Origin: Kordia antarctica
GTDB lineage: Bacteria; Bacteroidota; Bacteroidia; Flavobacteriales; Flavobacteriaceae
DNA: 64,000 bases
Direction: 5' to 3'
Assembly: GCF_009901525.1 (NCBI RefSeq)
Contig: NZ_CP019288.1
Coordinates: 186,001-250,000 of the forward strand
Shown here: piece by piece, positions 1-64,000 of the stretch
How positions within the stretch are numbered: the stretch's first letter is position 1
Layout: each line of letters begins with the position of its first letter
Made by a program: the position numbers and the translations under genes
Notes under the pieces: model-generated
What the model saw: the letters and a program-made list of their open reading frames with translations, nothing else
What the model was told of the DNA's origin: nothing
Database searches by the model: none

Positions 1-425
1 ATGAGAAATTTTTCCCCGTTTTTGAGTTCAATGGCAAGTCCTTTGTTGCCTTTTGTATTGTAAACCGTTCCGTATGTTGTCCAAAGTCTAATTCCCCAAC
101 CGCCAACAAAACCGTAGTTTAATACTTCCGCACTTTTAATTTCTGTCCAAAGCACTCGTTTTTTAGCAAAAGGGAAAAAGCGCATTCGTATTTCATGTTG
201 GTCAATTTCGGTGTTGAGTTTCATTAACCAAAATAATAGTAAAATTCCAAAAACAACGACAGCAAAAATAATCAATCCAATAGTTGACATTGGTTTGTCT
301 CCAAAATGTTCATTTAGAAAAACCTGTTTGTAAATTCCGTAAGTTGGTAACATTCCTATTCCGATGAGAAGTATCCAAAGCCACCATTGTGTGAATTTTT
401 GTGTTTCTTTAAATTGGGTTTTCAT
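1..425 (-). CDS. membrane protein, C-terminus cut by window edge
   Basis: The first 141 codons of a minus-strand gene are visible; the C-terminus lies beyond base 1. The start is the ATG at 425-423. The protein has two predicted membrane segments (about residues 15-32 and 47-67). A cytoplasmic-type segment follows that reads like a bacterial PH-type domain, with the stretch ITEIDQHEIRMRFFPF-type at about 71-86 (seen as NTEIDQHEIRMRFFPF) and then a WTEIKSAEV turn. Small proteins with two helices and such a domain are common in Flavobacteriaceae and have no defined role. The gene lies 13 nt downstream of the 439-2004 lipoprotein gene on the same strand, so the two may be co-transcribed. The family call is tentative because the end is missing. 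Confidence 0.75.
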   Translation of the reverse strand, partial: MKTQFKETQKFTQWWLWILLIGIGMLPTYGIYKQVFLNEHFGDKPMSTIGLIIFAVVVFGILLLFWLMKLNTEIDQHEIRMRFFPFAKKRVLWTEIKSAEVLNYGFVGGWGIRLWTTYGTVYNTKGNKGLAIELKNGEKFL

Positions 426-438
426 GAAGTTTTTTTCA

Positions 439-2004
439 TCAATCATCAAAAGTAATGTGATTATACGCGCCAACATCCGAAGGATTTGTTCTTGGATTTC
501 CTAAAATGTCACTCTGAATCGCAGGCGGCATGTTTGGTGTATTTCCAATTCCTATGGCAACAGAAGTTTCTCCAATTATGAATTCATCTTTTGAGGTATC
601 TTTAAATTCGATAGTCGTAGAATTTGTAACTCTTAAAACATCATCAAATATCATATCGTTTGTAAAATTATATAATTCATTGTTACTGAATCGATTGTTG
701 AAATCGTCAAATTTCAGCAAACAGTTTGTAAAGTTGTATTCGAACATTGTAGTAGTGTCGTCATGTTTGTCTAGAAACAATTCAACTCCGTTAAGTCCAT
801 CAATAATACAGTTAGAAAAATCAGCTTGAACTAAATCTTCAGTCAAAACCGTTCCATTTCCTAAATCTAAATAGTTATCTAGTAAAACTGCTGGAAAAAC
901 TCTAAAACTATTGTTCCAATAATTCGCAAATGTGCAATGTCTAAACGTGTATTTTCCACCTAAATTAAGATATAAAGATGATTGCCCGGCACTTCCAAAA
1001 ACGGAATTATTTGCTTCTACAAAACCTGTTCGTGCTAATAATCCGGCAGTTGAACTGTTGTATATTTTTGAATTGTTTAGTGTTAATGTCGGATTTGTAG
1101 TTCCGTCACTATTTTCCGTCAAAATTCCAACAGAAGCATTTTTAATGGTTGCGTAATTGATGTTATTATTTGTACTTCCGTCAGTCAACCAAATCGTTCC
1201 CCATTGTCCTGGAACATTTGCAAAACCAGGTTCTAATCGGTCACTTTCAAAAATCACTTCATTTTCTAATTCTTCGGTAGTACTTAGCATTCCGTTGACT
1301 TGTAACGAACCTAAGTTTCCGACAATCAGACCAGAATCTGCATGAAAATGAACTCTTGCGCCAGCTTCAATAGTTAAAATTTTATTCTGTCCAACAGCCG
1401 CATATCCATAAATTACATACGGTTTTTCGTTTGTCCAATTGAGCTCGGAATCTTCCAAAAAGAAACCTTCAATACGTGTTTCGTTGCCTTCATCATCTAC
1501 GCCAAGTAATAAAGTTTCAATAGTTCCATCATTAAATTGTTGCGGAAAGAGAAAAACGGCATCTTGAACTAGCGTTACCAATTCTACTTTTTGTTGATTG
1601 TTTCCTGTATCAAACTCAATAGCATCTGTATATAAAAATTGATTGCCACTTGCAAAATCGTTGATATCCAGCGTAGTTTCTACAAAAATAAATAGACTAT
1701 CATTGGCTAATAATTCAATGTCTTGGAATGTTCTTCCTGCAATTCCATCTACATTTAAGCGATATTTTGAACTTTCGCCTTCGCCTAATTGAATCGTTGG
1801 AATGTGAATATCATCGTCACTTCGGTTGTACACTTTTAAGTTGTACGTACTTGAGCCAATATTGGTAAAAATGGTGTCGAGATATACAGTATCTTTTGAA
1901 AATTGAAGTTGCCCCGAACTTGCAACCGTCACAAAATCTTTACGACATGAACTCCAAAGTATGATTGTGGCAAGAATTAAAAAAGTATATAAAAATTTCT
2001 TCAT
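439..2004 (-). CDS. lipoprotein with right-handed beta-helix region
   Basis: This 521-residue protein has a lipoprotein signal peptide with a lipobox ending at Cys20 (WSSC), so it is probably anchored in the envelope. Residues 30-150 look like an Ig-like or choice-of-anchor region (YLDTIFTNIGSSTYNLKVYN). Residues 200-470 contain repeated short N-rich turns and alternating hydrophobic residues, typical of a parallel beta-helix. No catalytic motif is visible, and beta-helix folds occur both in polysaccharide lyases and in adhesive proteins, so no substrate can be named. It is transcribed toward the truncated membrane gene 13 nt downstream. No convincing terminator lies between them. Confidence 0.8.
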   Translation of the reverse strand: MKKFLYTFLILATIILWSSCRKDFVTVASSGQLQFSKDTVYLDTIFTNIGSSTYNLKVYNRSDDDIHIPTIQLGEGESSKYRLNVDGIAGRTFQDIELLANDSLFIFVETTLDINDFASGNQFLYTDAIEFDTGNNQQKVELVTLVQDAVFLFPQQFNDGTIETLLLGVDDEGNETRIEGFFLEDSELNWTNEKPYVIYGYAAVGQNKILTIEAGARVHFHADSGLIVGNLGSLQVNGMLSTTEELENEVIFESDRLEPGFANVPGQWGTIWLTDGSTNNNINYATIKNASVGILTENSDGTTNPTLTLNNSKIYNSSTAGLLARTGFVEANNSVFGSAGQSSLYLNLGGKYTFRHCTFANYWNNSFRVFPAVLLDNYLDLGNGTVLTEDLVQADFSNCIIDGLNGVELFLDKHDDTTTMFEYNFTNCLLKFDDFNNRFSNNELYNFTNDMIFDDVLRVTNSTTIEFKDTSKDEFIIGETSVAIGIGNTPNMPPAIQSDILGNPRTNPSDVGAYNHITFDD

Positions 2005-2236
2005 TTTGATATTTTAATTGAGATATATCGTATTCAGATACGCGTAGCTGTAAAAATATAACTTTTTGAAGTTCTAATTATTGTTTTGAAGGTATAATTT
2101 TTAACTATTGAACTACTTAATTCATGATTTAGAATTTGGTAAAAGTTAAAAATAAGTGTTGTTCACAGAAATGCAGACAGTAATTTATCTTAATTGCAAA
2201 CATTTTAATAAGTATTGGGTAACATAATTTAAAATT

Positions 2237-2359
2237 GTGAACTTAGAAGCAGTTAGTAAAATTTTAGGTTCGTGTTTAGAATCAAAAAATCATAGAATAT
2301 CAAGTTTTAGGGACCTATTAATGTGGGATATTGCCATGAAAAAACAACCTAACATTTAA
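2237..2359 (+). CDS. possible 40-residue ORF in an orphan plus-strand transcript
   Basis: The 474-nt gap between two minus-strand genes holds a GTG-initiated frame of 40 codons (start VNLEAVSKIL, end MKKQPNI). Nothing in it is recognisable and no strong ribosome binding site precedes it. It is listed only because a plus-strand terminator follows at 2445-2476, which implies that something is transcribed from this gap on the plus strand. That transcript could equally be a non-coding RNA. Confidence 0.2.
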   Translation: MNLEAVSKILGSCLESKNHRISSFRDLLMWDIAMKKQPNI

Positions 2360-2444
2360 GTAAGCCATTGAAGTTAGCTTTTGTGTATCATAAGCAAATT
2401 TCGCTACGCAATTATAATTATTGCAAGACTTGATTATAGAGAAA

Positions 2445-2476
2445 CTCCTTTTATTCGTAAGAGGAGTTTTTTTTTG
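2445..2476 (+). terminator. rho-independent terminator reading plus strand
   Basis: The stem AAACTCCTTTT pairs with AAGAGGAGTTT around the loop ATTCGT and is followed by a run of nine or more T on the plus strand. One pair is a U-G wobble in plus-strand RNA but would be an A-C mismatch in minus-strand RNA, and no T-run follows on the minus strand. It therefore fits an upstream plus-strand transcript rather than the minus-strand gene ending at 2479. Confidence 0.6.
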
Positions 2477-2478
2477 AT

Positions 2479-3336
2479 TTAATTTTTCTCAGCTTTTCGT
2501 TTTGCTCTTGCCAGTTTTCGTGCGGCTCTTTTTTCTTTCCATTTTTTCTTTTCAAACGCAAAATAATTTTTGGTGCGTTTTTCTTTTTCTTTGATTTCAG
2601 TTTCAGACATTGGAGTTGTATAATAATCATCAGAAGAACAAGTTACTACCATTCCAGCTACGCCACCAAGCATCATATCTAATTCTCCCATAACTTCAGC
2701 TATTAAAGTAATATTGTAGACATGTTGATTATCAACTATTTTTATGGTAACGGTTTCATAACCTAAAGATGAAATCAATACAGTGTCGTTTCTTTTAACT
2801 CTAAGAGAATAAAATCCATCAAAGTCATTTGTTACAACTATTTTCGTTCCTTGAATCTTTATATATGCAATTGGTAATGGCAATCCTGTATCATCAGTGA
2901 CAATACCTTTTATTGTAATACTATCATTTTGAATTACGGAAGCAATTTCTCCTTGTTTGTGTAATGAACCAATGTTTAATGATTTGAAACTTGAAGTATT
3001 AATTTGTTCTATTTTTGGAAGTTTCTGAATCTCGCTTTTTGCTTCTTGTGAAAATAACGCAAACGGAAATAGGAGCGAAGCCGCATACGAAAGCCAATGA
3101 TTGCGTTCTTTTCTGTAAATAATTAATTTTCGATCTAATTGCGAAGCGTGAAACCGTCCACAAAGATTTTTATGCTTCAAGCTATGCTTTATAATTTCTT
3201 CATCACTTTTTGAAGTAAAATCAACGACTTCTTTGGTGCAAACATCACAGAATTTCCCCTTATCTGTTGGCGTCATGTTGTTCCAATCTTCATGACATGG
3301 TTCAGGAATGCTTACCTTTAGTTGTGGATATTTCAT
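2479..3336 (-). CDS. carboxypeptidase-regulatory-like (CarboxypepD_reg) protein
   Basis: The N-terminal 65 residues carry conserved cysteines (PEPCHEDWNNM, GKFCDVCTKEVVDFT, NLCGRF). This block is frequent in Bacteroidetes proteins of unknown role and could bind a metal. A hydrophobic segment around residues 80-95 is followed by a CarboxypepD_reg/CNA-B-like beta-sandwich at about 140-215 (ITIKGIVTDDTGLPLPIAYIKI). The C-terminal 50 residues are very rich in Lys, Arg and Glu. There is no signal peptide at the start, so the hydrophobic stretch probably anchors the protein in the inner membrane with the sandwich outside. It stands alone. Confidence 0.75.
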   Translation of the reverse strand: MKYPQLKVSIPEPCHEDWNNMTPTDKGKFCDVCTKEVVDFTSKSDEEIIKHSLKHKNLCGRFHASQLDRKLIIYRKERNHWLSYAASLLFPFALFSQEAKSEIQKLPKIEQINTSSFKSLNIGSLHKQGEIASVIQNDSITIKGIVTDDTGLPLPIAYIKIQGTKIVVTNDFDGFYSLRVKRNDTVLISSLGYETVTIKIVDNQHVYNITLIAEVMGELDMMLGGVAGMVVTCSSDDYYTTPMSETEIKEKEKRTKNYFAFEKKKWKEKRAARKLARAKRKAEKN

Positions 3337-3434
3337 TGTTTCATCTTTAATTAAATCAAATAAAAGACAAAAATCATCTCAAAAAAACCTACAATGAGTA
3401 AACAGGCATTTTTGATGAGTAAACGCACTAAAAC

Positions 3435-3476
3435 ACAAAAAACTCCTTCACTTCAATATAGAAATAAAGGAGTTTA
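3435..3476 (-). terminator. terminator of the 95-residue gene
   Basis: On the minus strand, AAACTCCTT near the stop codon pairs with AAGGAGTTT about 25 nt further on, followed by a TTTTTT run (A-run at about 3436-3441 on the plus strand). It lies directly behind the gene at 3494-3781. Confidence 0.65.
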
Positions 3477-3493
3477 AAATAAAAATACATGTG

Positions 3494-3781
3494 TTACTCA
3501 ATCTCTTTTACGATAAAGTTAACGCTACTCGAAACAGGTGTATAAACACCGTCTACATTTTGAAAGACTTGCACGGTAAATCCTCCTGTATACGTATATA
3601 AAATATTAGATAATCCAGGCGTTTGCAATGTTGGCGATACGACTGCCATATTTGGACTTTCAACATGTCCGTTGTAATCTACAGTGTATTTTTTTTGGTC
3701 AGAATCGTAAGCGCATGAAAATTTACTTTTAGTACATGTAATTTGACCATCTGATGCGATTGTTCCACAATAAGTTGACAT
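3494..3781 (-). CDS. hypothetical 95-residue protein
   Basis: I do not recognise this protein. It has no signal peptide or membrane segment and contains three cysteines in the first 25 residues (TYCGTIA, ITCTKSKFSC). The rest is rich in Thr, Val, Ser and Tyr and looks all-beta, ending KEIE. It has its own terminator and is divergent from the 4013-6830 unit, with 231 nt between the starts. The presence of ATG, plausible composition and a terminator makes it a real gene. Confidence 0.7.
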   Translation of the reverse strand: MSTYCGTIASDGQITCTKSKFSCAYDSDQKKYTVDYNGHVESPNMAVVSPTLQTPGLSNILYTYTGGFTVQVFQNVDGVYTPVSSSVNFIVKEIE

Positions 3782-4012
3782 AATTTTAAGGTTTTAAATG
3801 ATTAATATTAATTTGTTTTTGATATCACTTGTTGTACTTGGCGCCAAGTTTACAATTTGATACACTCCAAAATTAAACCCTTTTTAATCTCTATAAAAGA
3901 TAGCTTATACGTGATTTAAAACGCTAGTTTTCAGACAGTAAATGCGTAGAAATACGTATCTTAAACAAAGTCAAAACCCGTAATTTAGTATCAAACTTAA
4001 AAACAATGAATC

Positions 4013-4744
4013 ATGGCTCTAGAAACAATTAAAAATTTTGAAGAAGTTGACCTCGAACTTGCACAAGTGTACGCAGGCGCATGGCAACTAAATGTTGATC
4101 TGAAAGCATTCTTTTTTCATAAAAATGATATTGAATGTGTCGTAAATGAAGGAGCCGCAGTTGGCGTTCGTTTCTACATGGGAATTAAAGATGATGGAGA
4201 AATTAAATGCCCAGATATGATGCTTGTTGGCGTTAATGAAAATAATGAAGACCTTATTAATGAAAAAGGAGAAAACAGCCGAATTTATAATTTCACATTG
4301 CCTTGTCCGCGAACTTGTGATAATACAAGCGATTTATACATTCACACCGGACCAGGTATTATAGGAAGTGCTAAATGCGGATTGCCCAATGAAGGTAGAA
4401 CACCAAGTACGCCAGATGTTTGCAATATAAAAGGATACGAAATTGTGGCTTCTACGGCGGAAACTTCAGCTCAAAATTGGCAAAATACTTTCGACTTAAT
4501 TGCTGTTTTATTTGATAAAGATGAACTCATCGCAATTTTTGATGAACTTAACGTGGAATCAATGAGAGTGTATTTTGGAATTGATGAAGATGAAAGACAA
4601 AGAATAATTCTGGTTGGAGTTAACGCTAACGGAATAGATCAAACAGCTGGTGAAAATGACAAACTATTTGTCAACGAAATTCCTTTATGCACAAAAAATG
4701 ATGCAACTTCTTGCGACACTAAAAGTATGCTCTACACGCTGTAA
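4013..4744 (+). CDS. hypothetical protein with internal duplication
   Basis: This 243-residue protein has no signal peptide or membrane helix. It consists of two similar halves: around 22-110 (VRFYMGI, MMLVGVNENNED, GENSRIYNF, then a Cys-rich LPCPRTCD) and around 150-243 (MRVYFGI, IILVGVNANGID, GENDKLFVNEIPLC). The repeated unit is roughly a beta-strand pair followed by a Cys-containing tail. I know no function for it. It is the first gene of a unit with a membrane protein 13 nt downstream and then a histidine kinase and a response regulator. It may be the signal-related or output protein of that system, but this is inference from position only. Confidence 0.75.
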   Translation: MALETIKNFEEVDLELAQVYAGAWQLNVDLKAFFFHKNDIECVVNEGAAVGVRFYMGIKDDGEIKCPDMMLVGVNENNEDLINEKGENSRIYNFTLPCPRTCDNTSDLYIHTGPGIIGSAKCGLPNEGRTPSTPDVCNIKGYEIVASTAETSAQNWQNTFDLIAVLFDKDELIAIFDELNVESMRVYFGIDEDERQRIILVGVNANGIDQTAGENDKLFVNEIPLCTKNDATSCDTKSMLYTL

Positions 4745-4757
4745 AAAATAAATTTTT

Positions 4758-5420
4758 ATGTTCTCTAAATCAACATTATTGGCAATCATGAGTGTAGCTC
4801 AGTTGGTTATTTTGATTCCATTAGGTACAATTTGCTTTCGATTTAAACGATTCAATACCATTCATAAACTATTAAGTATTTTGCTCATTTGTGCTGGAAT
4901 TTTATCGTTTATCGCGTACATAATGCATGGAAAAAAGATGAATAACATGATCATTTCACATTTCTATACTATTATAGAATATTTGTTATGGAGCTTAATT
5001 TACATGCGATTATTTGATAATAGAACGATCAAAAAGTTGATACAAATTTCCATATTCATTGTCATCACGTTTACCATTATAAATATGATTTTTTGGCAAC
5101 CGCTAGAAACGTATAATTCATACAGTAAATCTGTGGAAAGTGCATTTTTAGTCTGTTTTTCAATAGGTTGGTTTTATAAAGTCTTTGTAGATCAATCAAT
5201 TAAGCGGTTAGAAACACATCCTATATTTTGGATCAATGCGGCTGTATTAATCTACTTTGCAGGTTCTTTTTTATTATTTATTACGAATAATTTTTTGATG
5301 GAAATTCCATTGATTGAATTCTTTGAAGCGTGGACATTACATGGAATATTCATAATGATTCATTATCTTTTCATCTCAATAGGATTATGGTTGATCAAAC
5401 GCAAGAAGGAACTTCGCTAA
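4758..5420 (+). CDS. multi-pass membrane protein next to two-component system
   Basis: The 220 residues form six or seven hydrophobic helices joined by short loops, ending in a positively charged tail (LIKRKKELR). There is no signal peptide beyond the first helix and no enzymatic motif. Its last 34 nt overlap the start of the histidine kinase gene, so translation is probably coupled. The kinase has only one membrane helix and no sensor domain. This protein could supply the membrane sensing part, an idea that rests on the gene order alone. Confidence 0.75.
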   Translation: MFSKSTLLAIMSVAQLVILIPLGTICFRFKRFNTIHKLLSILLICAGILSFIAYIMHGKKMNNMIISHFYTIIEYLLWSLIYMRLFDNRTIKKLIQISIFIVITFTIINMIFWQPLETYNSYSKSVESAFLVCFSIGWFYKVFVDQSIKRLETHPIFWINAAVLIYFAGSFLLFITNNFLMEIPLIEFFEAWTLHGIFIMIHYLFISIGLWLIKRKKELR

Positions 5421-6199
5421 TACTTTTCATTGGCATGCTAGGAATGTTTTTCCTCGCCATTGCTATTGTTGGTTTTGTATTAATTTACAAAAGAAGATTG
5501 CTAAAACAACAAATGAAGCTTCAAGAACAGCAAATTGCACATCAACAACAATTACTAAACAGTGCAATAAAAATTCAAGATGAAGAGCGAAAACGCTTTG
5601 CTGCCGATTTACACGACGAAATTGGTGGCGGAATTTCTACCATACTATTACAAGTTTCAAAATTGAAAAAAGAGCAAGCGGAGAATATTTTTGTAAATAA
5701 TCAATCTGATGAAATCAAAAAGCAATTAAACAATCTATTAAAAAAAGTCCGTGAGATTTCATACAATATCATGCCGCCAACGTTGGAAGATTTTGGTTTA
5801 AATGAAGCATTGAGCGATTTATGTTTTACAATCGCTGAAGCTGGAATTATCACTGTAAATTACAATTGGAATGGAAGTGAAAACCGATTGAACTTTTCGA
5901 GTGAATTGGCTTTATATCGAATCATAAAAGAAACTTTAGTCAATGTCGTAAAACATGCAAAAGCCACAAAAGTGAGCGTTTCTATTGAAAATACTACGAA
6001 ATGTTTCAAACTATTAGTTTCAGATAATGGCAAAGGATTCAATACAAAAACCATCAAAAAAGGCGCAGGATTGCGAAATATAAAAGATCGTGCGTTAATC
6101 TTAGGTGCGGAATTTAGTATTTCATCAGAAACAACTAATGGAACAACGATTCGTTTACAATTAAACAAACAAAAAAATGATACAAATAGCATTAGTTGA
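5387..6199 (+). CDS. sensor histidine kinase, HisKA_3 / NarL-partner type
   Basis: I place the start at the ATG at 5387, inside the end of the previous gene, giving 270 residues. Upstream in-frame codons lie well inside that gene and lack a membrane-type N-terminus. One transmembrane helix (about 12-32) is followed by a coiled coil rich in Gln (QEQQIAHQQQ). The HisKA_3 block is EERKRFAADLHDEIGGG, with the phosphorylated His in DLHDE. The ATPase part includes NVVKHAKAT (N box) and DNGKGFN, with a GAGLRNI G box. It lacks any extracellular sensor domain. Its last 23 nt overlap the response regulator gene, so the pair is clearly translated together. Confidence 0.9.
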   Translation: MVDQTQEGTSLILFIGMLGMFFLAIAIVGFVLIYKRRLLKQQMKLQEQQIAHQQQLLNSAIKIQDEERKRFAADLHDEIGGGISTILLQVSKLKKEQAENIFVNNQSDEIKKQLNNLLKKVREISYNIMPPTLEDFGLNEALSDLCFTIAEAGIITVNYNWNGSENRLNFSSELALYRIIKETLVNVVKHAKATKVSVSIENTTKCFKLLVSDNGKGFNTKTIKKGAGLRNIKDRALILGAEFSISSETTNGTTIRLQLNKQKNDTNSIS

Positions 6200-6830
6200 C
6201 GATCATTTACTCTTTAGAGAAGGCATCAAAGCGATATTTCAAGAAGAAAAAAACATGGAAATCAGCTTGGAAGCTTCAGATGGTGAAGAATTTTTGAACT
6301 CTTTAAAAAACTCGGTGATCAAACCAAATGTGGTTTTATTAGACATTCGAATGCCAAATTTGGATGGCTACGCTACGGCAGAAATACTATTGAAAGAATA
6401 TCCAGAAATGAAAATAATCATTCTTACGATGCATGAAGAAGAACGGCACATTATCCGAATGATAGAATTAGGTGTAAATGGATATCTCATGAAAAATGCA
6501 AGTCCTGATGAAGTCGTAGAATGTATTGAATGTGTGCTAGAACACGATTATTATTTCAACAATAAAATCACGAATATCATGCGTAAAATACTAATGTACA
6601 AAGGAAAACGGACAGTTGATAACATGATATATGATCTTACCGAACGCGAAAAAGAAGTACTGGAATTAATCTGTAAAGAATTCACAGCCAAAGAAATAGG
6701 AGAGAAGCTGTTCATCAGTTTCCGTACGGTAGAAGGTCATCGAAAAAAACTACTTGCAAAACTCAATGTCAAAAACACCGCAGGATTGGTTGTATTTGCT
6801 TTGAAAAATGAGATTGTGAGTTTTGAGTGA
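6177..6830 (+). CDS. LuxR/NarL-family response regulator
   Basis: The 217-residue regulator has a receiver domain (VDDHLLFREG at the N-terminus, phospho-acceptor Asp in VVLLDIRMPN, and the switch Thr/Lys region IILTMHEEE and GYLMKNASPDE). A C-terminal LuxR helix-turn-helix follows at about 150-210 (LTEREKEVLELIC, KEIGEKLFIS, RTVEGHRKKLLAKL). It overlaps the HisKA_3 kinase gene, its obvious cognate partner. Regulators of this type bind inverted repeats as dimers. The target genes cannot be read from the sequence. Confidence 0.93.
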   Translation: MIQIALVDDHLLFREGIKAIFQEEKNMEISLEASDGEEFLNSLKNSVIKPNVVLLDIRMPNLDGYATAEILLKEYPEMKIIILTMHEEERHIIRMIELGVNGYLMKNASPDEVVECIECVLEHDYYFNNKITNIMRKILMYKGKRTVDNMIYDLTEREKEVLELICKEFTAKEIGEKLFISFRTVEGHRKKLLAKLNVKNTAGLVVFALKNEIVSFE

Positions 6831-6860
6831 AAAGTGCGCCGCATTGAGCGGAGTCGAAAT

Positions 6861-6984
6861 GAAAAGTGAAAAGTGAAAAGTGAAAAGTGAAAAGTGAAAA
6901 GTGAAAAGTGAAAAGTGAAAAGTGAAAAGTGGAAAGTGAAAAGTGGAAAGTGAAAAGTGAAAAGTGAAAAGTGAAAAGTGAAAA
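6861..6984. repeat. 7-bp tandem repeat (GTGAAAA), about 17 copies
   Basis: A nearly perfect run of the heptamer GTGAAAA, with two variant units reading GTGGAAA, starts 31 nt after the response regulator stop. It is preceded by GCATTGAGCGGAGTCGAAAT, which resembles the 26-bp repeat at 11539. Frames through it give Phe/Ser/Leu-Thr-His repeats and are not genes. Confidence 0.95.
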
Positions 6985-7029
6985 ATTTTACTAATAACAT
7001 CAAGAAAAGCAAAAAACAAATACACAGAA

Positions 7030-7147
7030 AAACAAATAAACGAATAAACAAAAAACGAAGCGCTACCAAAATACCAAAAGCGAAGCGTGACCAACAATCT
7101 AAGAGCGACAGCGATACTAAGAGATTCCCGCCTACGCGGGAACGAGT
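7030..7147. repeat. degenerate AGCGAAGCG-type repeat ending in a hairpin
   Basis: Short phrases such as AAAACGAAGCGCTACC, AAAAGCGAAGCGTGACC and CTAAGAGCGACAGCGATAC are strung together. They are followed at 7122-7147 by a hairpin of the form GATTCCCGCCTACGCGGGAA. The same hairpin recurs at 34183 and, with a changed stem, at 36557. Confidence 0.7.
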
Positions 7148-7152
7148 CTAAA

Positions 7153-8217
7153 CTACTTCTCCAAAATCTCCACTTCAAAAAGCTTATCCCAATACTTTCC
7201 AGTTACAAAATACGTATTCGTTTTAGCGTTAAAAGCAATTCCGTTAAACACATCAATTTGTGAATGATTCGTCACTTTCTCTTTCAATCCTCTAAAATCA
7301 ACAATACCTTCTAGCGCACCATTTTTAGGATTAATAATCATCATACTTGGATTTTGATAGCTATTCGCAAAAATCTTTCCATCAATAAATTCCAATTCGT
7401 TAGCCTTGATATATGTTTGTTTATGATCACAAATTTGAATCGCGTATTGTTCTTTTAAGGTCGAAGGATCCAAAATCCAAATCTTTTCTGTTCCGTCACT
7501 TTTAAACAACTTTTCGCCGTCGTTACACAATCCCCAACCTTGTTTACTATTTTGATACGTAAAAGTGCTCAAACGTTCCAAATTATCAGGATTATACACA
7601 AAACCAGTATTTGATTCCCAAGTAAGCATGTATAACTTATCATTCAAAATGGTAATTCCTTCGCCAAAATACTTGCGATCTAAATCAACTTTCTGATATA
7701 TTTTTCCAGTCTTATAATCTACTTTTCGTAATGATGATTGTCCACGCCTTCCCGTACTTTCAAATAAAGTATCTCTAAAAAACTCCAAACCTTGTGTGTA
7801 TGCTTTTATATCGTGCGGAAACGTATTTACAATCTTATACGTGTAAATTTTAGGTTTTATGTTTGATAAAATTGTCAATTGATCGCTGACAACTTTAGTT
7901 TTTCCATCATCATATGTAATCGTAGCTTTCAAAACTTGCTTTCCTAATAAGGTATTTTTAGGAATTGTAGTTTCTAACATTAACAGATTTTTGCTCAAAT
8001 TGATCAACTTTTCATCGTTAATAGTATAATCAACATTCGTGATAACTAGCTTTTCTTTGTTCAAAATCTCCGCTTTTAGCGTTGTATTAAGCGGGAATTT
8101 CTCCGTTTTTCCATCAATCTTTAACGAAAAAGGAGGTAATGTTGATTTTTTTTCATCGCCACAGGCAAAAACCATCAAACTTAAAAATGTGATTATGAAT
8201 ATATTATGTAATTTCAT
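7153..8217 (-). CDS. glutaminyl-peptide cyclotransferase, lipoprotein
   Basis: The 354-residue protein has a lipoprotein signal (SLMVFACGDEKK, Cys19). An N-terminal Ig-like segment of about 100 residues precedes a plant/bacterial-type glutamine cyclotransferase five-bladed propeller at about 125-354. Recognisable pieces are FPHDIKAYTQGLEFF, ESTGRRGQSSLRKVD, YFGEGITILNDKLYMLTW and TYFVTGKYWDKLFEV. The family converts N-terminal Gln of peptides to pyroglutamate. Here the enzyme would act in the periplasm or at the outer membrane, where it could protect exported protein N-termini. It ends a few bases from the repeat block at 7030-7147 and is divergent from the SRP RNA gene. Confidence 0.9.
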   Translation of the reverse strand: MKLHNIFIITFLSLMVFACGDEKKSTLPPFSLKIDGKTEKFPLNTTLKAEILNKEKLVITNVDYTINDEKLINLSKNLLMLETTIPKNTLLGKQVLKATITYDDGKTKVVSDQLTILSNIKPKIYTYKIVNTFPHDIKAYTQGLEFFRDTLFESTGRRGQSSLRKVDYKTGKIYQKVDLDRKYFGEGITILNDKLYMLTWESNTGFVYNPDNLERLSTFTYQNSKQGWGLCNDGEKLFKSDGTEKIWILDPSTLKEQYAIQICDHKQTYIKANELEFIDGKIFANSYQNPSMMIINPKNGALEGIVDFRGLKEKVTNHSQIDVFNGIAFNAKTNTYFVTGKYWDKLFEVEILEK

Positions 8218-8270
8218 TGGGAAACTTTATTTCTGGCAAGTTAATTCATAAAAATCAGTTTAAAAAATGG

Positions 8271-8300
8271 TTGCGTAAATGTAAAAACATTTTATCTTTG
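8271..8300 (+). promoter_or_regulatory. promoter of the SRP RNA gene
   Basis: A TTG at 8271-8273 and a perfect TATCTTTG at 8293-8300 are 19 nt apart, matching the Bacteroidetes sigma consensus (TTTG and TAnnTTTG). The RNA begins 5 nt after the -7 box. Confidence 0.8.
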
Positions 8301-8304
8301 CAGC

Positions 8305-8397
8305 GGCAAGTCCTACACAACTAGCTCCTGTTGAATCCTCCAGGGCGGGAACGCAGCAAAGGTAGATGGTTGAGCAGTGTGATGTAGGTAGCTTGCC
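8305..8397 (+). ncRNA. ffs: small SRP RNA (4.5S type)
   Basis: A long imperfect hairpin closes with GGCAAG at the 5' end and CTTGCC at the 3' end. Its tip carries the SRP hallmark: a GGAA tetraloop closed by GCG/CGC, then the asymmetric AGCA side loop within ACGCAGCAAAGG. The length of about 93 nt fits the short bacterial SRP RNA without an Alu domain. It binds Ffh and targets nascent membrane proteins to FtsY. A T-rich stretch follows immediately (ATTTTTTATT). A consensus promoter lies just upstream. Confidence 0.93.
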
Positions 8398-8478
8398 ATT
8401 TTTTATTCTCCAAAGTCAAAACTTACTTTCTCCTTTTTTTTAAGCATATTTGTAAAAAAATAACCAAAAACATACTAT

Positions 8479-9285
8479 ATGTCTAAAGTTGTATTAATTA
8501 CTGGTGGCTCATCAGGAATTGGAAAATCTATTGGAATTTTATTAGTTGAACAAGGCTATACTGTATACGGAACTAGCAGAAATCCTGATAAATTCAACGA
8601 TTTTACAGCTTTTAAACTCATCGCACTTGATGTCCGAAATACGGAAAGTATTCAAAAAGCATTCGCTTCAATTATAGCAGCAGAAGGTCGTTTGGATGTT
8701 TTGATAAATAATGCAGGCGTCGGAATTACAGGACCGATTGAAGAAACGCCCGATGAAGAAATCCACAAAGCTTTTCAAACCAATTTATACGGACCAATAG
8801 CTGTTATGAAAGCGGTTTTGCCACAAATGCGCGCACAAAAAAGCGGTCATATTATCAATGTAACTTCCATTGCAGGTTATATGGGTTTGCCGTATCGCGG
8901 AATTTACTCAGCTAGCAAAGGCGCTTTAGAGTTAGTCACAGAAGCAATGCGCATGGAAGTTAAGATGTTTGGCATTGAAATTGCAAATGTTGCACCAGGT
9001 GATTTTGCAACGAATATTGCCGCAGGACGTTATCATACGCCAGTTTTTGATGATTCTCCGTACAAAGAAGTTTACGAAAATATGTTGGAAGAAATGAATT
9101 CACATGTTGATAGTGGTTCAGATCCTAAAGAAATGGCAGATGCAGTTTTGAAAATTATTCAAACCAAAAAACCAAAAATTCATTACAAAGTTGGCGCGTT
9201 TATGCAAAAATTTTCTATTGTATTAAAACGAATTTTGCCAGATAAAATGTATGAGAAAATGTTAATGAATCATTATAAGTTGTAA
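8479..9285 (+). CDS. SDR family NAD(P)-dependent oxidoreductase
   Basis: The 268-residue protein is a classical short-chain dehydrogenase. The cofactor motif TGGSSGIG is at about 8-15, and NNAG at 76-79. The catalytic set is Ser in NVTSIAG, Tyr and Lys in YSASKG, with the PGDF loop after. No Asp/Arg pattern after strand 2 settles NAD versus NADP (GTSRN suggests NADP). A C-terminal helix region (MQKFSIVLKRILPDKMYEKML) resembles SDRs that associate with membranes. The substrate is unknown. It follows the SRP RNA by about 80 nt. Confidence 0.9.
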   Translation: MSKVVLITGGSSGIGKSIGILLVEQGYTVYGTSRNPDKFNDFTAFKLIALDVRNTESIQKAFASIIAAEGRLDVLINNAGVGITGPIEETPDEEIHKAFQTNLYGPIAVMKAVLPQMRAQKSGHIINVTSIAGYMGLPYRGIYSASKGALELVTEAMRMEVKMFGIEIANVAPGDFATNIAAGRYHTPVFDDSPYKEVYENMLEEMNSHVDSGSDPKEMADAVLKIIQTKKPKIHYKVGAFMQKFSIVLKRILPDKMYEKMLMNHYKL

Positions 9286-9314
9286 ATTCAGTTAATTTTA
9301 AAAATCAATCAAGA

Positions 9315-9881
9315 ATGAAAAAACAAATCAAATACATTTCGGCTTCTTTAGTACTATTATTTCTATGTAATTTCTCTGTAAATGCACAAAAAATTGAAGC
9401 ACCAAAAGGATACGATACACAAATAGGAAATGTGGTTTCTATGCTTGAAGACTTAAAAAGTCGTGTCACGAGAAGTGTTTCCAGATTATCACAAGAAGAA
9501 ACAGATTTTTTATTAGATGAAAATGCCAACAGAATTGGCGCTATGATTTATCATTTAGCGGCAACAGAAAAATATTATCAACTCTATACATTTGAAAATA
9601 GAGGATTTAATAAAGATGAAAAAGCATGGGAAACTGCGTTGGGTTTAGGAGATAATGGGCGAGAAGCTTTTATAAACAAGCCAATCAGTTATTATTTAGA
9701 TATTTGGAATGAAGTCAGAAATGAAACCTTACGACTCTTAAAAACGAAAGATGATGCTTGGTTTACTTCTGATGTGAAAGGTAGTAGTATGAATAATCAT
9801 TGGGCTTGGTATCATGTAATGGAACATCAAGCAAATCATATGGGACAAATTCGGTTGATTATTAAGAGAATTGACAATTAG
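9315..9881 (+). CDS. DinB-family protein with signal peptide
   Basis: The 188-residue protein begins with a Sec signal peptide cleaved after about residue 24 (SVNAQ). A DinB four-helix bundle follows. The expected metal-binding triad is His in MIYHLAATE and the two His of EHQANHMGQI. DinB-like proteins include thiol-dependent metal enzymes, but the exported flavobacterial versions have no known substrate. It lies 29 nt after the SDR gene and starts a run of small genes on the same strand reaching 11529. Confidence 0.85.
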   Translation: MKKQIKYISASLVLLFLCNFSVNAQKIEAPKGYDTQIGNVVSMLEDLKSRVTRSVSRLSQEETDFLLDENANRIGAMIYHLAATEKYYQLYTFENRGFNKDEKAWETALGLGDNGREAFINKPISYYLDIWNEVRNETLRLLKTKDDAWFTSDVKGSSMNNHWAWYHVMEHQANHMGQIRLIIKRIDN

Positions 9882-9894
9882 TAGCATTCAAATT

Positions 9895-10452
9895 ATGACA
9901 AACAACTCAAATACTTTTCTTCTAGAATCTAAACTAAAACGTTTAAAAATTTCGTTTGCCAAAGTAAATGGGAAGATTACTATTGGAAAACCAAAAGTTG
10001 ATTATACACAACTTTTTGGATTAATTATTCTTCCTATATTCTTAGGATTAGCGGCTTCTATATTTCTCATTACTTCAGCACCTGAATTCAGAGAATCATA
10101 TAGTGGGAAAATTTTTGGCGGAATAGTTCTCTTTTTTTCAATTGGTGTGATAAATATATTGCGAATATTAGCTAAAATGAAAGCGAATAAAGAGCTTAAA
10201 ATTTTAGAGTACAAAACAATCATTATAAAAACAAAAGAAGTTTCAAAACGTTTTGACGCTAATAATACCAAAGATTTTGAGTATACGATCAAAAAGGTTG
10301 ATAAAGAAACTTACGAAGGAAAGCTGTTTCTTATAGATACTACAAGTCAAAAACACCTAATTTTAGGCTTTGACGATGAAAATGAACAATACGTTACCGA
10401 TGATTTGTCATGGTTTTCCGATTACTTTAAAAAACACTTACAGCAAAATTAA
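9895..10452 (+). CDS. membrane protein of unknown function
   Basis: I choose the ATG at 9895, 13 nt after the DinB stop, over an upstream TTG that overlaps it. That gives 185 residues. A short cytoplasmic N-terminus is followed by two helices (LFGLIILPIFLGLAASIFLI and a second at about 65-85) and then a soluble C-terminal half with many charged residues and beta pattern (KHLILGFDDENEQY). No family is recognised. Its position in a close-packed run suggests co-transcription with its neighbours. Confidence 0.75.
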   Translation: MTNNSNTFLLESKLKRLKISFAKVNGKITIGKPKVDYTQLFGLIILPIFLGLAASIFLITSAPEFRESYSGKIFGGIVLFFSIGVINILRILAKMKANKELKILEYKTIIIKTKEVSKRFDANNTKDFEYTIKKVDKETYEGKLFLIDTTSQKHLILGFDDENEQYVTDDLSWFSDYFKKHLQQN

Positions 10453-10466
10453 TAACATAAAATAAC

Positions 10467-10841
10467 ATGCGAATACTAACTTTAATTTTTCTATTTTTTG
10501 GATTCAACTTTTCTTCAGCACAAACAGAAGCTAATGGAATTATCGGAACGTGGCAATTAACGATCACAAAAGGGAATGAAGGGAAAACACTGAATTATGA
10601 ATTAAAAAATAATAAACCAGATCCGCTCATTGATCAAGATACAATACTCACCTTTGAAGATGCTGAAACTATTCTTATTGGAATGGAAGGATTTGTGTTG
10701 AATGCTACGTATACGCTAAAAGATACGCTATTAACCATTGGAAATCGTGAATTTATAATTCAGAAAATCACGAAAGACGAATTGGTTTTCAAAGAGACAA
10801 ATGACGATTCAGGCATGGAACATACGTACGTACGAATATAA
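10467..10841 (+). CDS. small exported lipocalin-like protein
   Basis: The 124 residues start with a Sec signal peptide ([10 protein letters not shown]). A compact all-beta domain follows, opening with [13 protein letters not shown] and ending HTYVRI. This pattern is typical of the lipocalin-like proteins common in Flavobacteriaceae. There are no cysteines in the mature part and no catalytic motif. It is 14 nt behind the previous gene and 5 nt ahead of the VF530-type gene. Confidence 0.7.
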
Positions 10842-10846
10842 TAACG

Positions 10847-11074
10847 ATGAGCAACGAACAAGTAAATAATCCGTTACACGGTGTAAAATTGGCTGAAATT
10901 GTAGAGAAATTAGTCGATTATTATGGTTTTGAAGAATTATCGGAACGCATTAATATCAACTGTTTTAAAAGTAATCCGTCGGTAAAATCGAGTTTAAAGT
11001 TTTTGCGACGAACACCTTGGGCGCGCGAAAAAGTTGAAGTTTTATATCTTCGAGTTATTAAAAAAGACTCATGA
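10847..11074 (+). CDS. VF530 family (DUF2132) DNA-binding-like protein
   Basis: The 75-residue protein matches the VF530 family over its whole length: [25 protein letters not shown] at the start (here read as [16 protein letters not shown] and following), the [21 protein letters not shown] core, and an arginine-rich end. The family is a small helical fold thought to bind DNA on structural grounds only. Its stop overlaps the next start by 4 nt (ATGA). Confidence 0.85.
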
Positions 11075-11529
11075 ATACCAATATTATTGAATCAAAACCT
11101 TGGTGGAAACGAAACTGGAAATCGTCTCTAGGATTGGTAATTATCATGTTAATCTTATTGTCGTATGTGTTTTCGTCAAACTTTGGAGCAATCGTTTCTG
11201 ATTACACAAAAGCATATGCAGATCCTACTTTATTTGAACTTCCGTTAGAAAAAGTACGCGCCAACAAACGTGTGCAAGAAACACTTGGAACTATTGAACC
11301 GATTGATAATATGACAATCCTAAACGGAGAAGTTCAGTATTCAAATGATAACAAAATGGTAACTTCTACTATTAAAATTACAGGCGAACACGGAAAAGCA
11401 ATGTTGGATATTTTTGCAACATTCGAAAATAATAGTTGGTTATACAAAAAGATTATTGTTAGAATCAAAAATCCGCCAGAAAAAAAAGAAACGATTCAAA
11501 TTTTAGAAACTGCAATTGTTGATGAATAA
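11071..11529 (+). CDS. Coa1-like (cytochrome oxidase assembly factor) membrane protein
   Basis: The 152-residue protein has a Trp/Lys-rich N-terminus ([13 protein letters not shown]), one transmembrane helix at about 17-36 and an external domain. This order (helix, then about 100 residues with [11 protein letters not shown] and LNGEVQY) resembles the Coa1/Tim21-like family found in Bacteroidetes next to unrelated genes. In mitochondria Coa1 helps assemble cytochrome oxidase; for the bacterial relatives a role is unproven. It ends the small-gene run. Confidence 0.7.
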
Positions 11530-11538
11530 AGCATCATT

Positions 11539-11642
11539 GAAATGCGTTGCATTGAATTAAGTCAGAAATGCGTTGCATTAAGCGAAGTCAGAAATGCGTT
11601 GCATTGAGCGAAGTCAGAAATGCGTTGCATTGAGCGAAGTCG
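11539..11642. repeat. 26-bp tandem repeat, 4 copies
   Basis: Four head-to-tail units of 26 bp (GAAATGCGTTGCATTGAGCG followed by AAGTCA) begin 10 nt after the Coa1-like gene. Units 1 and 2 differ by one to three bases, while units 3 and 4 are nearly identical. A single related copy stands at about 6836-6860. Confidence 0.95.
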
Positions 11643-11754
11643 AAATGTTAATAACTCACCAACTATTCTAAAGTGCAAGTTTCTTATCGCATCTTATAAT
11701 AGTGTAATTTTGCACTACATTGCGTTAAGGATTGATGCGGCATCCTTTTTTTGA

Positions 11755-11862
11755 AATTTTGATACGTCATTACGAGGAGGAACGACGAAGTAATCTGTTT
11801 GTTGAATGAACAGATTGCCACGAATTTTCTAAAAATTCTCGCAAAGACGTTTTGTTTCAAAA
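11755..11862. repeat. dispersed intergenic repeat with inverted ends
   Basis: The segment begins CGTCATTACGAGGAGG, passes through AACAGATTGCCACGAATTTT and ends CTCGCAAAGACGT, so its ends are roughly inverted. Related pieces occur at about 38075-38085 (GCCACGAATG) and 38150-38180 (AGATTACTTCACTC, CGTAATGAC). Minus-strand frames through it give no plausible protein. The rest of the 11530-11936 gap holds nothing else I can identify. Confidence 0.65.
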
Positions 11863-11936
11863 AAAGATACAGCGGAAAGCCTGTTAAAACGCCCAAAACA
11901 GCAAACACAACTTTTATATATTAAACTAAAGAACAC

Positions 11937-12590
11937 ATGAAATTTTTTATTGACACAGCTAACTTAGATCAAATTCGCGAAGCGCAAGCATTAGGAATTT
12001 TGGATGGTGTAACGACAAATCCTTCGCTTATGGCGAAAGAAGGAATTACAGGAAAAGAAAATATTATCAATCATTACAAAGCAATTTGCGAGATTGTTGA
12101 TGGAGATGTTTCTGCTGAGGTAATTGCGACTGATTTTGACGGAATGGTCAGAGAAGGCGAAGAATTAGCGGCGTTACACACACAAATTGTAGTGAAACTT
12201 CCAATGATTGCAGATGGAATTAAAGCGTGTAAATATTTCTCTGATAAAGGCGTTAAAACAAATGTAACTTTAGTGTTTTCGGCAGGTCAGGCATTATTAG
12301 CTGCAAAAGCTGGTGCAACGTATGTATCACCATTTATTGGACGTTTGGACGATATTTCTACAGACGGTTTGAACTTGGTTGCGGAAATTAGAATGATTTA
12401 TGATAACTACGGATATGAAACGCAAATTTTGGCAGCTTCTGTACGTCACACAATGCATATTATTGATTGTGCAAAAATTGGCGCAGATGTAATGACAGGT
12501 CCATTATCGTCAATTACTGGTTTGTTAAAACATCCATTAACGGACATCGGATTGGCTAAATTTTTAGCAGATTACAAGAAAGGAAACTAA
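11937..12590 (+). CDS. fsa: fructose-6-phosphate aldolase / transaldolase-like
   Basis: The 217-residue protein is a short class I aldolase of the transaldolase family. The N-terminus is [16 protein letters not shown], followed by DGVTTNPSL. The Schiff-base Lys is Lys87 in IVVKLPM. Also present are [22 protein letters not shown] and ILAASVRH. Proteins of this length include both true fructose-6-phosphate aldolases and small transaldolases, and sequence alone does not decide which reaction occurs. It would act in the cytosol in the non-oxidative pentose phosphate or fructose metabolism. It appears monocistronic, with a strong terminator about 85 nt downstream. Confidence 0.9.
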
Positions 12591-12600
12591 ACTAATTCTA

Positions 12601-12650
12601 GCGTCACTTCGAGTTAAATTCTGAAAGAATTTTGTATCGAGAAGTGCTTG
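12601..12650. repeat. dispersed hairpin repeat, family A
   Basis: The element begins GCGTCACTTCGAGT and ends TATCGAGAAGTGCTTG, so the ends pair imperfectly. Other copies are at 36878-36925, 37998-38077, 45487-45556 and 45632-45676. Confidence 0.8.
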
Positions 12651-12673
12651 GAAATATGTATTTATTTCACAAA

Positions 12674-12709
12674 AAAAGCGTCTTTGAAATTTCAAAGACG
12701 CTTTTTTTT
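12674..12709 (+). terminator. strong terminator after the aldolase gene
   Basis: The perfect inverted repeat AAAGCGTCTTTGAAA / TTTCAAAGACGCTTT is followed by more T. The A-run on the other side could let it also serve minus-strand transcripts. The remaining 12710-12894 shows nothing identifiable. Confidence 0.9.
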
Positions 12710-12894
12710 ATTGTAGCCCGTTGTTCATTTTGAATTCAAAAGTAGGCGTAATGGACAAAATGGTTGGTCTTTTTACTGCTATTTTTATACGTCTATTTTC
12801 AATCGTAAAATTCACTCGAATTGACGAATTTTATCAAAATGTACAACGGATTATTATAGTATAGTAAAATGTCACATCGAGCAGAGTAGAGATG

Positions 12895-14313
12895 CTACTT
12901 TAATTGCTCTTTCAAGTCATTATTAAAAATACTAGCAAATGCATTTACAAAATGTCCGCTTTGATCTATGATAATTAATTTGTTAATATCAATCAACGCA
13001 AAATCTTTCAACAGACTTTCTTTATCGCCAACTCGGTATTGTTTACTTTCTTTAAAATCAAGTTCTTCTACGGCTTTTTTCCAATATTTATGATCGGTAT
13101 CTAAGCTAATTCCGACAATATTTAAGTTTGGATAGCTTTCTGCCAACGCTTTAATTTTCATCGTAATCGATTGCTTGTGTCTTAATTGTTTAGACGTCCA
13201 AAAGTATAAAATAGTTTTCCCTCGATCAGAACTTAATCTATTCATCAGAATTCTATTATGAGTTTCGTCGTACACATAAATAGTATTAGAAAACTTATTT
13301 CCAGTTTGTAAATTTTTGATTCCAGTATGAAGGTTTGAAATTTCTTCTTTAGATTCTTCGTCAGTTGCTACATTTTGGTACAGTTTGAAGAATTCGTTAT
13401 TCTTAGCAGTATCTAACGTATTATCACTATAATAGGAATACGCTGTGTAGCGAAGCAATTCGTTGCGTAAATATGGATACGTTACCAAACTATCAATCAA
13501 TGCTAATTTATTCTTATTATAGGTCAAAGAAGTATTGACCTTACGATCCTTTTTCCATGATTTTTTCATACATTCACTATAAGATGCGTTGTTAATAAAT
13601 CGCATTATATAGCGTGTATAAGGTGTATAATAACTCATAGTAGAATCATTCATATTGACACCTTTCTTATACTCAGAAAATGAGTCTTTAATCGTTAAGG
13701 TAGAATCTTTGAGTCTTCGCTTATTGAACATATTTTGATATGTTTCACGATATTCATAATCATAATACTGGATTACTTTATCTGTAAAATCTTTAAAATC
13801 ACTAGAAACAGTTGGGTTACCAATCAAGAATTTCTTCTGTTTGTTCAACTTTATATGTTGTAAGGAGTCTATTTTTTGTAAAAAATCATCACTATTCAAT
13901 TGAGAATATTGATAAACAGGTCGTTCATGTTTTTCATTCAACAAGAATAACTCAATATAAAAGGTGTTTTTTTCGGCACCTTTTCCGGTAAAAGATAAAG
14001 ATTCATCAAATGCATATGTATTCAAACGTAACAACAAACTGTCACCTTTTTCGATATTAATATACTGATGTTCGCGATTGTGAGAGAACTTATATAATCC
14101 GTTTTGGTGATTTTTTAATTTCGCCAAAAAACGATTCTTTTCATCTAGTTTTAAGGAGTCTACGAGTTTTCCTTTGTAATAAAGCATCACAAATTCGTCC
14201 GTTGGATTTATAATTTCTCCACCAAAATATGCTACATCTTCTGCATTTTTTTTAGTGGTATCATTACAACCAAAACAAATCAATATAAGTAATAATGGGG
14301 TAATATATTTCAT
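12895..14313 (-). CDS. thioredoxin-fold lipoprotein without active-site cysteines
   Basis: I choose the ATG at 14313 (MKYITPLLLILICFGCNDTT), which puts the lipobox Cys at residue 16; an upstream frame adds 11 residues without a signal. The 472-residue protein has an N-terminal DUF4369-like beta domain (YFGGEIINPTDEFVMLYY), a long helical middle, and a C-terminal thioredoxin-like fold at about 355-472 (GKTILYFWTSKQLRHKQS, NIVGISLDTDHKYWKKAVE). Where TlpA/ResA proteins have CxxC after the FW, this one has SKQLRH, so it cannot act as a disulfide oxidoreductase by the usual mechanism. It stands alone on the minus strand. Confidence 0.85.
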   Translation of the reverse strand: MKYITPLLLILICFGCNDTTKKNAEDVAYFGGEIINPTDEFVMLYYKGKLVDSLKLDEKNRFLAKLKNHQNGLYKFSHNREHQYINIEKGDSLLLRLNTYAFDESLSFTGKGAEKNTFYIELFLLNEKHERPVYQYSQLNSDDFLQKIDSLQHIKLNKQKKFLIGNPTVSSDFKDFTDKVIQYYDYEYRETYQNMFNKRRLKDSTLTIKDSFSEYKKGVNMNDSTMSYYTPYTRYIMRFINNASYSECMKKSWKKDRKVNTSLTYNKNKLALIDSLVTYPYLRNELLRYTAYSYYSDNTLDTAKNNEFFKLYQNVATDEESKEEISNLHTGIKNLQTGNKFSNTIYVYDETHNRILMNRLSSDRGKTILYFWTSKQLRHKQSITMKIKALAESYPNLNIVGISLDTDHKYWKKAVEELDFKESKQYRVGDKESLLKDFALIDINKLIIIDQSGHFVNAFASIFNNDLKEQLK

Positions 14314-14418
14314 AGTAATTTGGTCAACCTTTTCAAGTTTTAACAAAACTAACTATCACAAATGCAATACGCTGTTAACAGGCTGTTAAAAATATGTGGT
14401 AAAACGTTAAGACTAACT

Positions 14419-14605
14419 AATACCAATTATCACTTAAAATGAACCTAATAATTTGTTTCTATTGCGTCCATATTTCGACTCCGCTCAACACAGGTACTTC
14501 ACTATAAAATAAAACCGTAACGATGCTATGCTTTAATTTTCAATTTTATCTGGACGCACTATAATTCAAATTATTTTAGGCTCATTTCAAATAACAATTG
14601 GTATA
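14419..14605. mobile_element. MITE-like element with ~38-bp inverted ends
   Basis: The left end (TAATACCAATTATCACTTAA...) and the right end read inward on the other strand (TTATACCAATTGTTATTTGA...) are imperfect inverted repeats over about 38 bp. The interior has a second inverted pair (TGCGTCCATA and TCTGGACGCA). It encodes nothing. It sits 32 nt upstream of a promoter-like box for the ABC-F gene. The size and structure fit a miniature inverted-repeat element; no transposase is present and no second full copy was noticed in this window. Confidence 0.65.
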
Positions 14606-14649
14606 AGATAATATTCGATGTAAATCTTAGTATTATTCAATGTAATTCT

Positions 14650-14657
14650 TACTTTTG
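14650..14657 (+). promoter_or_regulatory. -7 box (TACTTTTG) for the ABC-F gene
   Basis: TACTTTTG fits TAnnTTTG and lies 31 nt before the ABC-F ATG. No clear TTTG is found at the -33 position. Confidence 0.45.
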
Positions 14658-14688
14658 CGCAATATATAAAGATTAAAAAAGTAAAAGA

Positions 14689-16320
14689 ATGTTATCAGTA
14701 TCTAACTTATCCGTACAATTTGGTAAACGTATATTATTTGACGATGTAAATACGTCATTCAATCAAGGAAATTGTTATGGTGTTATCGGAGCTAACGGCG
14801 CTGGTAAATCTACGTTTCTAAAAATTATTTCAGGAAAAATGGACCCAACTTCGGGACATGTCCATTTGGAACCTGGCAAACGAATGTCTGTATTAGAGCA
14901 AGATCACTATGCTTATGACGATCATACAGTACTTGAAACGGTCATTAAAGGAAACAAACCTTTATTTGCTATCAAAAAGCAAATGGATGATATCTATGCG
15001 AAAGAAGATTTCTCTGATAAAGATGGAGAACGCGTAGGAGAGTTGCAAGTGGAATTTGAAGAAATGAATGGCTGGAATGCCGATTCGGATGCAGCAGCAT
15101 TGCTTTCTAACTTAGGAATCCCAGAATCCAATCATTACACATTAATGGGTGAACTTGATGGAAAACAAAAAGTACGTGTATTATTAGCACAAGCACTTTT
15201 TGGAAATCCTGATGTATTAATCATGGATGAGCCAACAAACGACTTGGATTTTGAAACTATTTCTTGGTTGGAAAACTTCTTGGCAAATTATGACAATTGT
15301 GTCATTGTGGTTTCGCATGATAGACACTTTTTAGATTCTGTATGTACACACATTTCAGATATCGATTTCTCTAAAATAAACCACTACAGTGGAAACTATA
15401 CATTCTGGTATGAAAGTAGTCAACTAGCTGCCAGACAACGTGCACAACAAAATAAAAAATCAGAAGATAAAGCAAAAGAATTGCAAGAATTTATCCTTCG
15501 GTTTAGCGCAAACGTAGCAAAATCAAAGCAAGCAACGTCGCGTAAAAAAATGTTGGAACGTTTAAAAATTGAAGACATCAGACCTTCAAGTCGTCGTTAT
15601 CCTGCCATTATTTTTGACCGAGAACGCGAAGCTGGAGATCAAATATTACATGTAGAAGGATTATCAGCTAAAGCCGATGGCGAAATATTATTCCAAGATG
15701 TAAACATTAACCTTGCAAAAGGAGACAAAGTGGCTATTATTTCTAAAAATTCTCGTGCTACGACTGCTTTTTATGAAATAATTAATGGAAATGTAAAGGC
15801 TAACGCCGGAACGTATAATTGGGGAGTTACTACTTCGCAAGCATATTTGCCAGTTGATAACGCACCATTCTTTGACAATGATATGACTTTGGTAGATTGG
15901 TTACGTCAATGGTCAAAAACAGAAGAAGAACGCGAAGAAGTATTCGTTCGTGGATTCTTAGGAAAAATGATTTTTAGTGGAGAAGAAGCGTTAAAAACGG
16001 CAAGAGTACTTTCGGGAGGAGAAAAAGTTCGTTGTATGTTATCACGAATGATGATGATTAGAGCAAACGTATTAATGCTTGATGAACCTACAAACCACTT
16101 AGACTTAGAAAGTATTACAGCGTTTAACAACTCGTTAAAAAACTTCAAAGGAACAGTGTTGTTCACAACACACGATCATGAGTTTGCACAAACAGTTGCC
16201 AACAGAATCATTGAATTAACTCCAACAGGCGTTATTGACAGATACTCAACGTTTGAAGATTATATGGAAGACGATAAAATAAAAGAACAACGTGATAAAA
16301 TGTATAGTGTAGAAGCATAA
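14689..16320 (+). CDS. ABC-F family ATPase (YbiT-like)
   Basis: The 543-residue protein has two ABC ATPase domains and no membrane segments. Domain 1 has Walker A GANGAGKST (about 36-44), the switch DEPTNDLD and VVSHDRHFLD. The linker at about 245-300 is charged and helical. Domain 2 has signature LSGGEKVR, DEPTNHLD and FTTHDHEF; its Walker A is degenerate (ISKNSRATT), as is the signature of domain 1 (GELDGKQKVR). ABC-F proteins bind the ribosomal E site and relieve stalled translation or protect from antibiotics. This one resembles the housekeeping YbiT group rather than known resistance types. The cognate terminator follows. Confidence 0.88.
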   Translation: MLSVSNLSVQFGKRILFDDVNTSFNQGNCYGVIGANGAGKSTFLKIISGKMDPTSGHVHLEPGKRMSVLEQDHYAYDDHTVLETVIKGNKPLFAIKKQMDDIYAKEDFSDKDGERVGELQVEFEEMNGWNADSDAAALLSNLGIPESNHYTLMGELDGKQKVRVLLAQALFGNPDVLIMDEPTNDLDFETISWLENFLANYDNCVIVVSHDRHFLDSVCTHISDIDFSKINHYSGNYTFWYESSQLAARQRAQQNKKSEDKAKELQEFILRFSANVAKSKQATSRKKMLERLKIEDIRPSSRRYPAIIFDREREAGDQILHVEGLSAKADGEILFQDVNINLAKGDKVAIISKNSRATTAFYEIINGNVKANAGTYNWGVTTSQAYLPVDNAPFFDNDMTLVDWLRQWSKTEEEREEVFVRGFLGKMIFSGEEALKTARVLSGGEKVRCMLSRMMMIRANVLMLDEPTNHLDLESITAFNNSLKNFKGTVLFTTHDHEFAQTVANRIIELTPTGVIDRYSTFEDYMEDDKIKEQRDKMYSVEA

Positions 16321-16337
16321 TCACGAAAGTTTACATA

Positions 16338-16379
16338 TAAAAAAGTCCCTTGAAATATATAAATTCAAGGGACTTTTTT
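16338..16379 (+). terminator. terminator of the ABC-F gene
   Basis: AAAAAGTCCCTTGAA pairs with TTCAAGGGACTTTTTT around a short AT loop, with a T-run at the end. It also lies at the 3' side of the minus-strand peptide gene and could serve both strands. Confidence 0.88.
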
Positions 16380-16404
16380 GTTTAGACTTTTTAAAATTTT
16401 ACGA

Positions 16405-16557
16405 TTAAGGAAGTCTACAAATTCCATTATAACATGCATATGGAAAATCGCACGGTCTTCTGTGATTACAATAGCGCAATTTACCACCAATGATGTTTCG
16501 TTGCCCTTTTTTATTTATAAAAGAAAATCCGTCAAGATTTGAAATTTTATCTAACAT
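16405..16557 (-). CDS. GG-leader cysteine-rich peptide 1 (bacteriocin-like)
   Basis: This 50-residue ORF starts at the ATG at 16557. The leader MLDKISNLDGFSFINKKGQ continues to a double-glycine site (NIIGG, residues 21-25), the cut site used by peptidase-containing ABC exporters. The mature part of 25 residues has four Cys spaced C-x5-C-x5-C-x4-C (YCNHRRPCDFPYACYNGIC). It is a close paralogue of the peptide at 16972-17127, in which the leader differs more than the core. A palindromic operator and a TAnnTTTA box lie upstream, shared with three other peptide genes. Function is unknown: bacteriocin, signal peptide or disulfide-bonded effector are all possible. Confidence 0.8.
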   Translation of the reverse strand: MLDKISNLDGFSFINKKGQRNIIGGKLRYCNHRRPCDFPYACYNGICRLP

Positions 16558-16581
16558 ACTTTATAATTTTAATCGAAAGAC

Positions 16582-16628
16582 TAAATATACGAAAAAATAT
16601 ATTAAGATGAATTACGGTTTTACCGTAT
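16582..16628 (-). promoter_or_regulatory. operator and -7 box of GG peptide 1
   Basis: Read on the minus strand, the 17-mer ATACGGTAAAACCGTAA (16628-16612) contains the perfect palindrome TACGGT-AAA-ACCGTA. Twenty-two nt downstream is TATATTTA (16589-16582), then 24 nt to the ATG. The same layout is found before three other peptide genes. Confidence 0.7.
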
Positions 16629-16629
16629 A

Positions 16630-16970
16630 GTTTTTAGACTCGCTTCGCTCTTGGATTTTTAGACTCGCTTTCGCTTTTGGAAACGGCTTTGCCTTTAGTA
16701 TCGCTTCACTTCGGATTCGCTCAGTTCAGGTGCTTTTGGTATTTTAGTATGTGAATTACTTGCACATTTGATAAACTTATAAACCTTTCAACTTTTAAAC
16801 TAAAATTTTGTTGTTGGATTGTTGGGCTCGCTTCGCTTTTGGATTGTTAGACTTTCTTAGATCGTTGAGTTTTTAGATATATCAGACTTCCGTCAAGCAA
16901 AATTTGATTCAGTTTCGCATAATCAAGATTAATAGGCGAGATACTGACTAAATTTTACAATAGTTTTGCA
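16630..16970. repeat. degenerate TAGACTCGCTTCGC-type repeat block
   Basis: Between the two peptide genes, phrases such as TTTTAGACTCGCTTCGCTCT, TTTAGACTCGCTTTCGC and GGGCTCGCTTCGCTTTTGG recur with drift. They are the complement of the AGCGAAGCG phrases at 7030, 20030, 33432 and 43914. No gene is visible here. Confidence 0.65.
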
Positions 16971-16971
16971 A

Positions 16972-17127
16972 TTATGGAATTCTTTTACAAATACCACCAT
17001 AACACGCATATGGAAGATCACACGGTCTGCGATGACTACAATAGCGTTGCGAACCACCTAAAATTGTTTGTTGTTGTTTCTTTTCAAGAGCAATAAACCC
17101 TTCTAAATTTAAAATTTTGTGTAACAT
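16972..17127 (-). CDS. GG-leader cysteine-rich peptide 2 (bacteriocin-like)
   Basis: This 51-residue ORF starts at the ATG at 17127. The leader (MLHKILNLEGFIALEKKQQ) ends in a double-glycine site (TILGG). The mature part of 26 residues carries the same four-Cys pattern as peptide 1 (YCSHRRPCDLPYACYGGIC) and a basic tail (KRIP). The core HRRPCD-PYACY is conserved between the two. The operator upstream is the most degenerate of the four known here (TATGGC instead of TACGGT in one arm), but its position relative to the -7 box is unchanged. No transporter or modification gene adjoins it. Confidence 0.8.
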   Translation of the reverse strand: MLHKILNLEGFIALEKKQQQTILGGSQRYCSHRRPCDLPYACYGGICKRIP

Positions 17128-17151
17128 GATAAAAGTTTTTTTGGTTATACC

Positions 17152-17197
17152 TAAACTTAAAAAAACTAATTGTCAGTTAATTACGGTTTTGCCATAT
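17152..17197 (-). promoter_or_regulatory. operator and -7 box of GG peptide 2
   Basis: On the minus strand ATATGGCAAAACCGTAA (17197-17181) is followed after 21 nt by TAAGTTTA (17159-17152) and then 24 nt to the ATG. One arm of the inverted repeat differs at two positions from the version of peptide 1. Confidence 0.65.
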
Positions 17198-17255
17198 TTT
17201 TTTTTAGGCTTACTAATATTTTTTAGCTTAGTACATTATTAAAGCAAAAAAATCC

Positions 17256-17299
17256 CCGCTAGCGCAAGTTTCACAACTTGTGCCGACAAACAAGCTAAA
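17256..17299. repeat. dispersed hairpin repeat, family B
   Basis: On the minus strand it reads GGCACAAGTTGTGAAACTTG then CGCTAGCGG. Copies at 36662-36702 and 38086-38128 have CGAGTT/AACTCG stems instead of CAAGTT/AACTTG, a compensated base-pair change. The remainder of 17128-17371 is AT-rich and featureless. Confidence 0.75.
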
Positions 17300-17371
17300 A
17301 TGTCTAAGAAAGTCTGAAAATCCAAGCAAGTCTAAGTTGGTCTAAAAAGGTTACTGAGCGAAGTCAAAGTA

Positions 17372-19804
17372 TTATCGCAACTCAGCACCAAGTTGTTTCT
17401 CAAAACTCTGTTGAAGTTTATTCATAATCTTATCAATCTGTTTGTCAGTCAATGTTTTATGTTCATCTTGAAGCGTAAAACTTACCGCATAACTTTTCTT
17501 GCCTTTTGGCAGATTATCTCCTTGATACACATCAAACAGACTTACTTCTTTCAGCAAATTTCGTTCGCTTTGTTTGGCAATAGTGTCAATTTCGGCAAAC
17601 GTTGTTGCTTCATCAATTAATAGCGCAAAATCTCTACGAACTTTCGGAAATTTAGGAATTTCTTTAAACTTAATCTTTCTATTTTTAGCAACTTCAATTA
17701 CGTTATCCCAATTGAAATCTGCATAAATTACTTCTTGTTTTATATCGAATGATTTCAAAACCTTTCGTTTCACAATACCGAATTCTACCAACTTCGTTTT
17801 ACCTAAACTTAGCATCAATCCTTCCGTAAACAAGTCATTCTTAATAGGCGATACTTTTAATGAATTCAATCCTAAGCGTTCTAAAATTGCCGTAACAATT
17901 CCTTTCGCATAGAAAAAATCACTAGAAACTGCATTGTTTGGTCGCCACGTTTCTGCGGTTGTATTTCCTGTAATTAATACTGATAAATGTTTGTCTTCTT
18001 CCCGATTTTCTTCGCTATACGCGTGATATGTTTTCCCAAATTCAAAAAACTTCAAATCGCTTTGTCTTCTGTTGATATTATGTGAAATTGCTTCCAATCC
18101 AGAAAATAATAATGATTGACGCATTACTGATAAATCATTACTCAACGGATTCAACATCGTTACATTATGTTCCGCTTTCAATTGTTCTGAAAGTTCTACA
18201 TACGAAGCAGTTGTCAATGAATTCGTCATAATTTCATAAAAACCTTGTGAAACCAATTGCGCACCAACAACATCTTGTAATTTATAATCTTCGTAACGAG
18301 ACGTATCAGAAATAGAAGTATGCCATTTTTCATCAAACTTGATGTTGTTATACCCATACACACGTAAAATTTCTTCAATTACGTCTGCTTCCCGTTGTAC
18401 ATCAACTCTATATGCGGGAATTGTTAATCCTAATCCGCCATCAGTTACCGAATTAATTTTTATCTCTAAAGAAGATAAAATATTCTTAATGGTTTCTTTT
18501 GGCAATTCTTCTCCAATCAATTTTGCAACATTTTCGAAAGAAACACGTACTTGAAAATCTTCTATTTTTACTGGATAACTGTCGGTAAGATCACTTGTAA
18601 TTTCTCCGCCAGCCAATTCTTGAATTAATAATGCGGCTCTTTTCAGCGCATATTCAGTAATATTTGGATCAATTCCACGCTCAAAACGGAACGAAGCATC
18701 AGTATTCAATCCGTGGCGTTTGGCTGTTTTACGAACCGAAATAGGATTAAAATACGCACTTTCTAGGAAAATATTAGTGGTTTCTTCGGTCACGCCAGAT
18801 TTTAAACCGCCAAAAACACCTGCAATACACAATGGTTTTTCAGCATCGCAAATCATTAAATCATCTTCATGCAATTCGCGTTCAACTTCATCTAACGTGA
18901 TAAATTTTGTGCCAGCTTCTAACGTTTTTACAACGATTTTGTTTCCAGAAATATAATTCGCGTCAAACGCGTGTAATGGTTGCCCTAATTCGTGCAATAC
19001 ATAATTTGTAACATCAACAACATTATTTTTTGGTGTCAAACCAATCGCTTTCAAACGATGTTGCAACCATTCTGGCGAAGTTTTCACTTGTATTCCAGAA
19101 ATTGTAACACCACAATAACGTGGCGCTAAGGTTTTATCTTCAACTTCAACGTCCATTTTTAAAGTTCTGTTATCAACTCTAAAACTACTCGTAGAAGGTG
19201 TAATGAATTCTAATTTAATATCTTGTTGAGACAATCCAGCTTTCAAATCTCTCGCAACACCATGATGACTCATTGCATCAGCTCTATTGGGCGTTAATCC
19301 AATTTCAAAAACCGTATCATTTTCAATCGAAAAGACTTCGCTAGCAAGCGTTCCAGGAACAAGTTCATCGTCTAAAACTAGAATTCCGTCATGACTTTCG
19401 CCTAAGCCAAGTTCGTCTTCGGCGCAAATCATTCCAAGAGATTCTTCTCCACGAATTTTACCTTTTTTTATTTTAAATCCGTTGCCTTCTGCGTCATACA
19501 AAGTCGTTCCAACAGTTGCCACAGGTACTTTTTGTCCTGCTGCTACATTTGGTGCGCCACAAACTATTTGTACAGGTTCGCCGGAACCTAAATCTACAGT
19601 TGTAATTTTTAGGCGATCTGCATTCGGATGTTGCACACATGTCAATACGTGTCCTACAACAATTCCTTCCAATCCACCTTTCACAGATTCATATTTCTCA
19701 ATACCTTCAACTTCTAAGCCTAAATCGGTTAGTAGTTCTCCAGTTTTCTCAGCATTCCAGTCGAGTTGAATAAATTGCTTTACCCAATTGTATGATATTT
19801 TCAT
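17372..19804 (-). CDS. pheT: phenylalanine--tRNA ligase beta subunit
   Basis: The 810 residues match bacterial PheT in length and order. An EMAP-II-like tRNA-binding domain is at about 40-155 (IVVGHVLTCVQHPNADRLKI, IVCGAPNV). The B3/B4 editing domain is at about 210-370, followed by the B5 domain and the catalytic-like core (DASFRFERGID, ADVIEEILRVYGYN, LNPLSNDLSVMRQSLL). The C-terminal anticodon-binding FDX-ACB domain is at about 715-810 (FPKVRRDFALLIDE). It pairs with PheS, which is not in the window. The gene has its own consensus promoter. Confidence 0.97.
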   Translation of the reverse strand: MKISYNWVKQFIQLDWNAEKTGELLTDLGLEVEGIEKYESVKGGLEGIVVGHVLTCVQHPNADRLKITTVDLGSGEPVQIVCGAPNVAAGQKVPVATVGTTLYDAEGNGFKIKKGKIRGEESLGMICAEDELGLGESHDGILVLDDELVPGTLASEVFSIENDTVFEIGLTPNRADAMSHHGVARDLKAGLSQQDIKLEFITPSTSSFRVDNRTLKMDVEVEDKTLAPRYCGVTISGIQVKTSPEWLQHRLKAIGLTPKNNVVDVTNYVLHELGQPLHAFDANYISGNKIVVKTLEAGTKFITLDEVERELHEDDLMICDAEKPLCIAGVFGGLKSGVTEETTNIFLESAYFNPISVRKTAKRHGLNTDASFRFERGIDPNITEYALKRAALLIQELAGGEITSDLTDSYPVKIEDFQVRVSFENVAKLIGEELPKETIKNILSSLEIKINSVTDGGLGLTIPAYRVDVQREADVIEEILRVYGYNNIKFDEKWHTSISDTSRYEDYKLQDVVGAQLVSQGFYEIMTNSLTTASYVELSEQLKAEHNVTMLNPLSNDLSVMRQSLLFSGLEAISHNINRRQSDLKFFEFGKTYHAYSEENREEDKHLSVLITGNTTAETWRPNNAVSSDFFYAKGIVTAILERLGLNSLKVSPIKNDLFTEGLMLSLGKTKLVEFGIVKRKVLKSFDIKQEVIYADFNWDNVIEVAKNRKIKFKEIPKFPKVRRDFALLIDEATTFAEIDTIAKQSERNLLKEVSLFDVYQGDNLPKGKKSYAVSFTLQDEHKTLTDKQIDKIMNKLQQSFEKQLGAELR

Positions 19805-19827
19805 TCTTGTCAGTATTCAATAATCGA

Positions 19828-19858
19828 CAAAGATAAGATAATGCGGTAAGTTGACAAA
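19828..19858 (-). promoter_or_regulatory. promoter of pheT
   Basis: On the minus strand TTTG (19858-19855), a 19-nt spacer and TATCTTTG (19835-19828) give a perfect Bacteroidetes promoter, 23 nt before the ATG. Confidence 0.85.
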
Positions 19859-20077
19859 TAACAACGCATCAAAGATGGATTAAATTAGATTCTAGATTTT
19901 AGAACGCTTTGCTGATGGAATATAGTTGGTTTTGCGTGTGTTTTATTTATTGAACTAATCATTGAAAGGCTAATTATGATTAAATTATGATATTGAAATA
20001 AAAGATAAATTAAGGTGCTTAAGTCTAACATCTAAAAGCGAAGCGTTCTAGCATCTAACAGCCAAGCGGTCTAATGT

Positions 20078-20803
20078 CTATAGAATTAACTCTTTAACCT
20101 TATTCGCATAACTTCGACTTACTTTCAATTTTTGATCGTTTTTTAGCACAAGAATATAGCTTTTTCCATATTTCGAAACTTCTTTGATAGACGGAAGATT
20201 CACAATAATACTGCGATGAATGCGCATAAATTGTTCAGGATTTAGTTTTTCTTCCAATTGTGAAATCCCACGATTACTCAAATAACCTTCTTTAGCGTCA
20301 TAAATTTTTGAATAACTTCCGTACGCTTCTATATAACTAATATCTGCAGTGGCTAGCGTGACATATTTTGTGCCTTTTTCTACAATAATCCGATCAGGAA
20401 ATGTTGGTTTGGAGAGAATATGCTCATTTGCCAACGGCGCAATTTGACTTGGAGAATTGTCTTTGAGTTTGCTAATTGCTTTGTCAAAACGTTCTTTTGT
20501 ATACGGTTTTAGTAAATAATCGACTGCGTGGACTTCAAACGCTTTTAAGGCATATTTATCATACGCAGTGCTAAAAATAATCGTTGGTATTTCATTTAAG
20601 TGTTCCAACACATCAAAGCCTGTTAATCCTGGCATTTGAATGTCCATAAATACCAAATCTGGCTTAAATTCATTGATTATTTTTATAGCATCAACTCCAT
20701 TATTTGCTTCCCCAACTAAGATTAATTCCTTATGATATTCCAAATATTCTTTGATGAGCGTTCTTCCAGATTTTTCATCGTCTACAATAACTACTTTCTT
20801 CAT
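20078..20803 (-). CDS. LytTR-family response regulator
   Basis: The 241-residue regulator has a receiver domain (VIVDDEKSGRTLI, phospho-acceptor Asp in DLVFMDIQMPG, Lys in YLLKPY). The LytTR DNA-binding domain is at about 140-241 (DRIIVEKGTKYVTLATADI, YIEAYGSYSKI, FMRIHRSIIVNLPSIKEV). LytTR proteins bind pairs of short direct repeats. It overlaps the sensor kinase gene upstream by 4 nt (ATGA), so the two form an operon. The last bases before the stop follow an AGCGAAGCG-like repeat at 20030-20075. Confidence 0.93.
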   Translation of the reverse strand: MKKVVIVDDEKSGRTLIKEYLEYHKELILVGEANNGVDAIKIINEFKPDLVFMDIQMPGLTGFDVLEHLNEIPTIIFSTAYDKYALKAFEVHAVDYLLKPYTKERFDKAISKLKDNSPSQIAPLANEHILSKPTFPDRIIVEKGTKYVTLATADISYIEAYGSYSKIYDAKEGYLSNRGISQLEEKLNPEQFMRIHRSIIVNLPSIKEVSKYGKSYILVLKNDQKLKVSRSYANKVKELIL

Positions 20804-21855
20804 AATTCAAAATATACTTTTAGTCCAGTTGGTACATTATCAGAAAACGTCAACGTAGAGTTATACATTTTTTGTAATCTTTTTTGAGTATTGCCTAAAC
20901 CAACACCAAGTTCAAAAATATGTTCTTTGTTTGCAATGCCAACTCCAGTATCGTTGATTTCAAAAATTAAGGTATCCTCCTTTTCTTTGATGATAATATC
21001 GATTATTCCGCCTTCTACCAAAGGAGAAATTCCATGTTTTACGGAGTTCTCCACTAATGGCTGTAAAATCATTGGTGGAATTTTACGCGTCAGTAAATCA
21101 TCCGACACATCGATATTAATTTTAAGCCGATCTTCAAAACGTCTTTGTTCAAGTTTTAAATATTTCTTTACAAAATCGAGTTCTTCTTCTAACGTTACAA
21201 AATCTTCACGGCTAGCTTTTAATTGATATCGAAAAAGGTCTGAAAGTTCAGCAATCATTTCCCGTGTTTCTTCCATTTCTTTAGGAACACTTGCATTGAT
21301 CGTATTAAATACATTATACAAAAAATGTGGATTTAGTTGCGCTTTGATGGCGCTAAGTTCACTTTTGAGTGCAGCATTTGTCAATTCTACCTCATTTTGT
21401 ATTTTCCGTTGATTAATTATATAATATTCATATGCATGAATGAGTGAAAATTGTATCAAATAGATTAATGTCGGAATGTAAATATCCCAAACTTGCCCCG
21501 GACCGTTCATATGCCAATATCCGATAGATTCACAAATAAGGTAGAATACTTTCCATGAACAAAATATAAAAAAAGGCAATCCAAGAAAATGTAATAAAAG
21601 GCGTTGCCATAATTTCCAATGTCTAAAAATTTTGAAAATAACTATCCAAACAACCGAAGTTGCCACGAACATTATTACATATTGTAATCCTTCGTTGTTA
21701 AACCAACTTTCTATATTTAGAAGATCTGAATAGAGTCTATAATCTGAAGTTCTATTAAACCACAACGTGACATGATAGCCGATAGATAGTACAATATATG
21801 TGCTTATTAAGGCAACGATCTCAAAAATTTTTACACCAAAAATACGTCTGTTCAT
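20800..21855 (-). CDS. LytS-type membrane histidine kinase
   Basis: The 351-residue protein has four predicted membrane helices (about 10-30, 58-78, 85-115 and 122-148). A His_kinase (PF06580) domain follows, with the phosphorylated His in KAQLNPHFLYNVFNTI and a HATPase_c domain (PPMILQPLVENSVKHGI, DTGVGI, GLGNTQKRL). No periplasmic sensor domain is visible. Its stop overlaps the LytTR regulator start. It begins directly after the stop codon of the preceding gene (TAG immediately followed by ATG), so three genes form one unit. Confidence 0.93.
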   Translation of the reverse strand: MNRRIFGVKIFEIVALISTYIVLSIGYHVTLWFNRTSDYRLYSDLLNIESWFNNEGLQYVIMFVATSVVWIVIFKIFRHWKLWQRLLLHFLGLPFFIFCSWKVFYLICESIGYWHMNGPGQVWDIYIPTLIYLIQFSLIHAYEYYIINQRKIQNEVELTNAALKSELSAIKAQLNPHFLYNVFNTINASVPKEMEETREMIAELSDLFRYQLKASREDFVTLEEELDFVKKYLKLEQRRFEDRLKINIDVSDDLLTRKIPPMILQPLVENSVKHGISPLVEGGIIDIIIKEKEDTLIFEINDTGVGIANKEHIFELGVGLGNTQKRLQKMYNSTLTFSDNVPTGLKVYFEL

Positions 21856-22530
21856 CTATTTGTCTTTTTCAAAAACCCACCACATTTCTTTCGTCTTTGG
21901 ACGGTAACTTATCTTAAATAATCCATCAGCAGTTTTTACAAGATACTTTCCTTTAATGTCAAGTACATTTCCATCTTGCCAAGCTGTTGCTTTTCCATCA
22001 CGATAATAAAAAACAACGCCGTTTGAAAACTCAAGACTCGCATTATAACCTGTTTTTTCGTCGTAGCTAAAATACCTTTCTTTCGTTATATAAACTTTAT
22101 GATTTTTCTTTTTATTAGATTTTTCATTTTTAATACTACGCGCATAATCGCCATCTGTAGGACGACTAAAGTGATCTTTTGGCGGAGTTTTATCTTTTTT
22201 TGGAGAAGATTTTTTATAACTTCTATTCGTCTTTCCTAATACTAATTTACCACTTTTAAGTTCGTGCACATCTGGCTCGTCATTCCAGGAGACAAACACA
22301 AATAATGTAATAGGTTGTACGATGTTATAAATTTTTAATTGTTCTAAATCGTCGGGACTTAAAACCGTATTTCCTTGTACATCTTGCGCTATGAAACTAG
22401 TTCCTGGCGGATAGCTAATCGTTTCTTGATTATTTAAAATGATCTTTAAATAGCTATATTCATTGGTTTCAGCAACGCATGTACACAAAATAAAAAACAA
22501 TAGAATACTAGATACATATGTTTTCTTCAT
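21856..22530 (-). CDS. exported protein of unknown function, first gene of LytS/LytTR unit
   Basis: I choose the ATG at 22530 (MKKTYVSSILLFFILCTCVA), which gives a proper signal peptide and 224 residues; an upstream frame adds 16 unlikely residues. The mature part has a beta-rich N-terminal half (IILNNQETISYPPGTSF), a very basic linker at about 110-150 (KSSPKKDKTPPKDHF), and a C-terminal half with repeated Tyr/Trp strands (NGVVFYYRDGKATAWQDGN). It is not a known family. It is placed immediately upstream of the kinase gene and may be a ligand or target of the system. Confidence 0.75.
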   Translation of the reverse strand: MKKTYVSSILLFFILCTCVAETNEYSYLKIILNNQETISYPPGTSFIAQDVQGNTVLSPDDLEQLKIYNIVQPITLFVFVSWNDEPDVHELKSGKLVLGKTNRSYKKSSPKKDKTPPKDHFSRPTDGDYARSIKNEKSNKKKNHKVYITKERYFSYDEKTGYNASLEFSNGVVFYYRDGKATAWQDGNVLDIKGKYLVKTADGLFKISYRPKTKEMWWVFEKDK

Positions 22531-22594
22531 GATGATTTCTTTTATAGTTTCATTCAAAACTACAATCATTTGATACAATTTAAAACGAACTTCT

Positions 22595-22640
22595 GACGAG
22601 TCGCCCTATACATGCACGAATGGTCCAAGGGCAACTCATC
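22595..22640 (-). promoter_or_regulatory. 12-bp hairpin in the leader of the LytS/LytTR unit
   Basis: On the minus strand GATGAGTTGCCC (22640-22629) pairs with GGGCGACTCGTC (22606-22595) across 22 nt. All 12 pairs form in minus-strand RNA with two U-G wobbles; on the plus strand the same positions would be C-A mismatches. It lies 65-110 nt upstream of the first start codon of the unit. Confidence 0.5.
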
Positions 22641-22717
22641 AATTTATAGTACCGTTGGTGAGTTTTAGGTTGCATACTATTGCAAAACTGTCCATTTTTG
22701 TTAAAAATTAAACTCTT

Positions 22718-25132
22718 ATGAAAATAAAGTATACTTTTTTGGCTTTCATGCTATTTCTGTCTTTTACGAATGCTGTTCAAAGTCAAACACAAGAAAAAAT
22801 ATCAATACAAGGAAACATCGTTTCAGAAACGAAAGAATCGTTACCTTTTGTAAATATATTATTGAATTCTCCAGAAGGAACGCTCATTAAAGCCACAATT
22901 ACGGATATTGATGGGAATTTTATGATTAAAGATTTACAGCCTAAAAAATATCTTTTAAAGATTTCTTTTGTTGGATATGAAACATTGACAAAAGAAATAA
23001 CCCTGACAAGCGGAAGAAACGAATTAGGCGCAATTCAACTCAAAATTTCTTCAGAATCTTTAGAAGCTGTAACGATTATTGCCGAAAGACCTATTATTCA
23101 GGTTGAACCTGATAAAACAATTTTTAATGTAGCAAATACAATCAGTAGTGCTGGAAATAATGGACTCGAAATATTACGAAAAGCACCTGGCGTGCGATTG
23201 GATAATAATAATAATGTTATTGTTGAAGGAAAATCAGGTGTGTTAATTTACATTGATGGTCGTCAAAATTATTTACAAGGCGATGATTTGACTGCATTTT
23301 TACAATCGTTACAGGCAGATACGATTGACAGTATAGAAATCATTACGCAACCTTCCTCCAAATATGATGCGGCTGGAAATGCAGGAATCATTAATATAAA
23401 ACTCATTAGAGAAAAAGGATTGGGTACGCGCGGAAGCATTTCTAGCACGTTAACAATAGGCGATTTTGCTCGAACAAACAATTCGGTATCAGTAAATAGC
23501 CGATTTAAAAAGTGGAATGTTTTCGGTACATATTCTAATTATTTAGGTCGATCCACAGGATTTATAGACTTATATAGAACGCAAGGAAACAAAATATTTG
23601 ATGCGCAAAATGACTCAGAATTTGATGGTTTTTCAAATAATTTTAGAACTGGCGCAGATTATTATCTTTCAAAGAAAAGTACATTAGGAACGGTAATTAC
23701 GCTCAACTTGCGAGATTCTGAATCTCGTTCAAACAATAGAACACCAATTATAGATAGGAATACAGGAATTACGGACAGTATTTTGCGTTCTCCGAATAGC
23801 TCAAATAACAATAGCACAAATTTAAATGCAAACCTTAATTATCGTTATCAAGATACACTTGGTACAAGTTTTAATGCCGATTTAGATTACGGTCGTTACA
23901 GTCGTGAACGATTCAACAACCAACCAAATTTTTATACAACACCAAACGGAGAAGTGCTAAATGCGATTATTACGAATCAAGAAACACCAATCGACATTAA
24001 TATTTATGCGGCTAAAGTTGATTACGGACAAAAAATTGGAAGCGGCACTTTTGAAACAGGTTTTAAGGTTTCTCAAGTAATTACAGATAATATTTTTAAC
24101 TTTTTTGATGTCATCAACGGAAACAACATTCTCAATACAGCACGAAGCAATCAATTCAAATATGACGAAAAAATCTACGCAGTATATTCAAAATACAATT
24201 TCGGATTCAACAATTGGAAATTTCAAGCAGGATTGCGTGTGGAAAGAACAAATTCTCAAGGAAATCTAACTGCAGAAGACACAAGCAAAAACCAAGTAGT
24301 TTCCAGAAAATATACAGATTTTTTTCCATCTGCGGGCGTTTCTTATCAAGCAGGCGCAAACAATTCTTTGGGACTAGGTTACAGCCGACGAATTCAACGA
24401 CCAGACTATCAGATTTTAAATCCGTTCGAATATCAATTAGATGAACTCAGTTTCAGTCGCGGAAATCCTTTTTTACAACCACAATACACGGATAATTTCA
24501 AACTTTCTCACACATATAAATACACATTAACCACAAGTATAAGTTATTCGTACGTGTCCGATTTTTTTGCACAAGTTACTGAAGCTGTTGGAGATAATAG
24601 GAACTTTTTGAGTACGCGTAATGTTGCAGATCAAGAAGTGTATAATTTGAGTATTTCCTATCCTTTTAAAGTATCCGATTGGTGGCGTGTATACGCAAAT
24701 GTATATGGTTCTTATAACAAATATACTGCGACAAATGCTGCGTTTATTTCAACTGCTCAGGAAACTTTTGGTTTCTATGCTCAAAACACATTTACATTGC
24801 CAAAAGACATAAAACTTGAAGTCAGCGGTTGGTATAGCAGTCCTTCAATTTGGGGCGGAACGTATGAAACCAAAAGTTTGGGTTCGCTCAATTTGGCTGT
24901 GCAAAAATCGTGGAAAAACTGGACAGGAAAAATAGCTATCAATGACGTATTGTATACAAGTCCGTGGCAAGGTACAACGCAATTTGGTAATTTACGCATC
25001 GATGGTCGTGGCGGAAGTGATAGCCGAAACGTAAATTTTTACATTCGCTATTCGTTTGGGAACAGTGAAGTCAAAGAAGCTAAAAAACGTGATGGAAGTT
25101 TAGAAGATGAAAAGGGAAGAATTGGTGGGTGA
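22718..25132 (+). CDS. outer membrane beta-barrel (TonB-dependent-receptor-like) protein
   Basis: The 804-residue protein has a signal peptide (VQSQ), a CarboxypepD_reg domain at about 28-110 (ISIQGNIVSETKESLPFVNI), a plug-like domain at about 115-230 (IQVEPDKTIFNVANTI, GVRLDNNNNVIVEGKSGVLI, QPSSKYDAAGNAGIINIKL) and a long barrel of the OMP_b-brl_2/3 type. Proteins with this arrangement are frequent in Bacteroidetes and differ from classical SusC. The substrate is unknown. It is alone on its strand and divergent from the LytS/LytTR unit, so it might be regulated by it; that is only positional. Confidence 0.88.
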   Translation: MKIKYTFLAFMLFLSFTNAVQSQTQEKISIQGNIVSETKESLPFVNILLNSPEGTLIKATITDIDGNFMIKDLQPKKYLLKISFVGYETLTKEITLTSGRNELGAIQLKISSESLEAVTIIAERPIIQVEPDKTIFNVANTISSAGNNGLEILRKAPGVRLDNNNNVIVEGKSGVLIYIDGRQNYLQGDDLTAFLQSLQADTIDSIEIITQPSSKYDAAGNAGIINIKLIREKGLGTRGSISSTLTIGDFARTNNSVSVNSRFKKWNVFGTYSNYLGRSTGFIDLYRTQGNKIFDAQNDSEFDGFSNNFRTGADYYLSKKSTLGTVITLNLRDSESRSNNRTPIIDRNTGITDSILRSPNSSNNNSTNLNANLNYRYQDTLGTSFNADLDYGRYSRERFNNQPNFYTTPNGEVLNAIITNQETPIDINIYAAKVDYGQKIGSGTFETGFKVSQVITDNIFNFFDVINGNNILNTARSNQFKYDEKIYAVYSKYNFGFNNWKFQAGLRVERTNSQGNLTAEDTSKNQVVSRKYTDFFPSAGVSYQAGANNSLGLGYSRRIQRPDYQILNPFEYQLDELSFSRGNPFLQPQYTDNFKLSHTYKYTLTTSISYSYVSDFFAQVTEAVGDNRNFLSTRNVADQEVYNLSISYPFKVSDWWRVYANVYGSYNKYTATNAAFISTAQETFGFYAQNTFTLPKDIKLEVSGWYSSPSIWGGTYETKSLGSLNLAVQKSWKNWTGKIAINDVLYTSPWQGTTQFGNLRIDGRGGSDSRNVNFYIRYSFGNSEVKEAKKRDGSLEDEKGRIGG

Positions 25133-25288
25133 AACATTTTTAGTAGTGTATTAAATTTTGTCCTTACTAGAATCAAGATTCTAGACCGCTTACTTCTACT
25201 TCGCTCAGTACAAGTCGCTGTTGGATTTTAGATATTTTCTTAAATAAAACTATGTAAAGGAATATTTGAAATGATATAGTATACTGAT

Positions 25289-25660
25289 TTAGGATTTTTC
25301 TTTTCTTAAAATTTTCTCCATTTTTCTTCCTTTTGCGAGTTCGTCAACCAATTTATCCAAATACCGAACGTTTCGTGTGAGTTCATTATCAATTTCCTCA
25401 ATTCTATAACCGCAAATCACACCTTTAATAAGATGCGCGTTTGAATGTAAAGTTGCTTCTTCAAAAAACGTTTCAAAAGTTATAGTACTTTCAATGAGTT
25501 CTTTTATTTTAGAATCGTTAAATCCTGTGAGCCAATTAATTACTTCGTGTAATTCCGCAATAGTTCTTCCTTTCTTTTCAACTTTAGTAACATAATGCGG
25601 ATACACAGAGGCAAACTTCATAGTTGCAATTCGATTGATATGTGCTTCAGTAACTTTCAT
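25289..25660 (-). CDS. DUF2200 family protein
   Basis: The 123-residue protein fits DUF2200 over its full length: IATMKFASVYPHYVTKVEKK, then ELHEVINWLTGF, and HLIKGVICGYRIEEI. No enzymatic role is established; a small alpha-helical cytosolic protein is expected. It stands alone, in opposite orientation to both neighbours. Confidence 0.85.
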   Translation of the reverse strand: MKVTEAHINRIATMKFASVYPHYVTKVEKKGRTIAELHEVINWLTGFNDSKIKELIESTITFETFFEEATLHSNAHLIKGVICGYRIEEIDNELTRNVRYLDKLVDELAKGRKMEKILRKEKS

Positions 25661-25787
25661 GTTTGCGAGTTTTTATGTTTAAAATTAACCGAAATCTATC
25701 TCAAAACAAAATCATCTCGCTTTTTATTGTAATTTGTGAATAATTGTGCGAACTAACGTTCAACTACAACATCATAAAACCAATTAC

Positions 25788-27008
25788 ATGCAAAAAATAT
25801 ATATCCTATTTCTAGGAATCTTGTTGGTTTCCTGCGGAAAAAAAGAAACTAAAACTGCAACATTTTCACTAAAAGATGGATCTTGGCACGTTGCATTAAC
25901 GGTTCAGGATGAAAAAGAATTGCCGTTTATTTTCACAACAACTGCCAAAGGAATTGAAATTCACAACGCAGAAGAACGAATTTCGGTAGACGATATTACG
26001 ATCAAAGAAGATTCAATCACGATTAAAATGGATGTGTATGAAGGTGTTTTAAAAGGAAAGTTTACAGATTCAAACACAATTAAAGGAGAATTTGTAAAAG
26101 TTTCTTTAGACAGAACTGTTCCGTTTACGGCTACTTTTGGCGAAACAAATCGCTTTCCAAAATTAAAAACTGATGCAAAAGCGAACATCGCAGGAAACTG
26201 GGAAACTGTTTTTAGTCCAAATTCAGAAGATGATTGTTATGTTGCGAAAGGAATCTTCAAGCAAAATGGAAACATAGTTATAGGAACATTCCGAACTACG
26301 ACAGGCGATTATCGGTATTTGGAAGGAACTTTAAATGGAGATCAATTGCAACTTTCAGTATTTGACGGCGCGCATGCGTTTCTATTCACAGCAACAGTTA
26401 CAGATGATTCAATGAATGGAGAATTTCAATCGGGAAATCATTGGAAAGAACCATTTATGGCAAAACGTAACGAAACGTATGAATTGCCTGACGCTAAAAG
26501 CTTAACGTATATTAAAGAAGGTTATGACGAATTCAACTTTTCGTTTCCAGACGCAAATAATAACATGATTTCGCTTTCAGATGTAACTCTTCAAGGAAAA
26601 GTGCGAATTGTTCAAATTATGGGAACTTGGTGTCCAAATTGTTTAGATGAATCAAAATACTATTCAAATTACGCAAAAAATAATCCAGATATAAAATTTA
26701 TAGCACTTGCGTTTGAATATACAAAAACGAAGGAAAAAGCAGTTGCTAATATGGAACGTTTACAAAAACGACTCAACATTCCGTATCCAATCTTATTGGC
26801 ACAATTTGGAACATCTGATAAGAAAAAAGCACAAGAAAAATTACCAATGTTAAATCATGTATTATCGTATCCGACCACAATTTTTATAGATAAACAAGGA
26901 AAAGTCCGACGTATTCATACAGGTTTTAATGGACCTGCAACTGGCGATAAATATGTTGCGTTTAAAAAAGACTTTGAAAATTTCGTTTCGGAGCTTCAAA
27001 ACGAGTAA
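25788..27008 (+). CDS. TlpA-like thioredoxin lipoprotein
   Basis: I place the start at the ATG at 25788 (MQKIYILFLGILLVSCGKKE), making a 406-residue lipoprotein with the lipobox Cys at residue 16; an earlier GTG has no signal. A beta-rich DUF-like region fills residues 25-250. A TlpA/ResA domain occupies about 265-406, with the redox motif WCPNC in IMGTWCPNCLDE and the cis-Pro region SYPTTIFIDKQG. It would reduce or oxidise thiols in the periplasm, for example in cytochrome maturation or protein repair. No partner gene adjoins it. Confidence 0.9.
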   Translation: MQKIYILFLGILLVSCGKKETKTATFSLKDGSWHVALTVQDEKELPFIFTTTAKGIEIHNAEERISVDDITIKEDSITIKMDVYEGVLKGKFTDSNTIKGEFVKVSLDRTVPFTATFGETNRFPKLKTDAKANIAGNWETVFSPNSEDDCYVAKGIFKQNGNIVIGTFRTTTGDYRYLEGTLNGDQLQLSVFDGAHAFLFTATVTDDSMNGEFQSGNHWKEPFMAKRNETYELPDAKSLTYIKEGYDEFNFSFPDANNNMISLSDVTLQGKVRIVQIMGTWCPNCLDESKYYSNYAKNNPDIKFIALAFEYTKTKEKAVANMERLQKRLNIPYPILLAQFGTSDKKKAQEKLPMLNHVLSYPTTIFIDKQGKVRRIHTGFNGPATGDKYVAFKKDFENFVSELQNE

Positions 27009-27164
27009 AAGCTACGGTTTAAAAGTTTGATACGTAAGGGATAAACGTAAAAATCATTTCTAAAGAGTAACGAAAACAATTTAGTGTCATAAAATAATGA
27101 GTAATCTGTTTTATAACAGTATTTTTAAAGGGTAGAAAATAACCTTAACCCAAAAATTACCCAC

Positions 27165-29522
27165 ATGAAACAACTTTTACTCTGGCTATTTTTAGCCGTA
27201 AGCATTACTGCGTATGCGCAGGTCCCTTCGTATTATAATGATGTAAATTTATCGCAATCGGGAACAGATTTAAAAGATGATCTGGCAACTAAAATCATCT
27301 CAACACACACAACCTATTTATCGTATACGCCAGGCGTTTGGAACGCTTTGGAACAATCGGACGTAGATCCGAATAACAATTCAGATGTTATTTTAATTTA
27401 CGGACATAATGACACTGATGGAAATTTTAAAACAGACAGAACACGCGATAAATACCAGCATGGTGGAAGCGTTGGCGATTGGAACAGAGAACACGTTTTT
27501 GCAAAATCATTAGCAGATCCGGCGTTAGGAACTTCAGGTGCTGGCGCAGATGCTCATAACTTGCGTCCGTGCGATATGCAACAAAATTCGTCACGTAACA
27601 ACCGAAAGTTTGGAACAGGAAGCGGAGTTGCGTACATAGTTCCTAGTGGCGATTGGTATCCTGGAGACGAATGGAAAGGTGATACAGCTCGTATGATTAT
27701 GTTTATGTACTTGCGTTACGGAAACCGTTGTTTGCCAACATTTGTCGGAACAGGAAGTTCGGTAAGTAGTGATAATAACATGATTGATTTGTTTTTACAA
27801 TGGAATGTTGACGATCCAGTTTCTGCGTTTGAAACACAACGTAATGGTGTTATAGCAAACATTCAAGGAAATAGAAATCCTTTTGTAGACAATCCTGCGT
27901 TTGCAACTCAAATTTGGGGCGGACCACAAGCCGAAGATAAGTTTGGAAATGGCGGAAGTGACACGCAAGCTCCAACAGTTCCACAAAGTTTAGTAGCATC
28001 TAACACGACAACTTCAGCAACGACTTTAAATTGGGCTTTTTCAACAGATAATACAGCAGTAACATCTTATGAGATATTTCAAAATAGTGTATTCATTGGG
28101 AACACAGCTAATACAACATATAATGTATCGGGACTTTCAGAAAACACAAGTTATACATTTACAGTCACGGCTAAAGATGCCGCAGGAAATACATCGAGTG
28201 CTAGTTCAGGAGTAACCATTACGACAACAACTGGCGGAGGAAATCCTGGTGGAAGTACGGACGATTTATTCTTTTCAGAATACATTGAAGGTTCATCAAA
28301 CAATAAAGCATTAGAAATTGCAAACTTTACCGGAAGCAGTGTCAATTTATCGATTTATACGATCAAAAAACAAACAAATGGCGCAGGAAGTTGGTCATCA
28401 GCGTATGCGTTATCAGGAAATTTAAATGATGGAAATGTATATGTAATTGCGAATAGTTCAGCGAATTCAACCATCCAAAATCAAGCTGACGTAACTACAG
28501 GAGGCGCGGTTGCGACTTTTAATGGAAATGATCCTGTCGGATTGTTCAAAAATAATGTGCTCATTGATATTATCGGAACGTTCAATGGTGGAAGTTCTAA
28601 TTTTGCTCAGAATGTTACGTTAGTGCGAAAATCGAGTGTTACAAGTCCAAACACAAATTATGCAGTTGCGGAATGGGATTCGTTTGCAACTGACACTTTT
28701 TCAAACTTAGGAACACATTCTGTAGATGGAGGAAGTTCAGGAACAGCAGGAAGCACAACTGTTTTGCATGAAGGATTCTTTGAATCTGGCTTAGACGGTT
28801 GGGTTGATGGTGGAAGCGATTGCTACCGATATTCAGGAAGCAATTCATACGAAGGAAATTATTCTATACGTCTTCGTGATAATTCAGGAACAAAATCTTC
28901 AATGACATTAAACGATGTAGATGTTTCTCCGTATGATGAGGTAGAAGTTGAATTCTATTTCTATTCATACAGTATGGAAACGGGAGAAGATTTTTGGTTG
29001 CGTTATTACAATGGTTCTAGCTGGCAAACAGTTCGTACGTATGTAAGTGGAACCGATTTCCAAAATAATAACTTCTTTAGCTCAAAAGTAACCTTAAGCA
29101 AATCAAGTTATAATTTTGTAAGCGATGCGAAGTTTAGATTCCAAGCAGATGCTTCGGCAAATGCGGATCAAATCTATATAGATCAGGTTACGATTACTGG
29201 TATTGTGAACGCTTCCGCGAGAATGAACTCGGAGCCAACAAAATCAGATATCATAGTACACTCAGCTTTTTCTGAAGAAGATGGTTTATTTGTAGACGAA
29301 GATTTTACGGTATATCCGAATCCTGTTAGAAGTCAATTGCAAGTAAAAATCTTTGCAGATGCAACGGCTGAATATCAAATTCATTCGTTACTTGGACAAG
29401 TTGTAAAAGTTGGAACGTTAACAAACAAAACGATTAATGTAGCAAACCTAAAAGCTGGAATCTACATATTACAGATCAACGATGGCGATGAAATTTTAAC
29501 TAAGAAATTCATCAAACAGTAA
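27165..29522 (+). CDS. secreted endonuclease I with FN3, lamin-tail-like and T9SS domains
   Basis: The 785-residue protein begins with a signal peptide (ITAYAQ). An endonuclease I (EndA-type) catalytic domain at about 20-255 has the motifs DWNREHVFAKSL and ADAHNLRPCDMQQNSSRNN. An FN3 domain follows at about 270-355 (APTVPQSLVASNTTTSATTL), then a lamin-tail-like domain (about 365-530, DLFFSEYIEGSSNNKALEIA). A jelly-roll-like region precedes a C-terminal T9SS type A sorting domain (VYPNPVRSQLQVKI, ending KKFIKQ). It would degrade extracellular DNA for phosphate or nitrogen. It is monocistronic with a terminator behind it. Confidence 0.93.
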   Translation: MKQLLLWLFLAVSITAYAQVPSYYNDVNLSQSGTDLKDDLATKIISTHTTYLSYTPGVWNALEQSDVDPNNNSDVILIYGHNDTDGNFKTDRTRDKYQHGGSVGDWNREHVFAKSLADPALGTSGAGADAHNLRPCDMQQNSSRNNRKFGTGSGVAYIVPSGDWYPGDEWKGDTARMIMFMYLRYGNRCLPTFVGTGSSVSSDNNMIDLFLQWNVDDPVSAFETQRNGVIANIQGNRNPFVDNPAFATQIWGGPQAEDKFGNGGSDTQAPTVPQSLVASNTTTSATTLNWAFSTDNTAVTSYEIFQNSVFIGNTANTTYNVSGLSENTSYTFTVTAKDAAGNTSSASSGVTITTTTGGGNPGGSTDDLFFSEYIEGSSNNKALEIANFTGSSVNLSIYTIKKQTNGAGSWSSAYALSGNLNDGNVYVIANSSANSTIQNQADVTTGGAVATFNGNDPVGLFKNNVLIDIIGTFNGGSSNFAQNVTLVRKSSVTSPNTNYAVAEWDSFATDTFSNLGTHSVDGGSSGTAGSTTVLHEGFFESGLDGWVDGGSDCYRYSGSNSYEGNYSIRLRDNSGTKSSMTLNDVDVSPYDEVEVEFYFYSYSMETGEDFWLRYYNGSSWQTVRTYVSGTDFQNNNFFSSKVTLSKSSYNFVSDAKFRFQADASANADQIYIDQVTITGIVNASARMNSEPTKSDIIVHSAFSEEDGLFVDEDFTVYPNPVRSQLQVKIFADATAEYQIHSLLGQVVKVGTLTNKTINVANLKAGIYILQINDGDEILTKKFIKQ

Positions 29523-29550
29523 ATCATCAGCATACATTTAAGAATAAGAA

Positions 29551-29577
29551 AGCCTTGCAATTTGCAGGGCTTTTTTG
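29551..29577 (+). terminator. terminator of the endonuclease gene
   Basis: AAGCCTTGCA pairs with TGCAGGGCTT (one U-G pair) around a short AT loop and is followed by TTTTT. Confidence 0.85.
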
Positions 29578-29735
29578 ATTACAATCGCAATTAAAAACAC
29601 TGGATAATTTTGATTTTAGTAGAGATTCTTATAGTTTTAGCAGGAACTAAACTTTAATGATATACTCAAAGATTGGTATAAGAAATATAACGGAAACTAC
29701 TTTTATATATGTTGACATCAATATAAACAAACCGA

Positions 29736-30332
29736 ATGGAAAACGAATTTAAACGAGTAATGTCAGAACGATCTGATGAAGAATTAATAAAAATAGTAAC
29801 TATTGAAAGAAATGGTTACAATCCAATCGCAATTGAGGCGGCTGAATTGTAAATTAATAAACGAAATATTGACGCTAATAATTTTGAAAGAATAAAAGAA
29901 AAAGCAACTATTGAAAAAGAACAAGAATTAAAAGTAGCCACTAATGTAGTTGGTTCAGGAATTAGATTTGTGAATTTTATAATTGACTCTATAGCTTGGT
30001 TATTTTCAGTATTTGTAATCAGTTTTGTAATAGGTTTTTTTGTTCAACTAAATGACCAACGAATGTTAACTATTATTAATTTCATTGTGATTATCGGAAC
30101 ATTTATTGCCTACTATGCGATTATGGAAATCAAATTTCAAAAAACTATTGGGAAATTTGTGACTAAAACAAAAGTTGTAAAAATCAATGGAGAAAAACCT
30201 GAAAATAGAGATATTATTTATCGCAGTTTTTACCGATTAATCCCATTTGACCGAATTTCATTTCTGTTTACAAAAAATGGAATTCATGATCTTTTATCAC
30301 AAACAAAAGTTATAAAAGACTCAGTGGAATAA
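29736..30332 (+). pseudogene. RDD-family membrane protein gene interrupted by a stop
   Basis: An ATG at 29736 opens a frame of 38 codons (MENEFKRVMSERSDEELIKI...AIEAAEL). A TAA at 29850-29852 interrupts it. The same frame then continues without break to 30332 (starting INKRNIDANNFERI). The continuation holds an RDD domain with two to three helices (GIRFVNFIIDSIAWLF, IINFIVIIGTFIAYYAI) and the typical end (YRSFYRLIPFDRISFLF). Related flavobacterial proteins carry the 40-60-residue N-terminal segment and the RDD domain in one chain, so the stop looks like a recent nonsense change. A downstream GTG at 29970 could still make the membrane part. Confidence 0.7.
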
Positions 30333-30516
30333 AAAATACAAATAGAATACATATAGAACTTCTAAAAGGAACTTTTTTCTTTTTGAAGAATTAGAACTTA
30401 GTCATACAAATGTTAATTAACATATCTAACGTCAACATTAACAAAGCTATAACAAACACACTGTATTTGAAGACTTATCTTGTTAAAATAAACTTAACTG
30501 ACTAACACCAAATTAT

Positions 30517-31623
30517 ATGAAATCAAAAATTACACACGTTGCTAGTGTTGCTGTTTTTATGTGCTTCCTCTTCACTTCAACAGCATTTGCACAGATAAAT
30601 ACGCCGCGCGGAAGTCAAAAAGCTACAGTTTCTCAAACGGTTGGAATTACAAATATCAGCGTAACATATTCAAGACCTAGCGTTCGCGGGCGTGAAATTT
30701 GGGGAAAATTGGTTCCTTACGGAATGAACAATTTCGGATTCGGAACTGCAAAGGAATCTCCTTGGCGCGCTGGCGCTGATGAAAACACAGTAATTACATT
30801 CTCTAACGATGTAAAAATTGAAGGAAAGCCAATCAAAGCAGGAACGTACGGATTACACATGGAAGTCAAAGAAAATGGGAGCGTAACGCTTATTTTTTCA
30901 AACAACAGTACTTCTTGGGGAAGTTACTTTTATGAGCCATCGGAAGATGCTTTGCGCGTAGAAGTTCAATCAAAAGAAATTCCAACTAAAGAATTATTAA
31001 CCTTTGATTTTATTGAGGTAAAGCCGAATAGTACAACATTGGCATTACAATGGGAAAAGAAAGAAATTCCGTTTGCCATTGAAGTAGATGTTACAACTAT
31101 TGTATTGGCTAATATTCGCAAAACAATGCAAGATCAACTAGGATTCAATCGTCAAACTTGGGAAGATGCGGCAGCATTTTCACTTAATAATGGTGGCGAT
31201 TTAGACGAAGCATTAGCGTGGATTAATAATGCAATTGCAGGACAATTTTATAGCCAACAAACATTTGCCAATACACAAATAAAAGCGGCTATATTAATGA
31301 AGCAAGGTAAAAATGATGAAGCTTTAGCAGCAATAGATCAAGCATTACCATTGGCAACTGTTATTGAAATTCATCAATATGGACGTCAATTATTAGCACA
31401 AAAGATGAACGACAGAGCAATGGAAATCTTCACCTATAATGCAAAAAAACACAAAGGAACTTGGCCTGTACATTACGGAATGGCAAGAGCATATTCTGCA
31501 AAAGGAGATTTCAAACCTGCAATAAAACATCTTAAAAAAGCATTAGAAAATGCGCCAAATGCCGCAAGTAAAAGTAGAGTACAAGCTAATTTGGACAAAT
31601 TGAAAAAAGGAGAAGCTATTTAA
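30517..31623 (+). CDS. DUF2911 protein with C-terminal TPR region
   Basis: The 368-residue exported protein has a signal peptide (TSTAFAQ). A DUF2911 domain at about 28-180 shows the signature PRGSQKATVSQTVG, SRPSVRGREIWG and SPWRAGADENTVI. TPR-like helices at about 220-365 follow (EALAWINNAI, NDEALAAIDQAL, FKPAIKHLKKALENAP). DUF2911 proteins are abundant in Bacteroidetes periplasms without a proven role. It is transcribed alone, with a terminator. Confidence 0.9.
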   Translation: MKSKITHVASVAVFMCFLFTSTAFAQINTPRGSQKATVSQTVGITNISVTYSRPSVRGREIWGKLVPYGMNNFGFGTAKESPWRAGADENTVITFSNDVKIEGKPIKAGTYGLHMEVKENGSVTLIFSNNSTSWGSYFYEPSEDALRVEVQSKEIPTKELLTFDFIEVKPNSTTLALQWEKKEIPFAIEVDVTTIVLANIRKTMQDQLGFNRQTWEDAAAFSLNNGGDLDEALAWINNAIAGQFYSQQTFANTQIKAAILMKQGKNDEALAAIDQALPLATVIEIHQYGRQLLAQKMNDRAMEIFTYNAKKHKGTWPVHYGMARAYSAKGDFKPAIKHLKKALENAPNAASKSRVQANLDKLKKGEAI

Positions 31624-31680
31624 AAATATTAAAGAAAAATTGCTGTATGAATGAGAAACTATCGCAGTCATTCATCACAA

Positions 31681-31715
31681 AAAAAGCGTTTATTTCATAA
31701 TAGACGCTTTTCTTA
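31681..31715 (+). terminator. terminator of the DUF2911 gene
   Basis: AAAAGCGTTTATT pairs with AATAGACGCTTTT around TCAT (two wobble or mismatched pairs), followed by CTT. The -7 box of the next gene starts at its last base. Confidence 0.7.
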
Positions 31716-31721
31716 TATTTG
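31714..31721 (+). promoter_or_regulatory. -7 box (TATATTTG) for the delta-60 gene
   Basis: A perfect TAnnTTTG sits 53 nt before the ATG, at the end of the preceding terminator. No clear -33 TTTG is seen. Confidence 0.45.
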
Positions 31722-31774
31722 CAAGCATAAATTTTAATTTTTACTACCAATTCATTTACAAAATCGTTCATATT

Positions 31775-33310
31775 ATGAAAAAAATAGCATGTATATTTTT
31801 ACTGTTTTTTATCGCTAAACTATCTAGTCAAAACATAAGTTTAGATACCACTTTCGGAACCGATGGTTTTCAAGATTCATTGTCAAATGGTAACTTTTTA
31901 AATAGTGCTATTTTGTTACCTGACGGAAAAATTTTAATATCAGGAACACTAAATGCAAGCACTGAATTTTTTATAGCGAAATACAATGTTGACGGTTCTC
32001 CAGATACTTCATTTGGAACGAATGGTTTCATCATAACGAATTCTATCAGCAATCAAAAAGAAACTATTTATGGAATGGATGTGCAATCAGATGGTAAAAT
32101 TATTGTCGTTGGACAATCTGATATAAATCCTTCATTATCTGGGTTTTATTATCATGCTTTATTAGCTCGTTTTAATGCAGATGGAAGTACAGATACTACA
32201 TTTGGAACGAATGGATATGTAAAAACAGAATTAGGTTCAGATGACGATTATTTAAGCGATATTCAAATTACTGCAACAGGCGATATATACGTTGTTGGTT
32301 ACAGCAAAGAAACTGCCACAGGTTATAGCACGGCAAAAATTGCAAAATATGATGCTTTAGGAAACTTAGATACAGCTTTTGCAACCAATGGAATTCAAAC
32401 AGTTTCATTGGCAAAAGGAGTAAATCTTAACGAAATTTCTGTGCAAAATGATGGCACACTATTCTTGTCAGGTTCATCAATTGACCTAAATGATAATAAA
32501 GATACTTTGCTTGTAAAGCTTGACGTTACGGGTAATTTTGATGCTTCTTTTGGTACAAACGGAATGCAGTTAACAGATATTGGTTATACAAACGAATACA
32601 TAACAGATTTTGTACTTCATAACAATAAGATTTTAGCAACAGGAACTGTTTCTGGAACAAGCTTTTTGCCTCATACCATATTGATGCGTTTTAATTTAGA
32701 TGGAACTTTGGATACAACTTTCAGTATTGACGGATTTCATATAGAAACTCCAGATGCTTCTAATTATAGCACGAGTTTTGGTAAAAAAATAAGTGTATTA
32801 CCTGATGGAACTATTTTAGCTTCTGGTCATGCAATTGGAAATAATAATTACGATTTATTTTTAATCGCTTTTAATGATGATGGAACGCGCGTCACCAATT
32901 TTGGAACTAACGGACAATATTTACATCAAGTTAGCGCTCGACAAGATTATTCGAGCGATTTATTAATTCAGCCAGATGGAAAAATAATTGTCACAGGCGC
33001 GTACTCTTCCACAAGTACGAATAAAAGAAATATGTTAATTCGTTTCAAAGATGCCTATGTTTTAAGCAATGCTGAATTTGAATTAGAAGACACGGTTGTA
33101 ATGTATCCAAATCCAACAGCAAATACACTTCATATCAAAACGAATACATCAATTGAAAAAATTATAATTCATACCCTTTCTGGTCAATTAGTAAAAGAAA
33201 TAATTAGTTCTGAAAATACAGTTGCTATTGATTTCTTAGCATCTGGAACGTATATTATTAAAGTCATTTCTTCACAAGGAACGATTGTTTCTAAATTTAT
33301 AAAATTGTAA
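31775..33310 (+). CDS. secreted delta-60 repeat protein with T9SS domain
   Basis: The 511-residue protein has a signal peptide (AKLSSQ). At least seven delta-60-type repeats follow, each marked by a phrase such as LDTTFGTDGF, PDTSFGTNGF or LLPDGKILISG. These repeats form a beta-propeller. The C-terminus is a T9SS type A sorting domain (MYPNPTANTLHI, ending SKFIKL). It is probably displayed on the surface or released. No ligand or enzyme motif is visible. Confidence 0.9.
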   Translation: MKKIACIFLLFFIAKLSSQNISLDTTFGTDGFQDSLSNGNFLNSAILLPDGKILISGTLNASTEFFIAKYNVDGSPDTSFGTNGFIITNSISNQKETIYGMDVQSDGKIIVVGQSDINPSLSGFYYHALLARFNADGSTDTTFGTNGYVKTELGSDDDYLSDIQITATGDIYVVGYSKETATGYSTAKIAKYDALGNLDTAFATNGIQTVSLAKGVNLNEISVQNDGTLFLSGSSIDLNDNKDTLLVKLDVTGNFDASFGTNGMQLTDIGYTNEYITDFVLHNNKILATGTVSGTSFLPHTILMRFNLDGTLDTTFSIDGFHIETPDASNYSTSFGKKISVLPDGTILASGHAIGNNNYDLFLIAFNDDGTRVTNFGTNGQYLHQVSARQDYSSDLLIQPDGKIIVTGAYSSTSTNKRNMLIRFKDAYVLSNAEFELEDTVVMYPNPTANTLHIKTNTSIEKIIIHTLSGQLVKEIISSENTVAIDFLASGTYIIKVISSQGTIVSKFIKL

Positions 33311-33343
33311 AAAGTTGTGAAGCATCTAACAGAAAATTTTAAT

Positions 33344-33391
33344 TTAAAAGTTAAAAGTTAAAAGTTAAAAGTTAAAAGTTAAAAGTTAAAA
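33344..33391. repeat. 7-bp tandem repeat (TTAAAAG), about 7 copies
   Basis: A clean run of GTTAAAA units lies 34 nt behind the delta-60 gene. Confidence 0.9.
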
Positions 33392-33431
33392 GAGTTGAAA
33401 GATTTATCTAATGTGTAAATAATTCACATAC

Positions 33432-33547
33432 CAAAATCCCAAGAGCGAAGCCGTTTCTAAAAGCGAAGCGTGTCTAAGAGCAAAGCGATACCAAAGGCAA
33501 AGCCGTATCTAAAAGCGAAGCGAGTCCAAGAGCAAAGCGATTCCAAA
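33432..33547. repeat. AGCGAAGCG-type phrase repeat
   Basis: Phrases such as CCAAGAGCGAAGCCGTTTCT, AAAAGCGAAGCGTGTC, AAGAGCAAAGCGATACC and AAAGGCAAAGCCGTATC follow each other in steps of 16-18 nt up to the stop of the VOC gene. No gene is present. Confidence 0.75.
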
Positions 33548-33919
33548 CTACACATGCTGATCTATCAAAATAACATTCCCATCAGGATCTGTAATCGAAA
33601 AACTTGCTGGACCTTTTGTAGTTTCGTCTGCTTCAGTAGAAAAAGCAACATTTTCGCCTTTTAATTTCTTTTGAATATCTCTTACATCAGTAAATGATTC
33701 CAATGGCTGTGCATCTTGATTCCAACCTGGATTAAATGTCAACAAATTGCCTTCAAACATACCTTGAAACAATCCAATAATAGTTTCGCCATTTTTCATA
33801 ATCAACCAGTTTTGATCAATTTCTCCATGAAAAACAGTAAAACCTAAATTCTCATAAAAAGCTTTCGAAACGTGAATATCTTTCACAGCAAGACTCACAG
33901 AAAATGCACCTAATTTCAT
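33548..33919 (-). CDS. VOC (glyoxalase/bleomycin resistance-like) family protein
   Basis: The 123-residue protein has the paired beta-alpha-beta-beta-beta pattern of the VOC fold (KLGAFSVSLAVKDIHVSKAF, FYENLGFTVFHG, SFSITDPDGNVILID). The family includes glyoxalases, dioxygenases and antibiotic-binding proteins. The usual metal ligands are only partly present, so the activity cannot be assigned. It is a single gene flanked by repeats. Confidence 0.88.
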   Translation of the reverse strand: MKLGAFSVSLAVKDIHVSKAFYENLGFTVFHGEIDQNWLIMKNGETIIGLFQGMFEGNLLTFNPGWNQDAQPLESFTDVRDIQKKLKGENVAFSTEADETTKGPASFSITDPDGNVILIDQHV

Positions 33920-34034
33920 AATGTTGTGTGTTGGTTAAAATGAATTGATTAAAGTTACATAATTTTATTGAAATGCGATTTGACTTTGCTTAATGTGATG
34001 TTTGTTTATTCGTTTGTGTGTTTGTTTGTTGGAA

Positions 34035-34208
34035 CGTCATTCCGAACTTGATTCGGAATCTCATAAGAATTGATACATACTGTTATGTGAAGCTGAATCA
34101 AGTTCAGCTTGACGAATGTCTACTATATCTAAAATTTGATGATCTAAGCAAGTCTAATAATCTAAAAGTGAATCGCATCTAACAGATTCCCGCCTACGCG
34201 GAAACAAG
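34035..34208. repeat. cluster of dispersed hairpins, families C and D
   Basis: Three palindromes lie in the 33920-34380 gap. At 34035-34061 there is CGTCATTCCGAACTTGATTC then GGAATCTC. At 34086-34115 there is an inverse copy with an AAGCTGAA/TTCAGCTT stem. At 34183-34208 there is GATTCCCGCCTACGCGG. The remainder is AT-rich with AGTCTAA phrases; no gene is visible. Confidence 0.75.
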
Positions 34209-34380
34209 TCTAACTCCAAAGTTTCTAAAGTCTAACTTTTTGATAGATGATTTAAAAGCTATCAACTTATTTACAAAAGAAAATGTTGATTTGCAAATTA
34301 TTTCTTGAAATCAAAAAACAATGTCGATAAACAACCTTGAATAATTGAATTTTTAAATTCTTGAATTGAGCGAAGCGAGT

Positions 34381-36486
34381 CTAACTAATATAATTCCAAA
34401 TATTCTTATGTTTCACCAATTGCGCAAACGTATACCGAACTGCTTTATGTGCTTCTAATCTCAAACTCGGATCAGCTTTTAAAATTTGCATCGCGTAATA
34501 ACGAGCCGTTTTCAGAATGTCGTTGTCTTTTACAATATCTGCTATTTTTAGGTTTAACACACCACTTTGTTGCGTTCCCATAATATTTCCTGGTCCGCGA
34601 AGTTTCAAATCGACTTCTGCAATTTCAAATCCATCACTGGTACGAACCATCGTTTCTAAACGTGTTTTTCCGTCTGCACTTAATTTGTGACTCGTCATGA
34701 GAATACAAAAACTCTGTTCTGCGCCACGACCAACTCGACCGCGTAATTGATGCAATTGTGACAATCCAAAACGTTCGGCACTTTCCACAATCATTACGGA
34801 AGCGTTTGGAACATTTACACCAACTTCAATTACAGTAGTTGCCACCATAATTTGGGTTTCACCTTTGATAAAACGATTCATTTCAAAATCTTTATCCGCA
34901 GGTTTCATCTTTCCGTGTACAATGGAAATTTGATATTCTGGCATTGGAAATTCTCGTGAAATGCTTTCATAACCGTCCATCAAATCCTTATAGTCCAACT
35001 GTTCCGATTCTTGAATCAGCGGATAAACTATATAAATTTGTCTACCTTTTTTTATTTCATCTCGAATAAATTTAAACACTTTCAACCGATTGCTATCATA
35101 GCGATGCACGGTTTTAATCGCTTTTCTGCCAGGCGGCAATTCATCAATCACAGAAATATCCAAATCGCCATACAAACTCATCGCTAATGTTCGCGGAATC
35201 GGCGTTGCGGTCATAACCAAAATATGCGGCGGAAACGTATTTTTATGCCACAATTTTGAACGTTGTTCTACACCAAACCGATGTTGCTCATCAATAATTG
35301 CCAATCCAAGATTTTTGAACTTGACTTTATCTTCTAAAACGGCGTGTGTTCCAATGAGAATGTGCAACGAACCATCTTCTAACATTTCGTGAATGATGCG
35401 CCTATCTTTCTTTTTAACCGAACCTGTCAAGAGTTTCACTTGTAAACCTAGCGGTTCTACTAACTCCATAATTCCATTATAATGCTGTGTGGATAAAATT
35501 TCCGTTGGTGCCATGATACATGCCTGAAAATCGTTGTCAATCGCTAATAACATTGACATCAGCGCGACAATTGTTTTTCCCGAACCAACATCACCTTGCA
35601 AAAGCCGATTCATTTGTGCATTGCTGCCTAAATCGTTTCGAATTTCTTTAATTACTCGTTTTTGCGCGTTTGTTAAGTCGAATGGCAAATGATTCGCATA
35701 AAAATCATTAAATTTTTCGCCAACTTGATCAAACGGAAAACCTTTTATTTTACTTTTATGGATGAGGTTTTTAGTGATGAGTTGTATTTGAATGTAAAAT
35801 AGTTCTTCAAATTTCAAACGATATTGCGCTTTCGCCAATAATTCTTGACTTTTCGGAAAGTGAATGTTGAATAATGCTTCACTTTTTGAAATCAATTTGA
35901 GTTCCTCCAAAATAGAAGGCGGCAAGGTTTCATAAAATTGCGTGCGCGATTCCGTAAACAATTGCTGCATCAACTTATTGACAACTCTATTCGTAATGCC
36001 TTTATTGCTGAGTTTTTCCGTTGATGGATATACAGGTTGCATCGCAGTTCGCAAGCTTTGTTCGTGTTCTTGCAATAATTCCATTTCTGGATGTGGCAAA
36101 GAAAATAAACCGTTATACCAATTCGTTTTGCCGAAAATCACGTATGGCGTATTCAGTTTTATGCTATCTTTTATCCATTTGTGACCGCGAAACCAGATGA
36201 GTTCCATTTCGCCAGTTCCATCAGTGAAAGTTGCAACCAAACGCTTTCCACGTTGCTGTTGCACCATTTTGATATGCGTAATTTTCCCCACAACTTGTAC
36301 TTCAGAAGAATTTCGTTGCAACTCCGCAATTTTAAAATAGCGTGTTTTGTCAATATACCGATTGGGAAATAGGTTGATAAAATCCTGATATGTATGTATT
36401 CCCAGTTCTTTACGAAGCAAATCGGCACGGTTTGGACCAACGCCTTTGAGGTAATCTATGGGAGTTTGTAATACATTTTGATTCAT
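34381..36486 (-). CDS. recG: ATP-dependent DNA helicase RecG
   Basis: The protein is 701 residues from the ATG at 36486. The N-terminal wedge/OB domain is at about 1-200 (TPIDYLKGVGPNRADLL, FTDGTGEMELIWFRG). Superfamily 2 helicase motifs are complete: GDVGSGKT (Walker A), DEQHRFG, TATPIPRT, TTVIEVGVNVPNA and QLRGRVGRG. The C-terminus has LRGPGNIMGTQQSG. RecG remodels stalled replication forks and branched DNA. It is probably monocistronic. Its first dozen codons are duplicated twice further upstream, outside the gene. Confidence 0.97.
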   Translation of the reverse strand: MNQNVLQTPIDYLKGVGPNRADLLRKELGIHTYQDFINLFPNRYIDKTRYFKIAELQRNSSEVQVVGKITHIKMVQQQRGKRLVATFTDGTGEMELIWFRGHKWIKDSIKLNTPYVIFGKTNWYNGLFSLPHPEMELLQEHEQSLRTAMQPVYPSTEKLSNKGITNRVVNKLMQQLFTESRTQFYETLPPSILEELKLISKSEALFNIHFPKSQELLAKAQYRLKFEELFYIQIQLITKNLIHKSKIKGFPFDQVGEKFNDFYANHLPFDLTNAQKRVIKEIRNDLGSNAQMNRLLQGDVGSGKTIVALMSMLLAIDNDFQACIMAPTEILSTQHYNGIMELVEPLGLQVKLLTGSVKKKDRRIIHEMLEDGSLHILIGTHAVLEDKVKFKNLGLAIIDEQHRFGVEQRSKLWHKNTFPPHILVMTATPIPRTLAMSLYGDLDISVIDELPPGRKAIKTVHRYDSNRLKVFKFIRDEIKKGRQIYIVYPLIQESEQLDYKDLMDGYESISREFPMPEYQISIVHGKMKPADKDFEMNRFIKGETQIMVATTVIEVGVNVPNASVMIVESAERFGLSQLHQLRGRVGRGAEQSFCILMTSHKLSADGKTRLETMVRTSDGFEIAEVDLKLRGPGNIMGTQQSGVLNLKIADIVKDNDILKTARYYAMQILKADPSLRLEAHKAVRYTFAQLVKHKNIWNYIS

Positions 36487-36556
36487 CAATTCAAAAATAG
36501 GTTTTTTGATTGAAAAATTAAATGATTGAAGGATTGAATGGTTGAAAAACTTTCTT

Positions 36557-36586
36557 CTGTCATTCCTGCGTAGGCAGGAATCTATT
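36557..36586. repeat. dispersed hairpin, family C
   Basis: TGTCATTCCTGCGTAGGCAG then GAATCTAT: compared with the copy at 7122 the stem has T-A where that copy has C-G, so pairing is kept. Confidence 0.75.
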
Positions 36587-36661
36587 TAGTGATGAAAAAC
36601 TAAAGCCAATCGTAATGCATTTAGTAATCTATAAAAGAAGCCACGAATGCACGAATGCTTT

Positions 36662-36702
36662 TTTAGTTTGTTTATCGGCACGAGTTGAAAAACTCGCGCT
36701 AG
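36662..36702. repeat. dispersed hairpin, family B
   Basis: TTTATCGGCACGAGTTGAAA then AACTCGCGCTAG; the stem is CGAGTT/AACTCG with a GAAA loop. Confidence 0.75.
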
Positions 36703-36757
36703 TTATCTATTGGAGTTTGTAATACATTTTGATTCATCAATTCAAAAGTAAGTTTTT
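36703..36757. repeat. stray copy of recG start region
   Basis: About 55 bp matching 36451-36506 with few changes. Read on the minus strand it gives the same ATG and MNQNVLQTPID, then diverges and stops (N, TAG). It is a duplicated fragment, not a gene. Confidence 0.8.
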
Positions 36758-36791
36758 GACGAAAGTTTCCCAAATAAAGTCAACTTTCTTT

Positions 36792-36821
36792 CGTCATGCT
36801 GAACTTGATTCAGCATCTATT
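36792..36821. repeat. dispersed hairpin, family D
   Basis: CGTCATGCTGAACTTGATTC then AGCATCTAT has an ATGCTGAA/TTCAGCAT stem. The copy at 34035 has ATTCCGAA/TTCGGAAT. Confidence 0.75.
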
Positions 36822-36877
36822 TATTTTTTATCCAGAATTAAATGATTGAAGGATTGAATTATTGAAAAACTAAAAGC

Positions 36878-36925
36878 GTCACTTCGAGTGAATTTGTGAA
36901 ACAAATTTGTATCGAGAAGTGCTTA
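36878..36925. repeat. dispersed hairpin repeat, family A
   Basis: GCGTCACTTCGAGTGAATTT at the left and GTATCGAGAAGTGCTTA at the right. A second, inverse partial copy with GATTCGCCACTCGAACTGAC follows at about 36965-37000. Beyond these, the 36487-37011 gap holds only AT-rich ATTGAAGGATTGAA phrases. Confidence 0.75.
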
Positions 36926-37011
36926 GAAAACAAGATAGACTTTATAGTTGCGAGTTGTTATCGATACAACGAATCACAGATTCGCCACTCGAACTGACGG
37001 TTTATGCTTTG

Positions 37012-37866
37012 CTATAAATTCTCTTTTTCAGCTTTTCTCCAAAAGTAAATTGCAAAAAGAGTGGTTACAATTGGAATCATAAAACCATATTCATCAATCC
37101 AAAATATAGTTTTATCATTAGAAATAGTTAATGGTGTACAAATTTTTTGAATGTAAATATTATGAATAGAATGATACACCGCGGCTGGCCATAAACTATT
37201 GGATTTAAAGGTGTAATAGGCTAAGATTACAGATATTCCAATGATCATAATTGTAAATGCACTCATGTGAAGTATCAAATTTTCACTTCTTCCATACATT
37301 AAATTTATTATCGGATAATGCCAAATAGCCCAAATTAGTCCGCTTACAATAGCGAGTGCTTTGAACGGCATTACTTTTCTTAATTCGAATATTAAAAAGC
37401 CGCGCCATCCAATTTCTTCTCCCAAAGTAGAACCTAAATTTTTGATTACACCAACAGTTAATAACAGAAAAACCATTACTATGATAACGAGTGCTTTATT
37501 AGAACTTTCAATGCCTAATTCATTACTCCATTCGATAAGTTGTTCGGTATTGATAAACTGACCAAAACCAAGGAGCCAAATTAATAGGTATGCAATTGAA
37601 ACATATAGAATAGGAGTGAAGTAGGAGCGTTTTAAATAGCTGAGTTCTTTTAAACTCCAAGGTAAACTAGCAATCGGTCTTTTCTTAATTTTTAAAGTAA
37701 TGAAAGCTGCTAAAGCAGGAGATATCATTAAAGCTCCAACGTAAATACTGGTTGGGTTTAATTTTAAAATCACATAATATGCTACTAAACTTAAAGCTGT
37801 GAGTAGTATTAAAAATAAAATGATAGTATTCCAAGCTTCTTTAATTTCCGATACAGATTTTGACAT
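37012..37866 (-). CDS. CPBP-family intramembrane protease
   Basis: The 284-residue protein has about eight membrane helices and the three CPBP (Abi/CAAX) motifs: EEIGWRGFL, AIWHYPIINL and AVYHSIHNIY, which carry the catalytic Glu and His residues. Members cleave membrane-embedded substrates, and some protect producers against their own bacteriocins. No bacteriocin gene adjoins this copy; the nearest peptide genes are 10 and 20 kb away. It is a single gene among repeat-rich gaps. Confidence 0.92.
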   Translation of the reverse strand: MSKSVSEIKEAWNTIILFLILLTALSLVAYYVILKLNPTSIYVGALMISPALAAFITLKIKKRPIASLPWSLKELSYLKRSYFTPILYVSIAYLLIWLLGFGQFINTEQLIEWSNELGIESSNKALVIIVMVFLLLTVGVIKNLGSTLGEEIGWRGFLIFELRKVMPFKALAIVSGLIWAIWHYPIINLMYGRSENLILHMSAFTIMIIGISVILAYYTFKSNSLWPAAVYHSIHNIYIQKICTPLTISNDKTIFWIDEYGFMIPIVTTLFAIYFWRKAEKENL

Positions 37867-37930
37867 GTTCTTCTTTGGTTGGTTGTAAAGAAGACGAAAT
37901 TAAGCTGGTTTTGTTACATTTTGATCGATT

Positions 37931-38180
37931 TGAAGGTAATTTAGGGGAGTTTGTAATACATTTTGATTGAAAAATTAAAGGATTGAATAACTGAAAGCGT
38001 CGCTTCAAGTGGTTTTTCGGAATGAAATGGAGAAAAATTGTACTTCGGTAAACTCAGCAGAACTATTGAGAAGTTGCCACGAATGTTTTTAGTTTGTTTA
38101 TCGACACGAGTTAAAAAACTCGCGCTAGCATTAGGAACTTAACGATCAACAGATTACTTCACTCTCGCTCGTAATGACAC
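37931..38180. repeat. repeat-filled gap: recG fragment, family A and family B
   Basis: 37931-37968 is a second stray copy of the recG start (GGAGTTTGTAATACATTTTG). 37998-38077 is a diverged family A element. 38086-38128 is a family B hairpin with stem CGAGTT/AACTCG. 38150-38180 resembles part of the 11755 repeat. No gene is visible. Confidence 0.7.
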
Positions 38181-38223
38181 AATCTAACGATCTAAGCAAG
38201 TCCAAAAATCTAACAATCTATTT

Positions 38224-39261
38224 TCAATCAACTTTCTCGTTCCGCATTATTTTAACAATACGATTAATGACAATTTCCGATAAATTCCATTCGTAGCCAT
38301 TAAAATCAGTAGTGTTTATAAATTGAACAACAACCGTGTCAATGTCTTTGTGATATTCCGCAAGACTTTGATAACCAGGAACCAAACCGCCATGTTCGTA
38401 TACATAAATAGAAGCGTATATTTCCTGTTCGCCTTCATCTAACACAGAACCATCGTTTAATGCTCTTAAAAATATACCTACATCTTCTGCGGTAGCTAGC
38501 ATTCCGTTTTCATTTGTTTTTAAATCGGCGTCAATTCCAACATAATAACCACTCATTACATCGTCGATATTGACTTCATTTAGTGAAAAGAATGTATTTT
38601 TTAGTCCGAGCGGAATCAAAATTTCTTCTTTTATATATTGTTGATGACTGTAACCAACTACTTTCTTAATGATTTTACGCAGTAATAAATAATTCGTATT
38701 TGAATATTCATAACCTTCATCTGGTTCAAAACTTGCAGGTAAGTCGAGTGCAAAATCCAGTGCCTTTTTTCCGTTTTCTTGTTCGTTTTCCCAAAATTTA
38801 GGATTACTGGTAAAATTAGGAATTCCACTTCGATGTTGAACCATTAATTTTAGTGTGATTTTTTCTGCATTTTCAATGCTGCCAACAAGTTCTGGAAAGT
38901 AATCGGCGAGTGTTTCATCTAACGATAAGCGTTTGTCATTGACCAATTTAGCAATAGAAACAGCAACATATAATTTGCTAATGCTCGCAATTTTAAATAA
39001 CGATTTTGGATCGGCAGGTATTTTGTTTTCACGATTTTTCCAACCGCCTGTATAAAATGCTGGCGGTTTTCCGGCTTCATCAACATACACAATCATTCCG
39101 TCAAATCCATGTCCAATTGCTTCATCTACCTGTTCTTGAACCGTATTTGGTAGTGGTAATATCCAAGCTTTTACTAAAATCCATGGTACAAACCACAAAG
39201 AAGCGATGCTTGCACTAATGAATAGTATTTTGAGAATTCGTTTTGTTAATTTTTTTTTCAT
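38224..39261 (-). CDS. serine hydrolase, class C beta-lactamase-like
   Basis: The 345-residue protein has an N-terminal membrane helix (LFISASIASLWFVPWILV) and a beta-lactamase/DD-peptidase fold. The catalytic set is Ser and Lys in KIASISKLYVAVS (SxxK), Tyr in YEYSNTNYLLL (YxN) and HGG in YEHGGLVPGYQS. Such proteins hydrolyse peptides, esters or cell-wall fragments; clinical beta-lactam hydrolysis should not be assumed. It is 21 nt downstream of a lipoprotein gene on the same strand, so the two are probably an operon. Confidence 0.9.
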   Translation of the reverse strand: MKKKLTKRILKILFISASIASLWFVPWILVKAWILPLPNTVQEQVDEAIGHGFDGMIVYVDEAGKPPAFYTGGWKNRENKIPADPKSLFKIASISKLYVAVSIAKLVNDKRLSLDETLADYFPELVGSIENAEKITLKLMVQHRSGIPNFTSNPKFWENEQENGKKALDFALDLPASFEPDEGYEYSNTNYLLLRKIIKKVVGYSHQQYIKEEILIPLGLKNTFFSLNEVNIDDVMSGYYVGIDADLKTNENGMLATAEDVGIFLRALNDGSVLDEGEQEIYASIYVYEHGGLVPGYQSLAEYHKDIDTVVVQFINTTDFNGYEWNLSEIVINRIVKIMRNEKVD

Positions 39262-39282
39262 GCTATAATCGAAATAAAGTTC

Positions 39283-39918
39283 TCAATTAGATGGCTTCAT
39301 AATAATTTCACTAAGAATCAAATTTGCTTTTTGAGCAATTTTCGAAGAACTTTCAATCGTATGATCGCCGTGTAAATCCATAAAATCTTCAGGCATTGAA
39401 TCCGTTGGATAAGCCAAACTTCCAAAAATATTTCGTTCCTCAAGATAACCATCTTTCCAATCAATAGCTCCAGCATAATCCCATTCTAAACCAAAAAATC
39501 CAAAAGGTTGCTTGTTTAAAGTTTCAAGCGTTTTCATATCGGTACCAATAGTAATGCCTTCTTTTGTTTTCCAATCCGTCTGTTTTCCAGCTAATCTAAT
39601 GTATTGAAGTTTATTATAATGGATTGAATCATCTTCCCACACAAACTCAACTTGGTTTTTAGAATCAGGAAATAATACTGTAGTTGCATATTCGCCCATT
39701 CCTTCAGGATAATAGCCAACGGATCTTTTCACATGTTCTCCATAAACTTTTTTTAAAGCTACTTCAGAATCATATGATAACAAGCTATCTAGCGGATATT
39801 CTATTTTAGAAACATCTTTCGTTTCAACTTTTGTTTCTTTTGAAGCTTCTTTTTTTGTTCCATTAGAACAACTATTCAATAGAAATATGATAAGTAAAGC
39901 TTGAAGTATTTTTTTCAT
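39283..39918 (-). CDS. lipoprotein of unknown function
   Basis: The 211 residues start with a lipoprotein signal (LLIIFLLNSCSNGT, Cys17) and a Lys/Glu-rich linker. The globular part has an all-beta/helical pattern (VGYYPEGMGEYATTVLF, GITIGTDMKTLETLNKQPF, GFFGLEWDYAGAIDW) that recurs in flavobacterial lipoproteins. No catalytic motif is recognised. It lies 21 nt upstream of the serine hydrolase gene. Confidence 0.8.
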   Translation of the reverse strand: MKKILQALLIIFLLNSCSNGTKKEASKETKVETKDVSKIEYPLDSLLSYDSEVALKKVYGEHVKRSVGYYPEGMGEYATTVLFPDSKNQVEFVWEDDSIHYNKLQYIRLAGKQTDWKTKEGITIGTDMKTLETLNKQPFGFFGLEWDYAGAIDWKDGYLEERNIFGSLAYPTDSMPEDFMDLHGDHTIESSSKIAQKANLILSEIIMKPSN

Positions 39919-40052
39919 AAGTGATTTTTATGCTTGATAAAACTATCACAAAGATACTATATAAAAAAGATGGTTTCCGTAATGACTGAAAAATCTGAGC
40001 AAATCCAACACTTCGACTCCGCTCAGTGTAAAACGATCTAAGCAGTCCAAAA

Positions 40053-40403
40053 TCAATTAAACCAAACTGCATACCGTTTTCTTCGCAATTCTAACGCAAG
40101 TATTTTTTCCATCTTCAACGCTTGCAATCGTGTAGTGAATGCGTCAATATGATTGTACAAACTCGGACGCAAGTACAATCCGTATTTTTCAACAATATTG
40201 GACGATAATTTGTGTCCTTTTTGGTTTCGATAGCCTGTTTTATGTTGCAAAAAACGTTCTTTCGGTGTTTTGCTAGTCATGCCAACATACAAACATTCCA
40301 ATACGCCATTAAACTGCGGATTCGCCAAACGAAATTTTGTATTTTCCGTAAACACTCGTTTAGACAACTCTACAACGTACACACGATATTCTATTCTTGG
40401 CAT
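40053..40403 (-). CDS. GIY-YIG-like small protein
   Basis: The 116-residue protein has the order typical of a compact GIY-YIG-like group: YRVYVVEL at the N-terminus, CLYVGMTSKTPKERFLQHK in the middle, GLYLRPSLYNHI, and a final KMEKILALELRRKRYAVW. The canonical GIY is replaced by YRVYV and the YIG by YVG. Such proteins are widespread in bacteria, and nuclease activity has not been shown for this small type. It is a single gene. Confidence 0.75.
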   Translation of the reverse strand: MPRIEYRVYVVELSKRVFTENTKFRLANPQFNGVLECLYVGMTSKTPKERFLQHKTGYRNQKGHKLSSNIVEKYGLYLRPSLYNHIDAFTTRLQALKMEKILALELRRKRYAVWFN

Positions 40404-40511
40404 GGATTTTCGGGATCAATGATTTTAATTAATGTGGATTCTTAAAAATACAAAAAAATATAAAAGGTAGTTGAGAAACATCGAAGCTAATAATTTCGTT
40501 TTTTTAATTTT

Positions 40512-40570
40512 ACTAGAAACTAGAAACTAGAAACTAGAAACTAGAAACTAGAAACTAGAAACTAGAAACT
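40512..40570. repeat. 7-bp tandem repeat (ACTAGAA), about 8 copies
   Basis: A perfect run of ACTAGAA units lies 160 nt upstream of the acetolactate synthase-like gene. No promoter motif was recognised between this run and the gene. Confidence 0.92.
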
Positions 40571-40638
40571 ACGAAAACAGCTAATGAAAAACCCGATACA
40601 GTTAAGTTTCCAAAAGAACAAGTAGTATCTTCAATTTT

Positions 40639-40711
40639 TAAACAAACAAACAAACAAACAACAAACAAACAACAAACAAACAACAAGCAACAAACAAACA
40701 AACAAACAAAA
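40639..40711. repeat. AAAC/AAC simple repeat
   Basis: AAACAAACAAACAAAC alternates with AACAAAC over about 70 nt. It ends 20 nt before the ATG at 40731, so it would form the 5' leader of that gene. Confidence 0.9.
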
Positions 40712-40730
40712 TCAACAATAAAAACAACCA

Positions 40731-42389
40731 ATGAAAGCATCAGACCTATTTATAAAAGCATTAGAAAATGAAGGCGTAGAATATATATTTGGACTTCCAG
40801 GCGAGGAAAACTTAGATATGTTAGACTCCATTCGTAAATCTGACAAAATAAATTTCGTACTCACACGACACGAACAAGGCGCAGGATTTATGGCAGCAAC
40901 GTACGGAAGACTCACAGGAAAAGCTGGAGTTTGTATGTCAACATTAGGTCCTGGCGCAACAAATATGGTTACGCCAGCCGCGTATGCACAACTTGGCGCG
41001 ATGCCGCTTGTCATTATATCTGGTCAAAAACCGATTAACAGAAGTAAACAGGGAAACTTTCAAATCATTGATGTGGTGGAAATGATGAAACCGCTGACTA
41101 AATATACAAAACAAATTACCAACGGCGATCAAGTTTCTTCTATCATACGTGAAGCATTTCGACGCGCACAAGAAGAACGTCCAGGAGCTGTACATATTGA
41201 ATTTCCAGAAGATGTTGCACAAGAAATAGTAGAATCACCACGAATTTTTGATGTAGTAGATGCTAAAATGCCACACGCAGAAACAAATGCTATTGAAAAT
41301 GCAGCAAAAATGATTGAAGCCGCAAAAATGCCTTTATTATTAATTGGCGCTGGCGCGAATAGAAAACGGGCAAGTAACTCGTTAGCCGAATTTGTAGATA
41401 CGATCGGAATTCCGTTTTTCAATACGCAAATGGGCAAAGGAATCATCGACGAACGTCATCCGTTGTATCTAGGAACAGCTGCATTATCTGATAATGATTT
41501 TATTCATGAAGCGATTAAAAGTGCGGACTTAATTATTAATGTTGGACACGATACAATCGAGAAACCACCTTTTTTCATGCATCCAGAAGACGAACGAAAA
41601 GTGATTCACGTAAATTTCTTTCCGGCTGAAATTGATGAAGTTTATTTTCCGCAGCTAAATGTAATAGGCGACATCGCGACAAGCATTCAACAATTGACAA
41701 AAGCATTGAAACCGATTGCGAAATCGTGGAATACGGATTTCTTCATGAAAATAAAAAAGAACGTTTCAGAACATTTGGCAAAATATGAAGCCGATGATCG
41801 TTTTCCAATATTGCCACAACGTACAGTCAAAATTGTTCGCGATATATTACCAGATGACGGAATTGTGACACTTGACAATGGAATTTATAAAATATGGTTT
41901 GCCCGAAATTATCCTGCGTATGTACCAAATGGTTTATTACTAGACAATGCACTTGCCACGATGAGCGCAGGTTTGCCGTCTGCCATGATGGTGAGCGAAT
42001 TGTATCCAGATAAAAAAGTAATTTCCATTAATGGCGATGGTGGATTTATGATGAATTCGCAAGAATTAGAAACCGCCGTACGACTCAATCTAAATTTAGT
42101 TGTGATTATTTTGAATGATAACGCATACGGAATGATTCAATGGAAGCAAGAAAAAGAAGAATTGGAAAAATACAGTCTCGATTTTGGAAATCCTGATTTT
42201 GTAAAATATGCAGAAAGTTTTGGTGCTTCAGGCTATCGTCCAGAATCAGTAGAAGATTTTAAATACGATTTGGAAACTTCTCTAAATTCAGATGGAGTAC
42301 ACGTGATTGATTTAGCTGTAGATTACTCTCTAAATCATAAAATATTAAATGTATTACTCAAAGAATATTCAGAAAACATAAAAAAATAA
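40731..42389 (+). CDS. acetolactate synthase-like ThDP enzyme
   Basis: The 552-residue protein has the three ThDP-enzyme domains: N-terminal (catalytic Glu48 in TRHEQGAGFMA), central, and C-terminal with the ThDP/Mg motif GDGGFMMNSQELETAVRLN. It resembles the catabolic AlsS group: a single chain with no ilvN-like small subunit gene next to it, and the end DFGNPDFVKYAESFGASGYR. The expected reaction is two pyruvate to acetolactate. It is followed after 3 nt by an aldehyde dehydrogenase, so other 2-oxoacid decarboxylase-type reactions are also possible. Confidence 0.85.
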   Translation: MKASDLFIKALENEGVEYIFGLPGEENLDMLDSIRKSDKINFVLTRHEQGAGFMAATYGRLTGKAGVCMSTLGPGATNMVTPAAYAQLGAMPLVIISGQKPINRSKQGNFQIIDVVEMMKPLTKYTKQITNGDQVSSIIREAFRRAQEERPGAVHIEFPEDVAQEIVESPRIFDVVDAKMPHAETNAIENAAKMIEAAKMPLLLIGAGANRKRASNSLAEFVDTIGIPFFNTQMGKGIIDERHPLYLGTAALSDNDFIHEAIKSADLIINVGHDTIEKPPFFMHPEDERKVIHVNFFPAEIDEVYFPQLNVIGDIATSIQQLTKALKPIAKSWNTDFFMKIKKNVSEHLAKYEADDRFPILPQRTVKIVRDILPDDGIVTLDNGIYKIWFARNYPAYVPNGLLLDNALATMSAGLPSAMMVSELYPDKKVISINGDGGFMMNSQELETAVRLNLNLVVIILNDNAYGMIQWKQEKEELEKYSLDFGNPDFVKYAESFGASGYRPESVEDFKYDLETSLNSDGVHVIDLAVDYSLNHKILNVLLKEYSENIKK

Positions 42390-42392
42390 AAC

Positions 42393-49437: not shown

Positions 49438-51735
49438 TTGCCAACACTATCCAAACACATTAGTTCCTGTATTCTACTACTTTTAGGATTTTCAACAACT
49501 GTATTTGCGCAGTTTTCCGTTTCCGGAATTGTCATAGATCAATCCAATACAATTCCCTTAGCCAATGCGACAATCACAGATTTTGATACGAAAGTAAGTG
49601 TGCAATCTGATGCTAAAGGAAAATTTTCAATCATAACTAAAACAATTGATGTTCGGTTAGTTATTTCATATAAAGGTTATCAAACACAAATTATACAAAT
49701 CTCATCTGGAGAAAATCCAATCATTGCGTTGTATGCAACTTCAAATGCATTGGACGAAATTGTGATCAACGCGAATACAATCAATCAAAAACTTCAGAAA
49801 GCTTCGGAAGCTATTACAATTGTTACTTCATCAGAAATTAACAGTGAAAATACAGTACAATTAGCTCCAATATTAAACAGAGTTCCCGGTGTTTATATGC
49901 AAAGTGGTTCGTTAAATACAAACAGAATCACAATCAGAGGAATTGGCGCAAGAAGTCCTTTTGGAACGGCAAACATTCGTGCATATTATGCAGACATTCC
50001 ATTAACAGACGGAAATGGCGAATCGGCAATTGAAGACTTAGAATTGGCTTCTATTTCGCGCATGGAAATTCACAAAGGTCCGTCTTCAAGTAGTTATGGC
50101 GTTGGTTTAGGCGGAACAATTTTGTTATATCCTGAATATGCAAAATTTAATGCGTCAAGCGCGAATATATACAGCACGATTGGAAGTTACGGATTATTCA
50201 GAACCGTTGCCAAACTCTCGCATGGTGGCGAAAAAGCGAATGTAAACGTTATTTATAGCAACACACATTCCGATGGTTATCGTGATAACAATTCCTTAGA
50301 CAAAGCAACTGCGACAATAACAGCTAATTGGTTTATAGATGATAAAAATGAACTTTCGTTTATCGGAAACTACACAAGTCTTAAAGCGTTTATTCCAAGT
50401 TCATTAAATAGAGAAGATTACGAAAACTCACCAAGAAATGCCGCAACTTTCTGGAAAAATGCACGTGGTTTTGAAGATTTCAAAAAAACACTATTTGGCA
50501 TAAACTGGAAACATGATTACAACGAAACATACACACAAAAAACGAGTGTTTTTACAAGTTTCAATAACAATTACGAACCGAGACCTTTCAATATTTTGGA
50601 AGAAAAAGCAAGTACTTTTGGCGTACGAACACGTTTATTAGCAACAAAAAACTTTGATGAAAGTTCACTAAAATGGTCGGTTGGCGGCGAATTGTTTTTC
50701 AATAATTACAATGGAAAGCAATTTGACAATTTATACCAAGATTTCCCTGATGGAACAGGAAGTGTTGCAGGCGATATCTTATCAAACATAGACGAAAACA
50801 GAAACTATTTCAATCTCTTTGCGGAAGCAATTTATACACGAAAAAAACTGTCAATTAGCTTAGGATTACATTTAAATCAAACCAACTATACAGTTGAAAA
50901 TCAAATTAATACTTCGGAAGGTGAACAAGCGTATAAATTTGACGCGATTATTTCCCCAAAACTTGGAATCAACTATGAAGTTTCAAACAATTTCAATCTA
51001 TTTGGAAGTGTGGCGCATGGTTTTTCTACACCAACCACGGAAGAAACATTATTGCCCAATGGCGTTTTTAATCCAAACATAAAAGCAGCACGTGGCTGGA
51101 ATTTTGAAATTGGTTCTCGTTTTCATACAACTAACAGAAAATTATCAGGTTCAGTTTCCATCTATACAATGGCTGTGAGCGATTTATTAGTGAATCGCAG
51201 AACTGAAACAGATCAAAACATAACACTTAACGCAGGAAAAACTTCGCATAACGGAATTGAAGCTGCAATTCGGTATGAACTCTTTAAAAGTGAGCATTTC
51301 ACGCTCAATTCGCATGTAAATGCAAGCATAAACGATTACACATTCAAAGAATTTACGGAAACAACTGCAAATTTTTCTGGTAATGACTTAACAGGAGTTC
51401 CAAAATCTGTTGTAAATTTAGGAATTGAAATAACAACGACGAAAGGTTTTTATGGACGACTCGATTTTCAAGCCGTTGGAAAAATGCCCGCGAATGATGA
51501 AAATAGCGTTTATAGTGAAGCTTTTGAGTTGTTAAATGGTAAAATTGGCTATCAAAATACAATTGGTTCTCAGTTTTCCTATGACATTTCGCTTGGCGCG
51601 AATAATATTTTTGACACCAAATACGTATCACAATTACAAGTAAATGCATTTGGAAATGACACAAATGCACGTTATTTTTATCCTGGACTTCCGTTGAATG
51701 CATATGGCGGAATTCAATTAAATTATAGATTTTAA
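49438..51735 (+). CDS. TonB-dependent receptor
   Basis: The frame opens after a stop and contains no ATG before the signal peptide, so a TTG start at 49438 is proposed (PTLSKHISSCILLLLGF, cleaved near VFAQ). The 765 residues include a CarboxypepD_reg domain (VSGIVIDQSNTIPLANATI), a plug (NRVPGVYMQSGSLNTNRITI, IHKGPSSSSYGVGLGG) and a 22-strand barrel ending in the aromatic YRF. The form resembles iron-complex receptors rather than SusC. It is 17 nt ahead of a PQQ-type dehydrogenase gene, so the substrate may be linked to that enzyme. Confidence 0.9.
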   Translation: MPTLSKHISSCILLLLGFSTTVFAQFSVSGIVIDQSNTIPLANATITDFDTKVSVQSDAKGKFSIITKTIDVRLVISYKGYQTQIIQISSGENPIIALYATSNALDEIVINANTINQKLQKASEAITIVTSSEINSENTVQLAPILNRVPGVYMQSGSLNTNRITIRGIGARSPFGTANIRAYYADIPLTDGNGESAIEDLELASISRMEIHKGPSSSSYGVGLGGTILLYPEYAKFNASSANIYSTIGSYGLFRTVAKLSHGGEKANVNVIYSNTHSDGYRDNNSLDKATATITANWFIDDKNELSFIGNYTSLKAFIPSSLNREDYENSPRNAATFWKNARGFEDFKKTLFGINWKHDYNETYTQKTSVFTSFNNNYEPRPFNILEEKASTFGVRTRLLATKNFDESSLKWSVGGELFFNNYNGKQFDNLYQDFPDGTGSVAGDILSNIDENRNYFNLFAEAIYTRKKLSISLGLHLNQTNYTVENQINTSEGEQAYKFDAIISPKLGINYEVSNNFNLFGSVAHGFSTPTTEETLLPNGVFNPNIKAARGWNFEIGSRFHTTNRKLSGSVSIYTMAVSDLLVNRRTETDQNITLNAGKTSHNGIEAAIRYELFKSEHFTLNSHVNASINDYTFKEFTETTANFSGNDLTGVPKSVVNLGIEITTTKGFYGRLDFQAVGKMPANDENSVYSEAFELLNGKIGYQNTIGSQFSYDISLGANNIFDTKYVSQLQVNAFGNDTNARYFYPGLPLNAYGGIQLNYRF

Positions 51736-51752
51736 AACTTAACTATACAACC

Positions 51753-53369
51753 ATGAAATTATCAATACGTTTACTCATCTTAGCTGGATTGTTCTTTATT
51801 TCTTGTGGAAAAAAACAAAAAGAAGTTGCGAAAGTAGAAATTGAACCTGAAATTCCATTAGTTGCTGTTCAAACAACAGAAGAAATTGTAACAGATCAAC
51901 AAAACTACACGACCGAATTAGTCGTTGACGGAATTGATATTCCGTGGGGAATGACTTGGTTGCCCGACGGAAGTATGTTGATAACGGAACGAGCAGGAAC
52001 GTTGTATCATGTAAAAGACGGAAACAAAACAGCGATTAAAAATGTGCCTGAAGTTTTTGCGAAAAATCAAGGCGGATTGTTAGATATAACATTGCATCCA
52101 AAGTACACTGAAAATGGCTGGATTTACATCACATATTCTATCGTAGCTAAAAAAGGAAATGGAAGTCATACGGCGTTAATCAGAGCAAAATTGAAAGATA
52201 ATGCGTTAGTGTCAATTGAAAAATTATATCAAGGAAGTCCAAATATAAAAACGGCGCATCATTTTGGTTCGCGAATTGTGTTTGACAATGACGGTTATGT
52301 TTATTTTTCTATTGGCGATCGCGGAAAACGTGACGAAAATCCACAAGATATCACAAAAGATGGCGGAAAAGTATATCGTTTGCACGATGATGGACGCGTT
52401 CCGACAGACAATCCTTTTGTTGGAGAGAAAGATGCAAAAACAGCTATTTACTCGTACGGACATCGGAATCCGCAAGGAATGGCGTTACATCCGCGAACAG
52501 GACAAATTTGGGTTCATGAACATGGACCACGCGGCGGAGATGAGATTAATCCTGTGACGAAAGCCGTAAATTATGGTTGGCCAGTTATTACGTATGGAAT
52601 CAATTATAGCGGAACTACGATTACAGAAGAAACTGCTCGTGAAGGCATGGAACAACCTTTATATTATTGGGTTCCATCAATCGCGCCAAGCGGAATGGCA
52701 TTTGTAACGAGTGATGTTTATCCTGAGTTAAAAGGACATTTATTAGTTGGTTCGTTAAAGTTTCAATATTTAGAATTTTTAACGTTGACAAACGATGAAA
52801 AAGTTGCCAACAGAGAAAAACTACTCGACGGATTTGGTCGTGTGCGTTCGGTTCGTCAAGGTCCAGATGGATTTATTTATGTTGGAATTGATGGAAAAGG
52901 AGTGTATAAATTAGTATTGAATTCTGGTAAGAAAGAAGCACCAAAAACTACGGAAGATACAGTTGAAACAGAAAAAATTACAGAAGAAATTCCCGTTGAA
53001 ACTCCAATCGTAACACAAGAATTTGATCCAAAAGAAATGGCAGCAAGTACAAAACGTGGAAAAGTTATTTATGACAACGTTTGTGTGCAATGTCATATGG
53101 CAAATGGAGAAGGCGTTGCGAATGTATTTCCGCCTTTGGCAAAATCTAATTGGTTAAAAGATAAAGTAACTGAAAGCATCCGATCTATTAAATACGGATT
53201 GCAAGGAGAAATTACCGTGAATGGTGAAAAATACAACAGCGTCATGTCGCCACTTGGACTCAGCGATCAAGAAGTTGCAGATGTAATGAATTATACGTCT
53301 AATGTTTGGGGAAATATCAGCGACCAAATGTTTACTGCGGAACAAGTGAGTAAGGTGAAAAAGAAGTAG
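51753..53369 (+). CDS. PQQ-dependent sugar dehydrogenase fused to cytochrome c
   Basis: The 538-residue lipoprotein (SCGKKQ, Cys18) has a soluble aldose/glucose dehydrogenase propeller at about 55-395 (IPWGMTWLPDGSMLITERAG, DITLHPKYTENGWIYI, YSYGHRNPQGMALHP, VHEHGPRGGDEIN). A Glu/Thr/Pro-rich linker is followed by a cytochrome c domain at about 430-538 with the haem site CVQCH and the axial Met candidate in SVMSPLGL. The enzyme would oxidise a sugar or sugar derivative and pass electrons to its own haem. It probably works with the receptor gene just upstream. Confidence 0.92.
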   Translation: MKLSIRLLILAGLFFISCGKKQKEVAKVEIEPEIPLVAVQTTEEIVTDQQNYTTELVVDGIDIPWGMTWLPDGSMLITERAGTLYHVKDGNKTAIKNVPEVFAKNQGGLLDITLHPKYTENGWIYITYSIVAKKGNGSHTALIRAKLKDNALVSIEKLYQGSPNIKTAHHFGSRIVFDNDGYVYFSIGDRGKRDENPQDITKDGGKVYRLHDDGRVPTDNPFVGEKDAKTAIYSYGHRNPQGMALHPRTGQIWVHEHGPRGGDEINPVTKAVNYGWPVITYGINYSGTTITEETAREGMEQPLYYWVPSIAPSGMAFVTSDVYPELKGHLLVGSLKFQYLEFLTLTNDEKVANREKLLDGFGRVRSVRQGPDGFIYVGIDGKGVYKLVLNSGKKEAPKTTEDTVETEKITEEIPVETPIVTQEFDPKEMAASTKRGKVIYDNVCVQCHMANGEGVANVFPPLAKSNWLKDKVTESIRSIKYGLQGEITVNGEKYNSVMSPLGLSDQEVADVMNYTSNVWGNISDQMFTAEQVSKVKKK

Positions 53370-53399
53370 CTTCGGCTCCGCTCAGCTACCTTTTTTTTT
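53366..53399 (+). terminator. terminator of the receptor/dehydrogenase operon
   Basis: GTAGC near the stop pairs with GCTAC around a GC-rich loop and is followed by nine T. Confidence 0.7.
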
Positions 53400-53585
53400 G
53401 AAACGTTAGTATGAAGAATTTTTAATTTTGAAGTAATCTGTGACTTTTATGTAACAGATTGCTTCATTTCGGTTCAACTCAATGTAAAACATTTCATTCA
53501 TAATGTCAACTATTTATAACCTCTTTTTTAGATGGTTTTTTTATAATTTTCCAAGATCGCGATAGAATTTGAAATCGGTTTTCTA

Positions 53586-53804
53586 TTACAACATGGCAAG
53601 TACAATTTCTTTGTTGAGTTTTATCATTTGTGCATCAACATCTAACTTTTCTAATCCTTTTGAAGTAATAATTTCGAGTTCAACATTCATCTTTCTTGGG
53701 ATGTATTTTCGTAAAAAGCGTACTGTTTTTTTTAGAGCATCTGATGTTGACGCATTTGCAGAGCTAAGTTCACCCAAAATAGACGTATTTACAATTAATA
53801 CCAA
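53586..53804 (-). CDS. possible 72-codon gene or gene remnant
   Basis: In the 712-nt gap 53370-54081 a minus-strand frame of 72 codons has protein-like composition (ALKKTVRFLRKYIPRK, VELEIITSKGLEKLDVDAQ). Its only start is TTG at 53804, directly after an in-frame stop, and no ribosome binding site is visible. It may be the tail of a lost gene. The rest of the gap is AT-rich and shows nothing I can identify. Confidence 0.25.
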   Translation of the reverse strand: MVLIVNTSILGELSSANASTSDALKKTVRFLRKYIPRKMNVELEIITSKGLEKLDVDAQMIKLNKEIVLAML

Positions 53805-54081
53805 ATAAGCTTACATTTTCATCATTCATAGAATTCGATTGATTTTTTGAGTGACTTCATGTAATTGATAAATGAATTTTTGACACTAATCTTTCATCAC
53901 AAAAACACAGTAATAATTATAGTTTATTTTAACTGAAAACTTTCTAAAATGAACGCAATCGAAACAATTTTAGACTTATACCATTTGAAAATGTTGTTTA
54001 CTAAAAATGTAGAAAAACAATTTTTTTGTTCTAGAATAAGTAATAACTTGAAACCTTTGAAATTCATCAATATTATTTTCC

Positions 54082-56259
54082 ATGATAAAACAAATTCTGC
54101 TTTTATGTCTGTTGCTTTTGAACAGTTTGCTTTTTGCACAACAAACCGAAATTGTAGATTTTAAAACCGCCAAAGTAGATGTTGTATTGCGTCCACAATT
54201 GAAAGAAATTGGCATTGATGTTTTGTATGAGTTTGAGATTTTGAAAGATACAGATTCTATTTATTTAGACTTGCGAACGTTAGATACCTATAAAGTGTAT
54301 CAACAAAGTTTTGAAGGAACACATCGTTATTCAGACAAAAAAATCATTTTTAAAAGTAAGTTTAAAAAAGGCGAAAAACATTCTGTCGGATTGGCTGCTT
54401 TTACACATCCGACAAAAGCAATGTATTTTATTGATTGGAATGAAAAAGAAGGCAGAAAGCAAGTGTGGACGCAAGGTCAAGGAAAATATATAAGCAATTG
54501 GTTGCCAAGTTTTGACGATGTGAATGAGAAAGTTGAATTTGATTTTAGCATTACGTTTGATAAAGATTTCGAAGTGATTGCTAATGGGAAATTACTTAAA
54601 AAAGAATCGCCCAATGATTCGTTGACGAAATGGTATTTTGACATGAAGCAACCGATGAGTAGTTATTTGGCGGCAATTGCGATTGGAAAATACAAAAAGA
54701 AGATTGAAATTTCTAAGAGTGGAATTCCGCTAGAAATGTATTATTATCCAGAAGATGAAGCAAAATTTGAACCTACATATCGCTATACAAAACAAATTTT
54801 TGATTTTTTGGAAGAAGAAATTGGCGTTGCATATCCGTGGCAAAATTATAAGCAAGTTCCTGTAAAAGATTTTTTGTATGCAGGAATGGAAAATACAAGC
54901 ACGACACTATTTTCAGATAGTTTTGTAGTTGATAGTATTGGTTTTGTAGATAAGAATTATGTAAACGTTAATGCGCACGAATTGGCGCATCAATGGTTTG
55001 GCGATTTGGTCACTGCAAAAAGCGGCGAACATCATTGGTTGCAAGAAGGTTTTGCTACGTATTATGCGTTATTAGCTGAGAAAGAAGTTTTTGGAGACGA
55101 TTATTTTTATTGGAAATTATACACATCTGCATTGCAATTACAAAAATTGAATGACGGAAAAGGCGAATCGGTAATGAATCCGAAAGCAAGTAGTTTGACG
55201 TTTTATCAAAAAGGAGCTTGGGTTTTGCATGCATTGCGAACAAAAGTAGGAGAGAAGCCTTTTAAAAAATCGGTTCAGCGATATTTGAATCTGTATAAAT
55301 TTAAAAGTGCAGAAACCAATGATTTTATCAAAATTGTAGAGGAAGAAAGTGGACAAAATTTAGATGCGTTTGTGAAAACTTGGTTGGTAAAAAAGCAGTT
55401 GCCTGATTATTTTTATAGTTTTGAACGATTATTAGCAATAGATTCAAGTCCCGATTTTAGTATGTATCAGTACTTAGGCGGAATGCCAGGCGCACCAGCA
55501 CAAGTAGCTTCTTTTAGAAAATTTAAAACTTCAAAGGAAAGTGCTACAACTTGTGTCAATATTTCTCAGATATTCAAATTGTCACAGAATGAATTGGTTC
55601 AAAAAGAAGTGCCTATTTCTGAGGAATTGTTAGTGAATTTAGTTAAAAACGCACCAAAAGATAGTCCTTTAGCTAGTATTCAAGTATACAAAGAAGCTTT
55701 CAAAACCAACAACATCAAAATTCGTCAAGCAATTGCACAAACCTTAACTAAGATTCCTCTAGATTTGAAATTGGAATATGAAGATTTACTCAACGATGAT
55801 TCGTATGTAACCAAAGAAGCTGCATTGTATAATTTGTGGTCGAATTTTCCAGAAAACCGTAAAAAATATTTAGAAGATACCAAAAATATACAAGGATTTA
55901 ACGATCAAAGTTTCCGAATTCTGTGGCTTACATTGGCAATTGTAACGAAGAATTATAGCGGACATGACACGCCGCTTTTTTATAATGAACTTTCAGGTTA
56001 TACACATACGAAATACCATTTTGAAGTACGCCAAAATGCGTTTGTTTTTATTAATGAATTGCAATCTTTTACAGATAAAAATCTCGCAAATTTAGTAAAT
56101 GGCGCATTGCATCATAATTGGCGATTTGCAACGTTTTGCCGAAATTTATTAGATGATCTTATTAAAAAAGAAATTTATAAAACCAATTTTGAGCGCACTA
56201 TGAATCTTCTCACAGAAAAAGAAAAAGCATATTTAATCAAAAAAATGAATACTAAATGA
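54082..56259 (+). CDS. M1-family metallo-aminopeptidase
   Basis: The 725-residue exported enzyme (signal LLNSLLFAQ) has the M1 layout. The N-terminal beta saddle precedes the exopeptidase motif GMENTS at about 272-277. The zinc site is HELAHQW (His299, His303) with the third ligand Glu about 19 residues on, in WLQEGFATYY. A helical C-terminal domain follows. It removes N-terminal residues from peptides in the periplasm. Its stop overlaps the start of the patatin gene by 4 nt (ATGA), so the two are translated together. Confidence 0.94.
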   Translation: MIKQILLLCLLLLNSLLFAQQTEIVDFKTAKVDVVLRPQLKEIGIDVLYEFEILKDTDSIYLDLRTLDTYKVYQQSFEGTHRYSDKKIIFKSKFKKGEKHSVGLAAFTHPTKAMYFIDWNEKEGRKQVWTQGQGKYISNWLPSFDDVNEKVEFDFSITFDKDFEVIANGKLLKKESPNDSLTKWYFDMKQPMSSYLAAIAIGKYKKKIEISKSGIPLEMYYYPEDEAKFEPTYRYTKQIFDFLEEEIGVAYPWQNYKQVPVKDFLYAGMENTSTTLFSDSFVVDSIGFVDKNYVNVNAHELAHQWFGDLVTAKSGEHHWLQEGFATYYALLAEKEVFGDDYFYWKLYTSALQLQKLNDGKGESVMNPKASSLTFYQKGAWVLHALRTKVGEKPFKKSVQRYLNLYKFKSAETNDFIKIVEEESGQNLDAFVKTWLVKKQLPDYFYSFERLLAIDSSPDFSMYQYLGGMPGAPAQVASFRKFKTSKESATTCVNISQIFKLSQNELVQKEVPISEELLVNLVKNAPKDSPLASIQVYKEAFKTNNIKIRQAIAQTLTKIPLDLKLEYEDLLNDDSYVTKEAALYNLWSNFPENRKKYLEDTKNIQGFNDQSFRILWLTLAIVTKNYSGHDTPLFYNELSGYTHTKYHFEVRQNAFVFINELQSFTDKNLANLVNGALHHNWRFATFCRNLLDDLIKKEIYKTNFERTMNLLTEKEKAYLIKKMNTK

Positions 56260-57149
56260 AAGCAATAGTCATTTCCGGTGGCGGAAGTAAAGGTGCATTT
56301 GCTGGCGGAGTTGCTCAATATCTTATAGAGGAACAAGATAAGAAATACGATATGTTTTTAGGAACTTCTACAGGCAGCATTATTGCGCCTTTGTTGGGTT
56401 TGGATGATGTGCCAAAATTGAAAGAAATATATACTTCTGTTAACCAACGAAGCATTTTTAGTAGAAATCCTTTTGTAGTGCGAAAGAAGAAAGGAATCAC
56501 ATTTGTAAGTATTAATTATTTGAATGTTTTTTTGCAACAGTTGAAAGGAAAACGAACCTTTGGCGAAACAAAAAATCTTCGAAAACTGATTAAAACAAAA
56601 TTTTCAAAAGAAGAATTTACAAGTCTCAAAGCTTCAGGAAAAGAAGTCGTAGTAACCGTTACAAATCTTACTAAGAATAAAGTTGAGTATAAATCAATTA
56701 AGGATTATGCGTATGAAGATTTTTGTGATTGGATTTGGATTTCATGTAATTATGTTCCGTTTATGAGTTTGGTTACAAAAAATGGCGATGAATATGCGGA
56801 TGGAGGTTTTGGCTGTATTGTGCCAATTCATGAAGCAATTAAAAGAGGCGCAACCGAAATAGATGCTATTATTTTAGAAGCAGAAACGGATGTAGAAAAT
56901 AAAATTTTAGGAAGAAACCCGTTTTCGCTCATGGCAAATTTGTTTAGATTTATGATCAATCAAATAGAACGACATGATATTACTATAGGAAAGTTATCTG
57001 CTAAATTTAGAGACGTAAAGCTCAACCTTTATTTTACACCTACAAAACTCACCGATAATTCATTAGTTTTTAATAAAAAGCAAATGGCTGAATGGTGGGA
57101 ACAAGGTTATGAATATGCAAAAATTAAGAATGAAACCGTTAAGGATTAA
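56256..57149 (+). CDS. patatin-like phospholipase
   Basis: The 297-residue cytosolic protein has the patatin set: oxyanion hole GGGSKGAFAGG at about 8-18, nucleophile Ser38 in GTSTGS, and the catalytic Asp in YADGGFG at about 182. No signal peptide is present. The expected reaction is hydrolysis of acyl esters from lipids. It overlaps the M1 peptidase gene by 4 nt; the reason for this pairing is unknown. Confidence 0.92.
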   Translation: MKAIVISGGGSKGAFAGGVAQYLIEEQDKKYDMFLGTSTGSIIAPLLGLDDVPKLKEIYTSVNQRSIFSRNPFVVRKKKGITFVSINYLNVFLQQLKGKRTFGETKNLRKLIKTKFSKEEFTSLKASGKEVVVTVTNLTKNKVEYKSIKDYAYEDFCDWIWISCNYVPFMSLVTKNGDEYADGGFGCIVPIHEAIKRGATEIDAIILEAETDVENKILGRNPFSLMANLFRFMINQIERHDITIGKLSAKFRDVKLNLYFTPTKLTDNSLVFNKKQMAEWWEQGYEYAKIKNETVKD

Positions 57150-57249
57150 CATATAAAGTAAGTGTTTACACCTAATTTTATAAAAATAATTAAAATAAAC
57201 TTTTTTATAAGCTGTAAAAATTACTATTTTTAAGTTAAAATAAAAACCG

Positions 57250-58155
57250 ATGCTAAAAAAATCTACCTTCTTTATTGTGCTATTTGCCTTCTTTCAATGT
57301 GCATTTGGACAGAATTTCAAATACATTCAAATAGAAATGTTTGACCAAACACCAAGTTTTAGTTTTGTTGGAGCACCAACTTATTATTATGATGCGCCAC
57401 CTGGAGCTACGAATTATTCTAACGACGCAGGATTAAATGCGATACTGACAGGCAACAATGTAAATGCTTACGACAACATTGAATCAATACCACAAACAAG
57501 TGTTAATGGTTTTGCCAATTGGACATTAGTAGTGTGTGATAACTGCGATAATGTACAATTAGCCTCGGATTTAAATGCATATTCTTCAGTTATTAGAAAT
57601 GCGTATCCATTAAATGATCGGATTTCATATAACCATATGTATGTAAGTATTCAAGATATTGCTATAGGAATTCCGACAGGAACAGATAATGGCGTAATTA
57701 CTACAAATGACGCTGGACTCAATGCAATATTTGCAGCCAATAATGTATATTTTTATGAACAAGCAATTCCTGCATCATCACAAAATGCATTATTGAGAGT
57801 TTATAATTTAATGTGTGATTGTGATGCTAGTATGCTTGAAACACAATTGACAGCTTATAATACAGTTATAGAATTTGCAGAACGAAGGTATATTCAGTCA
57901 CAAGCGTTAAGCACTACTGAAGTTACTTTTAGTGATGTAAACGTGTATCCAAATCCTGTTGAGAATACACTTTATATTAGCAAAACAAGTGCAATTGAAA
58001 CATTAGAAATTTATTCGATTCAAGGACAAATGATACTCAAAAAAACGAATCAATTTGAAACCATTGATGTGAGTACTTTAAAAAGTGGATTGTACTTTTT
58101 AAAATTAACCGATAGTACTAATAGAAGCACTACTTTTAAAATAGTTAAGAATTAA
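57250..58155 (+). CDS. secreted protein with internal duplication and T9SS domain
   Basis: The 301-residue protein has a signal peptide (QCAFGQ). Its central part is duplicated: NDAGLNAILTGNNVNAYDNI (about 58-77) and NDAGLNAIFAANNVYFYEQA (about 150-170), each followed by a Cys-x2-Cys type stretch (VVCDNCDN; LMCDCDAS) and a helix ending ItN/AYxxVI. The C-terminus is a T9SS type A sorting domain (VYPNPVENTLYI, ending TFKIVKN). It is probably extracellular. No function is known. Confidence 0.85.
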   Translation: MLKKSTFFIVLFAFFQCAFGQNFKYIQIEMFDQTPSFSFVGAPTYYYDAPPGATNYSNDAGLNAILTGNNVNAYDNIESIPQTSVNGFANWTLVVCDNCDNVQLASDLNAYSSVIRNAYPLNDRISYNHMYVSIQDIAIGIPTGTDNGVITTNDAGLNAIFAANNVYFYEQAIPASSQNALLRVYNLMCDCDASMLETQLTAYNTVIEFAERRYIQSQALSTTEVTFSDVNVYPNPVENTLYISKTSAIETLEIYSIQGQMILKKTNQFETIDVSTLKSGLYFLKLTDSTNRSTTFKIVKN

Positions 58156-58176
58156 TTCTGGGATAAACCCGATTGA

Positions 58177-58701
58177 TTACGTATTCAAAAAATCACCTAC
58201 TTCTTTTTTAATAAACGCTAACGCTGTACTGCTTGGCGATTCTTGTTCCATCATTTCGGTGAGAATCACTTCGCGTAATTTATCGGCAGAAGTCACTTTT
58301 TCAGATAAACTAGCTTTTCTAACCAACTGAATCGTCGTATTTTTTGAAGCAATAATGATATTCCAACATTGATCGCTCATATAAATTTGTTGTGATAAGT
58401 TGTGATCAAACTCTTGTTCAATGCTCATAATGAGCAAACGCTCATACTCATTTACATCAGAAGAAGCTGGTGTTACGCGAATTAATAATTTTGTTGGTGT
58501 AATGCGTTCTAAAAATAACGAAAGTCGCTCATAGGCTTGCAAACGAATTGGCAAGGCTTCTTTTTGTGCATCTTTGTGCAATAAATAACGTCTTCTTTTG
58601 TCTTCATTCAACATGTGATCTCTAAAGAAAAAATAAGCAATTCCTCCAGTAATAATGGCAGGAACTGTATACATTAACAAATCAAAAATTTTATCTTCCA
58701 T
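58177..58701 (-). CDS. membrane-anchored cytoplasmic protein (DUF7935-like)
   Basis: I choose the ATG at 58701 (MEDKIFDLLMYTVPAIITGG), giving 174 residues; an upstream frame adds 19 residues. One N-terminal helix is followed by a basic patch (NEDKRRRYLLHKDAQKEALP) and helical domain (RLQAYERLSLFLERITP). This arrangement is common and conserved in Bacteroidetes with no known role. It is convergent with the T9SS gene at 57250. Confidence 0.75.
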   Translation of the reverse strand: MEDKIFDLLMYTVPAIITGGIAYFFFRDHMLNEDKRRRYLLHKDAQKEALPIRLQAYERLSLFLERITPTKLLIRVTPASSDVNEYERLLIMSIEQEFDHNLSQQIYMSDQCWNIIIASKNTTIQLVRKASLSEKVTSADKLREVILTEMMEQESPSSTALAFIKKEVGDFLNT

Positions 58702-58817
58702 AAAAAATAGCAGTTTTAGCAAACTTAATACGTTTTTACTAACTGGGCAAATAAACATTTATTGTATGAAAGTGCTATTTAAATAAATGAAACACATGTT
58801 TCTTTCAATGGCGAGTT

Positions 58818-58847
58818 TGTTTGTGATACATAAGTTTTATATTTGAG
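58818..58847 (+). promoter_or_regulatory. promoter of the 58880 gene
   Basis: TTTG (58818-58821), 18-nt spacer and TATATTTG (58840-58847) match the Bacteroidetes consensus, 32 nt before the ATG. Confidence 0.75.
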
Positions 58848-58879
58848 TTGTACTTATTAATTCATAAAAATCCTCTCTC

Positions 58880-60781
58880 ATGAAAGTAAAACTACATTGC
58901 ATGTATGCATTCTTGTGCATATTATTTTTTAATGCTGTAACAGCACAAAACATTAATATTCCTAACTATGATTTTGCAACCGATTTAAATGGTTGGTCAA
59001 TTGCAGGAAATAATATTAGCATGTCCAATTCTAATTCTTCCTACACAAGCGGCGTTTTGGCTATTGAAAATTCAAGTTTTAATCAAGAAACATTTGTAAT
59101 AACGTCACCAACCTTTCCTTTATTCGCAAGTGATAACTATGTATTTTTTACAGAATACGGTCATTATTTCTTTGATGCAATGATGGGCGCATTTCAGATA
59201 AGTCAACTTTCTAGTGTTGTATTAAAAAATTCGGCAGGAACTGTTGTACAATCATTCAATCTAACCTGTTCAAATTATGGAGGCGGACCAGGCGCAATGG
59301 ACTTTTGCGAGAGTTCTCCTTTTCTAATTGATACTACCGATAATTATTATCTAGAACTCACAGGAAGCGTCGGTAATTTAGATAGTAATAATTATGATGA
59401 AACCTATAATTTTGGAACTATCAACTTATACAAAGACAATTCGCCACACAGCGTACAAGGAAAAGTTACGTATGATGAAAATGCTGATAATTGTGCGACA
59501 TCAACCTATACACCTTCTAATATTCTAGTAAAAAGTACGGCTTCAACAAGTGGAAATGTATTTTATTCAAACACAAATACCTTAGGGAATTATGGTTTTA
59601 CTTTTGATGAAAATGGAACCGTTACAACGGAAATAGCGAACGCATCAATTACTTCAACTCCAGCAAATTATTCAAATACATTTTCGTCACCACAAACTAT
59701 TAGTAATCAAAATTTTTGTATTACTTCTAGCATTGTTGGAACTGATGTTTCGGTAATTATTGTTCCGACAACAGATGCGCGACCTGGTTTTAATAGTAAT
59801 TACAGCATTGTATACACCAATAATGGAGGAACTACCGCAAGTGGCGCAATTGATTTAATGTATGATAATACGTTGGTGAATCATTTGTCATCTTCTCCAA
59901 CAGAAAATAGTTCAACGGCAAATTCTTTAAGCTGGAATTATACAAACTTAGCACCTTTTGAAACGAGAGTAATTAATGTGTTTTTTAACATTAATACACC
60001 ACCAACGGTTAATAATGGTGATATTTTATCTTTTCAGGCTAACATAACTCCAATAGCAGAAACAAATACGGCAAACAACACATTCGAATTGCAACAAATT
60101 ACCATTGGTTCGTATGATCCTAATGATGCACTCGTTTTACAAGGTCCATTACTAAACTATACGCAAGCATATGAAGATTTGTATTTCAGAATTCGTTTTC
60201 AGAATACGGGAACAGCTTCCGCGATTAACATTAATGTAAACACCATTTTAGATGCTGATTTAGATTGGTCAACATTTACGCCAGTATATGCTTCTCACGC
60301 ATATGTTACAAACCTAAGTGGTAATAAAGTAAACTTTCAGTTTGATAATATAAATTTAGCAGATAGCACTTCTGATGAACCAAATAGTCACGGTCTTATT
60401 GTGTTCAAAGCGCGAACGACTCCAAGTTTTACCGTTGGAGATGTTGTAGAATGCAAAGCAGATATCTATTTTGATTACAACTTACCAATTATCACAAATA
60501 CGGCGACAACTCAAATAGATGGAACACTTTCTTTAGAGAATGCGTCTGATAATGAAGCTACTTTTACAATGTATCCGAATCCTGTGAGAGATCAGTTTGA
60601 GGTTTCAATCAAAGAAGCAGCTACATTTACAATTACAAATATGAACGGACAAGAACTTCAAAAAGGTGTTTTACATACTGGAAATAATACACTTAATATG
60701 ACAAACGCTTCAAGCGGAATTTACTTTCTAAAAGTGGTTTCAGCGAGTGGTTTTTCGACTAAAAAAATAATTAAGCACTAA
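58880..60781 (+). CDS. large secreted protein with DUF11-like repeats and T9SS domain
   Basis: The 633-residue protein has a signal peptide (NAVTAQ). A carbohydrate-binding-like jelly roll at about 25-190 (NIPNYDFATDLNGWSIAG) is followed by a SdrD B-like segment (VQGKVTYDENADNCATS) and a CARDB/DUF11-like region (NSNYSIVYTNNGGTTASG, YFRIRFQNTGTASA, ending IYFDYNLPIITNTATT), the latter resembling the DUF7619 type. The C-terminal T9SS type A domain is MYPNPVRDQFEVSI, ending KKIIKH. It is most likely a surface or released adhesive protein. Confidence 0.88.
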   Translation: MKVKLHCMYAFLCILFFNAVTAQNINIPNYDFATDLNGWSIAGNNISMSNSNSSYTSGVLAIENSSFNQETFVITSPTFPLFASDNYVFFTEYGHYFFDAMMGAFQISQLSSVVLKNSAGTVVQSFNLTCSNYGGGPGAMDFCESSPFLIDTTDNYYLELTGSVGNLDSNNYDETYNFGTINLYKDNSPHSVQGKVTYDENADNCATSTYTPSNILVKSTASTSGNVFYSNTNTLGNYGFTFDENGTVTTEIANASITSTPANYSNTFSSPQTISNQNFCITSSIVGTDVSVIIVPTTDARPGFNSNYSIVYTNNGGTTASGAIDLMYDNTLVNHLSSSPTENSSTANSLSWNYTNLAPFETRVINVFFNINTPPTVNNGDILSFQANITPIAETNTANNTFELQQITIGSYDPNDALVLQGPLLNYTQAYEDLYFRIRFQNTGTASAININVNTILDADLDWSTFTPVYASHAYVTNLSGNKVNFQFDNINLADSTSDEPNSHGLIVFKARTTPSFTVGDVVECKADIYFDYNLPIITNTATTQIDGTLSLENASDNEATFTMYPNPVRDQFEVSIKEAATFTITNMNGQELQKGVLHTGNNTLNMTNASSGIYFLKVVSASGFSTKKIIKH

Positions 60782-60787
60782 TTGAAA

Positions 60788-61159
60788 ATGCATTCAGCAC
60801 TGTTCATTTTTCAATTACCGAAGCTGTTGTCTAACTTTTCTGGTTCGCAGGAAATAACAATTTATAGCTATGTAATTTGCATTGTTATAGGAACAATAGT
60901 AGCCGCAGTATATACTTTATGGAACTCAAAAATAGGATTTGAAACAGCAAAACTATCAAACACCTTTTTTTATCTCATATTCGTAGCTGGATTTTTAGGA
61001 GGAAAGTTTTTCTATTACATGCAAAATCCTATGTTATACATAGATAATCCGGCTTTACTATTTGATAATTTTTCAGGCGGATTTGTGTTTTATGGATCGG
61101 TAATCACCATAATTCCTTCTATTATTTGGTATTTAAAAAGTGAAAAATCAAAGTTTTAA
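60788..61159 (+). CDS. truncated Lgt-like (prolipoprotein diacylglyceryl transferase) protein
   Basis: The 124 residues from the ATG at 60788 follow the order of the N-terminal half of Lgt: YSYVICIVIGTIVAAVY (first helix), IFVAGFLGGKFFYYMQNP and SGGFVFYGSVITIIPSII. The Lgt position with a conserved His-Gly-Gly reads Tyr-Gly-Ser here. The second half, including the Lgt signature GRxGNFxNxE, is absent; only 75 nt remain before the next gene. It is therefore unlikely to be an active transferase. It may be a decayed second copy or a reassigned helical protein. It lies 6 nt behind the T9SS gene. Confidence 0.6.
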   Translation: MHSALFIFQLPKLLSNFSGSQEITIYSYVICIVIGTIVAAVYTLWNSKIGFETAKLSNTFFYLIFVAGFLGGKFFYYMQNPMLYIDNPALLFDNFSGGFVFYGSVITIIPSIIWYLKSEKSKF

Positions 61160-61200
61160 CTGTGCTAATTATTTGTAACAATACGCTAATTAAAAACGCC

Positions 61201-61208
61201 TACATTTG
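61201..61208 (+). promoter_or_regulatory. -7 box (TACATTTG) of the sensor kinase gene
   Basis: A perfect TAnnTTTG lies 25 nt before the proposed TTG start. The nearest upstream TTTG is 25 nt away, longer than the usual spacer. Confidence 0.4.
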
Positions 61209-61233
61209 TAACAAACGCCTAAAATACATTCTA

Positions 61234-64000
61234 TTGAAACCAAAAAAACTCCATATCACTATATTCTGTATACTGTTATGGAGTTTTTCTTTTGCGCAAC
61301 AATACACAAATTACACCACCAAAGATGGTTTACCTAGCAATCATGTGTATACAATTTTACAAGATGCGCAAGGCTTTATGTGGTTTTTGACCGATAAAGG
61401 AATGGTGAAATATAATGGCAGTAATTTTACAACTTTTACGACAAAAGATGGTTTGTCTAACAACGATGTTTGGGAAGCTTTTACAACGCCAGATGGAAAA
61501 ATATGGTACTTTTCTAAAGCTTCTTCACTTGGATACATAAAGAATGATAGCGTCGTTTCTTTTCCAAACTCCACGAGAGGAGAAATCATAAATCCAACAT
61601 ATTCATTTCAACTAGGAAACGACATTTATCCTATGGGAACTAATAAACTGTATCATCTAAAAAATGGTACATGGAAAATTTTTTACACATTAAAAAATAT
61701 TACTGATGATGAAGATGCTTACATACATGATTATACTAAAATCTTTCATGAAAATATAAATTATTTAAAGGTTCATTACAAAAATGAAAAATTTAGTATT
61801 CACGATCATGATCAGAAAAAACTTAAAGAAATTTATGCAAAAGAAATTTTACACAAACATACTGTCAGAGGTCAAATTACGGATAGTTTATTTTTTTGGA
61901 CTTCAAATAAAATGTATTCGATATTAAATTTGAATACGCTAAAATTTAGCAGTTACAATTTTAAGGATGAAGTAGGAATTGAAGTAGTAAATTATTCAAG
62001 AATCAACTTAGTTGGCGATCAATTGCAAATTACGGGTACTGGTTTTGTGGGTTTTTTAGATGCTGATCTTCACATCAAAAATCCTTTCTATTTTCCATCA
62101 ACGCTACATGCACATTTTGGTTTTGTAGACAACCTTAATACGGTTTGGCTTTCAACATTTAACAAAGGAATATACAAACTGCCATATCTGCAACAGCAAA
62201 TAAAATATCTATTCAACGAAGATAAAATTCAAGGTTTTAATGTATTGAATGGCGAATTATATGCAAATATTTTCAACAAAGGAATTTACAAATTCGATCC
62301 GTTAAGAAAAGAATTTAATGAATTTATAAAGGTTGAAGAATATATTTTTAGTGCGAATGAAATAGAAGAACTTGGCAAAAATTATTTTACAACAAAGACA
62401 AAAATTTTCATTGAACATCACAATCAACTCACAACGGTAGATTTTAACGAGGGTCAAAAACAATCTGGTATACTGAACAGTTTGGCGCGAAAATTTATAT
62501 TCTTTGAAGATTATTTATATGGCAATTTTTCTTTCGGAATTAACAAAATAAATACCAATGATGTATCTATTGAAAAAGAATACATTCAAAAAGGGACTAC
62601 CGATATTCTAACCTTTAAAAATCGTTTGTTAATTGCTACTACAAACGGTTTGAGAGAGCTGAAAAATGATTCAATTCATTCCATATATTTCAAAAATAAT
62701 ACGCTTGATACATCTATTTTAAATCTAACAAAAATAACCGATCAATTACTTTTGATAAATACGGACGGATTTGGCTCATATCTCACAAATTTAGAAACCA
62801 TACAGCCATTAAAAGGTTCGGAATTCTTAATTGTGCAAGATGCTTTTATTGAAGATAAATCGTTGTGGTTAGCTACAAATACTGGTGTTTTGCACTTTAT
62901 TAAAAAAGATGAAAGCTACAAATTAAACCGAACATACAATCAGAATGATGGTTTACCAAATAACAATATCAATTCGGTATATGTAAACGAAACCGATTTG
63001 ATCGTTGCTACAAATAGCGGATTGGCGATTCTGCCAAAAAATCAGAAAAAGCAAAGTCTTTTATTGGACGTTTTCATAAAAAAAGCAAGTTACAATTCGG
63101 AAACAATTACAACCGAAAATAATAGCTTTGCGTATGTAAATAACAATACGTTAAGTGTTGAGGTTTCGCGCATCGATTTCTCTGAAGATCAACATACAAG
63201 TTACACCTATAAATTAGAACCGATACAAAAAACGTGGAGTACTTCTGTTACGAATGTGTTCAACTTTAACGACTTACAACCAAATACGTATACGTTAAAA
63301 ATTGCGTCAAATACGATTGAAAAACAAATCAGTTTTACCATAAAACCATTATGGTGGCAAACATTGTGGGCAAAAATAGGCGGAATATTTTTGCTATTGA
63401 TTGGAATCGTATTTACGGTTTGGCGCATCAGTAAAAAAAGTCAAGAAAAGAAAAATGAAAAATTACTACAAGAAAAGCAGCTTTCCGAAATACAACTCAA
63501 AGCATTGCGTTCGCAGATGAATCCGCACTTTGTATTCAACTCGTTGGCTGCGATTCAATATTACATTAATAACAATGAAATAAAGGCTTCCGAAACATAT
63601 TTAGTGAAATTTTCAAAGCTTATCAGACAGTTTTTTGAACTTTCAAAAGAAACCGAAATCAACTTGGAACAAGAAATAAAACTCATCAAAAACTATTTAG
63701 ACATTGAAAAATTACGTTTCAAGGAAAAATTTGAATATCAAATCCATATTGATGATTTGCTAAATACAAAAACAAACAAAATACCAACGATGTTGTTGCA
63801 ACCAATTGTTGAAAATGCGGTAAATCACGGAATTTTCAATAAAATGGACAACGGAAAAATTGATATTTATTTCAAATTTATTGATGAAAAAAACTTTCAA
63901 ATTGAAATCGTTGACGATGGAGTAGGCGTTGTAAACACGCAAAACAAAGCAACTAAAAAAGTGAAATCTTCCAATGTGTTGGATGATCGCCTGAAATATT
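61234..64000 (+). CDS. hybrid-type membrane sensor kinase with beta-propeller, C-terminus cut off
   Basis: About 922 codons are visible; the gene runs past base 64000. I propose the TTG at 61234 because a signal peptide follows (KPKKLHITIFCILLWSFSFA) and no ATG is in frame before it; a GTG at 61162 would be upstream of the -7 box. Residues 25-620 contain two-component-regulator propeller repeats (YTTKDGLPSNHVYTILQDAQ, TKDGLSNNDVWEAFTTPDGK). A Y_Y_Y-like domain follows at about 640-700, then one membrane helix and a LytS-type His_kinase domain (RSQMNPHFVFNSL, PTMLLQPIVENAVNHGI, DDGVGVV). The large periplasmic sensor probably detects a ligand in the periplasm. A LytTR partner may follow outside the window. 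Confidence 0.85.
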   Translation, partial: MKPKKLHITIFCILLWSFSFAQQYTNYTTKDGLPSNHVYTILQDAQGFMWFLTDKGMVKYNGSNFTTFTTKDGLSNNDVWEAFTTPDGKIWYFSKASSLGYIKNDSVVSFPNSTRGEIINPTYSFQLGNDIYPMGTNKLYHLKNGTWKIFYTLKNITDDEDAYIHDYTKIFHENINYLKVHYKNEKFSIHDHDQKKLKEIYAKEILHKHTVRGQITDSLFFWTSNKMYSILNLNTLKFSSYNFKDEVGIEVVNYSRINLVGDQLQITGTGFVGFLDADLHIKNPFYFPSTLHAHFGFVDNLNTVWLSTFNKGIYKLPYLQQQIKYLFNEDKIQGFNVLNGELYANIFNKGIYKFDPLRKEFNEFIKVEEYIFSANEIEELGKNYFTTKTKIFIEHHNQLTTVDFNEGQKQSGILNSLARKFIFFEDYLYGNFSFGINKINTNDVSIEKEYIQKGTTDILTFKNRLLIATTNGLRELKNDSIHSIYFKNNTLDTSILNLTKITDQLLLINTDGFGSYLTNLETIQPLKGSEFLIVQDAFIEDKSLWLATNTGVLHFIKKDESYKLNRTYNQNDGLPNNNINSVYVNETDLIVATNSGLAILPKNQKKQSLLLDVFIKKASYNSETITTENNSFAYVNNNTLSVEVSRIDFSEDQHTSYTYKLEPIQKTWSTSVTNVFNFNDLQPNTYTLKIASNTIEKQISFTIKPLWWQTLWAKIGGIFLLLIGIVFTVWRISKKSQEKKNEKLLQEKQLSEIQLKALRSQMNPHFVFNSLAAIQYYINNNEIKASETYLVKFSKLIRQFFELSKETEINLEQEIKLIKNYLDIEKLRFKEKFEYQIHIDDLLNTKTNKIPTMLLQPIVENAVNHGIFNKMDNGKIDIYFKFIDEKNFQIEIVDDGVGVVNTQNKATKKVKSSNVLDDRLKY

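What the first reader, a model, noticed from the sequence alone, without database searches (positions are those of the whole stretch)
16405..17127. Paralogous pair of four-cysteine peptides with an HRRPCD-PYACY core
Two small minus-strand ORFs encode GG-leader peptides whose cores align without gaps through the last cysteine (YCxHRRPCDxPYACYxGIC), with cysteines spaced x5, x5, x4. Core residues are more conserved than leader residues, suggesting selection on the exported part. The compact spacing would allow two disulfides. I do not recognise the core as a described bacteriocin class. The repeat block between the two genes may mark the duplication.
Basis: partly seen in the sequence, partly recalled or inferred. 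Interest (0 to 1): 0.7.

Follow-up and report, generated by a model that had tools for sequence, protein, structure and literature searches.

The report
Two secreted peptides sharing a regulon promoter
A marine Kordia-type bacterium carries two small four-cysteine peptides that look made for export, and they turn out to belong to a large scattered set of such peptide genes that mostly share one precisely spaced DNA switch, so a whole peptide arsenal may be turned on together.

Summary
Two minus-strand ORFs (50 and 51 aa) lie between an ABC-F gene and pheT; each has a 25-aa double-glycine leader and a C-x5-C-x5-C-x4-C core. All 11 held genomes of the genus (Kordia) have an intact homologue at this place; 10 of 11 keep all four cysteines, and leader and core are both under purifying selection.

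The pair belongs to a large scattered family of GG-leader cysteine peptides. Many of these, with lanthipeptide-type precursors, share one rigid promoter: palindrome TAnGGnnnnnCCGTA, exactly 22 bp, then a TAnnTT box, ATG about 70 bp downstream. This gives 346 hits in 11 genomes against 2 for the reversed control, and 8 against 3 with one extra base of spacing. In the window's genome 32 of 34 such sites lead closely into a leader peptide. Gene b has the canonical promoter; gene a has another spacing or a decayed site in its relatives.

Best reading: disulfide peptides exported by a conserved C39 transporter. Antagonism is inferred, not shown.

The parts
16405..16557 (-). peptide a: MLDKISNLDGFSFINKKGQRNIIGG / KLRYCNHRRPCDFPYACYNGICRLP (GG leader / four-Cys core)
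   Evidence: orthologues in 10 other genomes
16972..17127 (-). peptide b: MLHKILNLEGFIALEKKQQQTILGG / SQRYCSHRRPCDLPYACYGGICKRIP
   Evidence: b-type relatives in G001 and, by promoter, G003
16613..16627 (-). palindrome TACGGTAAAACCGTA upstream of a; spacing to the -7-like box is 23 bp (non-canonical)
16584..16589 (-). -7-like box TATATT of gene a
   Evidence: (G000:C1:202584-202627)
17182..17196 (-). palindrome TATGGCAAAACCGTA upstream of b; canonical 22-bp spacing
17154..17159 (-). -7-like box TAAGTT of gene b
   Evidence: (G000:C1:203154-203196)
16339..16379 (.). perfect 16-nt inverted repeat ending in a T run, between the ABC-F gene and peptide a: a likely shared terminator
   Evidence: I5; terminator reading is inference
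16986..17127 (-). duplicated coding stretch (71% identical to 16416-16557)
   Evidence: D1
17179..17204 (-). duplicated promoter stretch (85% identical to 16610-16635)
   Evidence: D3
14689..16320 (+). ABC-F ATPase gene, syntenic neighbour in the genus
   Evidence: the gene name is recognition, not tested by a family search
17372..19804 (-). pheT, syntenic neighbour on the other side
   Evidence: the gene name is recognition, not tested by a family search
47447..47489 (+). another canonical promoter of the same type in the window
47519..47701 (+). GG-leader Cys peptide MLKNISNLGSVLNKSEQKSINGG / KAKCTLNYLWCPPGCVCYVDQVNCVLVQKCDTNSSSS
47765..47807 (+). a further canonical promoter in the window
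47833..48009 (+). lanthipeptide-type leader peptide MKKRNLKTLKLNKDSVSSLANEVVKGG / AFSDGPMC...
   Evidence: NF038153 only 9.9 bits against a cut-off of 22

Best explanation
The two ORFs make small secreted peptides. The 25-aa leader ending in GG is recognised and cut by a C39-peptidase ABC exporter encoded elsewhere (a conserved transporter of about 740 aa, in this genome followed by an HlyD-type gene). The freed 25-26 aa core folds around two disulfides, most likely C1-C3 and C2-C4. They are two members of a dispersed repertoire of GG-leader, Cys-rich peptides and lanthipeptide-type precursors. Many of these have one shared promoter type: a 15-bp palindrome (TAnGGnnnnnCCGTA) fixed 22 bp upstream of a TAnnTT box, where a dimeric activator would act. 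The pair arose by tandem duplication of gene plus promoter before these species split; b keeps the canonical promoter, while a is drifting out of this control. The most likely use is antagonism of other bacteria by released peptides (bacteriocin-like). Shown: ORFs, homology, synteny, selection, the promoter pattern and its association with peptide genes. Inferred: export, cleavage, disulfides, activator, antagonistic role.
For: Intact orthologues in 11 of 11 genus genomes, within 0.6 kb of the ABC-F gene in 10 of 11 and about 4 kb from it in G009; pheT next door in 9 of 11. pN/pS 0.23 for leader and 0.21 for core among 10 a-type orthologues. Own genome: further GG-leader Cys peptides (24 matches at E<=10, some of them spurious). 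Even Cys number in 82 of 104 distinct cores of the GG-type set. C1 and C3 lost together in G001. AlphaFold2 core pLDDT 75-78 with a hairpin. PDB profile hit to the Dumpy DPY module (1oig), same C-x5-C-x5-C-x4-C spacing, E 0.024, weak. Every genome has a C39 transporter of about 740 aa; G003 and G010 have only one C39 match each while carrying 35 and 22 promoter hits; the own-genome one is C39 + ABC membrane + ABC ATPase followed by HlyD. Promoter: 56 of 105 GG-type and 7 of 28 lanthipeptide-type genes have GG-N4-HCCGTA 61-75 nt before ATG, reversed control 0 of 105 and 0 of 28. Fixed pattern with 22 bp: 346 strand-hits in 11 genomes, control 2; with 23 bp: 8, control 3, four of the eight being a-orthologues. 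Own genome: 31 of 34 sites have a leader-peptide ATG at +64..+85, one more at +106, one a GG-type ORF at +220, and one precedes an M57 peptidase lipoprotein (G002: 21 of 27). Looser palindrome, own genome: 24 of 28 strand-sites with a TAnnTT box at the right place lead to a leader peptide, 0 of 36 without it, Fisher p 8e-14.
Against: No immunity, transporter or thiol-oxidoreductase gene sits beside the pair. One conserved gene at a fixed place in every species is unusual for a narrow bacteriocin. Gene a has a 23-bp spacing in G000, G002, G003 and G009 (also with a one-mismatch site in G008), 21 bp in G010, and a decayed site in G004, G005, G006 and G007, so the best conserved member is not securely in the regulon. 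49 of 105 GG-type and 21 of 28 lanthipeptide-type genes lack the loose element (some are downstream genes of operons, some have a DUF805b RNA instead). The structure model is weak overall (mean pLDDT 59) and found no significant match. No expression or activity data were available.
Confidence: 0.55

Rival explanations
1. Signalling: the conserved a-type peptide is a pheromone-like cue, exported by the C39 transporter and sensed by the producer, perhaps controlling the scattered arsenal; the arsenal members themselves are effectors.
For: One conserved locus in 11 of 11 genomes under purifying selection; leader most conserved; clade-specific core changes around the second cysteine (HRRPC against TDEKPC); a LytTR-type membrane protein is conserved in 11 of 11 genomes and its gene has the full 22-bp promoter pattern in G002 and G007, and a palindrome-like site found by the loose search in G008 and G005.
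Against: No receptor gene next to the peptides; the canonical promoter is on gene b and not on the a-orthologues; the LytTR gene lacks the site by these searches in 7 of 11 genomes.
Confidence: 0.2
2. Modified RiPP: the cysteines are used for thioether or other enzyme-made bonds rather than plain disulfides.
For: Lanthipeptide-leader genes share the same promoter, 9 of 29 regulon peptides touch NF038153 (best E 9.6e-5), and a second C39 exporter lies beside a gene that looks like a radical SAM enzyme at L083 (that name is recognition, not tested).
Against: The a core KLRYCNHRRPCDFPYACYNGICRLP has no Ser or Thr, so no lanthionine can form; neither P1 nor P2 matches a RiPP family above cut-off; no modification gene nearby.
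Confidence: 0.1
3. Housekeeping envelope or matrix peptide: a secreted disulfide hairpin with a structural or protective role, without antagonism or signalling.
For: Synteny and purifying selection; similar Cys spacing in eukaryotic matrix modules such as DPY.
Against: Gene gain, loss and decay (b-type only in some genomes, G001 losing two cysteines) and a large, diverse sister repertoire fit competition better.
Confidence: 0.15

Closest known systems
Bacteroidetocins (class IIf bacteriocins of Bacteroidetes; PMC6671954, passages read)
   Same: GG leader, four cysteines, short core, Bacteroidota, ABC transporter/peptidase
   Different: Bacteroidetocin leaders are 15-16 aa (here 25) and cores 42-48 aa (here 25-26); their genes sit with exporter, TM protein and mostly a thiol oxidoreductase (none here); the word Kordia does not occur in that paper's main text; no direct sequence comparison was run here
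NF047792 CCPGW family putative bacteriocin
   Same: sister peptides with CPPGW/CPPNW cores match it weakly
   Different: 19.5 and 17.9 bits against a cut-off of 80; the pair itself does not match
DPY module of Dumpy (PF21164, PDB 1oig) and EB / Dickkopf-type modules
   Same: 1oig has the identical C-x5-C-x5-C-x4-C spacing; 3 of 22 family members touch PF21164
   Different: eukaryotic extracellular modules, E 0.024 only; likely convergence on a minimal fold
Class I lanthipeptide leader family NF038153 (lant_leader_L1a)
   Same: peptides in this genome that touch this model use the same promoter type
   Different: the pair has another leader, and the a core has no Ser/Thr
Competence-stimulating peptide ComC (NF033214)
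   Same: leader of P2 matches at 15.7 bits
   Different: cut-off 50 bits; core unrelated

Membership tests
Double-glycine-leader secreted peptides (mechanistic class) | leader ending in GG before the core | tested here: met
   GG at residues 24-25 in 12 of 12 homologues
Double-glycine-leader secreted peptides (mechanistic class) | C39-peptidase ABC exporter in the genome | tested here: met
   11 of 11 genomes; own-genome protein has C39, ABC membrane and ABC ATPase domains
Double-glycine-leader secreted peptides (mechanistic class) | cleavage after GG and release | not testable with these tools
   needs mass spectrometry
Bacteroidetocins (class IIf) | leader of 15-16 aa | tested here: not met
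   25 aa; definition from passages of PMC6671954
Bacteroidetocins (class IIf) | exporter and TM protein genes adjacent, usually with a thiol oxidoreductase | tested here: not met
   neighbours are the ABC-F gene and pheT
Bacteroidetocins (class IIf) | four cysteines in a 42-48 aa core | tested here: inconclusive
   four cysteines present, but the core is 25-26 aa
NF047792 CCPGW putative bacteriocin | score over the curated cut-off of 80 bits | tested here: not met
   pair: no match; sisters 19.5 and 17.9 bits
Class I lanthipeptides (NF038153) | leader model match and Ser/Thr plus Cys in the core | tested here: not met
   no match for the pair; no Ser/Thr in the a core
DPY module (PF21164) | family model match | tested here: inconclusive
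   3 of 22 relatives match, best E 9.3e-4; neither window peptide matched when scanned alone at E<=10
DPY module (PF21164) | two disulfides in the module's own connectivity | not testable with these tools
   the connectivity of DPY was not verified here; only co-loss of C1 and C3 in G001 hints at 1-3/2-4 in this family

The most novel reading that the evidence does not exclude
A genus-wide switch: one dimeric regulator, still unidentified (a LytTR-type membrane protein conserved in 11 of 11 genomes is a weak candidate), controls dozens of physically scattered secreted-peptide genes of two different precursor classes through a rigid palindrome-22 bp-TAnnTT promoter, so that a whole arsenal of disulfide peptides and lanthipeptide-type precursors is fired together through few exporters.
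Probability: 0.55. Interest if true: 0.8.

Novelty: new variant of a known kind. Interest (0 to 1): 0.62.

Why it matters
As far as I recall, GG-leader peptides are usually found as one or a few genes inside a cluster with their exporter and immunity. Here there are dozens of orphan genes scattered over the chromosome, and many can be recognised by one promoter. That gives a simple way to list such peptides in Kordia without relying on their fast-changing cores, ties disulfide-type peptides and lanthipeptide-type precursors into one likely response, and makes the regulator and trigger directly testable.

Tried and rejected
Known families: NCBIfam and Pfam scans of the pair gave only sub-threshold matches; the PDB profile search and the structure searches gave only weak matches to small disulfide modules, the best being scytovirin at E 0.0037. 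The repeat block as duplication mark: rejected, it recurs in the window. 'Core under stronger selection than leader': rejected. A recent duplication private to this genome: rejected, because the G001 gene groups with b in promoter and leader trees and G003 carries a second gene whose promoter groups with b. I first read the G001 copy as a hybrid of a b-type start and an a-type end (notebook); the core tree groups it with b (0.84 support), so I do not claim a hybrid. A hit in Yonathbacteria (L058) looks like a chance match inside an unrelated long frame, and the L059 hit (Planctomycetota) has no leader. Operator upstream of the exporter operon: not seen. A LytTR regulator carrying the operator: full pattern in 2 of 11 genomes (G002, G007), a loose palindrome-like match in 2 more (G008, G005), none by that search in the other 7, so only a lead. 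Literature: in the listings and passages I saw, no paper of the held library tied Kordia to GG-leader peptides or to this promoter; searches for DUF805b and 'DUF805 motif' returned 0 papers. These are searches of an open-access library only.

Limits of the counts: the 105 and 28 peptides come from loci fetched mostly because of similarity to P0002 and from their flanks, kept by leader regular expressions and made unique by sequence; loci from outside the genus were left out there, and the named Kordia loci L055 and L056 too. The hits were opened only for G000 (34 of 34) and G002 (27 of 27); the other nine genomes' hits were counted, not inspected. Leader calls were made by eye from the printed ORFs. 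The 43 distinct sites were counted by hand from its list and checked.

Full report
Check of the observation. Each has a 25-residue leader ending in GG and a core with cysteines spaced x5, x5, x4; they align without gaps through the last cysteine. The match between them is E 3.4e-19 against the whole genome and 71% over 142 nt. The window lies in a 5,500,985-bp single contig with a window G+C of 33.4%, which fits the 5.5 Mbp and 33.2% printed for Kordia antarctica IMCC3317 (PMC7477175, passages). The species name is an inference; the genus follows from the named Kordia record L056, whose peptides recur in the genus genome G001.

Relatives. In 11 of 11 held genomes of the genus there is a strong full-length match (E at most 1.2e-13), an intact 50-residue ORF in each of the 10 others. 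Four cysteines are kept in 10 of 11 genomes; in G001 the first and third cysteine are R and F. The gene lies within 0.6 kb of the ABC-F gene in 10 of 11 genomes and about 4 kb from it in G009; pheT flanks it in 9 of 11 and was not in the stretch held for G005 and G006. Among 397 genomes of the family searched with the profile, strong matches (E below 1e-28) were found only in the three genus members sampled; seven other genomes gave only weak matches, best E between 7.0e-7 and 8.2e-5, and the genes read at those places are mostly other GG-leader peptides.

Selection. Among the 10 a-type orthologues mean pN/pS is 0.23 for the leader and 0.21 for the core, and the leader is more identical than the core in 31 of 45 pairs. 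Synonymous differences are near saturation in the core (pS 0.71), so the ratio is a rough figure.

History of the pair. The duplicated unit is gene plus promoter: D1 (142 nt) and D3 (26 nt) have the same offset, 569-570 nt. The G001 gene and a second gene in G003 group with b in the promoter tree (support 0.996) and in the leader tree (0.998), and the G001 gene also in the core tree (0.84), while the G003 gene does not. The duplication is therefore probably older than this species. The CTCGCTTCGCT repeats between the genes occur at three further places in the window and are not a mark of it.

A large repertoire. The same genome holds many further GG-leader, Cys-rich peptides with leaders like MLKNILNLxGVxxLxKxxQxxIxGG (24 matches at E<=10, some spurious). 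The C-x5-C-x5-C-x4-C core occurs in 23 of 105 GG-type peptides collected from the genus, the pair and its orthologues included, in several subfamilies. Cysteine numbers are even in 82 of 104 distinct cores, as expected if they pair. Nine of 29 regulon peptides touch the class I lanthipeptide leader model.

The shared promoter. Aligning the upstream regions of the orthologues and of sister genes showed a common element. In the collected set 56 of 105 GG-type genes and 7 of 28 lanthipeptide-type genes carry GG-N4-HCCGTA between 61 and 75 nt before ATG; the reversed control gave 0 of 105 and 0 of 28. The 63 aligned sites give T A c G G t n n w a C C G T A a, then a TAnnTTt box 22 bp further. The box resembles the -7 element of Bacteroidota promoters (recalled). 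The palindrome would then sit near -42, the place of a class II activator (inference).

Rigid spacing. The exact pattern TANGGNNNNNCCGTA-N22-TANNTT has 346 strand-hits in the 11 genomes, 15 to 56 in each, and 2 for the reversed control. With N23 there are 8, control 3; four of the eight are orthologues of gene a. In 397 genomes of the family 98 have a hit, three of them in the genus; outside the genus the counts are 0 to 5 per genome, and the control there reaches 4. So the abundance is a trait of this genus among those sampled.

What the sites precede. In the window's genome 31 of 34 exact sites have a leader-peptide ATG 64-85 nt from the palindrome start; one more has it at +106, one has a GG-type ORF at +220, and one precedes a lipoprotein with an M57 peptidase domain. 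In G002 21 of 27 precede leader peptides; the other six are a close relative of that M57 protein, a LytTR gene, a 251-aa and a 159-aa protein with export-type N-termini, a decayed peptide gene and one site without a fitting ORF. Starting from the palindrome alone (43 distinct sites, 64 strand-hits, control 11), 24 of 28 strand-sites with the box lead to a leader peptide and 0 of 36 without it (Fisher p 8e-14). Two further such peptides with canonical promoters are in this window, at 47519-47701 and 47833-48009.

The pair inside the regulon. Gene b has the canonical 22 bp. Gene a has the palindrome at 23 bp here and in G002, G003 and G009, a one-mismatch palindrome at 23 bp in G008, an intact one at 21 bp in G010, and decayed sites in G004, G005, G006 and G007. 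The most widely conserved member is thus the one that has left, or is leaving, the common control.

Export and folding. Each genome has at least one C39 exporter of about 740 aa; G003 and G010 have a single C39 match each but 35 and 22 promoter hits, so one exporter probably serves many peptides there. In the window's genome the best C39 protein has C39, ABC membrane and ABC ATPase domains and is followed by an HlyD-type gene; the palindrome is not seen in its upstream region. One regulon peptide (site 2785134) is followed by a VKOR plus C39-like plus thioredoxin-like protein, a plausible disulfide-forming enzyme. The AlphaFold2 model from two sequences is poor overall (mean pLDDT 59) with a hairpin in the core (75-78); no PDB match of the model is significant. 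The loss of C1 and C3 together in G001 suggests C1-C3 and C2-C4 pairing, from one case.

Compared with what is known. Bacteroidetocins are the nearest described peptides of the phylum that I found: GG leader, four cysteines, ABC transporter/peptidase. They differ in leader and core length and in sitting beside their exporter and, mostly, a thiol oxidoreductase (PMC6671954, passages). The cysteine spacing equals that of the Dumpy DPY module (1oig), probably by convergence. Papers on Kordia secondary metabolism mention lanthipeptide and proteusin clusters (PMC7477175, PMC10734526; passages); in those passages I saw no mention of this repertoire or promoter. My searches were of an open-access library only.

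Verdict. The pair is real, conserved and very likely exported. Its wider setting, a genus-wide promoter for scattered secreted peptides of two precursor types, is the part a specialist would find surprising. Function, cleavage, disulfides, regulator and trigger remain to be shown.

Noticed in passing
L038, L041, L042, L044, L045, L046, L048 and L011, upstream of GG-leader peptides: DUF805b RNA (RF02914) over its gathering score directly upstream of sister Cys-peptide genes for which the palindrome was not found: a possible second, RNA-based control of the same peptide repertoire.
   Followed up: partly
L182 and L201 (sites 2194918 of G000 and 2581616 of G002): An M57 metallopeptidase lipoprotein gene carries the same canonical promoter in both genomes whose sites were opened (the domain was tested on the L182 protein only).
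   Followed up: partly
L210, L213 (and L214, L217): A LytTR-domain membrane protein gene, conserved in 11 of 11 genomes, has the full promoter pattern upstream in G002 and G007 and palindrome-like sites found by the loose search in G008 and G005.
   Followed up: partly
L170, L171, L178: Three further palindrome sites with a box one base closer precede genes for non-peptide proteins, several with hydrophobic stretches.
   Followed up: no
L084 5209-7106: A regulon GG-peptide gene is followed by a gene for a C39-like, VKOR and thioredoxin-like fusion protein.
   Followed up: partly
window 8297-8402 and 11717-11890: Bacteroidales small SRP RNA and a Flavo-1 RNA, both above gathering score.
   Followed up: no
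L196: A decayed peptide gene in G002: canonical promoter and an intact Cys core, but no open leader.
   Followed up: no
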